Positions 1 through 64,000 of a stretch of DNA of 64,000 bases are shown here, in pieces. The notes beneath the pieces are model-generated. The model was not told the origin of the DNA, searched no databases, and saw only the letters and a list, made by a program, of their open reading frames with translations. Origin of the DNA: Mariprofundus ferrooxydans PV-1 (GTDB lineage: Bacteria > Pseudomonadota > Zetaproteobacteria > Mariprofundales > Mariprofundaceae); contig NZ_DS022294.1 in the NCBI RefSeq assembly GCF_000153765.1, forward strand, positions 806,836-870,835. The letters run 5' to 3'. The number at the start of each line of letters is the position of its first letter. Position 1 is the stretch's first letter. The position numbers and the translations under genes are program-made.

Positions 1-2
1 CA

Positions 3-467
3 CTGGTCAAACAGCTCAAGGCTGAGGAGACCGAGGCTGTACTTGCACATGAGCTGGGCCATTTCCACCACGGTCACGTCAAAAGACAGATAGCCATGAT
101 GCTGGTTTTGTCGCTGCTGGGTTTTGCGCTGCTGGGCTGGCTGTCGCAGCAGACATGGTTTTATACGGGGCTGGGTGTCAACCAGCCATCGAATCATGCG
201 GCACTAACCCTGTTTCTGCTGGTTATGCCTGCCTTTACCTTTGTGCTGACGCCGCTGATGAATCGCTTCTCCCGGCGCAATGAATTTGAAGCCGATGCCT
301 ATGCTGTCGCCAACAGTGACGGGGGTGCACTGATCTCTTCACTGGTGAAAATGTATGAAGACAATGCCAGCACACTGACACCGGACGCCATCTACTCTGC
401 CTGGCATGATTCGCATCCGCCGGCTCCAATCCGCATCGACCATATTGAGCAGTGCATGCGCCAGTAA
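3..467 (+). CDS. M48 family zinc metallopeptidase, C-terminal part (cut by window edge)
   Basis: The reading frame is open from the window edge, so the N-terminus is missing. The visible 154 residues begin just before the zinc-binding HELGH motif (HExxH, two His ligands plus catalytic Glu). Two hydrophobic membrane segments follow, then NEFEADAYA, which supplies the third zinc ligand (ExxxD). The C-terminal stretch ending HDSHPPAPIRI resembles the SHPP box of Ste24/CAAX-type peptidases. Known family role: membrane-embedded endoprotease, a CAAX protease in eukaryotes and envelope quality control in bacteria. The Ste24-like order (catalytic motif, membrane segments, EFEAD, SHPP) fits M48A better than HtpX. 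The family is clear; the substrate is unknown. Confidence 0.88.
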   Translation: MVKQLKAEETEAVLAHELGHFHHGHVKRQIAMMLVLSLLGFALLGWLSQQTWFYTGLGVNQPSNHAALTLFLLVMPAFTFVLTPLMNRFSRRNEFEADAYAVANSDGGALISSLVKMYEDNASTLTPDAIYSAWHDSHPPAPIRIDHIEQCMRQ

Positions 468-789
468 GCAGGTGAGGTTCATCGCGGAAGTCCGGGAACT
501 GGTGACGCTTCCTGTCCTGCTATTGTTGTTGCGGGAGATATTTATTCACTCTTGGGTGTACAGGAACGAACCAGGACAAATGGCAGAAGTCATTTGGACG
601 CCTGAACAGGCGGGGAGTAGCCCTGAGGGGGCCAGGACAGCCCGAATCAAAACGCCTCATTGTTTTGAATAAGTCCTGTCGCGCAGCGGGAATCAATAAG
701 CATTCTTCAGCCATATTTCGCGCTAGCGCGATGAACAACCGAAAGCGAGCCTGTAGAGGAATGAAACCTGAAAAGGTAAGTTGCTGATT
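468..789. other. Intergenic stretch without a recognisable gene
   Basis: About 320 bases lie between the M48 peptidase stop and the convergent OmpA-type lipoprotein stop. Short open frames exist on both strands, but none has a convincing ribosome binding site, signal peptide or motif. I see no strong terminator hairpin and no RNA family I can name. Confidence 0.5.
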
Positions 790-1491
790 TTACCCGGCAG
801 TATCGTCGTCAGTGACCAGGTGAATATCGACACGGCGATTCTTGCTGCGACCTTCAGCGGTATTGTTGTCGCTGATAAAACCAGTTGCTCCCATGCCTGT
901 TGCATGAACAAGCGTCTGGGGAATGCCTGCATCAATCATCACTGCGGCTACTGCATCGGCTCTGGCCTGCGTCAACGCCTGCAGCGACTTGAGATTGTGT
1001 CTGGGTTTGTGCGAATGCTTATAGCCACCAATCGGCTCATCATCGCTGTATCCCCTGATTTCGAGGTGCATCTTGCCCGGATGGGCCAGAAATTTCCCGG
1101 CTATGGCGGTCAACACCTTGCGGGTTTTCGGCTCCACCGAAGTTTGACCTGATTTAAAGCTGATTCTGGCCCATAAACGATCATGCGGCTCAAGCATTGC
1201 GGGGAGGGCCTTATGCGATATCTTTTGCAATCGCGCCAGCTCATCTTCCGCAGCTTTCAGCTCCTGCTTCATGGCATCGTTCTGTGCCCGTAGTTCATCG
1301 TTGGTTTTGCCATCGTCGATAGATGGCGTATGACTGACTGGTGCAGCCTGCTGATTCTGCACAGTCTGCGGAGCACTGGAGTGCAGAGGGGTACCATCCG
1401 GATTGGCATCAAACAGAAATGCATCAATTTTCGCACATCCGGAGGACATGAGTATCGTTACGAGACAGACTGTTTTTACTACACGATTCAT
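790..1491 (-). CDS. OmpA-family outer-membrane lipoprotein
   Basis: 233 residues. A lipoprotein signal peptide ends in the lipobox SSGC with Cys19 as the lipidated residue. A low-complexity region and a short Glu/Lys/Ala-rich coiled coil (about residues 70-100) follow. The C-terminal OmpA-like domain (about 115-228) has the peptidoglycan-binding tail NNTAEGRSKNRRVDI, whose Arg and preceding polar residues contact diaminopimelate in this family. Likely role: tethering the outer membrane to peptidoglycan, similar to Pal or OmpA-type motility and stress lipoproteins. The next small gene upstream on the same strand is also a lipoprotein, so the two may be co-transcribed. Which OmpA-like paralogue this is cannot be decided. 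Confidence 0.85.
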   Translation of the reverse strand: MNRVVKTVCLVTILMSSGCAKIDAFLFDANPDGTPLHSSAPQTVQNQQAAPVSHTPSIDDGKTNDELRAQNDAMKQELKAAEDELARLQKISHKALPAMLEPHDRLWARISFKSGQTSVEPKTRKVLTAIAGKFLAHPGKMHLEIRGYSDDEPIGGYKHSHKPRHNLKSLQALTQARADAVAAVMIDAGIPQTLVHATGMGATGFISDNNTAEGRSKNRRVDIHLVTDDDTAG

Positions 1492-1523
1492 AGTGATGCT
1501 TCCCCCGCCAGACAGTATCTAAT

Positions 1524-1745
1524 TTATTGTGCGCCGGATTGTGTGCTGGCCTTCATGGCCTCAAGTTCGGCTTTTTTCTGTTTCAGCGCCTGACGCAGCG
1601 CAGCCGACTCTGCCTTTAGGCGGGCATTTTCGGCCTGTTCCTGGCTGGTTTGTTGCGCAGTCACATCTTCAGCAGGCGGCCCCATCAGGGTAGAGCAACC
1701 GGATACGAGTAATAGTACAGAGAAAGCGATTCCAATTTTTAACAT
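1524..1745 (-). CDS. Small coiled-coil lipoprotein
   Basis: 73 residues from the ATG at 1745. I chose this start over one 17 codons upstream because GGGAGG sits 8 bases before it and it places a clean signal peptide at the N-terminus. The lipobox is LVSGC. The mature part is short and helical with heptad-like Ala/Leu/Glu/Lys spacing (ENARLKAESAALRQALKQKK), similar in style to Lpp-type or cell-division-associated small lipoproteins. It lies 32 bases upstream of the OmpA-family lipoprotein on the same strand, suggesting a shared envelope role. No catalytic motif. Function not assigned. Confidence 0.7.
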   Translation of the reverse strand: MLKIGIAFSVLLLVSGCSTLMGPPAEDVTAQQTSQEQAENARLKAESAALRQALKQKKAELEAMKASTQSGAQ

Positions 1746-1811
1746 GATTGTGACCTCCCGAAGGTACTGTAAGAGTGAGCATAGAAATATTTCCATTACT
1801 CAGCAAGCAAT

Positions 1812-2087
1812 CTATTCATAAACCTTGCGCAGCCCCTGCAAATAACGTTGGCCTCGGGTGGTTTCACCTTCAATCCGGGCATCAGGGTCTTCGCCCAGTG
1901 CCTTGACCGATGCATCGGCATAGGCGCGTCTTGCGTCTTCTGTCATTCGGGCCCAGTCAGAGGCATCCACGATACCATCTCCTGTCAGGTCAAACTTTGC
2001 ATCCACCGACAAGCCACCGGCTGCCCGGGCGGATGTTGCACATAAAGCGGACATGAGGATGGCGATGCAAAACAGGCGTTTGATCAT
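1812..2087 (-). CDS. Secreted small protein with one EF-hand-like calcium loop
   Basis: About 91 residues from the ATG at 2087; GAGG lies 6 bases upstream, and two further in-frame starts (2093, 2105) are possible. A signal peptide (KRLFCIAILMSALCATSARA) is followed by a loop DLTGDGIVDASDW that matches the EF-hand/dockerin pattern D-x-[ND/T]-x-D-G-x-[IV]-D-x-x-D. This suggests a periplasmic or extracellular calcium-binding protein. The remainder is charged and has no motif I recognise. It sits directly after ahcY on the same strand, with only a few bases between the ahcY stop and the alternative starts, but no shared function is evident. Confidence 0.65.
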   Translation of the reverse strand: MIKRLFCIAILMSALCATSARAAGGLSVDAKFDLTGDGIVDASDWARMTEDARRAYADASVKALGEDPDARIEGETTRGQRYLQGLRKVYE

Positions 2088-2108
2088 CACCATCCTCACC
2101 CTCACCCC

Positions 2109-3513
2109 TTAATAACGGTAGTGATCCGGCTTGTATGGACCTTCTACCGGCACACCAATGTAATCAGCCTGCTGCTGTGACAGCGGTGTCAGATTCACGC
2201 CAACCTTGGCCAGATGCAGACGTGCGACCTCTTCGTCCAGCTTCTTCGGCAGGGTGTACACCTCATTGGCGTACTGACCGGTCTGCGTGAACAGCTCGAT
2301 CTGTGCCAGCGTCTGGTTGGTGAATGAGTTGGACATCACAAAACTCGGATGTCCGGTACCGCAGCCCAGGTTCACCAGGCGGCCTTCTGCCAGCAGCGTG
2401 ATGCGCTTGCCATCCGGGAAGATGATCTGGTCGACTGCGGCTTCACGTTGTCCCACTCGTAATCCTTGAGGGATGCAACATCAATCTCATTATCGAAATG
2501 GCCGATATTGCAGACAATCGACTGATCCTTCATCGCCGCCATGTGATCGTGGGTAATCACGTGGTAGTTACCGGTGGTCGTAACAAAGATATCGCCGAGC
2601 GCGCATGCCTCGTCCATATTGACCACACGGTAGCCTTCCATCGCCGCCTGCAATGCGCAGATCGGATCGATCTCGGTGACCCAGGTGGTAGCACCCATAC
2701 CGCGGAAAGCCTGCGCACAACCCTTGCCTACATCGCCATAACCGAGCACGACACAGATCTTGCCGGCGATCATCACGTCGGTAGCACGCTTGATGCCGTC
2801 GAGCAGCGACTCACGACAGCCGTAGAGGTTGTCGAACTTGGACTTGGTGACCGAGTCGTTGACGTTGATGGCCGGGAACGGCAGGTCGCCCTTCTCCTGC
2901 ATCTGGTAGAGACGGTGAACTCCGGTCGTGGTCTCTTCGGTTACACCGCGGATCGCGGCCTTGCGCTCGGAGTACCAGTTTGGCGAAACTGCCAGCTTCT
3001 TTCTGATCGCATTAAACAGGCAAACCTCTTCCTCGCTGGTCGGGTTATTCAGCACGGAGAGATCCGTCTCGGCCTTTGAACCCAGAATCACCAGCAGCGT
3101 GGCATCGCCGCCGTCATCAAGGATCATGTTCGGCGTACCGCCGTCATGCCACTCCATGATGCGGTGGGTATACTCCCAATAATCGTCCAGACTTTCACCC
3201 TTGTAGGCAAAAACAGGAATGCCTTCGGCAGCAATCGCTGCAGCCGCATGATCCTGGGTAGAATAGATATTGCATGATGCCCAGCGCACCTCGGCACCGA
3301 GGGCTGTCAGCGTTTCAATCAGCACGCCGGTCTGGATGGTCATATGCAGGGAGCCGGCAATACGTGCGCCCTTTAAGGGTTGTTCGGCGGCATATTTCTC
3401 ACGCGTTGCCATCAGGCCCGGCATTTCGGTCTCGGCAATTTCAGCTCTTTACGGCCCCATGAAACGGTTTCAGGGGACATATCCGCCACTTTGTAATCGT
3501 TAAAATCAGACAT
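2109..3513 (-). pseudogene. ahcY: Adenosylhomocysteinase, reading frame broken by two single-base deletions
   Basis: Converts S-adenosylhomocysteine to adenosine and homocysteine with bound NAD+, in the cytosol. The encoded protein is near full length if two frame changes are allowed. The gene starts at ATG 3513 (AGGAG 7 bases upstream; begins MSDFNDYKVADM). Near 3441 one base is missing between GRKEL and the expected [10 protein letters not shown]. Near 2442 a second is missing between NVKP and [12 protein letters not shown]. Everything else is well conserved, including the NAD-binding [11 protein letters not shown] segment and the C-terminal KPDHYRY. In both places a G of a GG pair appears lost (CTGGAA to CTGAA, CCGGCAG to CCGCAG). 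Because the enzyme is normally indispensable here and is preceded by its own riboswitch, sequence error is more likely than true loss. Confidence 0.88.
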
Positions 3514-3533
3514 TCTCATACTCCTATACGCGC

Positions 3534-3618
3534 CTTGGCAGGCATATTGTATGAGCACCGTTGAACTGTTTTCCGACCCAGCCTGCCAAGCGGATTCTTC
3601 CTCCAGCGCTCCTCGGTC
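3534..3618 (-). promoter_or_regulatory. S-adenosylhomocysteine (SAH) riboswitch upstream of ahcY
   Basis: Read on the minus strand, 3618-3552 contains GACCGAGGAGCGCTG, then CAGGCTGGGTCGG, then CAACGGTGCTCA. These match the conserved blocks of the SAH riboswitch aptamer. GACC pairs with GGTC to close P1, and GAGCGC can pair with GTGCTC as the pseudoknot. A possible expression platform is visible: CTTGGCAGGC within the aptamer (3590-3581) is perfectly complementary over 10 bases to GCCTGCCAAG (3543-3534), which lies 8 bases before the AGGAG ribosome binding site. SAH binding would be expected to keep the first strand in the aptamer and free the start region, raising ahcY expression. The switching mechanism is inference; the aptamer match is direct. 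Confidence 0.88.
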
Positions 3619-3669
3619 TTACCACCGCCAGCCCCCACCTCGGCCGCGACCTGCCTGCCTAGGTATAAA

Positions 3670-4839
3670 TTAAATCCCGGCAGCAGCCTTGAGAGCATCA
3701 ACCTTATCGGTTCTCTCCCAGGTGAAGTCAGGCAGCTCGCGGCCGAAGTGGCCGTAGGCGGCGGTTTTGGCATAGATCGGACGCAGCAGATCCAGCGACT
3801 GCACGATACCCTTTGGACGCAGGTCAAACACTTCGCGTACGATCGACGCCAGCTTGTCTTCATCAATCGTGCCTGTGCCGAAGGTATTGACCATGACCGA
3901 GAGCGGGTGCGCTACGCCGATCGCGTAAGCCACCTGAACTTCACAACGCTCGGCCAGACCTGCAGCCACGATGTTTTTTGCTACATAACGCATCATATAG
4001 CAGGCAGAGCGATCCACTTTCGTCGGATCCTTGCCCGAGAATGCGCCGCCACCGTGGTGGCCGAAGCCGCCGTAGGTATCGACGATAATTTTGCGCCCGG
4101 TCACACCACAGTCGCCAACTGGACCACCGATGACAAAACGGCCGGTCGGGTTAATATGATATTCGGTACCGGCATGCAGCAGGCCGGTCGGCCCCAGAAT
4201 AGGCTTGATCACGGTTTCCATGACCGCTTCGGTCAGATCCTTATGGGTAACTTCCGGATCGTGCTGTGTGGAGAGTACCACGGCATCGATCGCCACCGGC
4301 TTGCTGTTCTCATAGCGAACAGTGACCTGTGACTTGGCATCCGGCCGCAGGAAGTCGAGTACACCGGCCTTGCGAACGGCAGCCTGCTTCTCTACCAGCT
4401 GGTGCGACAGATGAATAGGCGTCGGCATCAGCACGTCAGTCTCATTGCTGGCATAACCGAACATCAGACCCTGATCGCCGGCACCCTGATCCAGATCCAG
4501 CCCCTCGCCCTCATTCACGCCCTGGGCAATATCGGGAGACTGCTTGTCCAGCGTAACCAGCACTGCACATGATTCCCAGTCGAAACCCATAGCCGAGGAG
4601 TTATAACCGATATCACGGATCGCACTGCGCACAACATCCTGATAATCGATCACCGCAGATGTGGTGATCTCGCCGGCAATCAGTGCCATACCGGTAGTCA
4701 CCAGGGTCTCGCAGGCTACGCGAGCATACTTGTCCTGCTCGAGCAGTGCATCGAGCACACTGTCGGAAATGCGGTCGGCAACCTTATCAGGATGACCTTC
4801 CGATACGGATTCGGATGTAAAAACAAAATTTCGACTCAT
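3670..4839 (-). CDS. metK: S-adenosylmethionine synthase
   Basis: Makes S-adenosylmethionine from methionine and ATP in the cytosol. 389 residues from ATG 4839, chosen because GAGG lies 5 bases upstream and the protein then starts [19 protein letters not shown] as in the family. ATP and Mg-binding motifs are present: GHPDK near the N-terminus, [12 protein letters not shown] in the middle and [17 protein letters not shown] (the P-loop-like GGGAFSGKD). Length is normal. It is followed on the same strand by the SAH riboswitch and ahcY, so the methyl-cycle genes for making SAM and removing SAH lie side by side. I looked for a SAM riboswitch upstream and found none I could match. Confidence 0.97.
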
Positions 4840-4957
4840 AATTTCCTCGTCATTGGTTTGCGCCGGAACATTCATTCGTCAAAAGGCGCTGTGAGGGCCG
4901 AATGATAGCTGAAAAAAAAAGATATACCAAACCCGGCAGATGTAGGTGAAGCTCGGG

Positions 4958-6562
4958 CTATGAACCGCTCAAGGTCAGCAACAGACCTGTACCCAGTATC
5001 ACTGCTGCCGCCAGCATGGTTGCGCCGGTCAGATCCCGGGCGGCCAGCCAGGCCAGCCAGGCACTGCCGCCTGTCATCAGCGCCACGCCAAGTAGCAACT
5101 GCATGCGTGACGGTTCAGGCGCCAGCGGACCACCTTCCGCCTCCAGGCGGGAGAGTGTGCGCTCGAATTTCTGCGGCAGCTGCATCCAGCCAAGCAGCTG
5201 ACTGCGCAGCTCTTCCGACACCGCCTCGGCCTTGCCTGCCGGCCCCATATGGCGGCTGACCCAGTTGCTGATCAACGGCTTTGCCAGTATCCAGATATTG
5301 GCCTGGTCAGCCAGCTCTCGGGCTACCCCTTCGATCACTACCATGGTTTTCTGCAGCAACAGCAACTGCGGCTGGGTTTCCATCTTGAAACGTTCGGTGA
5401 CGGCAAACATGCTGAGCAACAGCTCTGCGATGGAGATCTCGCCCAGCGGCCGGTTAAAAATCGGTACGGCAATCTCGCGCAGCGCATCCTCAAAAGCGGA
5501 AAGGTCTGTATCTGCCGGCACAAAACCGGCATCCAGATGCACCTGTGCCGAACGGTGATAATCCTCTTTCAGAAAGGCCAGCAGCATACCGGCCAGATAG
5601 CGACGCGTTTTCATATCGAGCCGACCGACAATGCCGAAATCGATCAGCACGATCTCGCCTGATTCATCGACAAAGATATTGCCCGGATGCATATCGGCAT
5701 GGAAATAACCATCAATAAACACCGTATGGAAGAAGAGGGTGGCAACCCGTTCGCACAGTTTCATACAATCGTGCCCGGCGGCCTCAAGACGCGCTTTCTC
5801 ATCAATAGGCACACCGATTATACGCTCGGTCGTCAGCACCTCGGTATGGGTGTAATCCCATAATACTTCCGGCACGCGCACGCCTTCCACATCGACGAGA
5901 TTCTCGGCAAAGCGGCTGGCATGCGCGGCCTCCGCACGCAAGTTCAGCTCACCCCGGATGCTGGTGGCAAATTCCTCAATCACCTGCGGCGCTTTCAGGC
6001 GACGGTACTCGGGAAAATAACGGTCAAACAGGGCTGCCAGCAGGCGCAGGATGGCCAGGTCCGATTCAATCGTGCGGCTGATGTGGTCGCGGCGTACCTT
6101 GACTGCCACCTGTCGCCCGTCCCTGAGCTCGGCAAAATGGACCTGAGCAATGGAGGCCGCGGCAACAGGTATTTCGTGAAACTCTGCAAACAGGCCGCCT
6201 TCGCCGGTCAGCGGCTGCTTAAAACTCCTCTCAATCACCCGGCGAACACGCGCAAACGGCTCCGGAGGCACATCGTCCTGCAGCTTTTTCAGCTCCAGAG
6301 CCACATCTATCGGTAGCAGATCGACGCGGGTGGAGAGCATTTGTCCGAATTTGATAAAGGTCGGCCCCAGCTTTTCCAGAGCCAGACGAATCTGGGCACC
6401 GAGATCTTTGGGTAATTCATCGCCGCGCAGCAGCTGTACCACCCAGACATAGGGGTAAAACAGGCGTAGCCGCACAGCCAGTGCGGCCATGCCGTGGGTC
6501 GCCAGAATATGGGCTATGCGCATCAGGCGCAGATTACGGCGGAAACTTGCGGGCAGTCGCAC
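4958..6562 (-). CDS. ubiB: UbiB, ABC1/ADCK-family atypical kinase/ATPase for ubiquinone synthesis
   Basis: 534 residues. The start is GTG 6562, 5 bases after the ubiJ stop; an internal ATG 13 codons in is possible. The characteristic KxGQ motif is present as FIKFGQMLSTR, then a QVHFAEL region with AVKVRRDHI carrying the ATP-binding Lys, HADMHPGNI as the catalytic loop and LIDFGIVG as the DFG-type metal-binding motif. A C-terminal hydrophobic hairpin (last 50 residues) anchors it to the inner membrane, as is known for UbiB. It supports assembly or activity of the aerobic and anaerobic coenzyme Q complexes. It is the last gene of the tightly packed ubiE-ubiJ-ubiB operon. Confidence 0.95.
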   Translation of the reverse strand: MRLPASFRRNLRLMRIAHILATHGMAALAVRLRLFYPYVWVVQLLRGDELPKDLGAQIRLALEKLGPTFIKFGQMLSTRVDLLPIDVALELKKLQDDVPPEPFARVRRVIERSFKQPLTGEGGLFAEFHEIPVAAASIAQVHFAELRDGRQVAVKVRRDHISRTIESDLAILRLLAALFDRYFPEYRRLKAPQVIEEFATSIRGELNLRAEAAHASRFAENLVDVEGVRVPEVLWDYTHTEVLTTERIIGVPIDEKARLEAAGHDCMKLCERVATLFFHTVFIDGYFHADMHPGNIFVDESGEIVLIDFGIVGRLDMKTRRYLAGMLLAFLKEDYHRSAQVHLDAGFVPADTDLSAFEDALREIAVPIFNRPLGEISIAELLLSMFAVTERFKMETQPQLLLLQKTMVVIEGVARELADQANIWILAKPLISNWVSRHMGPAGKAEAVSEELRSQLLGWMQLPQKFERTLSRLEAEGGPLAPEPSRMQLLLGVALMTGGSAWLAWLAARDLTGATMLAAAVILGTGLLLTLSGS

Positions 6563-6566
6563 CGGA

Positions 6567-7226
6567 CTATTCCCCCCGGTCGTTCAAATGCTGTTCGAGT
6601 CGGTGCTGCAGCCGCGTCACCCGCCCCTTTACCCGCGATATCTGGTGCGACAGGTGCTCAACGCCCGCCTGCCATTGCTGCAGGCGGTCACCATCGGGCA
6701 GCTCCATCTCACGCAGCCGTGCGCTGACGGTTGCGCGCGAGGCCTCTGCCAGCTTCTGTTCGGTTTTTACCAGTGCATGCGCCGCGCGTGCGACACGCGA
6801 GCCGAAGAAATCCCCGAAACTGGCGCGCAGCTCCCTCTCCCAGTCAAGATCGGCAGCAGCAAACAGCTTTTTAAATCGCAACATGGCATCGGAATCGCCG
6901 GAGAGTTTCAGTACCTGTTCAAATACCAGATCATCCGGATCCTCATGGCCGAAACACATACGGGCAAAACCGGCGGTACTGCCGGAGAGGCGCACATCGA
7001 TATCGTCCGTACACATCGAGTGTACCCATGCCCGGTTGCGAGCAAAGCCGAGATACATGACAGCGCCGGTGTCGGTAATATGGATACGGAACACGCGCCC
7101 GTTCAGATCATGCAGCAGCGGCTTGAGTGTCTCATCACGCGCAAACACCAGATCCAGCACCGTGGTCATGACAACGCATTGTACCTGTACGGGTATCAGC
7201 CGCAGCGGCAGAAACATGACACTCAT
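6567..7226 (-). CDS. ubiJ: UbiJ, SCP2-domain ubiquinone biosynthesis accessory protein
   Basis: 219 residues. The start ATG overlaps the ubiE stop as ATGA, so translation is coupled. The N-terminal half has the SCP2-like lipid-carrier pattern (RVFRIHITDTGAVMYLGF ... DDIDVRLSGSTAGFARMCF). The C-terminal third is a predicted amphipathic helix/coiled coil (LQQWQAGVEHLSHQISRVKG). UbiJ homologues bind ubiquinone intermediates and organise the soluble Ubi complex. Sequence similarity across UbiJ is low, so its position between ubiE and ubiB carries much of the assignment; the domain order and length agree. I know of no catalytic activity. Confidence 0.85.
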   Translation of the reverse strand: MSVMFLPLRLIPVQVQCVVMTTVLDLVFARDETLKPLLHDLNGRVFRIHITDTGAVMYLGFARNRAWVHSMCTDDIDVRLSGSTAGFARMCFGHEDPDDLVFEQVLKLSGDSDAMLRFKKLFAAADLDWERELRASFGDFFGSRVARAAHALVKTEQKLAEASRATVSARLREMELPDGDRLQQWQAGVEHLSHQISRVKGRVTRLQHRLEQHLNDRGE

Positions 7227-8005
7227 ATTTTATAACCCCGATGCAGGGCGACGATGCCGCCTGTCATGTTTTCGTATTTGACCATCTCAAAACCGGCGCC
7301 GCGGATCAGCTTCGCAAAGCGCTCCTGATCGGGGAATCGGCGGATCGACTCCACCAGATACTGATAGGAGTCGCGGTCGCCCGTCACTTTCTCACCGATT
7401 AGCGGAATCATGTTAAATGAGTAGGCATCATAGATGACGTCCAGCAGCGGCAGTACGGGTCGTGAAAATTCCAGGCAGATAAACTGCCCTCCCGGCTTGA
7501 GTACACGGTAAAATTCGGCAAGGCCTGCCTCTATGTCGAGAAAGTTGCGAATGCCAAAGGCAATGGTCACACAGTCAAAACTGTTGTCGGCAAAAGCCAG
7601 TTTGGTGCCGTCTGACTGGATGCAGTCGGCCCTGCCCGGCAGCAGACCAACATCAATCACCCGACGTGCCCCTTCGGCCAGCATCGGACCGTTCAAGTCG
7701 GTTAGCACCACGCGCCCCGACGGCCCCATTTTCTTACTCAGGCCGATGGCAATATCGCCGGAGCCGGCGGCAACATCCAGCACGCGGCTGCCTGCACCGA
7801 TCGCCGCCACGGAAAACAGGCGTCGTTTCCATAACCGGTGCATGCCGCCACTCATCAGGTCATTCATAATATCATACTGGCTGGCTACAGATGAAAACAC
7901 GCCCATTACCCGCTGCACCTTTTCGGCGCCGCTGACGGTTTCATAGCCGAAGTGGGTATTCGTATCGGCCGTAGTATTTCCGGTTGTCTGATTTGTTGTA
8001 TTCAT
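7223..8005 (-). CDS. ubiE: Demethylmenaquinone/2-methoxy-6-polyprenyl-benzoquinol methyltransferase
   Basis: About 260 residues from ATG 8005. The open frame continues upstream to 8089 with another ATG at 8017, but family members begin shortly before THFGYETV. None of these starts has a strong ribosome binding site, so the exact start is uncertain. Class I methyltransferase motifs are clear: VLDVAAGSGDIA (SAM-binding motif I), VVLTDLN and FDCVTIAFGIRNF. UbiE motif regions GVFSSVASQYDIMND and LKPGGQFICLEFSRP are present. Role: C-methylation in ubiquinone (and, where made, menaquinone) synthesis. First gene of the ubiE-ubiJ-ubiB operon; it faces away from nrdJ across a short regulatory region. 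Confidence 0.95.
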   Translation of the reverse strand: MNTTNQTTGNTTADTNTHFGYETVSGAEKVQRVMGVFSSVASQYDIMNDLMSGGMHRLWKRRLFSVAAIGAGSRVLDVAAGSGDIAIGLSKKMGPSGRVVLTDLNGPMLAEGARRVIDVGLLPGRADCIQSDGTKLAFADNSFDCVTIAFGIRNFLDIEAGLAEFYRVLKPGGQFICLEFSRPVLPLLDVIYDAYSFNMIPLIGEKVTGDRDSYQYLVESIRRFPDQERFAKLIRGAGFEMVKYENMTGGIVALHRGYKI

Positions 8006-8128
8006 GGTGTTGCGCATCGTATCAGGCAGGGGCTTACTATCCAAATGAAAGGCTCTGTTATCCACCGGATGGCGCCGCCAGATGTGCACATCCTGTGGAT
8101 AAACGGTGCATGGATTGTGTGTGTCAAA

Positions 8129-8183
8129 ACACTACAAGTGGTGTGATGATATATCTTGACCCGCTAGATATAGTGTCTATAGT
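8129..8183 (+). promoter_or_regulatory. nrdJ promoter with two NrdR boxes
   Basis: Two imperfect 16-bp palindromes resembling the NrdR box (consensus ACACTATATATAGTGT) lie at 8129-8144 (ACACTACAAGTGGTGT, 12 of 16 matches) and 8161-8176 (CCGCTAGATATAGTGT, 13 of 16). Their starts are 32 bases apart, about three helical turns, as is typical for NrdR tandem sites. A promoter TTGACC (8156-8161), 16-base spacer, TATAGT (8178-8183) overlaps them, with box 2 filling most of the spacer. This is the arrangement expected for NrdR repression of ribonucleotide reductase genes by nucleotide status. No nrdR gene is in the window. Confidence 0.75.
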
Positions 8184-8269
8184 CGCCCCTCGGGACAGCC
8201 GTGCAGATGCGGTTCTGTCAGCCGGAAACAGTTATCCGGCTTCTTAATTACAGTCAGGGAGAGGGAAAT

Positions 8270-10441
8270 ATGAGCAGTACGTCCAGCGCGTTGAATATTG
8301 CATCGTCAGATGTCGAGGCAAATGATTTACCGGCAGAAATTCCCTTTCAGCCGGCATCCGAAGATATCTGGGACAAGAAATATCGTCTGAAGGATAAGCT
8401 CGGCCGGGAGATTGATCTCGACATCCAGGCGACGTACGACCGCGTGGCCACTGCGCTGGCTCAGGTAGAGAACGAAGATGTGCGCGAGCTCTGGCATGAG
8501 CGCTTTGTCTGGGCGCTGGCCAACGGCGCAATTCCGGCCGGCCGCATCATGTCCAATGCAGGCGCTGAAGCCCACAAGCCGGCCACCTCGACCATCAACT
8601 GCACCGTCTCCGGTACGATCCCTGACTCGATGACCGGTATCCTCTCCATGGTGCATGAGGCCGGTCTCACACTGAAAGCCGGCTGCGGTATCGGCTATGA
8701 ATTTTCCACACTGCGTCCGAAGGGTGCCTATGTATCGGGTGCCGGCGCTTATACTTCAGGGCCGATGTCGTTCATGGATATCTATGACAAGATGTGCTTC
8801 ACCGTATCCTCTGCAGGCGGCCGACGTGGCGCCCAGATGGGCACGTTCGACATCTCGCATCCGGATATCGTTGAATTCATACGCGCCAAGCGCGAAGACG
8901 GGCGCCTGCGTCAGTTTAATCTCTCCTGCCTGATTACCAGGGATTTTATGGAGGCGGTGAAACATGATGCCGACTGGGACCTCGTCTTTCCGGCCAGCCA
9001 GACGGAAATTGACGATGCAGATACCCGCATCGTCTTCAAGCCTGTGGCCAACCCGCCGAAGGGTTCGGTAAAGGATGATCGCGGCCATGTCGCCTGCAAG
9101 GTATACAAAACCATGAAGGCGGTGCGTTTGTGGGATGTGATCATGGCCTCCACTTACGATTACGCCGAGCCGGGCTTCATCCTGATTGATGAAGTCAACG
9201 AAATGAATAACAACTGGTTCTGCGAAGATGTGCGCGCGACCAACCCGTGCGGTGAGCAGCCACTGCCACCCTACGGCGCCTGTCTGCTCGGCAGCGTTAA
9301 TCTGACCCGTTTTGTGCGTGACCCGTTCACCGACAACGCCCGCTTTGACTGGGATACCTACCGCGAAGTCGTCTCTATATTCACCCGCATGCTCGATAAC
9401 GTGGTGGAGATCAACGGCCTGCCGCTGGAAAAGCAGCGTCAGGAGATTATGCGCAAGCGTCGCCATGGTATGGGCTTCCTGGGCCTTGGCTCCACGCTGA
9501 CAATGTTGCGCACACCTTACGGATCGACCGAGTCACTGGCCTTCACCGAACAGATCGCCTATGAAATGGCCCGCACAGGTTTCCAGACCGGCCTGGAGCT
9601 GGTTGATGAAAAGGGTGCGGCACCGGCATTAACGGATCTGTACGAGATCACTCCCGAGATGATGGCCAAGCGTCCTGAAATGGCCGACGACGGCATCAAG
9701 ATCGGCGATATGGTGGCAGGCAAGGTATTGTGGGGTAAATATTCGCGCTACATGCAGAAGTTCCGCGACACCGCCAATGCTGAAGATGCCGCCATGCTGG
9801 ACGAGCTGATTGAGAAGGGCTGCCGCTTCACGCATCACTCATCGATTGCACCGACCGGCACGATTTCGCTCTCTCTGGCCAATAACGCATCCAATGGCAT
9901 TGAACCGAGCTTCGCCCACCACTACAGCCGCAACATCATCCGTGAGGGGCGCAAGTCCAAGGAGAAGGTCGATGTCTTCTCCTACGAGCTGCTGGCATAC
10001 CGAGCGCATATCAATGCCGATGCCATGCCTTATGCGACGGATGAAAATGCAAAACTGCCCGACTATTTCATCAGTGCAGATGAAGTGACACCGAAGCAGC
10101 ATGTGGATATTCAGGCGGCAGCACAGCGTTGGGTGGATTCGAGCATCTCCAAGACAGCCAATGTGCCGACCGAGTTCCCTTATGATGAGTTCAAGGATAT
10201 CTATCTCTACGCCTACGAGCAGGGACTCAAAGGCTGCACCACGTTCCGTTTCAATCCCGAAGCGTTCCAGGGTGTGCTGGTCAAGGATAACGATCTGGCC
10301 AATACCACCTACAAATTCACGCTTGAGGATGGCACCGTGGTTGAGGCCAAAGGCAATGAAGAGATCGAATATGACGGTGAAATGCACAGTGCCGCCAATC
10401 TCTTCGATGCCCTGAAAGAAGGGTATTACGGGAAGTTTTAA
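8270..10441 (+). CDS. nrdJ: Adenosylcobalamin-dependent ribonucleotide reductase, main catalytic subunit (NrdJa)
   Basis: 723 residues from ATG 8270; GAGGG lies just upstream, and an earlier in-frame start at 8201 has no ribosome binding site and would overlap the promoter. Class II RNR reduces ribonucleotides using B12 to make the thiyl radical, so it works with or without oxygen. Active-site features include STINCTVSGTIPDS (first redox Cys), RATNPCGEQPLPPYGACLLG (NPCGEQ radical-site Cys and Glu, and the second Cys) and SIAPTGTISLSL (phosphate-binding loop). The chain ends without the Cys-rich tail found in single-chain NrdJ; that part is encoded by the separate gene 284 bases downstream. 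This matches the NrdJa/NrdJb split known from Pseudomonas aeruginosa. Confidence 0.95.
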   Translation: MSSTSSALNIASSDVEANDLPAEIPFQPASEDIWDKKYRLKDKLGREIDLDIQATYDRVATALAQVENEDVRELWHERFVWALANGAIPAGRIMSNAGAEAHKPATSTINCTVSGTIPDSMTGILSMVHEAGLTLKAGCGIGYEFSTLRPKGAYVSGAGAYTSGPMSFMDIYDKMCFTVSSAGGRRGAQMGTFDISHPDIVEFIRAKREDGRLRQFNLSCLITRDFMEAVKHDADWDLVFPASQTEIDDADTRIVFKPVANPPKGSVKDDRGHVACKVYKTMKAVRLWDVIMASTYDYAEPGFILIDEVNEMNNNWFCEDVRATNPCGEQPLPPYGACLLGSVNLTRFVRDPFTDNARFDWDTYREVVSIFTRMLDNVVEINGLPLEKQRQEIMRKRRHGMGFLGLGSTLTMLRTPYGSTESLAFTEQIAYEMARTGFQTGLELVDEKGAAPALTDLYEITPEMMAKRPEMADDGIKIGDMVAGKVLWGKYSRYMQKFRDTANAEDAAMLDELIEKGCRFTHHSSIAPTGTISLSLANNASNGIEPSFAHHYSRNIIREGRKSKEKVDVFSYELLAYRAHINADAMPYATDENAKLPDYFISADEVTPKQHVDIQAAAQRWVDSSISKTANVPTEFPYDEFKDIYLYAYEQGLKGCTTFRFNPEAFQGVLVKDNDLANTTYKFTLEDGTVVEAKGNEEIEYDGEMHSAANLFDALKEGYYGKF

Positions 10442-10444
10442 GCA

Positions 10445-10524
10445 TGAATCACGAAGAACACAGAGGCGATGCGGGCGAGCGATTTGAAGCCTGCCACCTG
10501 CCTTCGGGTCTTCGTGGTGAGTAA
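10445..10524. repeat. Imperfect inverted repeat between nrdJa and nrdJb
   Basis: Left arm around 10445-10466 contains TGAATCACGAAGAACACAGA; right arm 10501-10524 contains CCTTCGGGTCTTCGTGGTGA. The cores CACGAAGA (10450-10457) and TCTTCGTG (10509-10516) are exact inverted copies about 50 bases apart. It starts right after the nrdJa stop. It looks like a dispersed palindromic intergenic element, but its family cannot be named from one copy. The rest of the 284-bp gap to nrdJb holds no gene that I can support. Confidence 0.5.
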
Positions 10525-10725
10525 GGTTACATGGGCGGCAATGCGATTTCCGCCGATAAATCTGTGGGTAGTAGCGAGTCTTTCCGAGTGTGAACCATTC
10601 CGATGTGACCGCGCCCGCAACCACCGGTCGCAGCGCCCGGGCATAACAGGCACACATGCAAACGCGCTGCATAAAATCGGGCATGAGCAGATGCAGCATA
10701 TTCTGAACATGCATGGAGGTAAGGG

Positions 10726-11361
10726 ATGAGTATTAAAATCGACAGGAAAATAGTCAGCTATGCCGTGAAACAGCCGGAGGATCAGGCGGAAGCATCAAAA
10801 GTGACCGCCATCGCCCCGCTGCTGGAACGGGACGATATTCTCGAAGGCAACACCTACAAGATAAAAACGCCGATGAGCGATCATGCCATGTACATCACCA
10901 TCAATGATGTGGTGATGAACGCAGGCACGCCGGAAGAGCATCGCCGGCCGTTCGAGATCTTCATCAACTCCAAAAACATGGAACATTTCATGTGGATTGT
11001 GGCCCTGACCCGCATTACCTCGGCCATCTTTCGCAAGGGCGGCGATATCACCTTCCTGGTGGAGGAGCTCAAGGCGGTCTTTGATCCACGCGGCGGCTAC
11101 TACAAGCGCGGCGGCAAATACATGCCGTCACTGATTGCCGAGATCGGCGAAGTGATCCAGCAGCATCTGGTCTCCATCGGCATGATGGAAGGCCAGCTCA
11201 ATAACGCCGAGCTGCAGGCCAAGCGTAAGGAAGCTGAGGACACGCTCGGAGCCGACGCTATTGCCAAGGGCGGCCAGTGCGACAAATGCGGCGCGATGGC
11301 GGTTGTACGCCTGGATAATTGTAACTGCTGCCTGGAGTGCGGCGATTCCAAGTGCGGGTAA
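10726..11361 (+). CDS. Class II ribonucleotide reductase, C-terminal Cys-rich subunit (NrdJb)
   Basis: 211 residues, ATG preceded by GGAGG 6 bases upstream. The sequence corresponds to the C-terminal (TSCPD-type) part of B12-dependent RNR, including RRPFEIFINSKN and the Gly-rich RGGKYMPSLIAEIG. It ends in a Cys-rich tail with CDKCG, CNCCLECG and a terminal KCG. In the family, C-terminal cysteines relay reducing equivalents from thioredoxin/glutaredoxin to the active site, and a zinc site is plausible. It should act as a heterodimer partner of the upstream catalytic subunit. A strong terminator follows, closing the two-gene unit. Confidence 0.9.
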   Translation: MSIKIDRKIVSYAVKQPEDQAEASKVTAIAPLLERDDILEGNTYKIKTPMSDHAMYITINDVVMNAGTPEEHRRPFEIFINSKNMEHFMWIVALTRITSAIFRKGGDITFLVEELKAVFDPRGGYYKRGGKYMPSLIAEIGEVIQQHLVSIGMMEGQLNNAELQAKRKEAEDTLGADAIAKGGQCDKCGAMAVVRLDNCNCCLECGDSKCG

Positions 11362-11406
11362 GCCCCAAGGGCTGTAAACTTACATAGAGCTGCTCCAACC
11401 CTGCTA

Positions 11407-11440
11407 AAGGCTGCTATTCACATGGATAGCAGCCTTTTTT
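11407..11440 (+). terminator. Rho-independent terminator after nrdJb
   Basis: Perfect 11-bp stem AAGGCTGCTAT / ATAGCAGCCTT with an 8-base loop, followed by a T run to 11440. It lies 45 bases after the nrdJb stop. Confidence 0.9.
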
Positions 11441-11502
11441 GTTCAGGTCTGATTCAGAGGTTCGAAACGCCAGCTCCAACAGAACTAGCATGCAGGCAGA
11501 AG

Positions 11503-11660
11503 CCTAACGCAAAAAGGGAAGGTGACATGAAGTCACGTCGACTTTGTATAAAGGAGAGAAACCTAACGCGAAAGGGGGAGTGACATTGAGTCACTCCGGT
11601 TTTATTGGATACCCCCTAACGCGAAAGAGCCACGTGACATCAAGTCACGTGGCTCTTTCT
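11503..11660 (-). repeat. Three tandem hairpin repeats downstream of tRNA-Leu
   Basis: Three units start with CCTAACGC on the plus strand at 11503, 11562 and 11615 (spacing 59 and 53 bases). Each has a stem built on GTGAC-5 bases-GTCAC: 5 bp at 11522-11536, 8 bp at 11577-11597, and a perfect 15-bp stem at 11624-11658. Read on the minus strand, which is the direction of the tRNA, each hairpin is followed by a pyrimidine-rich tail ending GCGTTAGG. The unit next to the tRNA could end the tRNA transcript. Stem flanks differ between units but remain complementary where extended, which suggests selection for structure. Confidence 0.75.
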
Positions 11661-11663
11661 TGT

Positions 11664-11750
11664 TGGTACCGGGAACGGGAGTCGAACCCGTACAGTATTT
11701 CTACCGAGGGATTTTAAGTCCCTTGTGTCTACCAGTTCCACCATCCCGGC
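11664..11750 (-). tRNA. tRNA-Leu (anticodon UAA)
   Basis: 87 bases with an encoded CCA end. The acceptor GCCGGGA pairs with TCCCGGT, the anticodon arm AGGGA CTTAAAA TCCCT gives anticodon TAA, a long class II variable arm follows, and the T arm contains GGTTCGACTCC. It starts 20 bases after the folP stop on the same strand, so it may be read through from the ftsH-folP unit and processed. Confidence 0.97.
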
Positions 11751-11770
11751 ATGGAATCAAGCGGCAGGAA

Positions 11771-12622
11771 TCATGCCAAAGAAGCGCCGGAGCGCAAGGA
11801 GGGCTGTGAAATCGCCGATGCCACCTGAACAGCGCGCTTCTGCAAGGCCACATCATGCACGCGCAATATATCTGCGCCAAAGGCAATACCCATCGCACCT
11901 GCAACGGCCGTTTCCAGCTCACGATCGCTGACATCGCTGCCGGTCAACTGGCCGAGAAAGGATTTTCTCGATACACCGAGCAGCACGGGCATACCGAACC
12001 GCTGCCTGATCACGCCCAGATTCCGGATCAGTGCCAGATTATCTTCCAGCCGCTTGCCAAAACCGATACCCGGATCAAGCAGCAGAGCCGACTCATCGAT
12101 GCCAGCAGCAATGCAGACTGAAATGCGCTCCTCGAAAAAGGCACAGACCTCATCGACCACATCAACATAGTGGGGAGCGTTCTGCATGACGTCCGGCTGT
12201 CCCTGCATATGCATCAGGCATACGTCCACGCCGGCCCCGGCAACAACCGCTATGCTCTCTGCATCAAAGCATAGCGCACTGACATCATTGATCAGTGTCG
12301 CACCGGCAGCAATACCCTGTCGCATCACTTCGGCCTTCATCGTATCGAGCGAGACCGGACAGCCGGCAAGACTCAGAGCACGGACAACCGGGATCACGCG
12401 CGCCAGCTCTTCCTGCTCGCTGACCGCTACTGCTCCGGGACGGGTGGATTCGCCGCCAACATCAATAATCGCGGCACCCGCCTGCTGCATGGCCAGGCCA
12501 TGCCGGACTGCGGCGTCGACGTCGATATAATCGCCACCGTCCGAAAACGAATCGGGGGTGCAATTAAGCACCCCCATCATTCTTACATCACCATGTTCCG
12601 GACGATGCCAGCGTGAGCTCAT
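11771..12622 (-). CDS. folP: Dihydropteroate synthase
   Basis: 283 residues. Joins para-aminobenzoate to dihydropterin pyrophosphate in folate synthesis; the sulfonamide target. Family signatures are MGVLNCTPDSFSDGG near the N-terminus, IDVGGESTRPGA, INDVSAL, LLDPGIGFGK and the C-terminal RVHDV. The ATG overlaps the ftsH stop by one base (TGATG), so the two are translationally coupled. In E. coli folP is followed by glmM, secG and a tRNA-Leu; here the tRNA-Leu follows folP directly. Confidence 0.96.
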   Translation of the reverse strand: MSSRWHRPEHGDVRMMGVLNCTPDSFSDGGDYIDVDAAVRHGLAMQQAGAAIIDVGGESTRPGAVAVSEQEELARVIPVVRALSLAGCPVSLDTMKAEVMRQGIAAGATLINDVSALCFDAESIAVVAGAGVDVCLMHMQGQPDVMQNAPHYVDVVDEVCAFFEERISVCIAAGIDESALLLDPGIGFGKRLEDNLALIRNLGVIRQRFGMPVLLGVSRKSFLGQLTGSDVSDRELETAVAGAMGIAFGADILRVHDVALQKRAVQVASAISQPSLRSGASLA

Positions 12623-14553
12623 CAGTGGATCTGGCCAGCCTCATCAGCCGGTGATTTGGATGCATCGCTCTCGTCACCGATATCCACTGTCGCAGAAGGC
12701 TCTTCCGGCGGCTGCTTGTTGGAAGAGGACTTTGTCTCCATCTCCTTGATCAACAAAGGCTCCTTGCCTTCCATCACACGATCAATATCGGTCGTATCCA
12801 GTGTTTCATACTTGATCAGGGCCTTGGCCAGCAGGTGCAACTGATCCATATGCTCTTCAAGGATATGCTTCGCCCGGTCATAATTATCTTCGATCAGCTT
12901 GCGTACCACACCATCGATCTTGCGCGCAGTCTCCTCGGAGATATTGGTCTGACGGGTAATTTCACGACCCAGGAACGGCTCATGCTCGCGCTCACCGTAG
13001 ACCATTGGTCCCAGCTCATCGGACATGCCCCACTGTGTCACCATATTGCGTGCCAGCTGGGTAGCCCGTTCGAAGTCATTGGAGGCACCTGTGGTCATCT
13101 GACCCAGCACCAGCTCCTCGCCAAGGCGACCGCCCATCATGATTGAAATCTGATCGCGCAGGTATTCACGGTCATGATTGAACTTGTCCTCAACCGGCAT
13201 CTGCATGGTAATACCCAGCGCCTGACCACGCGGGATAATGCTCACCTTATGCACAGGATCGGCATTTTTCAGGAACTTGGCGACCAGCGTATGGCCCGCC
13301 TCGTGGTAAGCCGTGGTCTTTTTCTGATCTTCGGAGATGATCATCGAGCGGCGCTCGGTGCCCATCATCACCTTGTCCTTGGCTGTTTCAAAATCCGCGC
13401 GCATCACCTTGTCACGATCAAAGCGGGCCGCATTCAATGCCGCCTCATTGACCAGGTTGGCCAGATCAGCACCGGAGAAGCCGGGCGTACCCTGTGCCAG
13501 CTCCTTGCCATTCACATCGGCAGCCAGCGGCACCTTGCGCATATGCACTTTCAGAATCTGTTCGCGACCCAACAGATCCGGACGCGGCACCACCACCTGA
13601 CGATCGAAACGGCCCGGACGCAGCAGCGCCGGATCCAGTACATCCGGACGGTTGGTTGCGGCGACAAGAATCACGCCTTCATTGGATTCAAAGCCATCCA
13701 TCTCCACCAACATCTGGTTCAGTGTCTGCTCTCGCTCATCATTGCCGCCGCCGATACCGGCACCGCGATGGCGACCCATGGCATCGATCTCATCGACAAA
13801 GATAATGCACGGCGCCTGTTTCTTGGCCTGCTCGAACATATCGCGCACACGGGATGCGCCGACACCGACAAACATTTCGACAAAATCGGAGCCGGAGATG
13901 GAAAAGAACGGCACTTCCGCCTCACCTGCAATGGCCCGGGCCAACAGTGTTTTACCGGTACCCGGAGGGCCAACCAACAGAACACCCTTGGGAATCTTGC
14001 CGCCCAGACGCGTGAACTTGGACGGCTCACGCAGAAATTCGATCACTTCGGTGACTTCCTGCTTGGCTTCATCGCAGCCGGCCACATCTTCAAATGTAAC
14101 GCGTGCAGTATTCTCATTAAGCAGCTTGGCCTTGCTCTTGCCAAAGCCCATGGCGCCGCCCTTGCCGCCGCCCTGCATCTGGCGCATGAAAAACACCCAT
14201 ACGCCGATCAACAGCAGCATCGGGAACCAGGAGATCAGTACCGACAGGAAAAACGGCACCTCTTCCTTCTCTTTTACGTCCAGCTGCACATGCTGATCCA
14301 GCATGCGCTTGGACAGGGTCGGGTCATTGGGTACGGTGACATCGAAGCTTTTAAGCTCGCCTGTTGTATCACGAAACTGGCCGCTGACATGATGATCCCT
14401 GATCGTAGCCGTTTCGACCATGCCCTGATCGACTTTATCGACAAATGTGGAATAAGCCATCTTGTCCGCTTTCGACATAGGTGCCGAAAACATATTGAAC
14501 AGGCTCATCATTGTCAGACCGATCACGATCCATAGCAGAATATTCTTTCCCAT
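12622..14553 (-). CDS. ftsH: ATP-dependent zinc metalloprotease FtsH
   Basis: 643 residues from ATG 14553 (AGGGA 8 bases upstream; a GTG two codons earlier is less likely). Inner-membrane AAA+ protease that degrades unstable membrane and regulatory proteins, including RpoH in enterics. Two N-terminal membrane helices enclose a periplasmic segment. The AAA module has Walker A GPPGTGKT, Walker B IIFVDEID and SRH region [20 protein letters not shown]. The zinc site HEAGH lies in the peptidase domain. The tail is acidic and low-complexity. An rpoH gene lies at 44.2 kb, so the usual FtsH-RpoH feedback is possible. Confidence 0.97.
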
Positions 14554-14658
14554 CAACACAGTCCCTGTCAGCCGTCAGATTAAGTTCGTATAGCTGAATC
14601 TTATAATATAATGTTAAGCAACATGCCAAAGCATGCATGGATCAATATGAAATCAAGA

Positions 14659-15633
14659 TTAAGATGACAAATCTGCCGCAGTACGCCGCAGATGCAAGTC
14701 CTTACGGCTGCGCAGCAGGCGGCAGCGCGACAAATCCAGCCCGCCATGGCCGCCGCGCTGCGTCCACGCTTCTATCATCAGAATATGCCGCCGACCGGGG
14801 GTAACCCCTTCTCCGAGCACAAAGGCCATCATCTTTTGCAGCATCCGCACCCGTATCGGCGCAGCCGTGGCGGACCATATTAGCCAAGGTACGCTTGCGC
14901 TTCGTACGCCCTGATTCCTGAGCGATATATCACCCAGCAGTAACTGGGCCTCACTATCAATCTGCTGACCCAGCCGTTCAGCCTGCACCTGCCAGCGCAA
15001 AAACAGTTCAGACGGCGATACACCAGCCCGCTGCATGGCGGGAAACAGTCCCTGCCTGATCCGGTTACGCCAGATGGTCATATCATTGTTACTCGGATCT
15101 TCCAGCCAGTTGATGTCGGCTGCTCTCAGCGCAGCCTTCAGCTCGCCCGCCTTCACCTGCAACAGTGGCCGAAAAATATCCAGCCGGCCGTGCCTGCGGC
15201 GCTGTTGCATACCGCGACAGCCGCTGATGCCGGCTCCCTGCAACATTCGCATACATACCGTTTCGGCCTGATCATCACGATGATGGCCCAGGCAGAGGGT
15301 GGTGATGCCGGTTGCCTCCGACCATTGCTCGAATTGGGCATAGCGCCCTTTGCGCGCCTCAGCCTCCCTGTTGCGGCCGGAAGGTGCAGGCAGGCGTGCA
15401 ACCTGCAGTTCGATCTCCCATCCTCGCGCCTTCTCTGCCAGCAGCTCTGTCTCTTTAATCGAGGATTCCCGCCAGCCATGATCGACATGCCAGGCCTGCA
15501 CCCGATAGCCCTGTTGCTGCAACATCAGCAGCAATGCGGTTGAATCGGCGCCACCGGACCAGCCAACGGCCACTTCAGCTGGCAGGCCGTCCATCTGCAT
15601 CCGGCCTGCAACGCTGTTAAAAGGTGTGATCAC
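14659..15633 (-). CDS. tilS: tRNA(Ile)-lysidine synthase
   Basis: 324 residues. Converts C34 of the CAU-anticodon tRNA-Ile to lysidine with ATP and lysine, so it reads AUA. The PP-loop motif SGGADS is at residues 26-31, followed by HVDHG and LGHHRDDQAET, all typical of TilS. It is shorter than E. coli TilS (about 430 residues): the N-terminal catalytic domain is complete, and a reduced C-terminal region ends with RSRKDLHLRR. The start is GTG, overlapping the stop of the upstream 744-residue gene as GTGA. In many bacteria tilS neighbours ftsH, as here. Confidence 0.92.
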   Translation of the reverse strand: MITPFNSVAGRMQMDGLPAEVAVGWSGGADSTALLLMLQQQGYRVQAWHVDHGWRESSIKETELLAEKARGWEIELQVARLPAPSGRNREAEARKGRYAQFEQWSEATGITTLCLGHHRDDQAETVCMRMLQGAGISGCRGMQQRRRHGRLDIFRPLLQVKAGELKAALRAADINWLEDPSNNDMTIWRNRIRQGLFPAMQRAGVSPSELFLRWQVQAERLGQQIDSEAQLLLGDISLRNQGVRSASVPWLIWSATAAPIRVRMLQKMMAFVLGEGVTPGRRHILMIEAWTQRGGHGGLDLSRCRLLRSRKDLHLRRTAADLSS

Positions 15634-17864
15634 GCCGGCAGCAGCCCCAGCCCCCTGAGATGCTGAACTGCCGGATTGTGCACATCCATCACCTCGAACA
15701 ACTCCACATCCGCACCTGCCAGACTCGCCATACCAACCTTCATCAACAGCCAGGGCTCCTCATCATGTCCATGCCGCTGAACAAGCAATAACTCCAGCGG
15801 CATTGTCGGCATTCGCCATGCATTCACCATCCCTTTGAGCTGCTGCTTGTCCAGATGCAGCTCGCGAATCGAGGCTTTTCCTGCCAGCGCCCGGGTCAAC
15901 TCAAACATGGCCGCAGCCGTCATGGCAAAACCGGCATTATGCAGCAGATGCACCGGCTGGCCGGATGCAGCCTTCACTGTTTCGATGCCAACCGAGGCAA
16001 CCTGTTTCAGCTCCAGCTTTGCATTGCGCGCCCGGACTAACTGCTCTACCGCGCTACTCCGACATACGCCGGCAGTCGCTCGCGCAACAGCCTGCGAGAA
16101 TGCAATGCGCTGAACACCGGCATGGACATCGGTGATCTCCGAATAACTCCACTCACCACCCATATCCAGACACATGGAGAGTGCAATCGATTCAGGACGG
16201 GCATCCAGATGCGCTGAAGCATCCGATAACCACTGCCACAAACGCTCCCGCAATGCGATGCCGGCCTCGGTCAGCAGCACCACAGGCCCACGCAGCAGAC
16301 AACCGGAAGCCGAGCAGCTATCCAGTAATACACCCTCTCTCTCAGCAACCCATGCAAGGATGCCGGGCAGGAAGGTACGGCTGAAAAATGCATCTGTATC
16401 CCCTGTATGCCAGGCAAGCAGGGCGGTAAGATAGTCGCTCCACTCCACAGACAGACTGCCATGCCTGAGCGACAGTTTTTTGCCACTATGCAGGGCGCGA
16501 CTGACATCCGGCTGGATCAGTACAACTTCCCCTTCCTGCCATGCCTTTTCCATGCCCTGATCGATATCCTGATGACCACCTGCCACGCTGCGCAAACCCG
16601 AAGCCTTACGCATGCCGGCCGTACGACCGGCGGAGGGCTTGCCGGACGGACTATCCTTGCGCTCCAGCCAGGCGCGCTCCGCCTGCCTGCGCGCCACTTC
16701 GATTTTGATATCTTCGTCGAATACGCGGAAAGCCATCAGAGTGATATTATCATGCAACCATGGCTCACCCGCCGCATTGGCGGCACGTCCGCCCTGTATC
16801 TGGGCCAGCAACCAACCGGCTACCGGCACATCGGCATTCGCTTTCAGATTCTCCAGCAGCGCCTCGCCCGGCCGGGTTTGGCCGGCCAGCAACTGATCCA
16901 GTTGCTTGGCATTGAGCACATAGCGCATCCAGCCACCCTGATCGCTATCCATCGCCAGCTTCCACAGTGACAAACGCGCCCACGTTCGCCTCTGCAGATG
17001 TGTCCCCAGTTTATCTCTGGCCAGCAGCTGAAGGATTCCCCCTTCATTGCGCATGCCCACTTTTGCCCGCAACTCGCGCATGCGGGGTACGATTTCCGGC
17101 TCAAGGCCGTATGCCCGGACGATTCGGCTGTCATCCGCCAGCAGAGATGAATCCGGCTGATACTGCATAAACACCATCGGTGTCGCCGGTAGCATCATCG
17201 ACTCGTAGCTGGCAACGCGGCGCACTTCCACAGCACCTTCCAGATAACGCTTGAGAAATGCCTGCAAAGCCCATGTATACAAACCGCCGATCACATGCAG
17301 CGTCACATGCGATGTCAGCTCGATATTCTCATCGGAGAGTGCCGCAATTTCTGTTCTGATCAGCTTCAACAACAGGACATTGACCGCCGGCACCCAGGGC
17401 GCGGCATCGGCCTGATCCTGCCTCCACCCCTGCTCCCACAACCCCTCGCAGACACGCAGCAGGGCCGTAGCGCCATCCGGATCTGCACACCAGTGATGCA
17501 GCAGATCGCGTGACAGGTGCGGACATTGGCTACGCAGATATGCGACCATTTCGCGCGCCTTCTGGTCCATCGGCGGCAGCTTATGCGCCGAAATTTTTTC
17601 GCCGCGAACCATATATCGCAGCGTATAGTCCTGCAGCCGATGCAGGGCCGTGGAGATGCTGCGCTGCAGCGCAGGATGCACGAGATAAGGGATATATTCA
17701 GCCGCATCCTGACCGATCATACGGATGGGCAGTTGCCTCACTTCAACCCGGCAACGATCAGAAGGCTGCTCCATCCGGTTCAGGATCGGCCGGTACCAGC
17801 TCCAGCGAAAAGAAAAATAATCAGGTGATATCATAGGAGAGATAGTTTCCTCGAAATGCGTCAT
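15630..17864 (-). CDS. Unrecognised 744-residue protein translationally coupled to tilS
   Basis: I do not recognise this protein. No signal peptide, transmembrane segment or P-loop is evident, so it is probably cytosolic. It is rich in Leu, Ala, Arg and Trp, with long helical stretches in the first 330 residues. A linker around residues 400-430 is rich in Lys, Ser and Gly. A more globular C-terminal half contains the short conserved-looking segments LDSCSASGCLLRGP and ALSMCLDMGGEWSYSEITDV. The stop overlaps tilS by GTGA, so the two are made together. Codon use looks like the neighbouring core genes. The start at 17864 has only a weak ribosome binding site; an ATG 10 codons in is an alternative. 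Confidence 0.75.
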   Translation of the reverse strand: MTHFEETISPMISPDYFSFRWSWYRPILNRMEQPSDRCRVEVRQLPIRMIGQDAAEYIPYLVHPALQRSISTALHRLQDYTLRYMVRGEKISAHKLPPMDQKAREMVAYLRSQCPHLSRDLLHHWCADPDGATALLRVCEGLWEQGWRQDQADAAPWVPAVNVLLLKLIRTEIAALSDENIELTSHVTLHVIGGLYTWALQAFLKRYLEGAVEVRRVASYESMMLPATPMVFMQYQPDSSLLADDSRIVRAYGLEPEIVPRMRELRAKVGMRNEGGILQLLARDKLGTHLQRRTWARLSLWKLAMDSDQGGWMRYVLNAKQLDQLLAGQTRPGEALLENLKANADVPVAGWLLAQIQGGRAANAAGEPWLHDNITLMAFRVFDEDIKIEVARRQAERAWLERKDSPSGKPSAGRTAGMRKASGLRSVAGGHQDIDQGMEKAWQEGEVVLIQPDVSRALHSGKKLSLRHGSLSVEWSDYLTALLAWHTGDTDAFFSRTFLPGILAWVAEREGVLLDSCSASGCLLRGPVVLLTEAGIALRERLWQWLSDASAHLDARPESIALSMCLDMGGEWSYSEITDVHAGVQRIAFSQAVARATAGVCRSSAVEQLVRARNAKLELKQVASVGIETVKAASGQPVHLLHNAGFAMTAAAMFELTRALAGKASIRELHLDKQQLKGMVNAWRMPTMPLELLLVQRHGHDEEPWLLMKVGMASLAGADVELFEVMDVHNPAVQHLRGLGLLPA

Positions 17865-17944
17865 GAAGCAAGTAACTTCCGCATCAGCGGCTCACCGTGA
17901 AACTACAGTATGCATTTATTCCGCTTCACCATAGCATGCTGCGC

Positions 17945-18742
17945 ATGCGTAATCTCACTCGTCTCATTCCTGTTGCCCTGCTTTGGCTATGCGCGCCATC
18001 TTCGCTGTGGGCTGCCACCATCAGCGTAACGCTGCCCCCTCTGGCCGGGCTGGTGATGATGCTGGATGATCAGGCCGAGGTGCAATGTCTGCTGCCGGCA
18101 GGCGCTGACCCGCACCATTTCCAGATGCAGCCGCGTACCGTCGAGCGCCTGCAGCAAAGTGCACTGTTGATCCGCGCATCCCGCGATGATGGCGGCTGGC
18201 CTCTGCCACCCCTGCTCGGCAACACCCTCGATCTATGGCCTGATATTGATCATGGATGGGTCAGTCCCGACGCAGTGCGCAAAGCGCTACCAGTCATCGC
18301 AAACGCTCTGATCAGGATACAGCCTGAGCGCGAGCAGCATATTCGGGCACACCTCCAACCAGCTCTTCAGCAGGTGGAGCAGATTGACCGCGCCTGGCAG
18401 CAGGTATTAAAACAGGCAACAACAGGCGTCATCATGCAGCACCCCTCCTGGCGGCGGTTAATGCAGGAGATGGGCGTACCTGTGCTCAGTACGCTCGAAT
18501 CAGGTCATCACGGACATGAATTCGGCCCGCATCAACTCGAACAGACTCTGGCAACGCTCAACCAACATCCCGGCGCATGGCTGCTGGCTGATACAGGTCA
18601 CAGCGCCGCAGCACTGGACTGGCTGGCCGCCCATAGTGATGTGCCTGCGCGCCGCGTCACCCTTGATGCACTGGGTGCATGCGGAGAGCCGTGGAGCAAA
18701 TTGATGCTGGATAATATTCAGCTCCTTGACGGACAACGATGA
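17945..18742 (+). CDS. znuA: Periplasmic metal-binding protein of a Zn/Mn ABC importer (ZnuA-like)
   Basis: About 265 residues. I prefer the ATG at 17945 (or 17936), because the predicted signal peptide RLIPVALLWLCAPSSLWA then starts correctly; a GTG at 17897 is also in frame, and none has a strong ribosome binding site. Cluster 9 substrate-binding features: ADPHHFQMQPRTVERLQQS (metal-ligand His pair region) and GHHGHEFGPHQLEQ, a His-rich segment. It lacks the long His/Asp loop of E. coli ZnuA. It overlaps the ATPase gene by 4 bases, forming znuA-znuC-znuB. Zinc is the likeliest cargo, manganese an alternative. Confidence 0.82.
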   Translation: MRNLTRLIPVALLWLCAPSSLWAATISVTLPPLAGLVMMLDDQAEVQCLLPAGADPHHFQMQPRTVERLQQSALLIRASRDDGGWPLPPLLGNTLDLWPDIDHGWVSPDAVRKALPVIANALIRIQPEREQHIRAHLQPALQQVEQIDRAWQQVLKQATTGVIMQHPSWRRLMQEMGVPVLSTLESGHHGHEFGPHQLEQTLATLNQHPGAWLLADTGHSAAALDWLAAHSDVPARRVTLDALGACGEPWSKLMLDNIQLLDGQR

Positions 18743-19527
18743 GTGCGCCTGTAGTCCGGATCAGTCATCTGCGCTTTGGTCCGGTCGACCACCCCGTACT
18801 GGATGATATCGACCTGACTCTGGAAGCCGGTCACTTTCTCGGCATTGTCGGCCCCAATGGGGCGGGCAAGAGCACGCTGCTGAATATTGTTGCCGGGCTG
18901 ATCAAGCCCGATGCCGGTCATATTGACCTGATGGGCCAGTGCCTGCGCCGATTCAATCGCCCGCATCTGCTCAGGGATGTCGGCTTTTTGCATCAGCTGC
19001 ATGACCATCAGCCGTCCATGCCGATGCGCGTGCGCGATGTCGTGGCCATGGGGCTGCGTGCCTACCACTGGCCATGGAATCGTACAGCCAAAAGCGAGGC
19101 CATCCCGCAGGCGCTGTCGCTGGTTGACATGGCCGAGCATGCCGATGCCGATTTCCGACACCTTTCGGGCGGCCAGCGTCAGCGCGTTCGTCTGGCCCGC
19201 GCACTGGTACGAAAGCCCCGCTTGTTACTGCTGGATGAGCCTTCGGCCGCTCTTGATACGGTGCGCCAGGAAAAGCTGTTCAGGCTGCTGCGAAACCTGT
19301 GCGATGAGACCGGCATGGCGGTGATTATGGTTGAACACGATATCGCCGCGATCAGTTCGCATGTCGATTCAGTGGCCTGCCTGAACCGCAGAATCCATCA
19401 CCACGCCATGCGCGGTGAAAACATACCTGAAGAGATATGGCGCGCGATGTACGGCAACCATATCCATATCGTCGCCCACGATGCCGGCTGCATCGGTTGC
19501 GGGCCGGGCGAGCATCAGCATGATTGA
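18739..19527 (+). CDS. znuC: Zn/Mn ABC importer ATPase (ZnuC-like)
   Basis: 262 residues. Nucleotide-binding subunit with Walker A GPNGAGKST, ABC signature LSGGQRQRVRLARAL, Walker B LLLLDEPSAALD and the switch His in VIMVEHD. Start ATG overlaps the znuA-like stop as ATGA; it overlaps the permease gene by 8 bases. The tail after about residue 240 contains several His and Cys (CIGCGPGEHQHD), unusual for a plain ATPase and possibly metal-sensing or metal-donating. The family fits zinc, manganese or iron uptake. Confidence 0.88.
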   Translation: MSAPVVRISHLRFGPVDHPVLDDIDLTLEAGHFLGIVGPNGAGKSTLLNIVAGLIKPDAGHIDLMGQCLRRFNRPHLLRDVGFLHQLHDHQPSMPMRVRDVVAMGLRAYHWPWNRTAKSEAIPQALSLVDMAEHADADFRHLSGGQRQRVRLARALVRKPRLLLLDEPSAALDTVRQEKLFRLLRNLCDETGMAVIMVEHDIAAISSHVDSVACLNRRIHHHAMRGENIPEEIWRAMYGNHIHIVAHDAGCIGCGPGEHQHD

Positions 19528-20356
19528 GATGCTCAGTGAATTCATTGCCAGTCCGGTGATGCGGGACGCGCTGCTGCCGTCGCTGCTGATTGCCGTGGTT
19601 ACAGCATCGATGTCGGTCATGGTCATGGCCCATCGCCTCTCCTATCTGACCGTCGGCGTCTCCCATGCCTCGCTGGCCGGCCTCGGTATCGCTGTCACCC
19701 TGGCGCTGCCACTACTGCCCACGGCAACCCTGTTTGCCGTCCTGATCGCCCTGCTGCTGGCGCTGATGCCCCGGCGCAAGGGGATCTCGGAAGATGCCGG
19801 AACCGGCATGCTCTTTGCAGGCAGTATGGCGCTGGGCATCATACTCATCTCATCGGCCAGTAATGCCCAGGTGGATCTGTTCGGCCTGCTGTTCGGCAAT
19901 ATCCTAACCATTTCCGAACAGGACCGAATCTGGCTATACCTGTTGGCAGGCTTGATTCTGGCCGTACTTGCACTGGCATCACGGGCGTGGTGGAGCATTG
20001 CATTTGACCCGATGACGGCCGAAACATCCGGCCTGCCCGTGGCCGGTCTGCGACTGCTGCTGTACGGACTGGTCGGACTGACCGTCATTCTGTGCGTGAA
20101 GCTCGCAGGCATTGTGCTGACTGCGGGGCTGATGGTATTGCCGGCCGCCTGCGCCTGGCTCTGGGGTCGTTCACTGGGCAGCCTGTGGCTGTTATCTGTC
20201 GTCTTTTCCATGACCGGCACAATCATCGGCCTGCTCTGGTCCTATGCCCACGAATGGCCGTCCGGCGCGTCGGTGGTACTGGCGTTGTGCGTACTGTTCA
20301 CCCTCAGCTGGGGAGCAAGGGAAGCCGTGAGCCGGCTGGGAACAACACGGGACTGA
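19520..20356 (+). CDS. znuB: Zn/Mn ABC importer permease (ZnuB-like)
   Basis: 278 residues from ATG 19520, which overlaps the end of znuC by 8 bases; an open frame extends upstream inside znuC but would be out of family. Polytopic inner-membrane protein with about 8-9 hydrophobic helices and the family segment YLTVGVSHASLAGLGIAV near the N-terminus, plus SNAQVDLFGLLFGNIL in the middle. It forms the channel of the ABC-3 type metal importer with the two preceding genes. No regulator or Zur-type operator could be identified nearby. Confidence 0.9.
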   Translation: MIEMLSEFIASPVMRDALLPSLLIAVVTASMSVMVMAHRLSYLTVGVSHASLAGLGIAVTLALPLLPTATLFAVLIALLLALMPRRKGISEDAGTGMLFAGSMALGIILISSASNAQVDLFGLLFGNILTISEQDRIWLYLLAGLILAVLALASRAWWSIAFDPMTAETSGLPVAGLRLLLYGLVGLTVILCVKLAGIVLTAGLMVLPAACAWLWGRSLGSLWLLSVVFSMTGTIIGLLWSYAHEWPSGASVVLALCVLFTLSWGAREAVSRLGTTRD

Positions 20357-20401
20357 GCAAACAAAAAGGCCAGCGGAGGAAACAGTCAAAGAAGAGCAGG
20401 C

Positions 20402-22348
20402 TTACGGCTTGCCTTCGTTCAGAGTGACGTCGAGTGCGAGCTCGTGCATCTGAACCGATTGTTGCCTGCGCCACTTATATACCGTGGCATAGGCGATGAC
20501 ATGCTGTACGTAGCGTCGCGTTTCATTGTAGGGAATCGTCTCCACCCAGACCTCACTGCTATCGAACGGGGTTCGCTCCAGCCACTGACTGACCCTGCCA
20601 GGACCGGCATTATACGCGGCAGCAGCCAGTGCCAGTTTATTGTCAAAACGGGACTTCATATCCGCCAGATAACGTGAGCCGAGACGAATATTGACGGCAG
20701 GAGAAAACAGCTGCCTGTGTCCTCCGTGCAGGTTGATCTGACCGGCCACCATTTTGGCTGTCTTCGGCATCAGCTGCATCAGCCCGCGGGCCCCCGCAGG
20801 TGAGAGTGCCTGCCTGTTGAACAGTGACTCCTGCCGGATAACGCCCCAGATTGATGCCGGATCAAGCCCGGTCTCCTTTGCAGCCAGCATCACATCGGAT
20901 TCAAACTGGAGCGGGAAACGTTCGTCCAGTGCATTCATTTTACCGGCCCGGTATGCAGCACGTATCGCCTGATCGGACCAGTTCCATTGAGAAGCCAGTT
21001 GTGCCGCCGCTTGCCACGTTTTCCTGCTTACGCCGGAGAGCGCAGCATACCATTCACGATTCGCTTTACCGTACTGCCCCAGAGCCAGCCACTCCCGCGC
21101 GCGCTGAATCCCCGGCAGCTTATCCAGGTCTTGCGTCAGGGCAGGCAAGGCATCCATCTCCTCATTGCTGAAGTTATAGGGCAGGTTTATGCGCTCTGCA
21201 CTGAGAAAACTGTAATAACCCCGATCCTGAGCCAGACCGGCAAAAACAGCTGTTGCCTCCTCCTCGCTCTTGCCGGTACTCTGCAGTGCGTATGCCCGCC
21301 AGTACTGCCAGCGGGCCTGCTGCTGCTCGGCACGAGGCATGGCACGGATCACCTCCAGCACTTTCGGCCAGTCCTGTTGTAACATATACAGCCGTGCCTG
21401 CCATGCCCGTGTCTCCTCATTCTGCCGGGCTGCAGGCAAATCACCCAACCACTGAGCCGCAATCGGCATGTGCTGTTTTGCAGCCCTGAGTGCAATCTTT
21501 TGCGCCATCACATCGTAGAATGAATCCTCAGCATCCAGTCGGAGCTGTTTCCTGAGCTGCTGTAATGAGAGATCAGCCTGCAGCGGGTCTTTGCGCGCCA
21601 ACCTTGTCAGCCCATCCCTGATCATCGCCTTTGCCAGCTGAACCTGGTGACTGTCAGGGTGCGATAACGATGAGGGCCAACTGGAAAAAGCGGCCTTGGG
21701 GTCGGTTTGCAGCTTGTGCCAGTAACTGAGCCACTGTTTCTCCCGTTTACCTGAACTCAGGGATGGAATTTCCCGCCAGGCGCCCCTGTCTGCCAGATGA
21801 ATGATACGCGACCAGCGCTCTTCACGGTTTGGGTGACCATGTTTGAGCCAGGCTTTGTGCAGGGATCTGGAGGTGTCAGTCAGTCGGTCATTGTTGCGCC
21901 AGCGCTGCGAAAACTGCTGCAGGGCGGCCTCTTTTTCGCCTGTGTACCAGTCGCTCATCATGGCAATTTCGGGATATTTTCGCTTCAGGCCGGGATACGC
22001 CCTGAGCTGTTCGGCGACCTGTGACCACTGATCGCGTTCGGCCAGATATTTCACCCACGCAATCCGAAGGTCCTTCGATTCAGGAATATCGGCAAACGTT
22101 TTGAGCACAGCTGCCACCCTGTCGTCTGTACCCGCCTTCAACATTTTGCGGGCCTGCCAGATGTCCAGATAGGGCGTCAGCGGGTAGGTATCGAGTTTTG
22201 CCTTCAGCTTTGAAAATTTATGCGACTGATGTGCCGCTAGTGCCTTATGCGCCTGCTCAAACCAGTCGCGCTGCTGCTCTATGGTGGACGCCTGCACTGC
22301 AGGCGCACCAATAAAGCATAACGCAATGACCCACGACAAAAACCGCAT
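20402..22348 (-). CDS. slt: Soluble lytic murein transglycosylase (Slt70 type)
   Basis: About 648 residues from ATG 22348, chosen because it starts a signal peptide (RFLSWVIALCFIGAPAVQA); the frame continues upstream without one. Long helical superhelix domain (about 40-450) is followed by the C-terminal SLT domain with ESLFNRQALSPAGARGLMQL, where Glu of the ES pair is the catalytic acid, then YLADM and ALAAAAYNAGPGRVSQW. Cleaves the glycan backbone of peptidoglycan in the periplasm and releases anhydromuropeptides. It is convergent with the ABC importer genes and separated by 45 bases. Confidence 0.93.
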   Translation of the reverse strand: MRFLSWVIALCFIGAPAVQASTIEQQRDWFEQAHKALAAHQSHKFSKLKAKLDTYPLTPYLDIWQARKMLKAGTDDRVAAVLKTFADIPESKDLRIAWVKYLAERDQWSQVAEQLRAYPGLKRKYPEIAMMSDWYTGEKEAALQQFSQRWRNNDRLTDTSRSLHKAWLKHGHPNREERWSRIIHLADRGAWREIPSLSSGKREKQWLSYWHKLQTDPKAAFSSWPSSLSHPDSHQVQLAKAMIRDGLTRLARKDPLQADLSLQQLRKQLRLDAEDSFYDVMAQKIALRAAKQHMPIAAQWLGDLPAARQNEETRAWQARLYMLQQDWPKVLEVIRAMPRAEQQQARWQYWRAYALQSTGKSEEEATAVFAGLAQDRGYYSFLSAERINLPYNFSNEEMDALPALTQDLDKLPGIQRAREWLALGQYGKANREWYAALSGVSRKTWQAAAQLASQWNWSDQAIRAAYRAGKMNALDERFPLQFESDVMLAAKETGLDPASIWGVIRQESLFNRQALSPAGARGLMQLMPKTAKMVAGQINLHGGHRQLFSPAVNIRLGSRYLADMKSRFDNKLALAAAAYNAGPGRVSQWLERTPFDSSEVWVETIPYNETRRYVQHVIAYATVYKWRRQQSVQMHELALDVTLNEGKP

Positions 22349-22430
22349 TCGAATGAAACCCCTTGCACGTCCCTGGGGACAGCTTAGATGGCTTTCAATG
22401 CTTATGCCAGCGCTGTTTTCCTGTTGCCGG

Positions 22431-22748
22431 TTATTCCGCCTGATGAAAGGCCAGCGACTCAACCACCTTACCGCCTCTGAAGTGCTCATTCACAATACGA
22501 TCAATACCGGCTTCATCCAGATGGCAATACCAGACACCCTCCGGGTGCACGACCATGATCGGCCCCTCGCAACATACGCCCAGACAACCGGCCCTGTTCA
22601 CGCGCACGGCGTCGGGATCACCCATGATCAGTCCCGCCTCTGCGACACGTTTTTTCAAATAGTTAAGCAGTGGCAGATTTTCTCCACAACTTTTGCCGCA
22701 GCACATAATCGCATGCCGCTTATAGGGTGCCAGTACAGGCTTGTTCAT
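22431..22748 (-). CDS. Thioredoxin-like [2Fe-2S] ferredoxin
   Basis: 105 residues. Matches the (2Fe-2S) ferredoxin family with thioredoxin fold: AIMCCGKSCGE near the N-terminus and RAGCLGVCCEGPIMVVHPEG in the middle provide the four cluster cysteines. Such proteins often accompany tetrapyrrole or cobalamin genes and may supply electrons. The start ATG overlaps the methyltransferase stop as ATGA, making it the third gene of a cbiX-like, cobA-like, ferredoxin operon. Electron partner unknown. Confidence 0.87.
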   Translation of the reverse strand: MNKPVLAPYKRHAIMCCGKSCGENLPLLNYLKKRVAEAGLIMGDPDAVRVNRAGCLGVCCEGPIMVVHPEGVWYCHLDEAGIDRIVNEHFRGGKVVESLAFHQAE

Positions 22749-23497
22749 GACTCGTCTCTCCAGGTGGTGCGGGATGCCACTACATCGCCGATAATGACAA
22801 TCGCCGGCGATAGTGCCTGTAGTTGCCCGGCGGCTGCCTGCTGCAGGGTGCCGATTGTCGTATGCTCGTCCCTGGTTGTGGCTGCGTGAATGATAGCAAC
22901 TGCCGTTTCTGCATCCAGTCCTGCATCAAGCAGGCAGGATCCAATGCGTTCCAGATTTCGCGCTGCCATATAGAATACCAGCACCGGAAAAGCACTGACC
23001 AGCGCCCGCCAGTCCATGCGACTCTCATCGCTGGCCTCATGGCCGGTGAGAAAGGCCAGCGTGGCATTGACCGAACGATCTGTGACCGGAATACCGGCCA
23101 TGGCCGGAGCTGCAACACCGGCCGTGATACCTGGAATAATACGAAAGCGGATACCGTGTGCGGCCAGTGCCCGCACCTCTTCACCACCGCGACCGAATAC
23201 AAACGGGTCGCCACCCTTGAGCCGAACCACACGTTTGCCCGCTTGCGCCCGTGCAATCAGCAGATCGCAGATATCACTCTGGCTGGCCGAAGGACGACCG
23301 CCGCGCTTGCCCGCCGCAATGATTTCAGCATCGGGCGCAGCCATCGCCATCACTTCATCCGACACCAGCGCATCATGGACAATGACATCACAGTCGGCGA
23401 TCAGCCTGGCAGCCGCCAGTGTCAACAGGGCAGCAGCGCCGGGACCTGCACCCACGAGAGCCACTTCACCGGCTATAAGAGGCGCATCCAGTTTCAT
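22745..23497 (-). CDS. cobA: Uroporphyrinogen-III C-methyltransferase
   Basis: 250 residues. Adds two methyl groups from SAM to uroporphyrinogen III, giving precorrin-2 for siroheme and cobalamin. Signature blocks: VGAGPGAAALLTLAA, VVRLKGGDPFVFGRGGEE, IPGITAGVAAPAMAGIPVT and VVFYMA-type region FPVLVFYMAARN. It is the single-domain SUMT form, without the CysG oxidase/chelatase fusion. ATGA overlaps on both sides couple it to the chelatase-like gene upstream and the ferredoxin downstream. Precorrin-2 is a precursor of the B12 needed by the class II RNR in this window, though only this step is seen here. Confidence 0.95.
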   Translation of the reverse strand: MKLDAPLIAGEVALVGAGPGAAALLTLAAARLIADCDVIVHDALVSDEVMAMAAPDAEIIAAGKRGGRPSASQSDICDLLIARAQAGKRVVRLKGGDPFVFGRGGEEVRALAAHGIRFRIIPGITAGVAAPAMAGIPVTDRSVNATLAFLTGHEASDESRMDWRALVSAFPVLVFYMAARNLERIGSCLLDAGLDAETAVAIIHAATTRDEHTTIGTLQQAAAGQLQALSPAIVIIGDVVASRTTWRDES

Positions 23498-24120
23498 ACA
23501 GACTCCTTCAGGCAGTTGGCGATGAGTGCTGTAAAACCATCGTAACTGCTCAACACAGGTGCCAGTGTTACATCTGTTGCAAACGACGCATCAATCATCT
23601 GCCGCAATCTAGCAAGCGTGTGTCCATCAAACAGCAACATCGGTTGTACGGTTACCGCTCCGATTTCATCACGTTGCCACAGATTCAGGACACTGGTGAT
23701 CGAAGGCTCGGAGTGCATGGAGCCCGTAGCGACAAGCGAACAGCGCTTGTTCTGCGCATGCAGCGCAGCAGCCACCGCTTCAAAGCCGGCAAAGCGGTAA
23801 AGGGCAAAGAGTATATTCACCCGCTTGCTCTCACGGGTCAGGTGGTCATAGGCCATGGCTGAAAAATCTGCAGCATGATCGCTCAACGGCGCCAGCAGCG
23901 TACAGTTTGAGGCAGCAGCCATTGCCGGCACATCTTCCATCATATGCTTACCGGCACCCAGAAACAGCGGCAGCACCTGCGCCCCCTCAGGCAGAGACTC
24001 ATCCGAGAGGAATGCGCTGCAGACCTCCTCTCCCAGTATCGCGGATACATCCGATGCCAACGTGCGCACCTGTGCTGCATGCGCCGCTGCAGGGGAACCA
24101 TGTGCCAGCAGTACCTTCAT
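23494..24120 (-). CDS. CbiX-like sirohydrochlorin chelatase family protein
   Basis: 208 residues from ATG 24120; the frame is open further upstream but the family starts with MKVLLAHGSP. The N-terminal His of LLAHGS is the expected metal ligand, and VLPLFLGAGKHMMEDVP corresponds to the second metal-binding region of CbiX/SirB. A second half repeat is present (SLVATGSMHSEPSITS, TVQPMLLFDGHTLARL), giving a two-repeat protein rather than the short archaeal form. Likely inserts Co or Fe into sirohydrochlorin. The coupling to cobA by an ATGA overlap supports this. Which metal is used cannot be told. Confidence 0.82.
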   Translation of the reverse strand: MKVLLAHGSPAAAHAAQVRTLASDVSAILGEEVCSAFLSDESLPEGAQVLPLFLGAGKHMMEDVPAMAAASNCTLLAPLSDHAADFSAMAYDHLTRESKRVNILFALYRFAGFEAVAAALHAQNKRCSLVATGSMHSEPSITSVLNLWQRDEIGAVTVQPMLLFDGHTLARLRQMIDASFATDVTLAPVLSSYDGFTALIANCLKESV

Positions 24121-24131
24121 CTCGCCACACC

Positions 24132-24980
24132 CTATTCCGGCACGAGCCAGCTGAACTGTTTGCGCCCCTTGCCATCGGTAAGCTTGTCGCATACCCAGTT
24201 CAGCGACTGCTGCATCGCCTGCTCCGCATGCCATGGCGGGTTAACGATCAACATGCCTGAGCCGTGCATCTGCATATCCGGAAAGAGATCGCCGCAATCA
24301 AGTTCAATGCGCAGAATCTTGCGTATGCCGGAGTGCTTGAGCTCCCTGAATAGCTCATTGTGGCGTTCAGCCGGCAGCAGCGGATACCAGATCACATAAA
24401 CACCGCCGGCAAACTTCCGGTGCGCGCCTGCAACAGCTTTGGCAATAGCGCGATACTCCTCCTTCACCTCGTAAGAGGGGTCGAGAAAGACCAGACCACG
24501 CTTCTCCTTCGGCGGCAACATCCCCTTGATTGCCTCGAAGGCGTCTCGCTTGAGCAGGCTGAACCTGCGACTGGCCTGAAAAGAGACGCGCAACGTATCG
24601 AACTCCTGCGGATGCAAGTCGCACGCTGCAATACGGTCGCCCTCCCGCGCCATCGCATGCAGCATGGCGGTAGAGCCGGGAAAACGGGTATAGGAATCAT
24701 CCATATTCAGCGATGCAATCAATTTAAACCAGCGCCGGACACCGGGCGGGTTGGTGGGCTCATCCCGTAGCGGCCATAGCTTGCCTACGCCGCTATCGGA
24801 TTCCCGATTTTTCAGCGCTTCCGGCGAATTCAGGTCATAGATACCCCGGCTGGCGAAGGCATCAAGCATAAATATCGGCGCATCTTTGTTGAACATACCC
24901 GCTGCCACGTCGCCGAGGATAATATGTTTCAATACATCGGCGTGATTGCCAGCGTGATAGGAGTGTTGGTAACTGAGCAT
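24132..24980 (-). CDS. rlmJ: 23S rRNA (adenine(2030)-N6)-methyltransferase
   Basis: 282 residues from ATG 24980, with AGGGTGG 4 bases upstream; the protein then begins MLSYQHSYHAGNHADVLKH as RlmJ does. Motifs: SAM-binding region LDAFASRGIYDL and catalytic FLDPSYEVKEEY (DPPY-like, with Ser replacing the second Pro; Y follows). C-terminal NPPWHAEQAM is typical. Methylates A2030 of 23S rRNA. It lies 12 bases upstream of the CbiX-like gene on the same strand and is divergent from the marR gene. Confidence 0.93.
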   Translation of the reverse strand: MLSYQHSYHAGNHADVLKHIILGDVAAGMFNKDAPIFMLDAFASRGIYDLNSPEALKNRESDSGVGKLWPLRDEPTNPPGVRRWFKLIASLNMDDSYTRFPGSTAMLHAMAREGDRIAACDLHPQEFDTLRVSFQASRRFSLLKRDAFEAIKGMLPPKEKRGLVFLDPSYEVKEEYRAIAKAVAGAHRKFAGGVYVIWYPLLPAERHNELFRELKHSGIRKILRIELDCGDLFPDMQMHGSGMLIVNPPWHAEQAMQQSLNWVCDKLTDGKGRKQFSWLVPE

Positions 24981-25042
24981 GCCGCCACCCTGCAGGGATT
25001 CGCGCCGAATGCATAGCCCATTCAATATAGATGCATCATACA

Positions 25043-25063
25043 ATGGTTGCGTTATACAACTAT
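25043..25063. promoter_or_regulatory. 21-bp palindrome, probable MarR operator
   Basis: ATGGTTG - 7 bases - CAACTAT, an inverted repeat differing at one position between arms. It lies 31 bases before the marR start and between the divergent rlmJ and marR genes. The size and symmetry fit a dimeric winged-helix MarR site and suggest autoregulation. Confidence 0.55.
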
Positions 25064-25093
25064 ATCGCTAGAGTGCGGCGAAAGGAGAAACAG

Positions 25094-25549
25094 ATGAGCG
25101 AATTGAATTCGGATTTTCAACTGGAGGAGGCCATCGGCATGCACGTCAACCGTACTGCATTCCTGATGACCGAAGAGATCGCCAAACGCTTTGCCAGCCA
25201 CGACCTCCCGCTATCGGCTCAGGATTTCGGCATCCTCTTCCGCCTGCAAAAGCAGGGACCCGTAACACAGGTGGAGATCGCCTCAATGATGATGCGCGAC
25301 AAGACCACCATCACCCGCCGCATTGACGGGCTGGTGAAGAAGGGGCTGGTGGAGCGCAAGCCCTGCCCTGATGACCGGCGCTACTTTCGCGTCGGCTTAA
25401 CCAAAGCCGGGCAACAGGCGCTGGTGGTGATGATTCCGCTCGTGCGTGCTTTCCAGCAGGAGGTGCTCAGCGATATACCCGATGAAGAGAAAGCCATCAC
25501 CATCAGAACACTAAAACAGATATCAGACAAACTGATTAAACTGAAATAA
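25094..25549 (+). CDS. MarR-family transcriptional regulator
   Basis: 151 residues from ATG 25094, with AAGGAG 6 bases upstream; an earlier in-frame ATG lacks a ribosome binding site. Winged helix-turn-helix: helices around QVEIASMMMRDKTTITRRID (recognition helix and DNA contacts) followed by the wing LVERKPCPDDRRYFRVGLT, where DDRR is the usual MarR wing motif. It heads a likely operon with cytochrome c', a DUF2892 protein and perhaps the next cytochrome. The effector is unknown; no obvious redox Cys pair is present. Confidence 0.93.
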   Translation: MSELNSDFQLEEAIGMHVNRTAFLMTEEIAKRFASHDLPLSAQDFGILFRLQKQGPVTQVEIASMMMRDKTTITRRIDGLVKKGLVERKPCPDDRRYFRVGLTKAGQQALVVMIPLVRAFQQEVLSDIPDEEKAITIRTLKQISDKLIKLK

Positions 25550-25560
25550 AGGAGAAAGAG

Positions 25561-26043
25561 ATGAAAAAAACAACACCACACTGGATTGCAATTATAGTAC
25601 TGCTGGCCGTTCTCGCGGCAGGTGCAGTGAAAATCATCGTCATCGGCAATACGGAAAAAGCAGCCGATGGCCGCACGGCAGTAATTCTGGAGCCGGCTGA
25701 GCGGGAGGCTGTACTGGGAGAGATGAGGCTGCTGCTGGAAACCACGCAGACAATAGTCGCGGCACTGGCCAATGACGATCTGACTGCAGTGGAAGCCGCT
25801 GCGCGTCCAATCGGCAGCGCCGCAATTGCCACGGTGGATTTCCGCCTGCGCGCCAAGCTGCCGCTGGAGTTCAAGCAGCTGGGCTTCGGTACCCACTACG
25901 CCTTTGACGATATCGCCAACATGGCCAAAGAGGGCAAGCCTGCCAAGGCGATCCAACAGAAGTTGGCGGAAACGATGAACAACTGTATTGCCTGCCATGC
26001 CAGCTTTCAGCTGCCGACGGCACCATTCAAGCAAGGAGAGTAA
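25561..26043 (+). CDS. Cytochrome c' family protein
   Basis: 160 residues with an N-terminal membrane-type signal (HWIAIIVLLAVLAAGAVKII). The rest is helical, and the heme-binding CIACH is close to the C-terminus, as in the four-helix cytochrome c'/c-556 group rather than class I cytochromes. Probably periplasmic or membrane-tethered. Family members bind NO or CO or act in electron transfer. It lies 11 bases after marR with its own AAGGAG, so MarR probably controls it. System II maturation genes (resB, ccsA) that would attach the heme are at 54-57 kb. Confidence 0.85.
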   Translation: MKKTTPHWIAIIVLLAVLAAGAVKIIVIGNTEKAADGRTAVILEPAEREAVLGEMRLLLETTQTIVAALANDDLTAVEAAARPIGSAAIATVDFRLRAKLPLEFKQLGFGTHYAFDDIANMAKEGKPAKAIQQKLAETMNNCIACHASFQLPTAPFKQGE

Positions 26044-26044
26044 T

Positions 26045-26275
26045 ATGACGACAGAACGCGTTATTCGTATCATTGCAGGATTTTTTATCATGCTGTCGGT
26101 ATTTCTCAGCTCCCAATATAATGCCACCGTGCTGACCGGGCCGACCTGGCTCTGGTTCACGCTGTTTGTCGGGGCGAACCTGTTCCAGTCCGGCTTTACC
26201 CGGTGGTGCCTGATGGAGAAGGTCCTTGTCAGGCTGGGTGTGAAGCCGGGCGGCGCATGCGGCAGTTGCGGATGA
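26045..26275 (+). CDS. DUF2892 small membrane protein
   Basis: 76 residues from ATG 26045 with AAGGAG upstream. It starts MTTERVIRIIAGFFIMLSV and has two hydrophobic helices, then GFTRWCLMEKVLVRLG and a Cys-containing tail (CGSCG). This is the YgaP-type membrane domain usually found with rhodanese or redox proteins. The GANLFQSGFT block is the family hallmark. It begins 1 base after the cytochrome c' stop. The C-terminal CxxC may be a redox or metal site. Confidence 0.85.
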   Translation: MTTERVIRIIAGFFIMLSVFLSSQYNATVLTGPTWLWFTLFVGANLFQSGFTRWCLMEKVLVRLGVKPGGACGSCG

Positions 26276-26425
26276 TCTGAATCAGCATATCTGCAAGCCT
26301 GAGATACCGACACGCCTGCGAACAGCGACCCGTGGTACAGCCACCGGTTGCATCAGGGCGCGCGCAGTCGGATACTTGCTCAGGCTTGCCGGTTGCTGAT
26401 CTGTGCCGGTAACCAGGAGGTATCT

Positions 26426-26884
26426 ATGAAGAAAGCCCTGCTTCTGGCAATCATCATGTTATTAACAACTACTGCCCGGGCCGCTGACAATCTCAATGAA
26501 GGAAAGCAGTTGCTGCAGGATAACTGCATGGGCTGTCACAATGCCGAGCTCGATCCGCCAATGGGGCCTCCGATGTTTGCGGTGCAGAAGCGCTATAAAA
26601 TGGCAACTTCCGACCGGAATGACTTTATCAATCAACTGACGGTATTTACGTTGCACCCCTCCGAGGATCGGGCCGTGATGATCAATGCGGTCGAGCTGCT
26701 CGGTGTGATGCCCGATATTGGTGCCGATGAAGCCGATGTGCGCAAGATTGCCGCCTATATCCATGATACCACCTTTGCCCCGCCGTGCGCCCACTGGCAG
26801 GCGAGCATCAAGGCGGCCAGAGCACGCGGCGACATGCGGCACGCAAAAAAAGATCAGATGATGTATAATAGAATGTGCAAATAG
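26426..26884 (+). CDS. Small periplasmic c-type cytochrome
   Basis: 152 residues from ATG 26426; CAGGAGG is 5 bases upstream. Signal peptide LLLAIIMLLTTTARA, then heme motif CMGCH near residue 36 and a Met-rich segment (GPPMFAVQKRYKMA) that may supply the axial Met. The C-terminus is basic and contains a second partial Cys (FAPPCAHW). Class I-like single-heme cytochrome. It is separated from the DUF2892 gene by 150 bases with no feature I can name, so it may have its own promoter. Confidence 0.83.
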   Translation: MKKALLLAIIMLLTTTARAADNLNEGKQLLQDNCMGCHNAELDPPMGPPMFAVQKRYKMATSDRNDFINQLTVFTLHPSEDRAVMINAVELLGVMPDIGADEADVRKIAAYIHDTTFAPPCAHWQASIKAARARGDMRHAKKDQMMYNRMCK

Positions 26885-26970
26885 CGGCTGCGACAATGTG
26901 TCCTGTGACACGGATGCTGCTAATCGTCTATCATATAGTGCGAAAACTATTCCCTGTAGAGGTGCTGAAG

Positions 26971-27402
26971 ATGAAGCGAGAAATGTATATGGGCATGATG
27001 CTGGCAATGACACTCGGTGTGATGGGCGGCTCAACAGCCGCATACGCCAGCGATGATAAACCGAAGGTATACGGGCGTGAGCTGATGAGCGGGCAGGAGC
27101 GCAGCGAGCAACGTCAGAAGATGCGCAACATGAATGAAACAGAGCGCGAGCAGTATCGGGCAGAGCAACATGAGCGCATGCGGGAGCGGGCCAAAGAACA
27201 GGGAAAACAGATTCCGGCTGAGGTTGGCGAGCGCAAAAAGGGCATGGGACAAGGTGCCGGTCGTGGCAGCGGTATGGGGCAAGGTGCCGGTCGCGGCAGC
27301 GGTATGGGGCAAGGTGCCGGTCGTGGTAGCGGCATGGGACAAGGTGCCGGTCGTGGCAGCGGTATGGGGCAAGGCGCCGGCGGCGGTCAGCGAGGCAGAT
27401 AG
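26971..27402 (+). CDS. Secreted Gly-rich repeat protein (GMGQGAGRGS repeats)
   Basis: 143 residues from ATG 26971 (GAGG 11 bases upstream). The signal peptide ends around TAAYA. A charged, helical middle (SEQRQKMRNMNETEREQY) is followed from about residue 91 by five copies of a 10-residue unit GMGQGAGRGS, the last ending GGGQRGR. The charged part resembles small periplasmic Spy/CpxP-like stress or metal-binding proteins, but I cannot assign it. The repeats are flexible and positively charged (Arg in each), which may bind polyanions or surfaces. No Cys or His cluster. Confidence 0.7.
   Translation: MKREMYMGMMLAMTLGVMGGSTAAYASDDKPKVYGRELMSGQERSEQRQKMRNMNETEREQYRAEQHERMRERAKEQGKQIPAEVGERKKGMGQGAGRGSGMGQGAGRGSGMGQGAGRGSGMGQGAGRGSGMGQGAGGGQRGR
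27241..27390 (+). repeat. Five tandem 30-bp in-frame repeats
   Basis: Five head-to-tail 30-bp units begin at 27241, 27271, 27301, 27331 and 27361, each encoding the same decapeptide with mostly synonymous differences. Copy number in such arrays changes by replication slippage. Confidence 0.9.
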
Positions 27403-27410
27403 GCGGATGG

Positions 27411-27432
27411 AAGGCCCTGCATTGCAGGGCCT
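27411..27432. terminator. Bidirectional terminator-like hairpin
   Basis: AAGGCCCTGCA / TGCAGGGCCTT is a 22-base perfect palindrome. It lies between the Gly-rich protein gene (plus) and the EamA transporter gene (minus), 9 bases after the former's stop. There is only a short T-containing tail. Confidence 0.7.
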
Positions 27433-27483
27433 TCTGGTTTAGGGACTATTCAAACTCTCGCGAGACGGGAGAAGCACCGTTTG

Positions 27484-28377
27484 CTAATAGCGCAGGAAAC
27501 GTGCCCTGATCCGCTCTGTCTTGCCGCTTAATTCGAAGGTGGCAAGGCCGGTGAGGATCAGCAGTGACCCTGCGATAATTTGCAAGCTCAGTGGTTCATG
27601 ATTGAGCACATGCCCAAGAGCCAGCGCGCAGAGCGGTGTAATCAGTGTCAGCAGCGCCACCCGCGTTGCATCGACCTTGCTCAATACATAATAGTAGAGT
27701 GCAAAGCCGAGCACCGACCCCAACAGAGCCAGATAAGCGATAGCGCCGATCGTGCGGGTGGAGAGCTGGTCCGGCAACATTGCACCGCTGACCAGCCAGG
27801 CGGCCAGAAACAGCGGCGCGGCAAACAACAAGCCGCCGCTGGTTTGAACAATGGCAGGCACCTCCGGCCTGATCCGCTTGATCCATACCGCACTGGCGCA
27901 ATGAATACTCACCGCCACCAGTATGCCAAGCACACCGAGGGCAGCCTGATCATGCAGACTCAAGCTACTGCCGAATATTACCAGCAATCCGGAGAGCCCC
28001 GTCAGCATGCCGAACAGGCGCGGGCGGGTCAGCGGCTCCGCATCCAGCCAGAGACGAGCCATCAGGGCAGTGACAATCGGTGAGATGCCGAAAATGACAG
28101 AAATCCAGCCGGTAGGGATGTATTGCGCAGACCAGTAAACACCCATCATACTACCGAAAATGCCGAAGCCGGCAGCCATATAGGCAAGCATGGCACGACG
28201 ATGCCAAACCATTCCGGCCCCCATCAGGGCGGCAATGATCAGCGCCAGCACGGCACCGATCAGCATACGGCTGCTGACACCAAAGACAAAGCCGACCTCC
28301 TGACTGCTCCACAGAATAGCCAGCGGGGTGGTACTCCAGATAAGGATAACGCCCAAATATGCCGATGGTACACCCAT
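27484..28377 (-). CDS. EamA/DMT-family exporter
   Basis: 297 residues from ATG 28377; AGGAG lies 6 bases upstream, while the ATG two codons earlier would touch it. Ten hydrophobic helices form two EamA repeats (LGVILIWSTTPLAILW near the start; the second repeat begins near residue 150). Inner-membrane drug/metabolite transporter, 10-TM type; members export amino acids such as threonine or cysteine, or other metabolites. The substrate is not visible in the sequence. The leader upstream carries a possible short peptide gene and a terminator, suggesting control by attenuation. Confidence 0.9.
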   Translation of the reverse strand: MGVPSAYLGVILIWSTTPLAILWSSQEVGFVFGVSSRMLIGAVLALIIAALMGAGMVWHRRAMLAYMAAGFGIFGSMMGVYWSAQYIPTGWISVIFGISPIVTALMARLWLDAEPLTRPRLFGMLTGLSGLLVIFGSSLSLHDQAALGVLGILVAVSIHCASAVWIKRIRPEVPAIVQTSGGLLFAAPLFLAAWLVSGAMLPDQLSTRTIGAIAYLALLGSVLGFALYYYVLSKVDATRVALLTLITPLCALALGHVLNHEPLSLQIIAGSLLILTGLATFELSGKTERIRARFLRY

Positions 28378-28441
28378 TTTCATCTCCTGTTGTCTCGTCC
28401 GTTAAAACAGCCTTCACGGCAAAATAGCCGTTTGCAGGCAC

Positions 28442-28482
28442 AAAAAAAACGGCCATGGATTCATCAAAACCCATGGCCGTTT
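28442..28482 (-). terminator. Leader terminator (possible attenuator) before the EamA gene
   Basis: On the minus strand, AAACGGCCATGG - 12-base loop - CCATGGCCGTTT is followed by a run of Ts (28449-28442). It lies 65 bases upstream of the EamA start, so a transcript entering from the right must pass it. It could instead end a small RNA. A second weaker hairpin with the same ACGGC core follows before the gene. Confidence 0.75.
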
Positions 28483-28505
28483 AAACTGATTCAGTACTTA
28501 ACGAA

Positions 28506-28595
28506 TCAACATACTCCGGCGCACAGGGGATCACTCCAGCGGGCCACTAGCCAGCCGAATGGAACTACCTTTTTGTGCGCAAAATACGTGTTCAT
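28506..28595 (-). CDS. Possible 29-residue leader peptide of the EamA gene
   Basis: ATG 28595 to TGA 28506, reading MNTYFAHKKVVPFGW, then LVARWSDPLCAGVC. It ends 24 bases before the terminator stem. Three inverted repeats lie around it: GGCAG/CTGCC just before the start, GCGCAC/GTGCGC spanning most of the frame, and TGATTC/GAATCA directly after the stop. Two Cys codons, two Trp codons and a Pro lie in the last half, as in leader or arrest peptides. No clear ribosome binding site is seen, which weakens the call. No sequence family known to me. Confidence 0.35.
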   Translation of the reverse strand: MNTYFAHKKVVPFGWLVARWSDPLCAGVC

Positions 28596-28746
28596 GACGG
28601 CAGAGTGTCACTGCCAGCAGCTCTGCGTCAACCGGCATGAGAAGCGCTGTGGCAGGAGTGCACAGGCGCATCGACACCCGATGGCGTGTATTTGTTACTG
28701 CAGGAGAAGATCAGGCGGGTATTGTATGGCGTGTGCAGGGAGGTGA

Positions 28747-30129
28747 ATGGTGCGAATATTCAATAACATAGTAATCGGACTCTTCCTTCTGTTGACCGGC
28801 TGTGCGACACCCTCCGAGCAGCAATTTAAACTGGCTCAACAGAGCGTGCAGCAGGGCGATTATGACGCGGCCTTTAATCAGGCAGCGCAGTCGCTACAGG
28901 CGAATATCGGTAACTATAAGATGATCGGTCTGTTTCCCGGCATCACCAGGCAGGCTTATGCGCAGCAGTTAAGCCAAATCGATCACTATAAACAGGCGCG
29001 TAAGTGGGATCAGGCGGCCCACGGCTATGACCGCATCAGTGTCATGAACCGGACACTCAAGCAGCTGCAGCAGGCGCTGGCACTATTCGGCAACAGGGTG
29101 AATACGTCAAAAGCGAACAGGGCGGCGATTAACAGTATGCTGGCCATAGAGCCGCGTGATGTGGACGTGCAGCGCAATGATGCGTACAAAGTCGCTGCAG
29201 AGGCGCATTACGCCAACGGCCAGCGCTATGCCAAAGGCGGTGCCTTCCGGCAGGCACAGTCGGAGTTCGCCGGAGCCCTGTCATTCATCAATCCATACAG
29301 GGATGCCGGAGCACAGGCTGCAAAGAACGGACACCTAGCCGATCTTGCTGATGCAAAAATGTATTACAGGCAGGCTGTGCAGGCCGTGCAACAGCAGCAG
29401 TACCGGGCAGCAGCCAACGCCTTTGCCAGGGCAGACGGGTTTATTCCCGGCTACCGGGATGCCTATGCGCTGGCCGCAAAATATAAGGCTATCGCCGATC
29501 AGGCGGATGCGCTCTTACACTACCAAAGCGGCAAGCAGCTGGCGGCAGAGCATCAGTACAGGGCTGCAGCAACCGCATTTACAAAGGCATTGTCATTTGT
29601 ACCCGGATATCAGGACGCATCTCTGCTGGCCGCCCGTTATACCAGACTTGCCGACAGGGCGGATGCTGATCGCTATTACGAGCAGGGGATACAGCTGATG
29701 CGGGCAGATCGCTTCGCCGAGGCTGCCCGCTCATTCGCTCGGGCGGATCAGTTTGTACCCGGCTACCGCGATGCCCGTGACATGGCGGCAAGAGCCGCTT
29801 ATTTTGTACCACCGGATGATAATCAGCTCATGCATATCGTGCAGCAGAGCGTGCAACTGGGCATACCGATCAGTTGGTTGCATGATGTACATCGCGGCTA
29901 TACCGAGAATGTGCAGATCCGCAGCATCAGCGTGCTTCGGCAAGGACGATTTAATCATCGACACGAGTTCTGGCCATACCGCTTGCGACTGAGCGGCACA
30001 TGCAAACTGGGGATCGCCAGGGGTAACGAGCAGGTCGTGGGTTTTGATGCCGTCGTGGATTATCGTGTGTTCAGGAATGATTTCGGCGACTGGCAGGCAA
30101 ACTTCAGGGAGACCCGCAGCAACCATTGA
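28747..30129 (+). CDS. Lipoprotein with four degenerate 50-residue helical repeats
   Basis: 460 residues, ATG preceded by AGGGAGGTGA. Lipobox LLTGC with Cys19, so an outer- or inner-membrane lipoprotein. After a first helical region, four TPR-like repeats of about 50 residues lie at about 154-203, 206-254, 258-307 and 309-353. Shared pattern: YYxQA-x-QYRAAAxAFARADxFxPGYRDAxxLAAxY. The final 100 residues (from about 355) form a different domain with basic and aromatic residues and a single Cys. TPR-like repeats suggest a protein-protein scaffold in the periplasm. Not assigned to a named family. The next gene is separated by 227 bases. Confidence 0.75.
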   Translation: MVRIFNNIVIGLFLLLTGCATPSEQQFKLAQQSVQQGDYDAAFNQAAQSLQANIGNYKMIGLFPGITRQAYAQQLSQIDHYKQARKWDQAAHGYDRISVMNRTLKQLQQALALFGNRVNTSKANRAAINSMLAIEPRDVDVQRNDAYKVAAEAHYANGQRYAKGGAFRQAQSEFAGALSFINPYRDAGAQAAKNGHLADLADAKMYYRQAVQAVQQQQYRAAANAFARADGFIPGYRDAYALAAKYKAIADQADALLHYQSGKQLAAEHQYRAAATAFTKALSFVPGYQDASLLAARYTRLADRADADRYYEQGIQLMRADRFAEAARSFARADQFVPGYRDARDMAARAAYFVPPDDNQLMHIVQQSVQLGIPISWLHDVHRGYTENVQIRSISVLRQGRFNHRHEFWPYRLRLSGTCKLGIARGNEQVVGFDAVVDYRVFRNDFGDWQANFRETRSNH

Positions 30130-30356
30130 GTCCACCAGCACCTGCAACGAAGAAGGCCTTCCAGCGGGACATAGCCTTCCAACATACATGTTCACACGTC
30201 AGCCGGAGGGCCGTCGCTTCACACGCGCCCGGTGCACTGTTGCAAAACCACCACAGCTGACAGGCAACGCATGTTAAAGTTGTCTGGATCGTTGACTATA
30301 ATCAGAGGCAAAACAGCGCAACATGTCGTCAATCAGCAAGGAGGTATTATAATCCC

Positions 30357-31661
30357 ATGGCTGTTTCCCCTCCCGATCCCATAGAGTTTTACACCCGCCT
30401 GCGGCACGACGGGCCATCAGAGCAGATTATCAGCGACTTTTCCGCAGCCATGCGCATGCTGCTGGCGCAGCTTGAGCGGGATCTGAGACGCGATGGCGAA
30501 AGCGAGTTCGGCGGGCGGCGCGAGGCGGTACTGCATGCACTGGCCGACACGGTACCTGCGATGCTCATGCATGTGGACAGGTTCGAGGCCACCGCACTGC
30601 ATGCCTCGGAGAATGAGGCCGAGCGTGAAGCCGTGCGCAATATTGTCGCCAATGTTGCCGCCGACCATAACTTCAGCGGGCTTGCCGCAGCCCGCCAGAG
30701 CGTACCGCAGGCCAACGAGGCAAAGTTTGATCAGGGACTGGGCGGCACACTGATCGGTGAGACGCCGGAAATGGCAAACAAGTTCAACGACCTGAGCACA
30801 CTTTTCCCGCCCCTTGCGATCATCGCGGCAATAATCCGAAACATCGGTATTTTCGGCCGCACAGCGCTTGAGCTATCCGGCGGCGATGAGGTCGGCGAAC
30901 AGCTCGAAAACAAACTGGAGTACGTGATCGGTCAGGTTGGTGTAATCAAGGATGGCATTGCCGGGCTCTCGAACGGGCAGGACAAAATTCAGACGGTAAC
31001 CGAGCGGATCGATCGCGAGGCTGCAACACTGGAACAGAAGCTGCTGATCCTGGGTCGCCTGCTGGGCAGTACACTGGTCGGCGAGCCGTGGAACATTGAG
31101 CCGATGACAACAACTCCGAACAAGCTGCCTGCCCGCGATGTCAAACAGGAGCTGCACGATATTGAAGCACTGCTGCGCGCCCTGATTACCATCATCACCG
31201 GCTGGACGCCGCCACCACCTGATAACGGCGATCCTCCGCCACCCCCACCGTTGCCGCCGCTGCCACCGACACCCGAAATTCCACCTGTGATCGACAGTCG
31301 CCTGAAGAAGATATTTGTCTATGAGGAGGGTGTCTTCACGCCACAGTCGGTAGCCGATGAACAGGTGATCGATGTGAAAACTGCTGCCTTTGATCTGTTC
31401 GGCTGGCTGGATTTAAGCGGCATGCGTAGCGGTGATATGGTAGAAACAATCGTCTCCGTCTCTATTGCCGGTCGTCCCCTCGTCACTCTGGAGAAGCGGA
31501 CATTTTATCAACCGGGACTCTATTCACTGGCGGATTTTGCCCGCGGTGAAAGCCGGATCTCCGGCAATCATATCCGCATCGGCATCCGGCAATCGCGCTC
31601 CGTCGACAGCTTTGCATCGCTTATTGAGCTGCCCTACCAGTTTGTTGTCGAAAGCCAGTGA
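30357..31661 (+). CDS. Unrecognised 434-residue protein with polyproline linker
   Basis: I do not recognise this protein. There is no signal peptide. The N-terminal part (1-130) is helical and acidic. A hydrophobic stretch (PPLAIIAAIIRNIGIFG, about 150-166) could be a membrane-contacting helix. A helical, Gln/Glu/Lys-rich segment runs to about 280. A linker of about 30 residues then contains runs of Pro (PPPP and PPPPPP, about 283-309). The C-terminal 120 residues look beta-rich (AFDLFGWLDLSGM, TIVSVSIAGRPLVTLEKRTF). The layout resembles a multidomain surface or assembly protein. AAGGAGG lies 12 bases before the ATG, an unusually long gap. Confidence 0.72.
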   Translation: MAVSPPDPIEFYTRLRHDGPSEQIISDFSAAMRMLLAQLERDLRRDGESEFGGRREAVLHALADTVPAMLMHVDRFEATALHASENEAEREAVRNIVANVAADHNFSGLAAARQSVPQANEAKFDQGLGGTLIGETPEMANKFNDLSTLFPPLAIIAAIIRNIGIFGRTALELSGGDEVGEQLENKLEYVIGQVGVIKDGIAGLSNGQDKIQTVTERIDREAATLEQKLLILGRLLGSTLVGEPWNIEPMTTTPNKLPARDVKQELHDIEALLRALITIITGWTPPPPDNGDPPPPPPLPPLPPTPEIPPVIDSRLKKIFVYEEGVFTPQSVADEQVIDVKTAAFDLFGWLDLSGMRSGDMVETIVSVSIAGRPLVTLEKRTFYQPGLYSLADFARGESRISGNHIRIGIRQSRSVDSFASLIELPYQFVVESQ

Positions 31662-31668
31662 ACCGGCT

Positions 31669-32517
31669 TCAGCCGCCCTCGTTGTCCTGCAGGCGAATGC
31701 CGTCATTGGTGATCAGGATGATCTTGCGTTTGTAGAGCGAGCCGACAGCCTTTTTGTACATCGCCTTGCTGAGGTTGAATGCTTGCCTGATCTCATCCGG
31801 TGAGCTCTTGTCGGTGATGGCGAGAAATCCGCCGCCGCGCTTGAGCGCCTTGAGGATGATGTCGCAGGCATCATCGGTCTTGTCGCGTGCGCGCAGATGC
31901 AGGGCAATGTCGATCTTGCCATCCTCGCGGATATTTTTGACAAAACCTTTCAGCCGCTCGCCGCGTTTGAGCGGGTGTACAATCTCGTAGTTGTGCAGCA
32001 GCCCCCAGTGGGTGTTGTTGATAATCACCTTGTAACCCAGATCGGATTTGTTGGCGACAAACAGATCCACCTCTTCACCGGCTTCAAAATCATTTTCACT
32101 CTCTTCATAGAGGAAATCATCCAGCCGGGCCGAGGCGACGATGCGGTTGCTGCTCTCATCGAGGTAGACACGCACCACATAGCGCTTCTCCTCCTCCATC
32201 TCATGGATCTGTTCGGAGAACGGCACCAGCAGATCTTTCGACAGCCCCCAGTCGAGGAATGCCCCCATACGCGTGATCGATACCACCTTCAGGCAGGCAA
32301 ACTCTCCCACCGTTGCATAGGGCTTTTCCGTGGTGGCGATGATGCGATCTTCCGAATCGCGGCAGATAAATACCGGCAGCTCTTCGTCAATCTGCCATTT
32401 TTTCGGCACATAACGGATCGGCAGCAGGATCTCTCCCTGCTCCCCCCCATCCAGATAGAGGCCGAAATCGACCTCCTTGACCACCTTCAACCTGTTCAGC
32501 TTGCCTATTTCAACCAT
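31669..32517 (-). CDS. CvfB-family S1 RNA-binding protein
   Basis: 282 residues. N-terminal S1-like beta domains (VVKEVDFGLYLDGGEQGEIL; VVSITRMGAFLDWGLSKDLL), a third S1 region around GLLHNYEIVHPLKRGERLKGF, and a C-terminal winged-helix part (SSPDEIRQAFNLSKAMYKKA ... ILITNDGIRLQ). This is the CvfB/YitL order of three S1 domains plus a winged helix. Known role in Gram-positives: RNA-binding regulator; role in proteobacteria unclear. It is convergent with the preceding gene, only 8 bases apart, and lies downstream of rmuC on the same strand. Confidence 0.88.
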   Translation of the reverse strand: MVEIGKLNRLKVVKEVDFGLYLDGGEQGEILLPIRYVPKKWQIDEELPVFICRDSEDRIIATTEKPYATVGEFACLKVVSITRMGAFLDWGLSKDLLVPFSEQIHEMEEEKRYVVRVYLDESSNRIVASARLDDFLYEESENDFEAGEEVDLFVANKSDLGYKVIINNTHWGLLHNYEIVHPLKRGERLKGFVKNIREDGKIDIALHLRARDKTDDACDIILKALKRGGGFLAITDKSSPDEIRQAFNLSKAMYKKAVGSLYKRKIILITNDGIRLQDNEGG

Positions 32518-32574
32518 CAGAAAACCTCATCTTGCCAATACTGCATGTGAGACAGGCAGCTTTATACAGGCGAT

Positions 32575-34026
32575 TCAAACAGATCCGCTCTCATCACCCG
32601 ACTGATCGGAGAGCGCCGCACTCTCGGTCAGGTGCTTGGGCAGCTCCTTTCTGGTCTTACCTGCCAGCTTACCCAGGGTGGCGATCTGGTTGATAACATT
32701 GCCGGGACCGGTGCGGATACGGTTGAGTGATGTGTCATAAGCCGAGCGCGCCTGCTCCAGTCTGGCACCGATCTCTTCAAACGACTCGATAAATGAGACC
32801 ATCTTGTCGTGCAGCTTTCCGGCCCTATCGACCAGCTTGACCACATTCTCGCTCTGCCGCTCATAGCGCCAGAGCTGCTCGATCAGTTTCAGTGTTGCAT
32901 AGAGTGTGGAGGGCGTAACCACGGCCACCCGCTGCTCAAAAGCCGCCTCGAACACGCCCGGATCGGCCTCAATCGCCATCAGGTAGGCCCCTTCAATCGG
33001 CACAAACATCAGCACATAGTCGGGTGTATGGACATTTGGCAGATGGTTATAGTTTTTTGACGAGAGCCCCTGAATATGACTTTTCAGGCTTCTGACATGG
33101 GCTGTCAGTGCCAGTTTGCGCTTGTCGTCATCCTCAGCCGATACGGCGCGCTCATAATCGGTCAGCGACACCTTGGAATCGATGATCACCTGCTTGTCAC
33201 CCGGCATGTAGACGACCACGTCCGGCCGCAAGCGCCTGCCATCCTCACCGGTAAACGACTGCTCGCGGGCGAACTCCTTACCCTCGCGCAGGCCGGAGGT
33301 TTCCAGAATACGTTCAAGAATCATCTCGCCCCAGTTACCCTGCGCCTTGCTCTGTCCTTTAAGCGCATGGGTCAGGCCGATGGCATCCTCGGACATCTGG
33401 CGATTGAGCTTCTCCAGCTGGTTCAGATGCTCACGCAGCGAGGCGCGATCTTTGGCATCGTTGAGGTGCACTTCATCCACCCGTTTGCGGAACTCGCCCA
33501 TCTGCTCCCGCATCGGCTTCAGCACCTCATCGATACTGCTGCGGTTCTGCTCGGAGAAGGTTTTGCCCCGCTCCTCAAAAATCTGGTTGGCCAGCAGTTT
33601 GAACTCGTGACCCAGCTTCGTCTTCGCCTCTTCCAGCAGCGCCAGCTTCTCGGCGGCGGCCTCGCGATCCTTGGTGATGGCAATATTCAGCTCGGCAATA
33701 TGCGCCTCTTGCCGGCTGTTGCGTTCAGCAAGCTCGCCTAGCGCCGCCTCTTTCTCCGCCAGCCGGGACTCCAGCGCGGCCCTGAGCGCCTCGCTGTTTT
33801 CCAGCCGCTCGCTGATGGAGGCGCTGGCCACCCGATAATCGGTAATCTCCCGACTCTGGCTCTCGATCAGCGCCTGCCTCTCTGCAGCGACCGTCTCCTG
33901 CTCGGCGCTGTGCGCCTCAAGCGATGCGATGCGCTCCTGCTGCTTGCGATGGGTGAGCCACCATACAATCAGTACGAGCAGTAGCAGGGAAAAGAGGGCG
34001 ACGAGAACGGGAGTGATTTCAAACAT
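32575..34026 (-). CDS. rmuC: DNA recombination protein RmuC
   Basis: 483 residues from ATG 34026; the frame is open 12 codons further but the protein should start with the membrane helix ITPVLVALFSLLLLVLIVWW. A long coiled coil follows (about 35-190). The RmuC nuclease-like domain then contains GNWGEMILERILE, RLRPDVVVYMPGDKQVIIDSKVSL and PDYVLMFVPIEGAYLMAIE. The Asp-Lys (DSK) pattern matches the PD-(D/E)xK-like fold proposed for RmuC. Membrane-anchored protein that limits inversion of repeats. An accessory islet begins on its upstream side. Confidence 0.93.
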   Translation of the reverse strand: MFEITPVLVALFSLLLLVLIVWWLTHRKQQERIASLEAHSAEQETVAAERQALIESQSREITDYRVASASISERLENSEALRAALESRLAEKEAALGELAERNSRQEAHIAELNIAITKDREAAAEKLALLEEAKTKLGHEFKLLANQIFEERGKTFSEQNRSSIDEVLKPMREQMGEFRKRVDEVHLNDAKDRASLREHLNQLEKLNRQMSEDAIGLTHALKGQSKAQGNWGEMILERILETSGLREGKEFAREQSFTGEDGRRLRPDVVVYMPGDKQVIIDSKVSLTDYERAVSAEDDDKRKLALTAHVRSLKSHIQGLSSKNYNHLPNVHTPDYVLMFVPIEGAYLMAIEADPGVFEAAFEQRVAVVTPSTLYATLKLIEQLWRYERQSENVVKLVDRAGKLHDKMVSFIESFEEIGARLEQARSAYDTSLNRIRTGPGNVINQIATLGKLAGKTRKELPKHLTESAALSDQSGDESGSV

Positions 34027-34178
34027 GTCTGCAAAAGTAACCTGCCGGCAGCAAAGAGACAATCAACCGCTGCCGCTGTACGCCTCTTCAGCAGATGTGG
34101 GTCAGATCAGAGCAGGCTATTAACATGCCCTCCGGGATGCCCGCAATCGACTGCCGGCTCAACCGATCGAGCCTGACC

Positions 34179-34268
34179 CTGTTGGCTCCGTTCTTTGACG
34201 GCTTTACTCATACAGACTATGCTCGAATCCGGACGAGGATTATTTATGCGACCAAATAGATACTCATA
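34179..34268. repeat. 90-bp direct repeat, left copy
   Basis: Matches 34923-35013 with 13 mismatches and one 1-base insertion over 90 positions (about 85% identity), in the same orientation. Starts CTGTTGGCTCCGTTCTTTGA and ends AATAGATACTCATA. It ends 3 bases before the Nmad2-like gene. Both copies have an open frame containing FDGFTH-x-x-YARI, so they may be the tail of a lost gene. Confidence 0.85.
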
Positions 34269-34271
34269 AAA

Positions 34272-34865
34272 TTGAAACTCTACTCATACGTTGTTGATCA
34301 TGACCACGGATTGTCGCCAAATCCAGCCGATGATTTTTGTACTCTGGTACACTGCAAATTCAATAAATCTGGGAGGCGCAGAAATATCGTCGAGATGGCA
34401 GAAGTAGGAGACTGGGTACTTGGAACGGGGGGAGAAAATTCAGAAAGTGCGGGAAATGGAAAAATCGTTTACCTCATGCGCGTTGATGAAACGCCATCTT
34501 TTCTGGATTTCCTTAAAGACGCTCGCTTTTTTGGGCGCGCAGATCACTGTGATCTAGGCGAAGGTAATACCGCAGCTCTTGTCTCAAAACATTTCTACTA
34601 TTTCGGTCGTAATGCCGTGGATATACCACCACAGTTTCGCAACTCTTCGCTTGAGAAAAAAGGGCCAGGGTACCGTTCCGACATGACACTACAACAAATT
34701 GAGAAATTTATCTCATGGATCCAGAAAAACAAAAACACCGGAGTTCATGGAGAGCCATGTTCCCCCATAAATAACTACATGCAGCCTTCTCAAACTTCTT
34801 GCCCATCTTCATGTCTCAAACCACCACTGCTTCAATCTACACCAATTTGCAAAACAAAATGTTGA
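34272..34865 (+). CDS. Nmad2-like protein (nucleotide modification-associated domain 2)
   Basis: 197 residues. It starts with TTG at 34272 and has no good ribosome binding site. The N-terminal pattern KLYSYVVDHDHGLSPNPADD, followed by FCTLVHCKFN and VGDWVLGTGGE, matches what I know of Nmad2, a domain linked by comparative genomics to modified-base biology in phages and mobile DNA. Its chemistry is not established. The last 40 residues are unlike the rest (Ser/Cys/Pro-rich, with NYMQPSQTSCPSSCLKP) and may reflect a shifted or rearranged C-terminus. The gene lies between two 90-bp direct repeats, which suggests it was inserted or duplicated as a unit. Confidence 0.6.
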   Translation: MKLYSYVVDHDHGLSPNPADDFCTLVHCKFNKSGRRRNIVEMAEVGDWVLGTGGENSESAGNGKIVYLMRVDETPSFLDFLKDARFFGRADHCDLGEGNTAALVSKHFYYFGRNAVDIPPQFRNSSLEKKGPGYRSDMTLQQIEKFISWIQKNKNTGVHGEPCSPINNYMQPSQTSCPSSCLKPPLLQSTPICKTKC

Positions 34866-34922
34866 TAATATTGGTCCAATCTTATCATCCGAGAATGACA
34901 GCCCAGGAACGGCCTGCCCCCC

Positions 34923-35013
34923 CTGTTGGTTCTGGCCTTTGACGGGTTTACCCATGCAGCCTATGCTCGAATCCAGAAGGGGGATTATTTATGCGCCCAA
35001 ATAGATACTTATA
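34923..35013. repeat. 90-bp direct repeat, right copy
   Basis: Same-orientation copy of 34179-34268. Its open frame reads LLVLAFDGFTHAAYARI and then stops at 35025-35027. It lies 57 bases after the Nmad2-like stop and 132 bases before the ParA-like start, so it separates the Nmad2 part from the ParA-SIR2 part of the islet. Confidence 0.85.
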
Positions 35014-35145
35014 CTCACTAATAAATTCTCGGAGCATTTTGCGCCCTCGAACAAGCGGATAGAGATCACGTCTTCTGCATGAGGAACTCAACCACCCAGT
35101 CCAGCGCCGTTATATCGTAATTAGAACCAAAATAAAGGAAATAAA

Positions 35146-36180
35146 ATGATTTCAATCGCAATGTTTAACAACAAAGGCGGAGTAGGCAAGACAACATTGA
35201 CTTGTAATCTTGCTGCTTATTTTTCAAATGAGTTTAGAAAAAGAGTTTTAGTTGTTGATTGTGACCCCCAGTGCAATGCAACTCAGCTAATCATGGGGGA
35301 AGAATTCGCTACTGAATTTTATTGGAATAATCAATTTGCCCCTCCAGTAACTTCTATCAGAGATATCTTACAACCCATTGAGGATGGTGATTCGCAAATA
35401 TCTTTCGATATTCGGCCAATTATTAGCTCGAAAAACAGATTCAATGTGGACCTTATCCCTGGGCATCCTGGTTTTTCTATCGTTGAGGACCGCCTTGGAG
35501 CTGCTTGGCATGAATTGTTAGGCGGTGATATCGGCGGCATAAGGAAAAATAATTGGAATACTGATTTTTGCAAGAAACTAGAAGATAAATATGACATAAT
35601 ATTTTTCGACCTTGGTCCCAGCCTTGGCTCAATAAATAGAAGTGTTCTAGTCGGTTGTAATTATTTTATAACTCCTATGGGCACAGATATATTCAGTATA
35701 TTAGGCGTTAAAAATATTGCAGACTGGATTACGAGGTGGGCCGAACTTTATGAAAATAGCATATCATTATCTGAACAACGTAATCCTGGCAGACTCGCCA
35801 ATTACAACATCAATCAAACTCCCAAGATAACGAACGGCTATATTGGATATACAATGCAGCAATATATTACTAAAGCCAAACAAGGAATAAGGCGTCCGAC
35901 ATCTGCATACGAGAAAATAATTACTTCCGTTCCAAATGTAATAAATGAATCATTAGGTTCGTTTTTCGCTAATGGGATAGATATAAATAATGCAAAACTC
36001 GGTGATGTACCACATCTTTATAGCCTGATACCGCTTGCCCAATCTGTAGCTTCCCCCATATTAAATTTAAAGAATGCTGACGGTTTAGTTGGAGCACAAT
36101 TTAAGCAGAGAGAAAATTACAATGAGCTAATATCTTCAATCTCAAATCGTATATTATCAAATCTCGGGGGGGCTATTTAA
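35146..36180 (+). CDS. ParA-like P-loop ATPase of an accessory islet
   Basis: 344 residues with AAGGA 6 bases upstream. Deviant Walker A NNKGGVGKTT at residues 8-17, Walker A' region VLVVDCDPQ and Walker B IIFFDLGPSLG, all typical of ParA/MinD ATPases. ParA proteins form ATP-dependent dimers on DNA. After about residue 200 the sequence diverges and is longer than a plain ParA. There is no ParB gene next to it. Instead a SIR2-like gene follows after 1 base, so the two act together. A sampled 60-base line (35581-35640) is 35% GC, against about 67% in a sampled flanking line at 38581, a sign of transfer. Confidence 0.9.
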   Translation: MISIAMFNNKGGVGKTTLTCNLAAYFSNEFRKRVLVVDCDPQCNATQLIMGEEFATEFYWNNQFAPPVTSIRDILQPIEDGDSQISFDIRPIISSKNRFNVDLIPGHPGFSIVEDRLGAAWHELLGGDIGGIRKNNWNTDFCKKLEDKYDIIFFDLGPSLGSINRSVLVGCNYFITPMGTDIFSILGVKNIADWITRWAELYENSISLSEQRNPGRLANYNINQTPKITNGYIGYTMQQYITKAKQGIRRPTSAYEKIITSVPNVINESLGSFFANGIDINNAKLGDVPHLYSLIPLAQSVASPILNLKNADGLVGAQFKQRENYNELISSISNRILSNLGGAI

Positions 36181-36181
36181 A

Positions 36182-37039
36182 ATGGAATGGCCTGTTTCGT
36201 TAATAGCAGAGCTTGCCGCTAGAAGATGCATTGTATTTTTGGGTGCTGGAGCTTCAACTTCTTGCTTGCCTCAATCCGGAAGCACAAAACCACCAGGGTG
36301 GAGTGTTTTTTTAGAAAAGTTAAAGACACAAATACCTGCCGGCACTGATGTCACAGAAATAGACAATTTGATTTCTAAAGAAAAATACCTTGATGCTGCT
36401 GAAATTATTTTAAACAAAATATCACCTGCTGATTTCACAAGAATAATTAGAGAGTTATTTGTTGCTCCTAGGTATCAACCTTCTTCAATACATGAATCCA
36501 TATTAAAAATTGATCCAAAGATTATTGTAACAACAAATTATGACGACATCTACGATAGTTACTGCCGGACTGGGATGGCACGGGATGGGTATAATATTTG
36601 TAAATACTATGAAAAACACCTTGTGGCGGATTTGAGATCACCAGTAAGGCTTGTCGTAAAGGCACATGGTTGCGTATCTGATCCAGCTCAGATTGTCCTG
36701 TCGCGTTCCCAATATTTTATGGAGCGCCAAAATAATAGTACATTCTATTCTGTTTTAGATGCTTTATTTATAACGCATACTTTGCTTTTTATTGGTTACA
36801 GCATGTCAGATCCTGATATACAACTAGTTTTAGAAAACTCTTCAATTGCAGCGCCTAGTGCTCATCCGCATTATGCATTTATACAAGATAATATTTCAGA
36901 TGACATTGAGAGTGCCTTAGCTAAATCATATAACATCCAATATCTAAAATACCCGGAGGGCGACCATGATTATGCAAATGAGGCAATTATTGATTTAGCC
37001 GAGAGTGTAGAACAATTCCGGGTAACTAATCCAATTTGA
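36182..37039 (+). CDS. SIR2-like protein paired with the ParA-like ATPase
   Basis: 285 residues. NAD-binding Gly-rich loop GAGAS at 21-25, TTNYDD with Asn119 and Asp121, candidate catalytic His162 in KAHGCVSD, then a GYSMSDPDIQLV segment. These are the SIR2-like (non-deacetylase) features of bacterial NAD-consuming effectors. The GYSxxDPD block is typical of SIR2 domains in phage-defence proteins such as ThsA and DSR types. The start is 1 base after the ParA-like stop, so co-translation is likely. Inference: the ATPase senses or assembles, and SIR2 depletes NAD+. A deacylase or nuclease role cannot be excluded. Confidence 0.88.
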   Translation: MEWPVSLIAELAARRCIVFLGAGASTSCLPQSGSTKPPGWSVFLEKLKTQIPAGTDVTEIDNLISKEKYLDAAEIILNKISPADFTRIIRELFVAPRYQPSSIHESILKIDPKIIVTTNYDDIYDSYCRTGMARDGYNICKYYEKHLVADLRSPVRLVVKAHGCVSDPAQIVLSRSQYFMERQNNSTFYSVLDALFITHTLLFIGYSMSDPDIQLVLENSSIAAPSAHPHYAFIQDNISDDIESALAKSYNIQYLKYPEGDHDYANEAIIDLAESVEQFRVTNPI

Positions 37040-37273
37040 ACGATAACAGTCATATTCACCAGGCAGCATGAGGCGCGATGGCGCTGATGCGGCAAGTTTA
37101 GACGCGGGAGACGCGGTGCCTGGTCTATCATTGTTGCATTTTCCGAGCCTCATTCCGGCGACATAACACAGAATCACTTCACAACAGCAGGTCATATTTT
37201 ACAGCAGCCGGTCATCTAAGGTTTGGTCGGAAGCGACCATTCAGATTGCTCTTAGAAACCGGCGCGACAGAGA
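37040..37273. other. Right edge of the accessory islet
   Basis: No gene seen. Base composition returns to GC-rich by about 37080. A short tandem near-repeat (ACAGCAGGTCAT then ACAGCAGCCGGTCAT, about 37182-37216) is present. No tRNA or clear attachment site is visible. Confidence 0.4.
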
Positions 37274-37543
37274 TCAGGTGATGGTGAAGTCGGGCGAGGG
37301 CGTCTGTGCCGGTGCGGGACAAACCTCAACATGATCGACGTGGGCCGTGGCCGGGCCGTGCGCAAGCCAGGCCTGCATTGAGGCCAGCTGCTCAGCGTCG
37401 CCGCAGATGCAGGTTTCCACGCTGCCGTCAGGCATATTCCTGACCCAGCCGGTGATGCCGAGCATCCTGGCCTGAGCCTGCGTGTAATATCGGAAGCCGA
37501 CACCCTGAACGCGGCCACGAATGCGTAGTAACAGGCAGGACAT
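37274..37543 (-). CDS. acyP: Acylphosphatase
   Basis: 89 residues. Hydrolyses acyl phosphates. Catalytic Arg18 in the phosphate-binding loop [11 protein letters not shown] and Asn36 in [12 protein letters not shown] are present; length is normal. The ATG overlaps the nadB stop by one base (TGATG). A function in NAD synthesis is not implied; the pairing may be incidental. Confidence 0.95.
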
Positions 37544-39129
37544 CAGAAATCCGGGGTGAGGATGGTATCTCTCGCCACAGGCAGCGTTGCAGGATAATCG
37601 GTAGAGTAGTGCAGGCCGCGCGACTCATGCCTGCTCTGGGCGCTCATGACAATCAGCTCGGCCATCTGCTCCAGATTACGTAGCTCAATCAGATCCTGGC
37701 TGACCGGATGTTTCCAATAATAGGCCTCTATCTCTTCGTGGATGATGCGCAGACGTCGTCTGGCCCGGCGCAAGCGCTCATCCGAGCGCACGATACCGAC
37801 ATAGTGTGACATAGTGGCGCGTATCTCATCCCAGTTCTGCTTGATCTGGATGCGCTCATGCTCCGGTTCAATGCCGCTGTCATCCCACAGCGGCGCACTC
37901 TCTGGCATCGCACGCGGATGAGTCAGGATATCTGCGGCACAGTAGTCGGCCATCACCAGGCATTCGAGCAGCGAGTTGCTGGCCAGACGATTGGCGCCAT
38001 GCAGGCCGGTGCAGGCCGTCTCACCAATCGCATAGAGACCGTCAATGGCTGTTTTGCCACTCATATCGGTCTGAATACCGCCGCACAGGTAGTGGGCCGC
38101 CGGTACAATCGGGATGGGCTCAGTCGTCATATCCAGCCCCAGCTCCAGCAGGCGACCGTGAATATTGGGAAAGTGGTTGAGAATCGTATCGCTGCCGATC
38201 GGTCTGGCATCGAGATACATACTATCCGCACCCTGTTTTTTCATCTCATGATCGATAGCGCGTGCGACAATATCACGCGAAGCCATTTCGCCTCGCTCAT
38301 CATAATCGAAGGCGAAGCGTCTGCCGTGAGCATCCACCAGGTGCGCTCCCTCACCGCGCAGCGCTTCTGAAAGCAACATGCTGGAACCTTCCCGATGATA
38401 GAGACAGGTCGGGTGAAACTGGATGAACTCCAGATTCATGACCGGACATCCGGCACGCCAGGCCATGGCAATACCATCGCCGGTAACAGCATGCGGATTG
38501 GAGGTGAACATATAGACCTTGCCTGCCCCGCCCGTGGCCAGAATGGTGCAGCCGGCAGAGACGGTAATCACCTGACCGGCCGGGTCCAGCAGGTAGGCGC
38601 CCAGACAACGGTTTTTCCTGCCACGGCCCAGCTTGCGCGTGGTAATAAGGTCGATGGCTGTATGCTCTTCCAGTCGCCGGATATTCGGATGTGGTGCAAT
38701 ACTCTCCAGCAGGGCTTCGCTGATGGCGCGGCCGGTGGCATCACGGGAGTGGGCGATGCGACGGTTACTGTGGCCGCCTTCTCGGGTCAGGTGCAATTCA
38801 CCATCACAGGTATCGAACTTCGTGCCGATAGAGGCCAGCTCCTGCACGATTCTGTGCCCCTGCATGACAATGCCACGCACCGTATCCTCATGGCAAAGGC
38901 CGGCTCCGGCGATCAGCGTATCCTGCACATGCGATTCGATGGAATCTGTTGCAGAGAGTACACTGGCGATACCGCCCTGCGCGTTCCAGGTGCTGGAATC
39001 CTGGAAGCGCCCCTTGTTGACCAGCAACACCGAGCCGTGCCCTGCAAGCCGGCTGGCCGCCAGCAAGCCCGACGCTCCGCTGCCGATAATCAGGTAATCT
39101 GCTTCCAGACGCAGTTTCTCATTGGCCAT
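37543..39129 (-). CDS. nadB: L-aspartate oxidase
   Basis: 528 residues. Flavoprotein that oxidises aspartate to iminoaspartate, first step of NAD synthesis. FAD-binding [13 protein letters not shown] near the N-terminus, [19 protein letters not shown], and the active-site region HPTCLYH plus [13 protein letters not shown] are present. C-terminal helical domain ends [10 protein letters not shown], typical of NadB rather than SdhA. It makes the precursor of NAD, the probable substrate of the adjacent SIR2-like protein, but the two are unrelated in origin. Confidence 0.96.
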
Positions 39130-39269
39130 AGGGGTGCTATCCTAGCCTTGCAAGATGGGAATGGAGAAGCAAAAGGTGTTTTTTCTACACTGGTGCAGGT
39201 CATGGGGCTGTGTAAGATACGCTCCGCCGGCTCCGGTTCACAATCGGAAGACGACGTATAGGAGTCCAT

Positions 39270-39746
39270 TTGGAACAACAGGTAAGTGTCGTGGCTATCG
39301 AAGGAGATCAGGTGCTGGTACAGGGGCGGCGGGCGTCTGCCTGCGGCAAATGCGCCGGTCAGAGCTCCTGCTCGACCATGGGCTCCTGGGTGGAACGTGT
39401 TGCCGAGTTGCGTGTGCAGAATACATTGCACGCGCGGGTGGGCGATCAGGTACTACTCGATGTGCCGGACTCCCTGTTATTAAAAGTATCATTCCAGTTG
39501 TATGCCTTGCCCATGCTGGCCTTTGTATTTGTCGGTGCGCTTATACGCGCTCTGGCAGTACATATGGGCTGGTGGCAACCCGATGCAATAGCTGCACTGG
39601 CCGGCATTGCTGCCGTGTTTGGCTGCTATGCCCTGATTCGGGCGCGCGTAGCGGCCGGTCGCAACCCCCTGGATGCACGTATGATCAGGGTGATCCAAAG
39701 TGCCGATGTATGCACCAACACCGGTGAGTCCGTTCCATCAAATTGA
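39270..39746 (+). CDS. rseC: RseC/MucC-type envelope protein
   Basis: 158 residues. Starts with TTG at 39270; AGGAG is 5 bases upstream. N-terminal Cys-rich cytosolic part (ACGKCAGQSSCS) followed by two membrane helices (about 72-91 and 104-123). This is the SoxR-reducing system protein RseC family; in E. coli it tunes the sigma-E pathway and SoxR reduction. The downstream gene is a DegP protease, the same neighbourhood as in the classical rse/muc clusters, though no rpoE is present here. Cys residues suggest an Fe-S or thiol redox role. Confidence 0.87.
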   Translation: MEQQVSVVAIEGDQVLVQGRRASACGKCAGQSSCSTMGSWVERVAELRVQNTLHARVGDQVLLDVPDSLLLKVSFQLYALPMLAFVFVGALIRALAVHMGWWQPDAIAALAGIAAVFGCYALIRARVAAGRNPLDARMIRVIQSADVCTNTGESVPSN

Positions 39747-39818
39747 AAGCTTTTATTCATCTTTTATTCATCTGACACGCTTAAAAAGCGGTCTGATTTT
39801 ACTGCCAAGGAGTACAGA

Positions 39819-41222
39819 TTGAGTCATATCAAACGATTGTTCCCGCTAGTATTAATTACAGTAATGTGGGCCCTGCCTGCACACGCCATGCCTGACAGCT
39901 TCGCCGACCTGGCTGCTGCACAGGCCGATTCGGTAGTAAATATCAGCACAACCAAACGCGTCAAGAGTGTACAGGGGCTGCCTCCGGGATTCGGATTTCC
40001 AAAGGGTTCTCCGTTTGATGACTTTTTTCATGACTTTCTCCGGAACATGCCCGAGCGGGAGCAGCATGCGCTGGGTACCGGTTTTATTATCAGTTCCGAC
40101 GGCTATATCGTAACCAACAACCATGTGGTCGATTCTGCCGATGAAGTGCTCGTTAAAATGCGGGATGGTTCCGAACATAAAGCGAAGGTGATCGGCACAG
40201 ATAGCAAGCTCGATGTAGCACTGCTGAAGATCAAGGCCAGTCACTTAAAGGCCGTAAAACTGGGTGACTCCGAAGCATTGCGTGTAGGCGACTGGGTGGT
40301 TGCCATCGGTAACCCGTTCGGTCTGGAACAGACGGTAACCGCCGGCATCGTTTCGGCCAAGGGTCGCGTGATCGGCTCCGGCCCCTATGATGATTTTATT
40401 CAAACCGATGCCGCCATCAATCCCGGCAATTCAGGTGGTCCGCTGTTCAATGTTCGCGGTGAAGTGATCGGTATCAATACCGCAATCTATTCACGCAGCG
40501 GCGGCAATAACGGCATTGGTTTTGCCATTCCGGTGAACCTGGCCAAATCAGCCATTGATGAGTTGCGCAGAACCGGCCATATCACTCGCGCCCGTCTTGG
40601 TGTTCATATCACCGATGTCGACGAGGAAACGGCCAAGGCACTGGGCCTGAAAAATCGTGAGGGTGCACTGGTACCTCAGGTTGAGGCGGGCTCGGCGGCT
40701 GAAAAGGCGGGCATTCGTGCCGGTGATGTGATCATCTCGATCGACGGCATACAGGTCAAAAAAGCGCACGAACTGCCGATCCGCGTTGCCAGACACACAC
40801 CGGGCGACAAGGTGAAAATCGGCATTATTCGTGACGGTAAGGAAAGAATCATCACCGTAACCGTGGATACCATGCCGGATGACAAGGTGGCCAGCCGCCA
40901 TACTCCCGGCCAGACGGACAAGGTGCGTCTCGGTATTGTGGTACAGGAGTTGACCCGCGATATCGCCCGTCAACTGCATACACGTGTCCATCATGGTGTT
41001 GCCGTTGAACGTGTGCAGCCGGGTATGCCGGCAGCTCGTGCCGGAATTATGCGCGGTGACGTGATTTACCGGATTAACGGAGAAGATGTGAAAAGCATGA
41101 AAGCATTTACCTCCACCATCAGTGCATTCAAGCCCGGTTCCGTACTGCGTGTCATGCTTGACCGTGGCGGCGACCAGGTATTCGCTCTGATTCAGCTGCC
41201 GAAACAGCGCAACAAGAACTAA
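39819..41222 (+). CDS. degP: DegP/MucD-type periplasmic serine protease
   Basis: 467 residues. Starts with TTG (AAGGAG 7 bases upstream), giving a signal peptide ending PAHA. Trypsin-like domain with catalytic His102 (TNNHVV), Asp132 (LDVALLK) and Ser205 (GNSGGPL). Two PDZ domains follow (about 255-350 and 360-455), with the usual carboxylate-binding GxxG-type loops (RLGVHI, RLGIVV). Protease and chaperone that removes misfolded periplasmic proteins. The family (DegP, DegQ or MucD) cannot be separated by sequence here; the RseC neighbour supports an envelope stress role. Confidence 0.95.
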   Translation: MSHIKRLFPLVLITVMWALPAHAMPDSFADLAAAQADSVVNISTTKRVKSVQGLPPGFGFPKGSPFDDFFHDFLRNMPEREQHALGTGFIISSDGYIVTNNHVVDSADEVLVKMRDGSEHKAKVIGTDSKLDVALLKIKASHLKAVKLGDSEALRVGDWVVAIGNPFGLEQTVTAGIVSAKGRVIGSGPYDDFIQTDAAINPGNSGGPLFNVRGEVIGINTAIYSRSGGNNGIGFAIPVNLAKSAIDELRRTGHITRARLGVHITDVDEETAKALGLKNREGALVPQVEAGSAAEKAGIRAGDVIISIDGIQVKKAHELPIRVARHTPGDKVKIGIIRDGKERIITVTVDTMPDDKVASRHTPGQTDKVRLGIVVQELTRDIARQLHTRVHHGVAVERVQPGMPAARAGIMRGDVIYRINGEDVKSMKAFTSTISAFKPGSVLRVMLDRGGDQVFALIQLPKQRNKN

Positions 41223-41226
41223 CAAC

Positions 41227-41507
41227 GTGTCGACGACAACACCACTGCTGCCGCACATTCAGATGATGAGCCGCCGTGACTGCTGCCTTTGCGATGATGC
41301 AGGGGCGGTAATCACGGCGGCCGCTGAACAGGGGTGGTGTACATGGGAATCGATCAATGTAGAGCAGGATAAGGGATTGCTGCTGCGTTATGGCATGGAT
41401 GTGCCGGTATTGGTCTCTGAGGGCGAAGTACTGTTTAAACACAGGGTCACTGCCGAACAGCTGGAATCCGCACTGCTGGAGATCGCAGACAGAGGCCGGG
41501 AGGCGGC

Positions 41508-41511
<4 letters not shown>
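41227..41511 (+). CDS. Glutaredoxin-like (DUF836) small protein
   Basis: 94 residues, GTG start at 41227, without a strong ribosome binding site; internal ATGs at 41263 and 41266 are alternatives. N-terminal motif RRDCCLCDDA has the CxxC-like site of the DUF836/glutaredoxin-like group; the cis-Pro segment MDVPVLV follows. Likely a cytosolic thiol-disulphide or glutathione-linked protein. Its stop overlaps the next gene's start as ATGA, forming a redox pair with the TlpA-like protein. Confidence 0.85.
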
Positions 41512-44077
<2,566 letters not shown>

Positions 44078-44195
44078 TTAGCCGCACACATTCGGCCCCG
44101 GGGCTTGAAACATCGCTGCACTAACCTTACAAAAGATTGCAATAGTGTCGGTATCAACCGATGCCGAGAATCGATTATATGGAGGCAGACAAACG

Positions 44196-45020
44196 ATGGC
44201 AGCAGCACTGGAACTTTCCAGCCTTTCCCTGTTCTCGCGCGAGATGCGCAAAACACCCCGGCTCGATCGGGCGGAAGAGACGCGGCTGGCCAGACTGTGG
44301 CACGACCAGGGTGACCGCGAGGCGGCACGCCAGCTGGTGGTTGCCAATCTGGGCGGCGTTGCTGCCATTGCCCGCGAATACAGGCATTTCGGCCTGCCGG
44401 AGATGGATCTGATTCAGGAGGGTACGCTGGGTCTGATGCATGCAGTCAAACGATTTGATCCGGAGCGCGGATTCCGCCTGATGACCTATGCCTCATGGTG
44501 GGTGCGTGCCGCCATTCATGATTTTATCCTGCACTCCTGGAGCATCGTTAAGCTGGGCACCAACAAATTGCAGCGCCGCGTGTTTGCCGGCCTGCAGAAG
44601 GCAAAAAATGCCATTGCCGCTTTCGACGGTAGCAGGGCCGATGATGTCGCTGCCGACTTCGGCATCACTGCCGGCGAATATCAGGAGGCAGCCGGTGCCT
44701 TTTTGCAACGCGATCTCTCACTTGATTGCGCCTGTGATGAGGGTGGCGATGCCATGGTGCATAATCTGGAGTCGATGGATGCCTCACCTGAGCAGATTGT
44801 CACCGACAATAACTGGAGCGAGCACCGGCAGGCGGGCCTGTATCATGCGTTGAGCACCCTGCCCGAACGTGACCGCCTGATCCTGCAGCGCCGTCACCTG
44901 AGTGATGAGCCGGCCACACTGAAAGATCTGTCGGAAGAGTTCGGCGTCTCCATGGAGCGCATACGTCAACTCGAAGCGCGTGCCATGAAACAGCTCAGGG
45001 AGTCGCTTGTTAATCAATAA
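44196..45020 (+). CDS. rpoH: RNA polymerase sigma-32 (heat-shock sigma factor)
   Basis: 274 residues from ATG 44196 (GGAGG 10 bases upstream); an earlier in-frame GTG exists. Region 2 has HFGLPEMDLIQEGTLGLMHA, FDPERGFRLMTYASWWVRAA; the RpoH box with LQRRVFAGLQK follows; region 4 has LPERDRLILQRRHL and the helix-turn-helix ending EFGVSMERIRQLEARAMKQL. The RpoH box distinguishes it from RpoD and RpoS. It controls chaperones and proteases such as FtsH and perhaps DegP. A CTTGAAA box at 44104-44110 upstream may be part of a self-regulated promoter, but the -10 part is poor. Confidence 0.93.
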   Translation: MAAALELSSLSLFSREMRKTPRLDRAEETRLARLWHDQGDREAARQLVVANLGGVAAIAREYRHFGLPEMDLIQEGTLGLMHAVKRFDPERGFRLMTYASWWVRAAIHDFILHSWSIVKLGTNKLQRRVFAGLQKAKNAIAAFDGSRADDVAADFGITAGEYQEAAGAFLQRDLSLDCACDEGGDAMVHNLESMDASPEQIVTDNNWSEHRQAGLYHALSTLPERDRLILQRRHLSDEPATLKDLSEEFGVSMERIRQLEARAMKQLRESLVNQ

Positions 45021-45111
45021 GCTCTGGGTCAGCGATCGGGATAAATTATAACCTTCGCAATAGTGCCGGATCGTATCTGATTCAATAAAGCGACAGCAGA
45101 TCTTTTCCTGC

Positions 45112-45125
45112 TATAATCACACACC
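45112..45125 (+). promoter_or_regulatory. TATAAT -10 box directly before the PAS-GGDEF-EAL start
   Basis: A perfect TATAAT at 45112-45117 lies 8 bases before the ATG at 45126. Transcription would start at or next to the start codon, and no ribosome binding site precedes it, so the mRNA may be leaderless. No -35 match is seen at 17 bases. Confidence 0.45.
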
Positions 45126-46751
45126 ATGAACACGAAATCCCAACGCGTCACAGCGGCTGTTATGGTCACCGATCATGCCCATCGGATTATTCGGGTGAAC
45201 CCTGCTTTCACCACGTTAACCGGCTACTCCGCAGAGCGCATCACTGGCTCTCTTGCCTCCGAGCTCTACCTCCTGCCGGAGGGCATGGAGCGAGAGGTGC
45301 TGAAAAAAGAGGCTGTCTGGTCGGGCAATGTCAGCATTAAAAAAGAGAATGGCGAAATCCTGCAAGGGCTACAGACGACTGTTTCGACAACGGTTGAGGA
45401 TGGAGGGCTTGCCCGCTATATCCACATCATCAAACCGGCCGATGCAGCAACTCAGGAGGGCAGCTACGACCAGAATACGAACCTGCCTGATCGCAATATG
45501 TTCCAGCACATTCTGGCGCAGGAACAGGAGAATGCGAAACGCAAACATTTCCAGTTGGGCGTACTCTATATCGATATTGACCACTTCAAGGTAATCAATG
45601 ACTCGTTCGGCTATCTCAAGGGCAACCTGCTGTTAGGTCAGGTTGCGGAGCGGTTCAAGGCACTACTGCGCGGTAACGATCTTATCGCCAGCCTCGGCGG
45701 CAACCGGTTTGTCGTACTGCTGACCGGCCTTGCTCACCCGGAAGATGCCACGATTGTCACACTCAAGCTGATGCAGGCTCTGGAGAGCGGCTTTTGCATC
45801 GATAACCATGAGGTGGTCATGACGATCAGTACCGGCATCGCCATCTTTCCCGGTGATGGTGATGACAGTGAAGCACTGCTGCAAAGTGCGGAGCAGTCAA
45901 TGTACAGCGTCAAGGCCGATGGCGGCAACAACTACCAGTTTTTCAAGGCCTCAACGCAGAGTTCGGCCATCAACCGCTTGAACATGGAAAGCGAGATGAG
46001 AAAGGCCATTGAGCGGGGAGAGTTCGTACTCCACTACCAGCCGCAGATTAACGCCACCAGCGGACATGTGGTTGGTATGGAGGCATTGATCCGCTGGCAG
46101 CATCCGGAGCGGGGCATGATTCCTCCATACCACTTTATTTCGGTTGCTGAGGAGACCGGCATGATCGTGCCTATTGGCGAATGGGTTATGTATGAAGCCT
46201 GCCGCCAGAACAAGGCATGGCATGATGCGGGTCTTGCTGAGCTCAAGGTGGCGGTGAATCTGTCGGCACGACAGTTCTCGGACAGAAAACTGCTCGATAA
46301 GGTACGGCATGCGTTGAAGCAGAGCGGTTTGAATCCCGCATTTCTGGAGCTGGAGATCACTGAGTCTGTGATCATGAAAGATATAGAAGCCACCATCGCA
46401 TTGCTGGAAGAAATTGCATCGATGGGGCTGTCGCTAGCTATCGACGACTTCGGCACCGGCTACTCATCACTGAACTACCTGAAACGATTCCCTATCGACA
46501 AACTGAAGATCGACAAATCTTTTATTGATGATGTCATCAGTAGTGAAGACGACGGCAAAATTGTCGAGGCGATTATTGGCCTGTCGCACAATCTGAAGCT
46601 GAATGTGATCTGCGAAGGGGTTGAGGACGCCGAGCAGTTCGCCTGGCTGCAGGAGCGCCAGTGCAACGAGATTCAGGGTTACTATTTCAGCAAGCCATTG
46701 CCAGCCGATGAATTCGAGGCGTTCGTGCGCAGCAGAAACGCCATTTTCTAG
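45126..46751 (+). CDS. PAS-GGDEF-EAL protein, probable c-di-GMP phosphodiesterase
   Basis: 541 residues, no membrane segment or signal. PAS-like sensor at about 8-75 (HRIIRVNPAFTTLTGYSAE). GGDEF domain at about 110-275: the signature is GGNRF, so the catalytic Asp and Glu are replaced and cyclase activity is unlikely; the I-site region is not obvious. EAL domain from about 285: EALIRW, NLSARQFS, ELEITESV, IDDFGTGYSSL, KIDKSFI, CEGVED and IQGYYFSKPL are intact, indicating c-di-GMP hydrolysis. Cytosolic. Likely lowers c-di-GMP in response to a PAS-detected cue. The GGDEF may bind GTP as a regulator. Confidence 0.93.
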   Translation: MNTKSQRVTAAVMVTDHAHRIIRVNPAFTTLTGYSAERITGSLASELYLLPEGMEREVLKKEAVWSGNVSIKKENGEILQGLQTTVSTTVEDGGLARYIHIIKPADAATQEGSYDQNTNLPDRNMFQHILAQEQENAKRKHFQLGVLYIDIDHFKVINDSFGYLKGNLLLGQVAERFKALLRGNDLIASLGGNRFVVLLTGLAHPEDATIVTLKLMQALESGFCIDNHEVVMTISTGIAIFPGDGDDSEALLQSAEQSMYSVKADGGNNYQFFKASTQSSAINRLNMESEMRKAIERGEFVLHYQPQINATSGHVVGMEALIRWQHPERGMIPPYHFISVAEETGMIVPIGEWVMYEACRQNKAWHDAGLAELKVAVNLSARQFSDRKLLDKVRHALKQSGLNPAFLELEITESVIMKDIEATIALLEEIASMGLSLAIDDFGTGYSSLNYLKRFPIDKLKIDKSFIDDVISSEDDGKIVEAIIGLSHNLKLNVICEGVEDAEQFAWLQERQCNEIQGYYFSKPLPADEFEAFVRSRNAIF

Positions 46752-46770
46752 CAAGCTTCCCGTCACACAA

Positions 46771-46789
46771 CGGGCGGCGGAGCCGCCCG
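46771..46789. terminator. Hairpin between convergent genes
   Basis: CGGGCGGC - GGA - GCCGCCCG, an 8-bp perfect stem with 3-base loop between the PAS-GGDEF-EAL gene (plus) and the DUF411 gene (minus). No T run, so termination strength is uncertain. Confidence 0.6.
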
Positions 46790-46808
46790 CAACCGCTATC
46801 CCTTCATC

Positions 46809-47342
46809 TCAATAGCTGTGGAACACGCTGGCGCTGCCATCCTTGTCGAAGGCCAGCACGTCATAACCCTGCGGTTTCTGACCAACCGGCTGCATGCCCG
46901 GCGACTTCATCGGCATGCCCGGTGCACTCAGCCCGGCAACATCAGGCCGCTCCCTGAGCAGGCGGGTTACATCCTCGGCCGGCACATGGCCTTCAATGAT
47001 ATAACCGTCGACAATAGCGGTATGGCAGGAGGCCATCTTCTCCGGAACTCCGTATTGCACTTTGATGATGTTCATATCATCACGTTTGTTTTCGATGACG
47101 TTGAAACCGGCCCGACGCAGGTGTTCGGCCCAACCTGTGCAGCATTCGCAGCTTGGGGACTTGTACATCACAATTTCAGGCGCTGCATCTGAGCTGGTGG
47201 TTTCGATTTTAGCTGTATCCGGCGCCATTTGTGCCGTACGGCTACCGGCTGTTGTCGTGCTGTTATCACAAGCAACGAGCAGCACTCCGACCAGCAATAT
47301 CACCGCTGTGGCGCTACAGTTCCCGCCTCTGTTTTTCATCAT
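46809..47342 (-). CDS. DUF411 metal-binding lipoprotein
   Basis: 177 residues from ATG 47342 (AGGAG upstream; the neighbouring ATG at 47339 is equally possible). Lipobox LLVAC gives a lipoprotein. The DUF411 domain has SPSCECCTGW with a CxCC metal site and MASCHTAIVDGYIIEGHVPA, a further Cys-His pair. DUF411 proteins occur with copper efflux genes and bind copper or other soft metals in the periplasm. The tail contains several Met (MPMKSPGMQP), which favour Cu(I). Last gene of the efflux operon. Confidence 0.87.
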   Translation of the reverse strand: MMKNRGGNCSATAVILLVGVLLVACDNSTTTAGSRTAQMAPDTAKIETTSSDAAPEIVMYKSPSCECCTGWAEHLRRAGFNVIENKRDDMNIIKVQYGVPEKMASCHTAIVDGYIIEGHVPAEDVTRLLRERPDVAGLSAPGMPMKSPGMQPVGQKPQGYDVLAFDKDGSASVFHSY

Positions 47343-47416
47343 CTCTTCTCCTGTTTTCTGTGGATTTATCATCTCTTGTTAAAACGCTATCGTCCGCCTG
47401 CCGGAAGAGCCGGCAT

Positions 47417-50400
47417 TTACTCTGCTGCCACCCTGTTGGCCTGTTTTTCCCTGTACTGCAGCAGCAGACCGTAAATCACCGGCAACACAATCAAACTGAG
47501 CAGTGTCGTCGTCACCATGCCGCCAATCATCGGTGCTGCAATACGCTGCATCACATCGGACCCTGTGCCGCTGCCCAACATGATCGGGATCAGCCCTGCG
47601 ATGACCGCAGTAGCGGTCATCGCAATCGGCCGCACACGCCTGGCGACACCGCTCTGTACTGCGGCACGCATGGCGTCGGGTGAAAGCATACCGCCAGCCG
47701 CCTCACGTCGACGTGCCACCTCCTGATCAATAAAGGTCAGTACCAGCACGCCTATCTCGGCTGCTACGCCGGCCAGCGCAATAAATCCGACAGCTACCGC
47801 CACACTCAGGTTGTAACCCAGCCACCAGACCAGCCAGAAGCCGCCAATCAGGGCAAACGGCACAGATAACAGGACCACTACCGGCGCCATCAGGTTGCCA
47901 AAGTTGAAATAGAGCAGCAGGAAAATCAGCAAAAGAGTCGCGGGAATCACGATACGCATTTTGGCTGCTGCCCGCTGCATGTACTCAAACTGACCGGACC
48001 ACTCCAGGGTATAACCGGCCGGTATCTTCACCTGATCAGCAATCACCTGTTTCGCACGAGCCACATAACCGCCGATATCGCTGGAGTTGATATCCACATA
48101 GATCCAGGCATTGGGACGCGCGTTTTCGCTCTTGATCACCGGCGGCCCGCGCTGCGTGCTGATCTCGGCAACCGCAATCAGCGGAACCTGTGCACCGGTC
48201 GGCGTCGGAATAAGCACCCGTTTCAGTGCTTCCGGGTCACTGCGGTAGTCCCTGGGATATCTCAGGTTGACCGGATAACGCTCCAGCCCCTCAACGGTCT
48301 GGGTGACATTCATGCCACCAATGGCCGACTGGATCACATCCTCAATATCACCCACTGTCAGACCGTAGCGTGCCGCCTTGTCCCGCTCAATGTTGATATC
48401 CAGATAATAGCCGCCAGCTGCGCGATCACTGAACGCGGAGGTCGTTTCCGGCACTGCTTTAACCGCCCGCTCAATCGACTCACCCACCTGCTGCAATACA
48501 TTCAGGTCAGGACCGGACACCTTGATACCGATCGGCGTCTTGATACCGGTGGAAAGCATATCGATTCGCGTCTTGATCGGATAGGTCCAGGCATTGGCCA
48601 GCCCCGGAAACCGGATGGCCGCATCCATCTCTTTCATCAGTTGCTGCGTGGTTTTTTGCGGATTCGGCCAGTCACCCTTCGGCTTGAGTCGGATAATCGT
48701 TTCCACCATGGCCAGTGGCGCGGCATCGGTCGCCGTATCGGCGCGCCCGGCCTTGCCGAACACCGATTGCACCTCCGGGAAAGTCTTGAGTATTTTATCG
48801 GTTTGCTGCACCAGCTCTCTGGCCTTGGTAATCGAGATGCCCGGAAAGGTCGTCGGCATATAGAGGATATCCCCTTCATCCAACGGCGGCATAAACTCCG
48901 AGCCGATTCGGGAGAGAGGAACCGCCATCGAAAACAGCAGGACAACAGCAATCAGCACCGTCAGCCAGCGATGTTTCAGCGCAGCAGCCAGCACAGGCCC
49001 GTGCGCCCACTGCAGGGCACGGTTAACCGGGTTTTTCGCTTCCGGCAGCACGCGGCCTCTGATAAACCAGCCCATCAGCAGCGGCACCAGTGTAATGGCC
49101 AGCAGCGCCGATCCCAGCATCGCATAGGTTGCTGTGAAGGCCAGCGGTTTGAACATCCGCCCCTCCTGCGCTTCCAGCGTGAAGATCGCCATATAGGAGA
49201 CGGTGATGATCAACAGTGAGAAGAACAGCGCCGGCCCCACCTCTCTGGAGGCACGCCCCACTGCCGCCCAACGTTCAGGTATAGTAAGGGAGGAGGCTTT
49301 GCTTCGTTCGGAGCGTTCCAGATGCTTATGCGCATTCTCGATCAGCACAATCGCGCCATCCACCATCGCACCCAGCGTAATCGCTATACCGCCGAGACTC
49401 ATGATATTGGCTGCCAGCCCCTGCCACTGCATCAATATAAAGGCCATCAACACACCCAGTGGCAGCGTAATAATAGCCACAAGCGCCGAGCGCGCATGCA
49501 TCAGAAACAGCATGCAGACCAGCGAAATAACAAGGAACTCCTCAACGAGCTTGTCTTTGAGATTTGCCACAGCTCGCTCAATCAGATCCCCGCGATCGTA
49601 GGTTGGTACGATCTCGACACCTGCCGGCAGGCCGGCTTTCAATTCCTGCAGTTTTTTGCGTACCGCTTTAATGGTGGTCAGGGCGTTTTCCCCGTAACGC
49701 ATAATGATCACGCCGCCTGCGACCTCACCTTCGCCGTTGAGTTCAGCCAGCCCCCGACGTAATTCAGGCCCCAGATGTACATGCGCCACGTCGCGCAGCA
49801 AAATCGGAGTTCCATGCGCATCCACGCCGACAGGTATGCTCTCCAAATCTGCAATACCCTTGAGGTATCCCTTGCCCCGCACCATATATTCGGTTTCGCC
49901 CATTTCGATCAGACTACCGCCGACATCATTGTTACTGCGCTTGATCGCGTGCTTTACCTTCTCCAGCGAGATACCGTACTCGGCCAGAGCATTGGGATCG
50001 ACCTCAACCTGATACTGCTTCACAAAACCGCCGATGGAGGCGACTTCGGATACACCGTGCACCGTTTGCAGCGCATAACGCATATACCAGTCCTGAATGG
50101 AGCGCAGCTCTGCCAGATCATGTTTGCCTGACCTGTCGACCAGCGCATATTCGTAGATCCAGCCTACGCCTGTGGCATCCGGCCCCAGCGTTGGCGTCAC
50201 ACCTGCCGGCAGACGCCCGGCAACATAGTTCAGATATTCCAGCACGCGCGAACGTGCCCAGTACATATCCGTACCATCCTCAAAGATGACATAGACAACG
50301 GAGAATCCGAAAAAAGAGTAACCGCGTACTACCTTGGAGTGCGGCACGGCCAACATGGCCGTGGTCAGCGGATAAGTAACCTGATCCTCAACCACCTGCG

Positions 50401-50572
50401 GTGCCTGACCGGCATATTTGGTGAAGACAATCACCTGCACATCTGACAGATCGGGAATGGCATCAAGTGCGATATTTTTCACGGCAAATGCACCGGCAGC
50501 GATAATCAGGCCGGTAAATATCAGCACGATCAGCTTGTTGCGCAGACTCGCATCAATAATTTTTGCGATCAT
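47417..50572 (-). CDS. cusA: CusA/CzcA-family heavy-metal RND efflux pump
   Basis: 1051 residues from ATG 50572; the frame is open 13 codons further. Twelve-helix RND inner-membrane proton antiporter. Start DASLRNKLIVLIFTGLIIAAG, the beta-rich porter domain, and the proton-relay segment GAMVDGAIVLIENAHKHLE are clear. KTRIDMLSTGIKTPIGIKV contains the periplasmic Met associated with Cu(I)/Ag(I) pumps of the CusA branch. C-terminal RVRPIAMTATAVIAGLIPIM is typical. The CusB and CusC-type partners lie upstream on the same strand. Cu/Ag is more likely than Co/Zn/Cd. Confidence 0.93.
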   Translation of the reverse strand: MIAKIIDASLRNKLIVLIFTGLIIAAGAFAVKNIALDAIPDLSDVQVIVFTKYAGQAPQVVEDQVTYPLTTAMLAVPHSKVVRGYSFFGFSVVYVIFEDGTDMYWARSRVLEYLNYVAGRLPAGVTPTLGPDATGVGWIYEYALVDRSGKHDLAELRSIQDWYMRYALQTVHGVSEVASIGGFVKQYQVEVDPNALAEYGISLEKVKHAIKRSNNDVGGSLIEMGETEYMVRGKGYLKGIADLESIPVGVDAHGTPILLRDVAHVHLGPELRRGLAELNGEGEVAGGVIIMRYGENALTTIKAVRKKLQELKAGLPAGVEIVPTYDRGDLIERAVANLKDKLVEEFLVISLVCMLFLMHARSALVAIITLPLGVLMAFILMQWQGLAANIMSLGGIAITLGAMVDGAIVLIENAHKHLERSERSKASSLTIPERWAAVGRASREVGPALFFSLLIITVSYMAIFTLEAQEGRMFKPLAFTATYAMLGSALLAITLVPLLMGWFIRGRVLPEAKNPVNRALQWAHGPVLAAALKHRWLTVLIAVVLLFSMAVPLSRIGSEFMPPLDEGDILYMPTTFPGISITKARELVQQTDKILKTFPEVQSVFGKAGRADTATDAAPLAMVETIIRLKPKGDWPNPQKTTQQLMKEMDAAIRFPGLANAWTYPIKTRIDMLSTGIKTPIGIKVSGPDLNVLQQVGESIERAVKAVPETTSAFSDRAAGGYYLDINIERDKAARYGLTVGDIEDVIQSAIGGMNVTQTVEGLERYPVNLRYPRDYRSDPEALKRVLIPTPTGAQVPLIAVAEISTQRGPPVIKSENARPNAWIYVDINSSDIGGYVARAKQVIADQVKIPAGYTLEWSGQFEYMQRAAAKMRIVIPATLLLIFLLLYFNFGNLMAPVVVLLSVPFALIGGFWLVWWLGYNLSVAVAVGFIALAGVAAEIGVLVLTFIDQEVARRREAAGGMLSPDAMRAAVQSGVARRVRPIAMTATAVIAGLIPIMLGSGTGSDVMQRIAAPMIGGMVTTTLLSLIVLPVIYGLLLQYREKQANRVAAE

Positions 50573-50628
50573 GACTGACTCCGCAGGCTGGCGGGAAAGC
50601 GCGAGGCGCATGGATGACTCTTCACGCC

Positions 50629-51987
50629 TTACTCCCGATCCATCTTCATGTTCATACCCGGCATCCCTTGCCCGGCTTTCTCCACCTGTGTCCGGTTGGT
50701 TGCACTACCGGGAGATATCATCTTGGCGGCAGCTTCGCGAATGGAGGATTCGGAGTCGATCAGGAACTGGCCGCTGGATACCACCATCTCTCCGGCCTTC
50801 ACGCCTTCGAGTACCTCAATCTGACCATCGGCACTGATGCCTGTTTTGACCGTGCGCGGCTCGAAATGACCAGGTTTACTCCGGACAAACAGATGCGCAC
50901 TCTTGCCGGTAATCAGCACGGCCTCTTTCGGCACATAGATACCCGGTCTGGTGGTCGTCGAGGCAATCGTCACATCGCCGAACATGTCCGGTTTGAGCAA
51001 ACCGGAGCTGTTATCAAACTCGATACGCACCTTGTTCGTCCGTGTTTTGGGGTCAAGATAGGGGTATATATAGGTAATCTTTCCGGTAAACATGTGCCCC
51101 GGCAGTGATGCAACTCTGAGGCTGGCATGATCGCCTGTCTTGACCCAGCCGATTTCATACTCATACAGATCGGCCAGCACCCAGACCCGTGACAGATCGG
51201 CAATCTGGTAGAGCTCGGAATCGGGTGTGACATGTGCACCTTCGCGTACACCGATCCTGGTCACTACACCTGCTGCAGGTGCATGAATGTGCATGTTTTT
51301 CAGCACCTTGTGCGTGCGCTGCAGAGCCCGAATCTGGTGCTCCGGCACATCGAAAAAGCGCAGCCGATCCAGCGATGAGTCGAGCAGGCGTCTTGCGCCT
51401 TCACGGATGTCCTTATACTGGCTGGTTTTCAGTTGCTCCCAGTTGCCCAGAGCCAGCAGATACTCCTCCTGTGTTGCCACCAGTTCCGGTGCGTAAAAGG
51501 AGAGTAACATTGTGTTCTGCTTGACGCTTTCGCCGGTTTTATCAACAAACAGCTTGTCCACCCAGCCAGCCACTTTCGGATGCAGGGTCATCAGGCGCGT
51601 CTCATCAAAGGTCACCCGACCAACCGTTGTAATCTCACGCGATAAATTTCGCTGCACCGCCTGCGTTATCCGCACGCCGATATTCTGGGTGACAGTCGGA
51701 TCAATGGTTACCGTGCCGGCCGGGCCGTTATCACCAGCCTTATCTGCGCATACCGGAATATAATCCATGCCCATGCCATCTTTAGCCGGAACGGGACTCG
51801 TGACAGAGGGATTCATCGGGTTTCGCCACATCACTGCTTGCGCCCCTCCGGCGCAGGGACCACTCTCTGCCGTCTTTGCAGCAGCGGCATGCTGCCCGGC
51901 ACCGTGTTGTGCAACGGATATATAGTATCCGGCTGCTACTCCCGCGATCAATATAACGATCATCCAGCCAATATTGTTAACCTTCAT
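50629..51987 (-). CDS. cusB: CusB-type efflux adaptor (membrane fusion protein)
   Basis: 452 residues from ATG 51987 (GGAG 6 bases upstream; a TTG 4 codons earlier also fits). N-terminal anchor GWMIVILIAGVAAGYYISV. A metal-binding segment near the N-terminus reads MWRNPMNPSVTSPVPAKDGM (Met-rich, analogous to YHS/heavy-metal-binding parts of CusB). Barrel-sandwich, alpha-hairpin and beta-barrel domains follow, with GVVTRIGVREGAHVTPDSEL. Connects the inner-membrane pump to the outer-membrane channel. Met/Pro-rich C-terminus (GQGMPGMNMKMDRE) also suggests Cu(I)/Ag(I). Confidence 0.92.
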   Translation of the reverse strand: MKVNNIGWMIVILIAGVAAGYYISVAQHGAGQHAAAAKTAESGPCAGGAQAVMWRNPMNPSVTSPVPAKDGMGMDYIPVCADKAGDNGPAGTVTIDPTVTQNIGVRITQAVQRNLSREITTVGRVTFDETRLMTLHPKVAGWVDKLFVDKTGESVKQNTMLLSFYAPELVATQEEYLLALGNWEQLKTSQYKDIREGARRLLDSSLDRLRFFDVPEHQIRALQRTHKVLKNMHIHAPAAGVVTRIGVREGAHVTPDSELYQIADLSRVWVLADLYEYEIGWVKTGDHASLRVASLPGHMFTGKITYIYPYLDPKTRTNKVRIEFDNSSGLLKPDMFGDVTIASTTTRPGIYVPKEAVLITGKSAHLFVRSKPGHFEPRTVKTGISADGQIEVLEGVKAGEMVVSSGQFLIDSESSIREAAAKMISPGSATNRTQVEKAGQGMPGMNMKMDRE

Positions 51988-52035
51988 ATGCTGCTCCAAT
52001 AGATCCTTGCCTGTTTTGCGTCACGTTGGATGTAG

Positions 52036-53322
52036 TCATTGCAAATGCTCCTTCCCGGCCGCCGCAGCCAGCCTTGCTTCAGCCTGATGGGCCAAAGAGA
52101 CCTGCTGCCAATACTGGATATCGGTATTAAATTCACTGAGCTGGGCCCGGACGAGATTGAGAAAATCGACTTTGTTAACCTGATAGCCGGCCAGCATCGA
52201 CGCTGTGGTCTGGCGTGCTTGCGGCAGAATTCCCTGCTCAAACAGGCTCAGCCTGCTTCTGGCAATACGCAGATCCGCTGCGGCACTATCGATCTGCGCA
52301 TCGACCTGATTGACTGCATCCAGCCATGAGAATTCCGCACGCGCTTTTTCCGCCATGCGCTGGTCTACAGCCCTGTCCTGCTTGCTGTCTGTATATAACG
52401 GCAGCGTCATGCTCAGCATCAGAGATGCCAGATCCGCCCGGGTTTGACGAGTTGCCGGATTAGTGCCGGAGCGAATGCCATAGACTGCGCCCATCTTGAA
52501 ATCCGGGTAATAATCTTTTTGAGCCAGCGCAACCATGCTGTCGGCGGCCAGGGTTTTATCATGCATCGCCAGCAGCATCGGCCGGTGCTCTCTGGCCCAA
52601 CGCTTCAGAGCAGTGGTGTCGGTCTCGGCAAACGTGCCGCGCGCCGTATCGGCTAACACGATATCATCTGATGCGGCACGTCCCATCAGGGCATTGAGCT
52701 CTGCCCGCTCACTATTTTGTGCTGCCCCAAGCTTCAGCTCCTGCTCAAGCAGCTTGGATAACTCCAGTTGTGCCAGCAGCACGTCCTGCTGCAGCCCTTT
52801 GCCTGTTTTGTATTTGGTTTCTGCAATGCGAACCAGGTTACGCAGCAGAGACTGATTCTGGCGCGTGATTGAGAGTGCCTTGTTAAGATAGGCCAGATTC
52901 CACCAGTGGATACGGGTATTGCGCAACAGTACCAGTCTGAATTCCTGTTGATTGTTGAGGGCTGGGGCAGCCATATGCTCGGCTGCCGCAGCCTTTTAGC
53001 TCCAGCTTCCGGGAAAGGGAATGGCCTGCGTTACACCCAACTGTAACTGGGTCATAGCTTCCTGTGTGGTCGAAAACGTATCCACCGGCAGGTTCATCAC
53101 ATTCAATGACAGCGTGGGATCAGGCAGGCTGCCCGCCTGTGATGGTATTGCTGCCATGGCCTCTGCATTTTTGGTAACAGCAGCCATAGCCGGATTGTGC
53201 TGCAGCGCCAGTGCTTCAGCCCGGGTCAACGTTAATTCATCCGCCCATAGCCAGTTTGGTGTTGCCACGCTGATAAGCGCAGCCAATGCCAGCAGATGCC
53301 GGACTTTATTCGGGACATGCAT
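52036..53322 (-). pseudogene. cusC: CusC-type outer-membrane efflux channel, interrupted by an in-frame stop
   Basis: TolC-like channel. Starts at ATG 53322 (AGGAGG 9 bases upstream) with a signal peptide ending NWLWA. The first part runs to QAIPFPGSWS, then a TAA stop at 52998-52996, after which the same frame continues to the normal C-terminus. The expected IPFPGKLELKAAAAEH is recovered if one A is added after CCCGGA and one G removed after CTAAAA, 15 bases apart. So two compensating single-base changes create the stop. The rest of the protein is full length (about 430 residues). Either two sequence errors or a damaged gene; without it the pump would lack its outer channel. Confidence 0.85.
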
Positions 53323-53443
53323 ACAGGCACGCCTCCTGCCTGTCCGCATCATGTATAGATCGCGGACAAATGATTCGCGTTCGTCGCAAACGACGAACGC
53401 ACCCCCGACTCACAAGAGTGGTGGTATCAGCAGAAGGGCTGTT

Positions 53444-53857
53444 TTAAATACGGATGCGTTGGCTGGTGGTATATAGAAGGGTGGATGAGCGTGGCGGCCC
53501 GGTGGGTATTCGGGAAGATAACTGCTCCGTGACATGGCCCCATACCCTGGCTTCCGGTGCACTGATGCTGCCGGGCAACAAGACAGCGACGTGTACCAGA
53601 GAAGAAAAGGATCCGTTCGACATCTCATCCGGATGATCACAGTGAAAGCAGCCATGCCCTGAGGCCTGATGCCCGGATGGGGTATTCGCACAATGACTAG
53701 CGGCATAGCTCACGTGTGCATCATGCTTCATGGCGGAGGCCGGCATGGCGTGCGCCTGAGCGCTGAGCATGCAGACGCTGGTGACGATTATTTGCATCGC
53801 AAACAACCCCGCCATCAGGCGGGAGAGGCCACGGAAATGCAGTTTATGCCTTAACAT
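53444..53857 (-). CDS. Secreted His-rich small protein heading the efflux operon
   Basis: 137 residues from ATG 53857; an upstream TTG at 53905 is possible, and neither has a clear ribosome binding site. The N-terminal hydrophobic segment (LMAGLFAMQIIVTSVCMLSA) is followed by a His-rich portion with CxxC-like HGCFHCDHPDE and other His, which could bind metal. C-terminal 60 residues have no motif. Placed 122 bases upstream of cusC on the same strand, consistent with a periplasmic metal-binding accessory. Similar His-rich peptides occur at the head of copper operons. Function is inference. Confidence 0.65.
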   Translation of the reverse strand: MLRHKLHFRGLSRLMAGLFAMQIIVTSVCMLSAQAHAMPASAMKHDAHVSYAASHCANTPSGHQASGHGCFHCDHPDEMSNGSFSSLVHVAVLLPGSISAPEARVWGHVTEQLSSRIPTGPPRSSTLLYTTSQRIRI

Positions 53858-53955
53858 ACAACGAACGTTACGGTGAAAAATTTGAAAGTACAATGAAACC
53901 GACAAGGTCTCATCCGACAGATCGGGAGCGATGGAGCAGTTCGCTTAGGCAGCTG

Positions 53956-54069
53956 CTAGAAAATGAAGTGGGTGATTAACCCGGTGATAAGGCCTGTAAT
54001 GAGAGAGACAACAGCCAGTCCCGCCAACCACTCCAGCCCCCAGGCAAAGATCACCCAGGAAGTAATCAT
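53956..54069 (-). CDS. Possible 37-residue membrane protein
   Basis: ATG 54069 to TAG 53956. Reads MITSWVIFAWGLEWLAG, then AVVSLITGLITGLIT and a Phe-rich end: one or two hydrophobic helices. The same frame is open upstream to before 54120. No ribosome binding site is clear, so the true start may lie further upstream. It follows the 63-residue membrane protein gene. Weakly supported. Confidence 0.35.
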   Translation of the reverse strand: MITSWVIFAWGLEWLAGLAVVSLITGLITGLITHFIF

Positions 54070-54122
54070 ACCTGATATAAACACAGTCTTGTTAATCAGC
54101 GAACCGTCATACCAGGGAATAT

Positions 54123-54314
54123 TCAGATCAGGGAAAAGAAGTGCGGTGCCATGGAACCAAATACGGTAGTCAAAAAAATTGCCGCAAACAGGTAGGCACC
54201 CATGCGTTCAATCCACTCCTTGTTACGCTCACGATCGGCATACAGGAATACAACTACTGCAAATACAATGAAAAAGCTCATCCACGCTATCGAAACATAT
54301 TCAGACCCTTGCAA
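54123..54314 (-). CDS. Small two-helix membrane protein
   Basis: 63 residues from a TTG start at 54314; AAGGAGG lies 5 bases upstream and decides the start. Two hydrophobic segments (IAWMSFFIVFAVVVFLYA and MGAYLFAAIFLTTVFGSMA) flank a charged loop DRERNKEWIERM, so the loop probably faces the cytosol. No Cys or His motif. It lies 163 bases downstream of ccsA on the same strand but beyond a hairpin. It may be an accessory subunit of a membrane complex; no family recognised. Confidence 0.65.
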   Translation of the reverse strand: MQGSEYVSIAWMSFFIVFAVVVFLYADRERNKEWIERMGAYLFAAIFLTTVFGSMAPHFFSLI

Positions 54315-54417
54315 GTGAACCTCCTTCGTCGTGAAAACCTGAAGCTTCAATGTTTTGGGCCGGCATAGCAATGTGAAACATTTGGAAAGCGCTTGAAAAT
54401 CAGGGCCGGGCTTGGGC

Positions 54418-54447
54418 GGGAGCGCTGAGTTTTAAGTCAGCGCTCCC
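54418..54447 (-). terminator. Hairpin downstream of ccsA
   Basis: GGGAGCGCTGA - 8-base loop - TCAGCGCTCCC, 11-bp perfect stem, 30 bases after the ccsA stop. No T run follows on the minus strand, so it is either a weak terminator or an RNA-stabilising 3' structure. Confidence 0.65.
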
Positions 54448-54476
54448 TTAATTATGCAAGCCTCAGCAAGGCATGT

Positions 54477-55718
54477 TTAACTGAGATGTCCGTATGAGTG
54501 CAGGCCGGAGAGATACATATTCACGCCAAGGAAGCAGAATACAGTGACCAGGAATCCTGCAACAGCCCACCATGCCAGTGCCTTACCATGCCAGCCATGT
54601 GATACGCGTGCATGCAGATAGGAGCCATAAATCAGCCAGACAATCAGTGCCCAGGTCTCTTTTGGATCCCAGGACCAGTAACCGCCCCATGCTTCAGCTG
54701 CCCATGCCGCACCGAGAATCGTGGCCAGTGTAAAGGCCGGAAAGCCGATCGCCACGGCTTTATAAGCCAGCTGATCCAGTTGATCCAGCGACGGGAAAAT
54801 AGCCAGCATTTTCGATGTTCCGCCCTTGGATTCCAGGCGGTAACGAAACAGATAGGCCATACCGGCTCCGCATGCCACGGCAAATGAGCCGTAACCCACA
54901 AAGTTCATCGGGACGTGAATCTTCATCCAGTAGGACTGCAGGGCCGGCACCAACGGTTTAATATCGGCCTGTCCGACAGAATCCAGCCATACGCCGAAAA
55001 ATACACCTGCGGAAACCAGAGTCATGACAAAGGCACCCATCGCCTTGGCCTGATAACGTTTCTCCAGTGCCAGATAGATCGCTGCAGTAATACAGAAGAG
55101 CAGAATAAACACTTCATACAGGTTGGATACCGGTGCATGGCCGATGTCCAGATCAAACAGATAGGACTCATGCCAGCGCAACAGCAGTGCAGAACCGCCG
55201 AGATATACGCCCGCATAGGCCGACCAGGTTGCAACCCGACCGATAAACGAATCCGGAGCAAACAGATAGGCAATATAGGATACGGCCGAGAATATGAAGA
55301 CCACATTCATGGCCATAATCACGCGACCGGCAAACAGGTTGCTCTGATTATCATAAGAAATCTGCGATTGTGCCGGTTCAAACAGGGCCCAGATAGCGGC
55401 GAGCACGACCATCAGCACAAAGCCATCCAGCCATGGTACGAAATTGCGCGCCGACTTGGCATCCAGCAGGGATGGCTTGAGTGTGGATGCCACTACCGCA
55501 AGTCCACAACCGGCCAGTGCACCGGTACCGCCCCACATCAGTCCCTTCATACTCAAAATCTGATACAGAAAGGCATTCTCTTCATAAGCCCCCGCACCAA
55601 ACTTTGCCATAGCGGCAATGCCGACCATAGCGCCAAGATAGGCAGCGAAGCGCAGGAATGCCCCGCGCCCCCGGTTCAGTGCGACAAAGAAGCCGGATTC
55701 AGCAGTGGTTGCCGTCAT
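54477..55718 (-). CDS. ccsA: Cytochrome c biogenesis protein CcsA/CcsB (System II heme handling)
   Basis: 413 residues. Polytopic membrane protein with the tryptophan-rich WWD segment WGGYWSWDPKETWALIVW (heme binding) and conserved His residues in helices around HESYLF, HVPMNFVGYG and HGWHGKALAW. It handles heme and, with ResB, ligates heme to CxxCH motifs on the periplasmic side. It lies 20 bases downstream of resB on the same strand. The c-type cytochromes at 25.5 and 26.4 kb are candidate clients. The TlpA-like thioredoxin at 41.5 kb could keep the cysteines reduced. Confidence 0.95.
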   Translation of the reverse strand: MTATTAESGFFVALNRGRGAFLRFAAYLGAMVGIAAMAKFGAGAYEENAFLYQILSMKGLMWGGTGALAGCGLAVVASTLKPSLLDAKSARNFVPWLDGFVLMVVLAAIWALFEPAQSQISYDNQSNLFAGRVIMAMNVVFIFSAVSYIAYLFAPDSFIGRVATWSAYAGVYLGGSALLLRWHESYLFDLDIGHAPVSNLYEVFILLFCITAAIYLALEKRYQAKAMGAFVMTLVSAGVFFGVWLDSVGQADIKPLVPALQSYWMKIHVPMNFVGYGSFAVACGAGMAYLFRYRLESKGGTSKMLAIFPSLDQLDQLAYKAVAIGFPAFTLATILGAAWAAEAWGGYWSWDPKETWALIVWLIYGSYLHARVSHGWHGKALAWWAVAGFLVTVFCFLGVNMYLSGLHSYGHLS

Positions 55719-55738
55719 AATTGTTCCTCCATAGTAAT

Positions 55739-57460
55739 TCAGCTTGATAAGCCGGCGAAATCATCGCCCAACTTTGTGAACAAATCATGAAAATCCTTAT
55801 TGAAAACAAGGTGATTGCGATTAACCATGCCAGCCAGAGTGACTGTCATGCCGCCGTCCTTGGGTTGAACAATCAACCATAATTTACGGTGTGGCATGTA
55901 AAACATAATGCATAAACCGAAGACCAGCAGCGCACTGCCAATCCACACCACGTTCATACCCGGATCCCGCGCCAGCTGCAGCCCTGTGTAGTAATGCTGC
56001 GTAAAGTCACTCAGTACGGGCAGGATCGGCCAGGGCAGTTGCGGCAGCATATTCACAGCCTGCAACGTACGCATAGCCATTTCCTGAAACCCTTTTGGTC
56101 GCTCTCCCTCACCGAATACGTCATTCATGGCAGCTCTGAATGCTTCCAGATTCGCCTGTTTTGACTGCTTGCCTGACAGGGCGGACAGATGCTTCATGAA
56201 AGCATGGAACAGCTTCCACTCCACCGGATGGGTCAGATCCAGACCGAGAGCAACCGGCTTGTAATCGGCATCATCTCCGGTCAGTGAAATCATCATAAAT
56301 GAGCCATGATTGACACCGTTCAGATCGACAAAAGGATTCATAAACGACTTGATCTTGACCGGCTTCAGCCCCGGACCGCGCATTTCGTATTCAACTGCAG
56401 GGCCCAGATCCTGAAACTTCTTGGCCTGACCGGGGTCGGCCAGATTTTCGACATTATACGGCTTGAAGTCGGTAATTTTCAGAACTATACCGGTATCTTT
56501 ATCAGTCCAGCTCTTGTAAACCTGAGTAGATGCCGTGGTGATAGCCTCCGAGCCGTCCATGTGAAACAGCTTGAGAACGATATCCGAACCGCCATCGCCA
56601 AAGCTTGCCTGATAAATACGCACGCCTTTATAATAGAGAGGCTCATTCACGATAATATCAGAGGTCAGCACTTCCTTGCCGCCATCAATAATTGTTAAAT
56701 TACTACGGAACTCCTTGGGAGCACCTGTCGGGTAGAAATCAATAAAGAAGCTGTTGCAGCGAACCATAAACGGCATGGTCTTGTGACCCGTCTGGGTACC
56801 CTGCAAAAAGGAGATTTCATTATCCGCCGAACCTTCCGGCACCGCCATATTGCCGCGGAAACCAAAATGCGCCCCCATCCAGCCGCCGACGAGAATGACC
56901 AGAATGGCAGAGTGAACAAGGATATAACCCCATTTATTCCAACGCCCTTTGTCGGCACGGATGCTATGGCGATCACCCTCTTCAGCAGTGCGGAACTCCC
57001 AACCCTGCAGTCGCTTCTGAAATGCAGCCTGAATAGCGGCAACATCGGATACTCCATCGAGTTGCCAGCGGTTGCTATACTGAAAATGTTTGAGCGCCTT
57101 GTCTGTTACCGTGGCTTTGCGGGAGCGCATATCCTTGAGCATTTTGGGCACATTGCGCCACAAACAGGCGGATAGAGAGAGCATCAGGAAACCAAGAATG
57201 GTCAAAAACCACCATGTATGGTACATATCGAACAGGCCCAGGCTGCGGAACACCCAGTACCATAACGGCCCGAATTGCTGCAGATAATCTGCCTGGCCCT
57301 GATTCTGCAACAGCACGGTGCCGATGACCGAGGCAATGGCCAGTACGACCAGCAGAATAATGGCCAGAGACATGGAACCCAGCCGTTGCCAGATATATTT
57401 AAAGAAGGAAGGGAATGATTGCATGCGCGGCATGTTAGCCATAAAAGCTTCTGGCGTCAT
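55739..57460 (-). CDS. resB: Cytochrome c biogenesis protein ResB/Ccs1
   Basis: 573 residues. Four membrane helices: MSLAIILLVVLAIASVIGTV, FLTILGFLMLSLSACLW, GYILVHSAILVILVGGWMG and one near the C-terminus (WIGSALLVFGLCIMFYM). A large periplasmic domain lies between helices 3 and 4. Conserved features include HSAILVIL (heme ligand His) and HRKLWLIVQ. Partner of CcsA in System II. The ATG at 57460 overlaps the stop of the TsaC-like gene as ATGA; further in-frame ATGs are alternatives. Confidence 0.93.
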   Translation of the reverse strand: MTPEAFMANMPRMQSFPSFFKYIWQRLGSMSLAIILLVVLAIASVIGTVLLQNQGQADYLQQFGPLWYWVFRSLGLFDMYHTWWFLTILGFLMLSLSACLWRNVPKMLKDMRSRKATVTDKALKHFQYSNRWQLDGVSDVAAIQAAFQKRLQGWEFRTAEEGDRHSIRADKGRWNKWGYILVHSAILVILVGGWMGAHFGFRGNMAVPEGSADNEISFLQGTQTGHKTMPFMVRCNSFFIDFYPTGAPKEFRSNLTIIDGGKEVLTSDIIVNEPLYYKGVRIYQASFGDGGSDIVLKLFHMDGSEAITTASTQVYKSWTDKDTGIVLKITDFKPYNVENLADPGQAKKFQDLGPAVEYEMRGPGLKPVKIKSFMNPFVDLNGVNHGSFMMISLTGDDADYKPVALGLDLTHPVEWKLFHAFMKHLSALSGKQSKQANLEAFRAAMNDVFGEGERPKGFQEMAMRTLQAVNMLPQLPWPILPVLSDFTQHYYTGLQLARDPGMNVVWIGSALLVFGLCIMFYMPHRKLWLIVQPKDGGMTVTLAGMVNRNHLVFNKDFHDLFTKLGDDFAGLSS

Positions 57461-57969
57461 CGGCGAATAACGGTGGAATGATTACGCCTTATTCTGATTA
57501 TGGATGATGCTTTTCCGGCCGGAGGCAGGCCAATGATGCGGCCATCCAGATAGTGATGGAAACGCATCTGCAGGTTTCTGTCGGGCCGAAGGTGCGCTCC
57601 ACCGCGTCGATTCAGACTACTCGATGCCAGCAAGCCGCCGCAGGCATGGGCCAGCTGCCGTGCCTGCAAAGAGCTGTCTACACGCACCGCAACCAACCCT
57701 TTGCGGTAACAACAGGCCGGCAGACCGGGGCGACCGGGAAACACGAGCGTGACAGGACCGGGCCATGCCGCATGCATTTGCCTGCGCAACTCGGGTGAAA
57801 AATAGCGTGCGATGCGTGCCGCTGTTGCCTTCTGGTCAGCCAGCAGCAGAAAGGGGCCACGGCGTTGCTTGAAGCGGATCAGGCGATCTGTCGACTGCTG
57901 ATTCAACGTGGCCGCCGCAATGCCGGGCAGTGTACCGGTGTGATGTGCGATCACTCCACCGGCAAGCAA
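57457..57969 (-). CDS. Divergent TsaC/Sua5/YrdC-family protein
   Basis: 170 residues from TTG 57969; no better start is available, because a hairpin lies just upstream. Resembles threonylcarbamoyl-AMP synthase: GGVIAHHTGTLPGIAA corresponds to the usual GxxxxxPTET start, AWPGPVTLVFPG matches the WPGP block, and VAVRV is conserved. Key motifs differ: the KxR/SxxKP lysine region reads FKQRRGPFLLLAD, and the STSAN box reads ASSSLNRRG. It may be a diverged paralogue or lack synthase activity. It is coupled to resB by an ATGA overlap. Confidence 0.72.
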   Translation of the reverse strand: MLAGGVIAHHTGTLPGIAAATLNQQSTDRLIRFKQRRGPFLLLADQKATAARIARYFSPELRRQMHAAWPGPVTLVFPGRPGLPACCYRKGLVAVRVDSSLQARQLAHACGGLLASSSLNRRGGAHLRPDRNLQMRFHHYLDGRIIGLPPAGKASSIIRIRRNHSTVIRR

Positions 57970-58015
57970 AACCCGTGCGCCACGCAGGGCAGCCAGTTTA
58001 AGAGAGGTCGTTGAG

Positions 58016-58048
58016 GGGCGCCTGTCTGTCGGAGAAAGACAGGCGCCC
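58016..58048 (-). terminator. Strong hairpin between purE and the TsaC-like gene
   Basis: GGGCGCCTGTC - 11-base loop - GACAGGCGCCC: 11-bp perfect GC-rich stem, starting 9 bases after the purE stop. No T run. May attenuate expression of the downstream genes or protect the purE mRNA end. Confidence 0.7.
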
Positions 58049-58057
58049 GATGATGGA

Positions 58058-58534
58058 TCAGACCTGTTCAGCGAGGATAGCCTCTGCCTGCGTCCGACGA
58101 TCGGCCAACAGCCTCTCCGTCAGGGCGGCATCTGTCTGGGCCAGCATCTGTACTGCCAGCAGACCTGCATTTTTCGCGGCATTGATACCAACGGTCGCCA
58201 CCGGCATGCCGGGCGGCATCATCACCGTCGAATGCAATGCGTCCTCTCCCTGCAAGGGACCGGAAGCAATAGGCACTCCGATGACCGGCCTTACGGTCTT
58301 GGAGCAGACCACGCCGGCCAGATGCGCTGCCATGCCGGCTCCGCAGATAAACACCTGACAGCCTGCAGCTTCGGCATCCTTGACCGACTGCATGGTCGCT
58401 TCCGGCGTACGATGTGCCGAGCGAACCAGCGTTTTATAGGTTACGCCGAACTCGTCCAGCACCGCTTCGGCTTTCTGCATAATCGGCATATCGGACTTAC
58501 TGCCCATCAATATCAACACTTTCAAAGATTCCAT
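58058..58534 (-). CDS. purE: N5-carboxyaminoimidazole ribonucleotide mutase
   Basis: 158 residues. Class I Pur[29 protein letters not shown] with the catalytic His, [11 protein letters not shown] and [18 protein letters not shown] are all intact. Moves the carboxyl group in de novo purine synthesis. Class I PurE normally works with PurK, which is not in the window. It lies 85 bases after purD on the same strand with a hairpin between them. Confidence 0.96.
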
Positions 58535-58578
58535 TCGTTACTCCACTCTTTTCAACACGGGTGGTATGAGATTGCGAA

Positions 58579-58596
58579 GGGCGGCTTTAGCCGCCC
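58579..58596 (-). terminator. Hairpin between purD and purE
   Basis: GGGCGGC - TTTA - GCCGCCC, 7-bp perfect stem 24 bases after the purD stop, without a T run. May modulate read-through. Confidence 0.6.
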
Positions 58597-58619
58597 CGCC
58601 GCCATCAAATTCCGCGGGT

Positions 58620-59903
58620 TTAATCCCGGCTTTCTTCCCGGGCGACCGCACGATAGCCGATATCCCGACGATAAAAACCACCCGGCCAGTCCAGTTTTTC
58701 CAGCGCCGTATAGACAACCCGTTGCGCCTGGGAAACACTCTGAGCTACTGCTGTTACGCCCAGCACCCGACCGCCGCTATTGACGATCATGCCATCTTTC
58801 TCAGCCGTGCCTGCATGGAAAACGAGCGCGCCGGCTGCCTCCATGTCATCCAGCCCGCCAATTACCTGTCCCTTGTCGAAGTTACCCGGATAACCGTCGG
58901 AGGTAACGACGACACATAACGCCGTGCCGGCTTCCCACTCCAACTGTACGCCATCCAGTCGTCTTTCGGCAGCTGCCAGCAATACCTCACCAAGATCGGA
59001 TTTCAGCCGGCTCATCAGCGGCTGACACTCCGGATCACCGAAGCGAACGTTGAACTCCAGTGTTTTAACACCGTCATCGGTCAACATGACGCCTGCATAC
59101 AGGGTGCCGATAAATTCGGCTCCTTTCTTTTTCAGCGCTGCAATGATGGGGCGGGCAATGGTTTCCAGCACTTCATCGGCCACTTCATCGGTCACGCAGG
59201 GGGCCGGAGAATAAGCGCCCATGCCGCCGGTATTCGGGCCCTTATCGCCATCAAGCAGCGCCTTGTGGTCCTGAGATGAGGCCAGCGGCAGAATCGTATC
59301 GCCGGAGACAATGAACAGGCACGATGCCTCTTCACCGACCAGACACTCTTCGATAATCACCTGGGAGCCGGCATCGCCGAATGAGTTGCCGGCAAGCATG
59401 TCGCGGGCGGCATCAATAGCCTCTTTTTCCGTCCGGGCGACAATCACGCCTTTGCCGGCGGCCAGGCCCGATGCCTTGATGACAATCGGCGCACCCCAAC
59501 TGCGAATGGTATCCACCGCCTCATTGACATCGACATGCACCTCAAAGCGAGCCGTAGGCACGCCCGCCTCGTACATCAACCGTTTGGAAAATGATTTACT
59601 GCCTTCCAGATTGGCCGCCGCCTTGTCCGGTCCGAAAACGGCAAAGCCTTCATCGCGCAGCCGGTTTCCGAGCCCTGCGACCAGCGGCACTTCCGGCCCG
59701 ATCACTACCAGGTCCGGTTTTTCATCTGCGGCCAGCTTCATCAAGCCGTCGATATCCTCTACACTGATATCCACACAGCGCGCATCGCGTTTGATGCCGG
59801 GGTTGCCCGGCGCGCAAACCACTTCGTTGACCGAGGGTGAACGTTTCAGCTTCCAGCACAATGCATGCTCACGACCGCCGCCGCCGATAACCAGAACTTT
59901 CAT
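58620..59903 (-). CDS. purD: Phosphoribosylamine-glycine ligase
   Basis: 427 residues, ATP-grasp enzyme of de novo purine synthesis. VLVIGGGGREHALCWKL at the N-terminus, VVIGPEVPLVAGL, KASGLAAGKGVIVA, GEEASCLFIVSGD, PNTGGMGAYSPAP and FNVRFGDPECQPL are the family blocks. Length is normal. It precedes purE on the same strand; purH is two genes upstream, with a SulP transporter in between. Confidence 0.97.
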   Translation of the reverse strand: MKVLVIGGGGREHALCWKLKRSPSVNEVVCAPGNPGIKRDARCVDISVEDIDGLMKLAADEKPDLVVIGPEVPLVAGLGNRLRDEGFAVFGPDKAAANLEGSKSFSKRLMYEAGVPTARFEVHVDVNEAVDTIRSWGAPIVIKASGLAAGKGVIVARTEKEAIDAARDMLAGNSFGDAGSQVIIEECLVGEEASCLFIVSGDTILPLASSQDHKALLDGDKGPNTGGMGAYSPAPCVTDEVADEVLETIARPIIAALKKKGAEFIGTLYAGVMLTDDGVKTLEFNVRFGDPECQPLMSRLKSDLGEVLLAAAERRLDGVQLEWEAGTALCVVVTSDGYPGNFDKGQVIGGLDDMEAAGALVFHAGTAEKDGMIVNSGGRVLGVTAVAQSVSQAQRVVYTALEKLDWPGGFYRRDIGYRAVAREESRD

Positions 59904-60050
59904 GTATACCTCTATTCACCAGCAGCCATGACAGGCAAGCTGATTCTTCATCTGATGGCCAAGGCTAGGAGTTTGCCCGGCTTAGGCAAGCCGCAGGTGT
60001 CTGATCGGGTGAATACCCCACAAGCCGACCCGCCCTGGATCGCAATAACC

Positions 60051-61778
60051 TTATGAGAGCTCACCCTGCTTTTCCTCAGCCAGCAGAGCACTGGCTTTGG
60101 CAACACTGTCGGCTATTGAGCGCTGCAGGTAGATATTATCCCGCTTGAGGATATCCGCCCGTTTCAGCTTGACCTTCACATCGGCCTCCATGCCACAGAA
60201 AACAAGCGAAATCCCTTTACCGGCAAGGTTATTGATAATCGACTGCATCGCCACCATGGCCGTCATATCAATCATAGGCACATCGCTCATATCGATAATC
60301 ACCACTTTGATCTCTTTACGAATGCTAAGCAGCGTTTTCAGCGCATTCTGAGCCGCACCAAAAAACATCGGACCGTTAATATCGTAAATCATGATGGCAT
60401 CAGGCACTTCTATATCGCCGTGTCTGGAAGCCGGATTGATCAGCTTCACGCCGGTCAGCTCGGTCATGCGCTTGATAAACAGGAAACCAGCCAGTCCCAT
60501 GCCGGCGGCAACAGCCACCTCCATATCAAGCAGCACGGTCAGCGAAAAGCAGGTAATCAGCACCAGTATATCATGGCGGGGCGCAACCCTGAGCATGTTC
60601 ACGAAATGTTTGGCCTCACTCATATTCCATGCCACCACCATCAGCAGTGCGGCCATCGAAGCCATGGGAATCAGGCCGAGCAGCGGCGCCAGCGACAGCA
60701 TGGCCAATAGCATGAACATCGCATGCACAACCGAAGAGAGCGGCGTGGTAGCGCCACTACGCACATTGGTGGCCGTGCGGGCAATCGCCGCAGTGGCCGG
60801 GATACCGCCAAAGAAGGGCACGATCAGGTTGCCGATTCCCTGCCCGATCAGCTCCCGGTTGGGATCGGTACGGGTGCCGGCCATACTGTCGGAGACGACA
60901 GCACAGAGCAGCGACTCAATCGCGCCCAGCAGGGCGATGGCGATGGCCGCACCGAACAGGTTGGCGAGCAGATGCAGCGACAGACCGATGGGATTTCCAT
61001 CTGCATCGGGCTGCAGCCAGGGCCAGAGAAATTGCGGTGCCAGTGGCGGAATACCGTTGCCACTGACTTCAACTCCGCCGGGAGCGGATTCTGTGATCAG
61101 TGAAAAACTGTAATGAAACTCGGAGGCAAGAGTACTCACCGAAAAGCCGTCAACAAACGTCCCGCCCAGCCATGCCAGCAGCGTACCGACAACCAGTGCG
61201 GCCAGATGCGAAGGGATGCGTGTCCCCAGTTTTTGCCAGTTCAACAATATGATCAGCGTGATCAGCGCGATACTGACTTCCGGCAGCTGTATGGTGGGCA
61301 GCGCGTGCAGGATGCCCTGCACTTTGTCGATATAGGTGTTGCCCGTCTTTGCGACAGTAAGGCCGAGAAAATCACCGATCTGGGTGGTGGCAATGACCAC
61401 TGCGATGCCGGAGGTAAAGCCCACGGTGACCGGATAAGGTACCAGCTCGATCAACGTACCAAGACGCAGCACTCCCATGACAATCAGGATCATGCCGGCC
61501 ATCAGCCCGCTGATTAACAGCCCGCCAAGCCCGAACTGTTGTACGATAGGCAGCAGAATCACAACAAAAGCGGCCGTGGGGCCGGAGATGTTTACACGAC
61601 TGCTACCGGAGAGGGCGATGACGATGCCAGCAATGATGGCCGTATAGAGCCCGTGCTGCGGAGGCACGCCGCTGGCAATGGCCAGCGCCATGGACAAGGG
61701 CAGGGCAACGATACCGACCGTCAGCCCGGCCAGTATATTCTGCCTCAGTGTTGCCGCTGCAAACAACGCGTTGATCAT
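60051..61778 (-). CDS. SulP-family anion transporter with STAS domain
   Basis: 575 residues. Inner-membrane SulP/SLC26 transporter: GLTVGIVALPLSMALAIASG and GLYTAIIAGIVIALSGSS at the N-terminus, with about 14 hydrophobic segments. The cytosolic STAS domain from about residue 430 has VVIIDMSDVPMIDMTAM. SulP proteins carry sulfate, bicarbonate or dicarboxylates; sequence alone does not decide. Lying between purH and purD, a bicarbonate role would suit purine carboxylation and carbon fixation, but that is inference. Confidence 0.92.
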   Translation of the reverse strand: MINALFAAATLRQNILAGLTVGIVALPLSMALAIASGVPPQHGLYTAIIAGIVIALSGSSRVNISGPTAAFVVILLPIVQQFGLGGLLISGLMAGMILIVMGVLRLGTLIELVPYPVTVGFTSGIAVVIATTQIGDFLGLTVAKTGNTYIDKVQGILHALPTIQLPEVSIALITLIILLNWQKLGTRIPSHLAALVVGTLLAWLGGTFVDGFSVSTLASEFHYSFSLITESAPGGVEVSGNGIPPLAPQFLWPWLQPDADGNPIGLSLHLLANLFGAAIAIALLGAIESLLCAVVSDSMAGTRTDPNRELIGQGIGNLIVPFFGGIPATAAIARTATNVRSGATTPLSSVVHAMFMLLAMLSLAPLLGLIPMASMAALLMVVAWNMSEAKHFVNMLRVAPRHDILVLITCFSLTVLLDMEVAVAAGMGLAGFLFIKRMTELTGVKLINPASRHGDIEVPDAIMIYDINGPMFFGAAQNALKTLLSIRKEIKVVIIDMSDVPMIDMTAMVAMQSIINNLAGKGISLVFCGMEADVKVKLKRADILKRDNIYLQRSIADSVAKASALLAEEKQGELS

Positions 61779-61864
61779 GCCGACACCTTACCCGACATAC
61801 GGGCGACTTTCATGGGTGAATCTTACCCTGTTATGCATACCTGTACGCGCCTGCGCAGCAGTGA

Positions 61865-63421
61865 TTAATGGCGGAAGTGACGGATGCCGGTGAAGATCAT
61901 GGCGATATCCTGCTCATCGGCAGCAGCAATCACCTCATCATCGCGAATAGAGCCACCCGGCTGAATCACCGCTGTGGCGCCGGCCTGGGCCAGCGCATCC
62001 ACACCGTCACGGAACGGAAAGAAGGCATCGGATGCCACGGCCGACCCCTTGATGGAATCGCCGCCATGGTGGGCTGCAATGCGCGTGGAGTTCACCCGGT
62101 TCATCTGGCCTGCACCGACACCCAGCGTCGTGCCGTTTTTGGCAAAGACGATAGCATTGGATTTGACATGTTTGGCGACCGACCAGGCAAACAGCATATC
62201 ATTCCACTCGGCTTCGGTCGGTGCCCGCTTTGTGACCACGGTGCAGGCAGCACGATCAAGAATGTGGGCATCGCGCTGCTGCACCAGCAGGCCGCCGTTG
62301 ACGCGCTTGAATTCAAGGCCACCGGAAACCGGTGCGGCGGATGGCGCCAGCATCAGGCGCAGATTTTTGCGCTCGGCCAGCACTTTACGTGCGGCATCGG
62401 TAAAGCCGGGTGCAATCACCACTTCCATAAAAGTTTCGGCGATCAGTGCTGCGGTGTCCGCTTCCAGCGGACGATTGAACGCGGCAATGCCGCCGAATGC
62501 CGAAACGGCATCTGCTGCGCGCGCACGCTCGTAAATCTCGGCCTGTGAGCCGGCACCCATCGCCACACCACAAGGGTTGGCATGCTTGACAATCACCACT
62601 GCTTCATCACCCAGATCACGTACCAGCGCAAACGCAGCATCGGCATCGGCAATATTATTGTAGGAAATAGCCTTGCCCTGCAGTACCGGGCAGTCGGCCA
62701 TGGAGAGGCCATCATCTTCCGGGTCGGCATAGAAGGCGCCGGCCTGATGAGGATTCTCGCCATAACGCAACTCATCTGCGGTCTTGATGAACTGGCGGGT
62801 AAAGACATCCGGAAAATCACGCTTGCTGCCATCAGTATTGAGCGCCGAGAAGTGATTGGCGATAGCGCCATCATAGGCGGCGGTGTGAGCAAACGCCTTG
62901 ACGGCCAGTGCCCGGCGGCGGGACTCATCGAGTGTATCCTCATCCATCGCAGTCAGCACAGAAGCATAGTCGGCCGGATCCACAACGATGGTGACAAAAC
63001 GATGATTTTTGGCCGAAGCGCGCACCATGCAGGGGCCACCGATATCAATATTTTCAATGGCGTCATCAATCGTACAGCCCTCTTTGGCTACCGCTTCGCG
63101 AAACGGATAGAGGTTCACGCAGACCAGATCGATCTGCTCGATACCGTGTTCACGCATCGATGCCAGATCACCCTCATTATCGCGGCGGGCGAGAATGCCG
63201 CCGTGCACTTTCGGGTTCAGGGTTTTGACGCGTCCGTCCATCATTTCCGGAAAGCCGGTATAATCGGAGACATCACGGCAGGCGATGTTTTCATCGCGCA
63301 ACAGCTTGGCAGTACCGCCGGTGGAAAGGATATCGACACCGCGATCAGCCAAAGCGCGGGCGAAGTCGGCCACACCTGTTTTGTCTGATACGCTGATCAA
63401 TGCGCGCTTGATGGAAGCCAT
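61865..63421 (-). CDS. purH: Bifunctional AICAR transformylase/IMP cyclohydrolase
   Basis: 518 residues. N-terminal IMP cyclohydrolase ([35 protein letters not shown]) and C-terminal AICAR formyltransferase with [22 protein letters not shown] and [17 protein letters not shown]. Catalyses the last two steps of de novo IMP synthesis. Length is normal. First of the purine genes in this stretch, followed 86 bases later by the SulP gene on the same strand. Confidence 0.97.
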
Positions 63422-63554
63422 AATGGACGCTCCGGATATAAAGATGGATTTGGAAGGCGTGGCAAGCTACGCATTGCTCGTGTCCACGCAACTGCGCATA
63501 GCAAACCGGCTATGAATGCTGGATGCATCATCAACCTCCGACTAACCTCACGAC

Positions 63555-63770
63555 ATGGTAAATCCCGAACTGTAAATCCACCATTACCTGTCCGGAGTGC
63601 GGGCACAGAGGCAGTGCGAAATCATGCCGACCGACGCCTGCCGGTAGTTCTACGAATGCAGCGCCTGTCACAGCATGCTCAAGCCAAAGCCCGGGGATTG
63701 TTGCGTATTCTGCTCCTGGGGCGATCTGCCCTGTCCGCCGGTCCGGCAGGACGATCGCTGCTGCCATTAA
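63555..63770 (+). pseudogene. Decayed GDCCVxC-domain protein gene
   Basis: The pieces TITCPECGH (frame 3), then IMPTDAC, FYECSACHSMLKPKP and GDCCVFCSWGDLPCPP, ending DDRCCH, together make the small Cys-rich GDCCVxC protein (about 70 residues). The pieces lie in two frames and a TAG separates PTDACR from FYEC. At least two frame shifts and one stop are needed to read it. Such proteins are small putative metal-binding proteins. True decay is plausible here because several lesions lie in 200 bases, though sequence error cannot be excluded. The remaining bases 63422-63554 and 63771-63826 hold no gene that I see. Confidence 0.75.
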
Positions 63771-63826
63771 GTACCCGTACGATAACAGCTGATGCATTTC
63801 TGCTGACAGGCTTCTAGATTGACGCC

Positions 63827-64000
63827 ATGAACAGACCCCTTACCAGTAGTGATTTTGCCGCATGGTTTGCCGTCGGATGCAAGCCGCGAAACGAGTGGCG
63901 CATCGGCACAGAGCACGAGAAAATCGGTTTCTGCATGGATACATTCCGCCCCATTCCCTATGACGGAGAACGCAGCATACGCGCTGTTCTCGAACGCTTG
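63827..64000 (+). CDS. gshA: Glutamate-cysteine ligase, N-terminal part (cut by window edge)
   Basis: 58 residues to the window end. Starts ATG 63827 and contains FAVGCKPRNEWRIGTEHEK, the hallmark start of the plant/alphaproteobacterial-type glutamate-cysteine ligase, where Glu and Arg residues bind substrates and Mg. First step of glutathione synthesis. The rest of the gene lies outside the window. Confidence 0.93.
   Translation, partial: MNRPLTSSDFAAWFAVGCKPRNEWRIGTEHEKIGFCMDTFRPIPYDGERSIRAVLERL

Follow-up and report, generated by a model that had tools for sequence, protein, structure and literature searches.

A candidate leaderless attenuator with a tryptophan codon upstream of an EamA-family transporter gene in Mariprofundus ferrooxydans and other Proteobacteria

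The gene for an EamA-family transporter in Mariprofundus ferrooxydans PV-1 is probably preceded by a leaderless, ribosome-mediated transcription attenuator that senses a Trp codon. Attenuation had been proposed for this gene in an earlier note on the window (the whole 64,000-nucleotide stretch of DNA that was analysed), and it is the best-supported reading of our sequence comparisons, in which we recognized a conserved leader open reading frame (ORF), an intrinsic terminator and a candidate antiterminator formed by RNA regions 2 and 3. The comparisons revealed a conserved frame, an invariant Trp codon, complementarity between regions 2 and 3, covariation in the terminator and the promoter spacing of a leaderless transcript. 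We infer from these features that the leader is translated, that the ribosome stalls, that the signal is Trp, and in which direction the control works. The features are listed in Table 1.

Table 1. Features of the putative attenuator and its target gene (positions in the window) and loci of the chorismate mutase arrangement in other genomes
Feature	Position or loci	Strand	Remark
-35 element TTGACG	28626..28631	-	36 bases before leader A(+1)TG
-10 position CACTCT	28602..28607	-	weak; TG precedes, as in extended -10; 2/6 consensus matches
Leader ORF	28506..28595	-	29 codons + stop, encodes MNTYFAHKKVVPFGWLVARWSDPLCAGVC; conserved frame, pN/pS 0.58
Region 1, 5′ arm of leader hairpin	28574..28589	-	codons 3-8; from minimum free energy (MFE) fold
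Trp codon 15	28551..28553	-	presumed regulatory codon; codon 20 (28536-28538) is also TGG
Region 2, CCTGTGCGCCG	28517..28527	-	predicted alternative partners: region 1 or region 3
Small hairpin	28487..28508	-	stop codon/terminator interval; predicted loop of antiterminator; seen in MFE fold
Region 3, CGGCCATGGG	28470..28479	-	terminator 5′ arm; predicted antiterminator partner of region 2
Intrinsic terminator	28442..28482	-	stem 28482-28447, 16 pairs, loop of 4, then eight-T run to 28442
EamA/DMT-superfamily transporter gene	27484..28383	-	299 aa; PF00892; presumed regulated gene
Chorismate mutase gene between attenuator and EamA	L071, L082, L086, L088, L094, L097, L102, L104, L109, L116, L117, L123
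Short in-frame remnants	L084, L091, L108, L115, L118, L121		both ends kept, ending LHPPS

Leader ORF, terminator and promoter

The end of the T run and the start of EamA are 58 bases apart. In the MFE fold of the leader RNA, a long hairpin enclosing an inner hairpin is followed by the small hairpin and then by the terminator. Its free energy (-77.9 kcal/mol, z = -5.5) was equalled by none of 200 shuffled sequences. The fold bears out the nested inverted repeats reported in the earlier note.

DNA and protein searches found a leader and terminator before the EamA ortholog (57-92% identity) in 18 further zetaproteobacterial genomes. A covariance model of the element matched 20 of the 78 genomes of the class, and no second convincing copy was detected with it in any of the 20. 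In 20 Zetaproteobacteria the element has kept its start codon, its frame as far as the invariant Trp codon, and its terminator. Neither the EamA-family copies of 56% identity or less nor four other EamA-family loci in the same Mariprofundus genome had such a leader. Conserved across zetaproteobacterial genomes, the combination of leader and terminator is not a chance arrangement, as judged from sequence. In Mariprofundus AMOR20_M1620 (L016/L049), EamA was 77% identical and the leader was absent; inverted TGTAACTACTCAGG-like ends upstream suggest an insertion.

The leader peptides of Zetaproteobacteria have M-N...W-L in common, as in MNTNVSRKKIAPFGWLVARRTASLCPSVF and MNMRMTHKIIAPFGWLVANRTAYLCAGLF. 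The pN/pS ratio of the leader was 0.58 in frame but 1.09 and 1.06 when it was read in the two alternative frames, and none of 300 column shuffles gave a value as low. The frame is conserved in relatives, as the earlier note had proposed to check, and a bias towards synonymous substitutions exists in this frame alone; both support the suggestion that the leader peptide may be translated. At locus L144 (G044:C169, about 1652-1551, minus strand), one of the covariance model matches, where the leader MNFNRAPHAKLLLCRIDWLVARRFVLPCAAFRC precedes a truncated EamA gene, three extra codons before Trp left the frame intact.

The stretch after Trp, CCTGTGCGCCGG, behaved otherwise: its nucleotides were conserved but its reading frame differed among relatives (LCAGVC, LPVRRSVF, LCPDSSD). 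This pattern can be explained by its pairing with the terminator 5′ arm (5′-CGGCCAYGGG). What had been taken for a C-terminal arrest motif, DPLCAGVC, is therefore better explained as RNA region 2, and Cys as the signal is not supported, since the Cys residues lie in this stretch, which is not conserved as a peptide. Because the C-terminal residues shift with the reading frame, conserved arrest residues of the TnaC or SecM type are absent.

In 18 of the 19 zetaproteobacterial loci, a 5′-TTGAC sequence preceded the ATG by 34-37 bases. Among 64 leaders, including those of other classes described below, this -35 element lay at about -36 and the base preceding the leader ATG was usually C; the best -10 hexamer had its first base at -12 in 39 of them and at -13 in another 11. 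No Shine-Dalgarno-like 4-mer preceded the leader ATG in any of the 64, and such a motif was present at 55 of 80 EamA starts. Given the spacing of the promoter elements and the lack of a Shine-Dalgarno sequence, the predicted transcription start is the A of the leader AUG, and the leader mRNA is probably leaderless, beginning at its own AUG. The earlier note had regarded a promoter downstream of the terminator as incompatible with attenuation; the predicted promoter is upstream of it, just before the leader AUG. A generic promoter scan with stricter criteria found no promoter at the Mariprofundus leader. Upstream of the leader -35 element, a motif resembling 5′-TGCCACA/TGTGACA (about 28650-28657 of the window, minus strand) was present in most Mariprofundaceae loci and is a possible activator or repressor site.

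Trp codon and alternative RNA pairings

An in-frame TGG was found in 63 of the 64 leaders, at codons 15-23. ATG and Trp were 42-66 nt apart, in every leader by a multiple of 3, and the EamA tree implied several changes of this length. For the distance from Trp to region 2, all residues modulo 3 occurred. Of 44 Beta/Gamma leaders, 38 had a distance of 15-18 nt; among the 19 Zeta leaders it was 23-26 nt in 16. With the size of its footprint, a ribosome decoding Trp at these distances would leave region 2 just free. The earlier suggestion that Trp is a plausible stall codon gains from this placement just before region 2. Tandem regulatory codons were not found: Trp was usually single, with a second Trp in a few leaders. 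In L147, Trp sits after region 2 and there is none before it. In a member of the Pontiellaceae (Kiritimatiellota; L059) with an EamA of 51% identity, a TTGAC-36-ATG leader without Trp, MTHLKHPKKNFAVCRPAMNGLVATPSAYMEKRFS, was present together with a terminator; horizontal transfer with a changed signal is possible for this leader.

The pairing of region 1 with region 2 appeared in folds of several species. The inner part of the region 1 helix was paired in 68.5% of cells across 19 species, and the joint structure of the 1:2 helix and inner hairpin in 77%, compared with 28-41% in slid controls. Hairpins of differing sequence occupied the place of the small post-stop hairpin in several relatives.

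When region 1 was masked and region 4 was still absent, folding gave 157 pairs between regions 2 and 3 over 19 zetaproteobacterial species; 200 shuffles of region 2 gave 86 pairs on average and at most 111. This result suggests that the alternative pairings for which the earlier note had proposed folding include a region 2/3 antiterminator. Likewise, region 2 of the Beta/Gamma elements, GTCCGNGGCC, could pair with the terminator 5′ arm GGCCGCGGAC (367 pairs, shuffled mean 242, maximum 285). Over 63 species, with relatedness not removed, the duplex of a species' own regions 2 and 3 was more stable than swapped duplexes (-16.2 versus -14.4 kcal/mol; 0 of 2000 permutations); inside the Zetaproteobacteria alone, the swap test gave a weak signal (66 of 2000 permutations). 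No double compensatory changes between regions 2 and 3 were seen within the Zetaproteobacteria because the arms are too conserved there.

The terminator itself had four pairs changed on both sides, a covariation score that none of 500 shuffles reached. The comparisons as a whole support a terminator that may be conditional, as the attenuator of the earlier note implies. When folds were computed with the ribosome placed on codons 15-19, so that region 1 was occluded, and with the 3′ terminator arm not yet made, the antiterminator formed in most of the 19 species. The full terminator was thermodynamically favoured in every stalled-ribosome fold examined; therefore, the switch would have to be kinetic. 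A different antiterminator, between leader 5′-GTGGCC (codons 17-18) and terminator 5′-GGCCAY, was set aside and CCTGTGCGCC preferred, as inspection of the sequences showed that it was lost in L002, L010 and L013.

Related elements and the linked genes

A scan of named genomes for EamA gave 80 loci. We defined a leader by a 5′-TTGAC sequence 35-37 bases before an ATG that opens an ORF of 18-50 codons. Such a leader was present within 420 bases upstream of EamA in 40 of 79 named loci, and in none of the 79 reverse-complement or downstream controls. It was found further upstream at 15 more loci, giving 55 of 79 in total; a 16th match of this kind, in L111, was judged to be chance. The background was five occurrences in 128 kb (both strands of the window).

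EamA orthologs in Betaproteobacteria, and in some of the Gammaproteobacteria, were preceded by the same architecture; the element ranges from Mariprofundus to relatives such as Thiobacillus and Zoogloea. The Beta and Gamma leader peptides include MNVCHHAPVAVRRLPLRKWLRMRRPGPGEV and MNFPKTFPAISIRRCALRAWRVAVCPGPGSG. In the EamA tree, the group bearing the element was apart from a Methylococcaceae group without it. In many Betaproteobacteria a gene for chorismate mutase type II (PF01817) lies between the terminator and EamA (Table 1), which may tie the operon to aromatic metabolism. An apparent second arrest peptide before betaproteobacterial EamA, ending in HPPS, turned out to be the C-terminus of chorismate mutase, and its short versions look like decayed remnants.

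The Mariprofundus EamA protein matched PF00892 (E 8.9e-28). Its matches to TIGR00950, YedA and the O-acetylserine/cysteine exporter were weak and all below the cut-offs. With 30% over 174 residues, it is only a distant relative of E. coli EamA; a PDB sequence search with it gave no match at E <= 1. The assignment as a YddG-type aromatic exporter by homology was rejected because similarity to YddG was scarce. Export of cysteine, mentioned in the earlier note, finds no support in the gene context, in which the linked gene is chorismate mutase type II.

The model of the Beta element also matched sister elements: those upstream of leuA have Leu-rich leaders, and those upstream of argD have Arg-rich ones. 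Leu-rich leaderless leaders, with 5′-TTGAC at about -36 and a terminator (of 5′-AAGGCC type in most), preceded the gene for 2-isopropylmalate synthase in L145, L146, L148, L149, L152 and L158; for example, MNEFRLLPTHHRLLLLGRRKCGM precedes leuA in a member of the Mariprofundaceae (L148, G083). These loci thus have an apparent leaderless leuA attenuator, as predicted from their sequences. In L156 and L161, Arg-rich leaders such as MISSRTHLRQVMRRRSRDDDGLRHVRRRR, which share this promoter spacing, preceded the gene for acetylornithine transaminase (argD); leaders of the same Arg-rich type were found in L170 and L173. The codon content of the leader follows the pathway (Leu with leuA, Arg with argD), which favours codon sensing. 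A pattern search of the family for Leu leaders gave chance-level matches only.

Proposed mechanism, alternatives and known systems

The following events would make a Trp-codon-sensing attenuator of this element. The leader AUG would be the start of transcription, and while RNA polymerase advances, the 29-codon peptide would be translated by a 70S ribosome. When the Trp codon is passed freely, the ribosome would come to the stop codon and cover region 2, the 3:4 terminator would form, and EamA would be off. When the ribosome is absent, region 1 would pair with region 2, with the terminator formed and EamA off again. A ribosome that stalls while the Trp codon occupies its decoding site would have its leading edge just short of region 2 and would occlude region 1; pairing of region 2 with region 3, with the small hairpin as the loop, would then block the terminator, and EamA would be transcribed. 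The unit transcribed upon such a stall would be chorismate mutase and EamA in many Betaproteobacteria. Shortage of charged tRNA-Trp would be the ordinary cause of the stall. If shortage controls, EamA more likely imports or balances an aromatic compound than acts as a detoxifying exporter. Points against this mechanism include the usually single Trp codon, in contrast to the tandem codons of classic leaders, the weak -10 element in Mariprofundus, the lack of double compensatory changes and the weak swap test for regions 2 and 3 inside the Zetaproteobacteria, the thermodynamic preference for the terminator, and the two more distant leaders, L059 and L147, that have no Trp before region 2.

Physiologically, it would be odd for Trp shortage to induce a presumed exporter together with chorismate mutase. 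We therefore considered sensing of an excess by arrest, and also that EamA may not be an exporter. Here the same attenuator hardware would be used, but the nascent peptide together with an excess small molecule (Trp or another EamA substrate) would arrest the ribosome, and the substrate would induce its exporter. TnaC and SpeFL are precedents for arrest by a nascent peptide and a small molecule. The residues near Trp are partly conserved (WL[VA].R, RR...W), and arrest by excess would suit an exporter paired with chorismate mutase, which might drain chorismate from Trp when Trp is plentiful. However, the constraint on the peptide is only moderate, as its pN/pS indicates (0.58), the spacing from RR to W varies, and the C-terminal part of the leader is not conserved as a peptide. 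A TnaC-like stall at the stop codon would cover region 2, and the RNA geometry predicts a stall at the Trp codon itself. We thus consider arrest by excess unlikely. A broader proposal is similarly doubtful: leaderless amino-acid attenuators would form a widespread class in Zeta-, Beta- and Gammaproteobacteria, with Trp for EamA/chorismate mutase, Leu for leuA and Arg for argD, and the EamA branch would sense Trp excess, not shortage, by arrest at the Trp codon. If it were true, one RNA hardware would serve an opposite logic for an exporter.

Alternatively, the leader might respond whenever translation slows down, as under ribosome-targeting antibiotics, and turn on a drug exporter; the invariance of the Trp codon and its fixed spacing from region 2 argue against this. 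EamA proteins do include drug/metabolite exporters, and the control of bmrCD by BmrB in Bacillus subtilis provides a transporter precedent (PMC4191407), but chorismate mutase shares the operon, and the sister Leu and Arg leaders match leuA and argD; this explanation seems very unlikely to us. Strong hairpins, and nucleotides conserved after Trp independently of the frame, could be expected of a structured untranslated element (a riboswitch-like RNA or a terminated small RNA) with an incidental ORF. Such an element would not account for the frame-specific synonymous bias, a start codon that is always kept, or an ATG-to-Trp distance that remained a multiple of 3 through several length changes, and Rfam covariance models gave no match at the leader element or at 20 Beta/Gamma loci. 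We therefore regard it as highly improbable.

Attenuation at the Trp codon has known counterparts. In the E. coli trp leader, a stall at the regulatory codon frees region 2. The EamA element resembles trpL and the leu and his leaders in its leader peptide, a presumed regulatory codon just before region 2, predicted 1:2, 2:3 and 3:4 pairing and an intrinsic terminator; unlike trpL, it appears to be leaderless, usually has a single Trp, and has a DMT transporter (in some cases with chorismate mutase) and not trp biosynthesis as its target. E. coli TnaC, a Trp-linked leader before genes including a transporter, arrests the ribosome at the stop codon and acts through Rho-dependent termination. The EamA leader is likewise Trp-linked with a transporter downstream, but its terminator is intrinsic, and arrest residues are not conserved at its C-terminal end.

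For Sinorhizobium meliloti trpL (rnTrpL), experiments showed that the 5′ end of the leader RNA is the ATG of the leader ORF (PMC7298713). This RNA also carries Trp codons, and attenuation there releases a small leaderless mRNA (PMC7298713). It differs in its 14 codons, its place before trpE(G), its alphaproteobacterial host and its peptide, and the start of the EamA leader is a predicted one. A work cited in PMC9031893 describes, by its title, leaderless polycysteine short ORFs in mycobacteria as an amino-acid-responsive attenuator; compared at the level of that title, these are alike as leaderless short-ORF attenuators and differ in their cysteine stretches and actinobacterial hosts. The bmrB leader of bmrCD in B. 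subtilis places a transporter under ribosome-mediated transcription attenuation with alternative stem-loops (PMC4191407), but it has 53 codons, an antibiotic signal and a terminator within the leader ORF.

We found no paper on this leader, on EamA attenuation or on a chorismate mutase-EamA operon in the open-licence literature, and a broad survey of attenuators (PMC2965389) does not mention EamA, DUF6 or chorismate. The element is real and conserved and is probably a regulator of a known kind, and its control region and target seem undescribed. With it, attenuation by leader peptides would act on a transporter gene in several classes of Proteobacteria, in which leaderless leader ORFs may be a common type of attenuator. 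Trp or aromatic amino acids provide a testable link to function for a large group of uncharacterised EamA transporters. The element also raises the question of why a Trp codon would switch a presumed exporter and chorismate mutase.

Two other observations were made in the window. At 26875-27402 (plus strand), it encodes a small, secreted-looking protein with tandem GMGQGAGRGS repeats at its end and no Pfam match. At 3546-3620 (minus strand), there is a match to the SAH riboswitch RF01057 of 37.4 bits (gathering score, 37).
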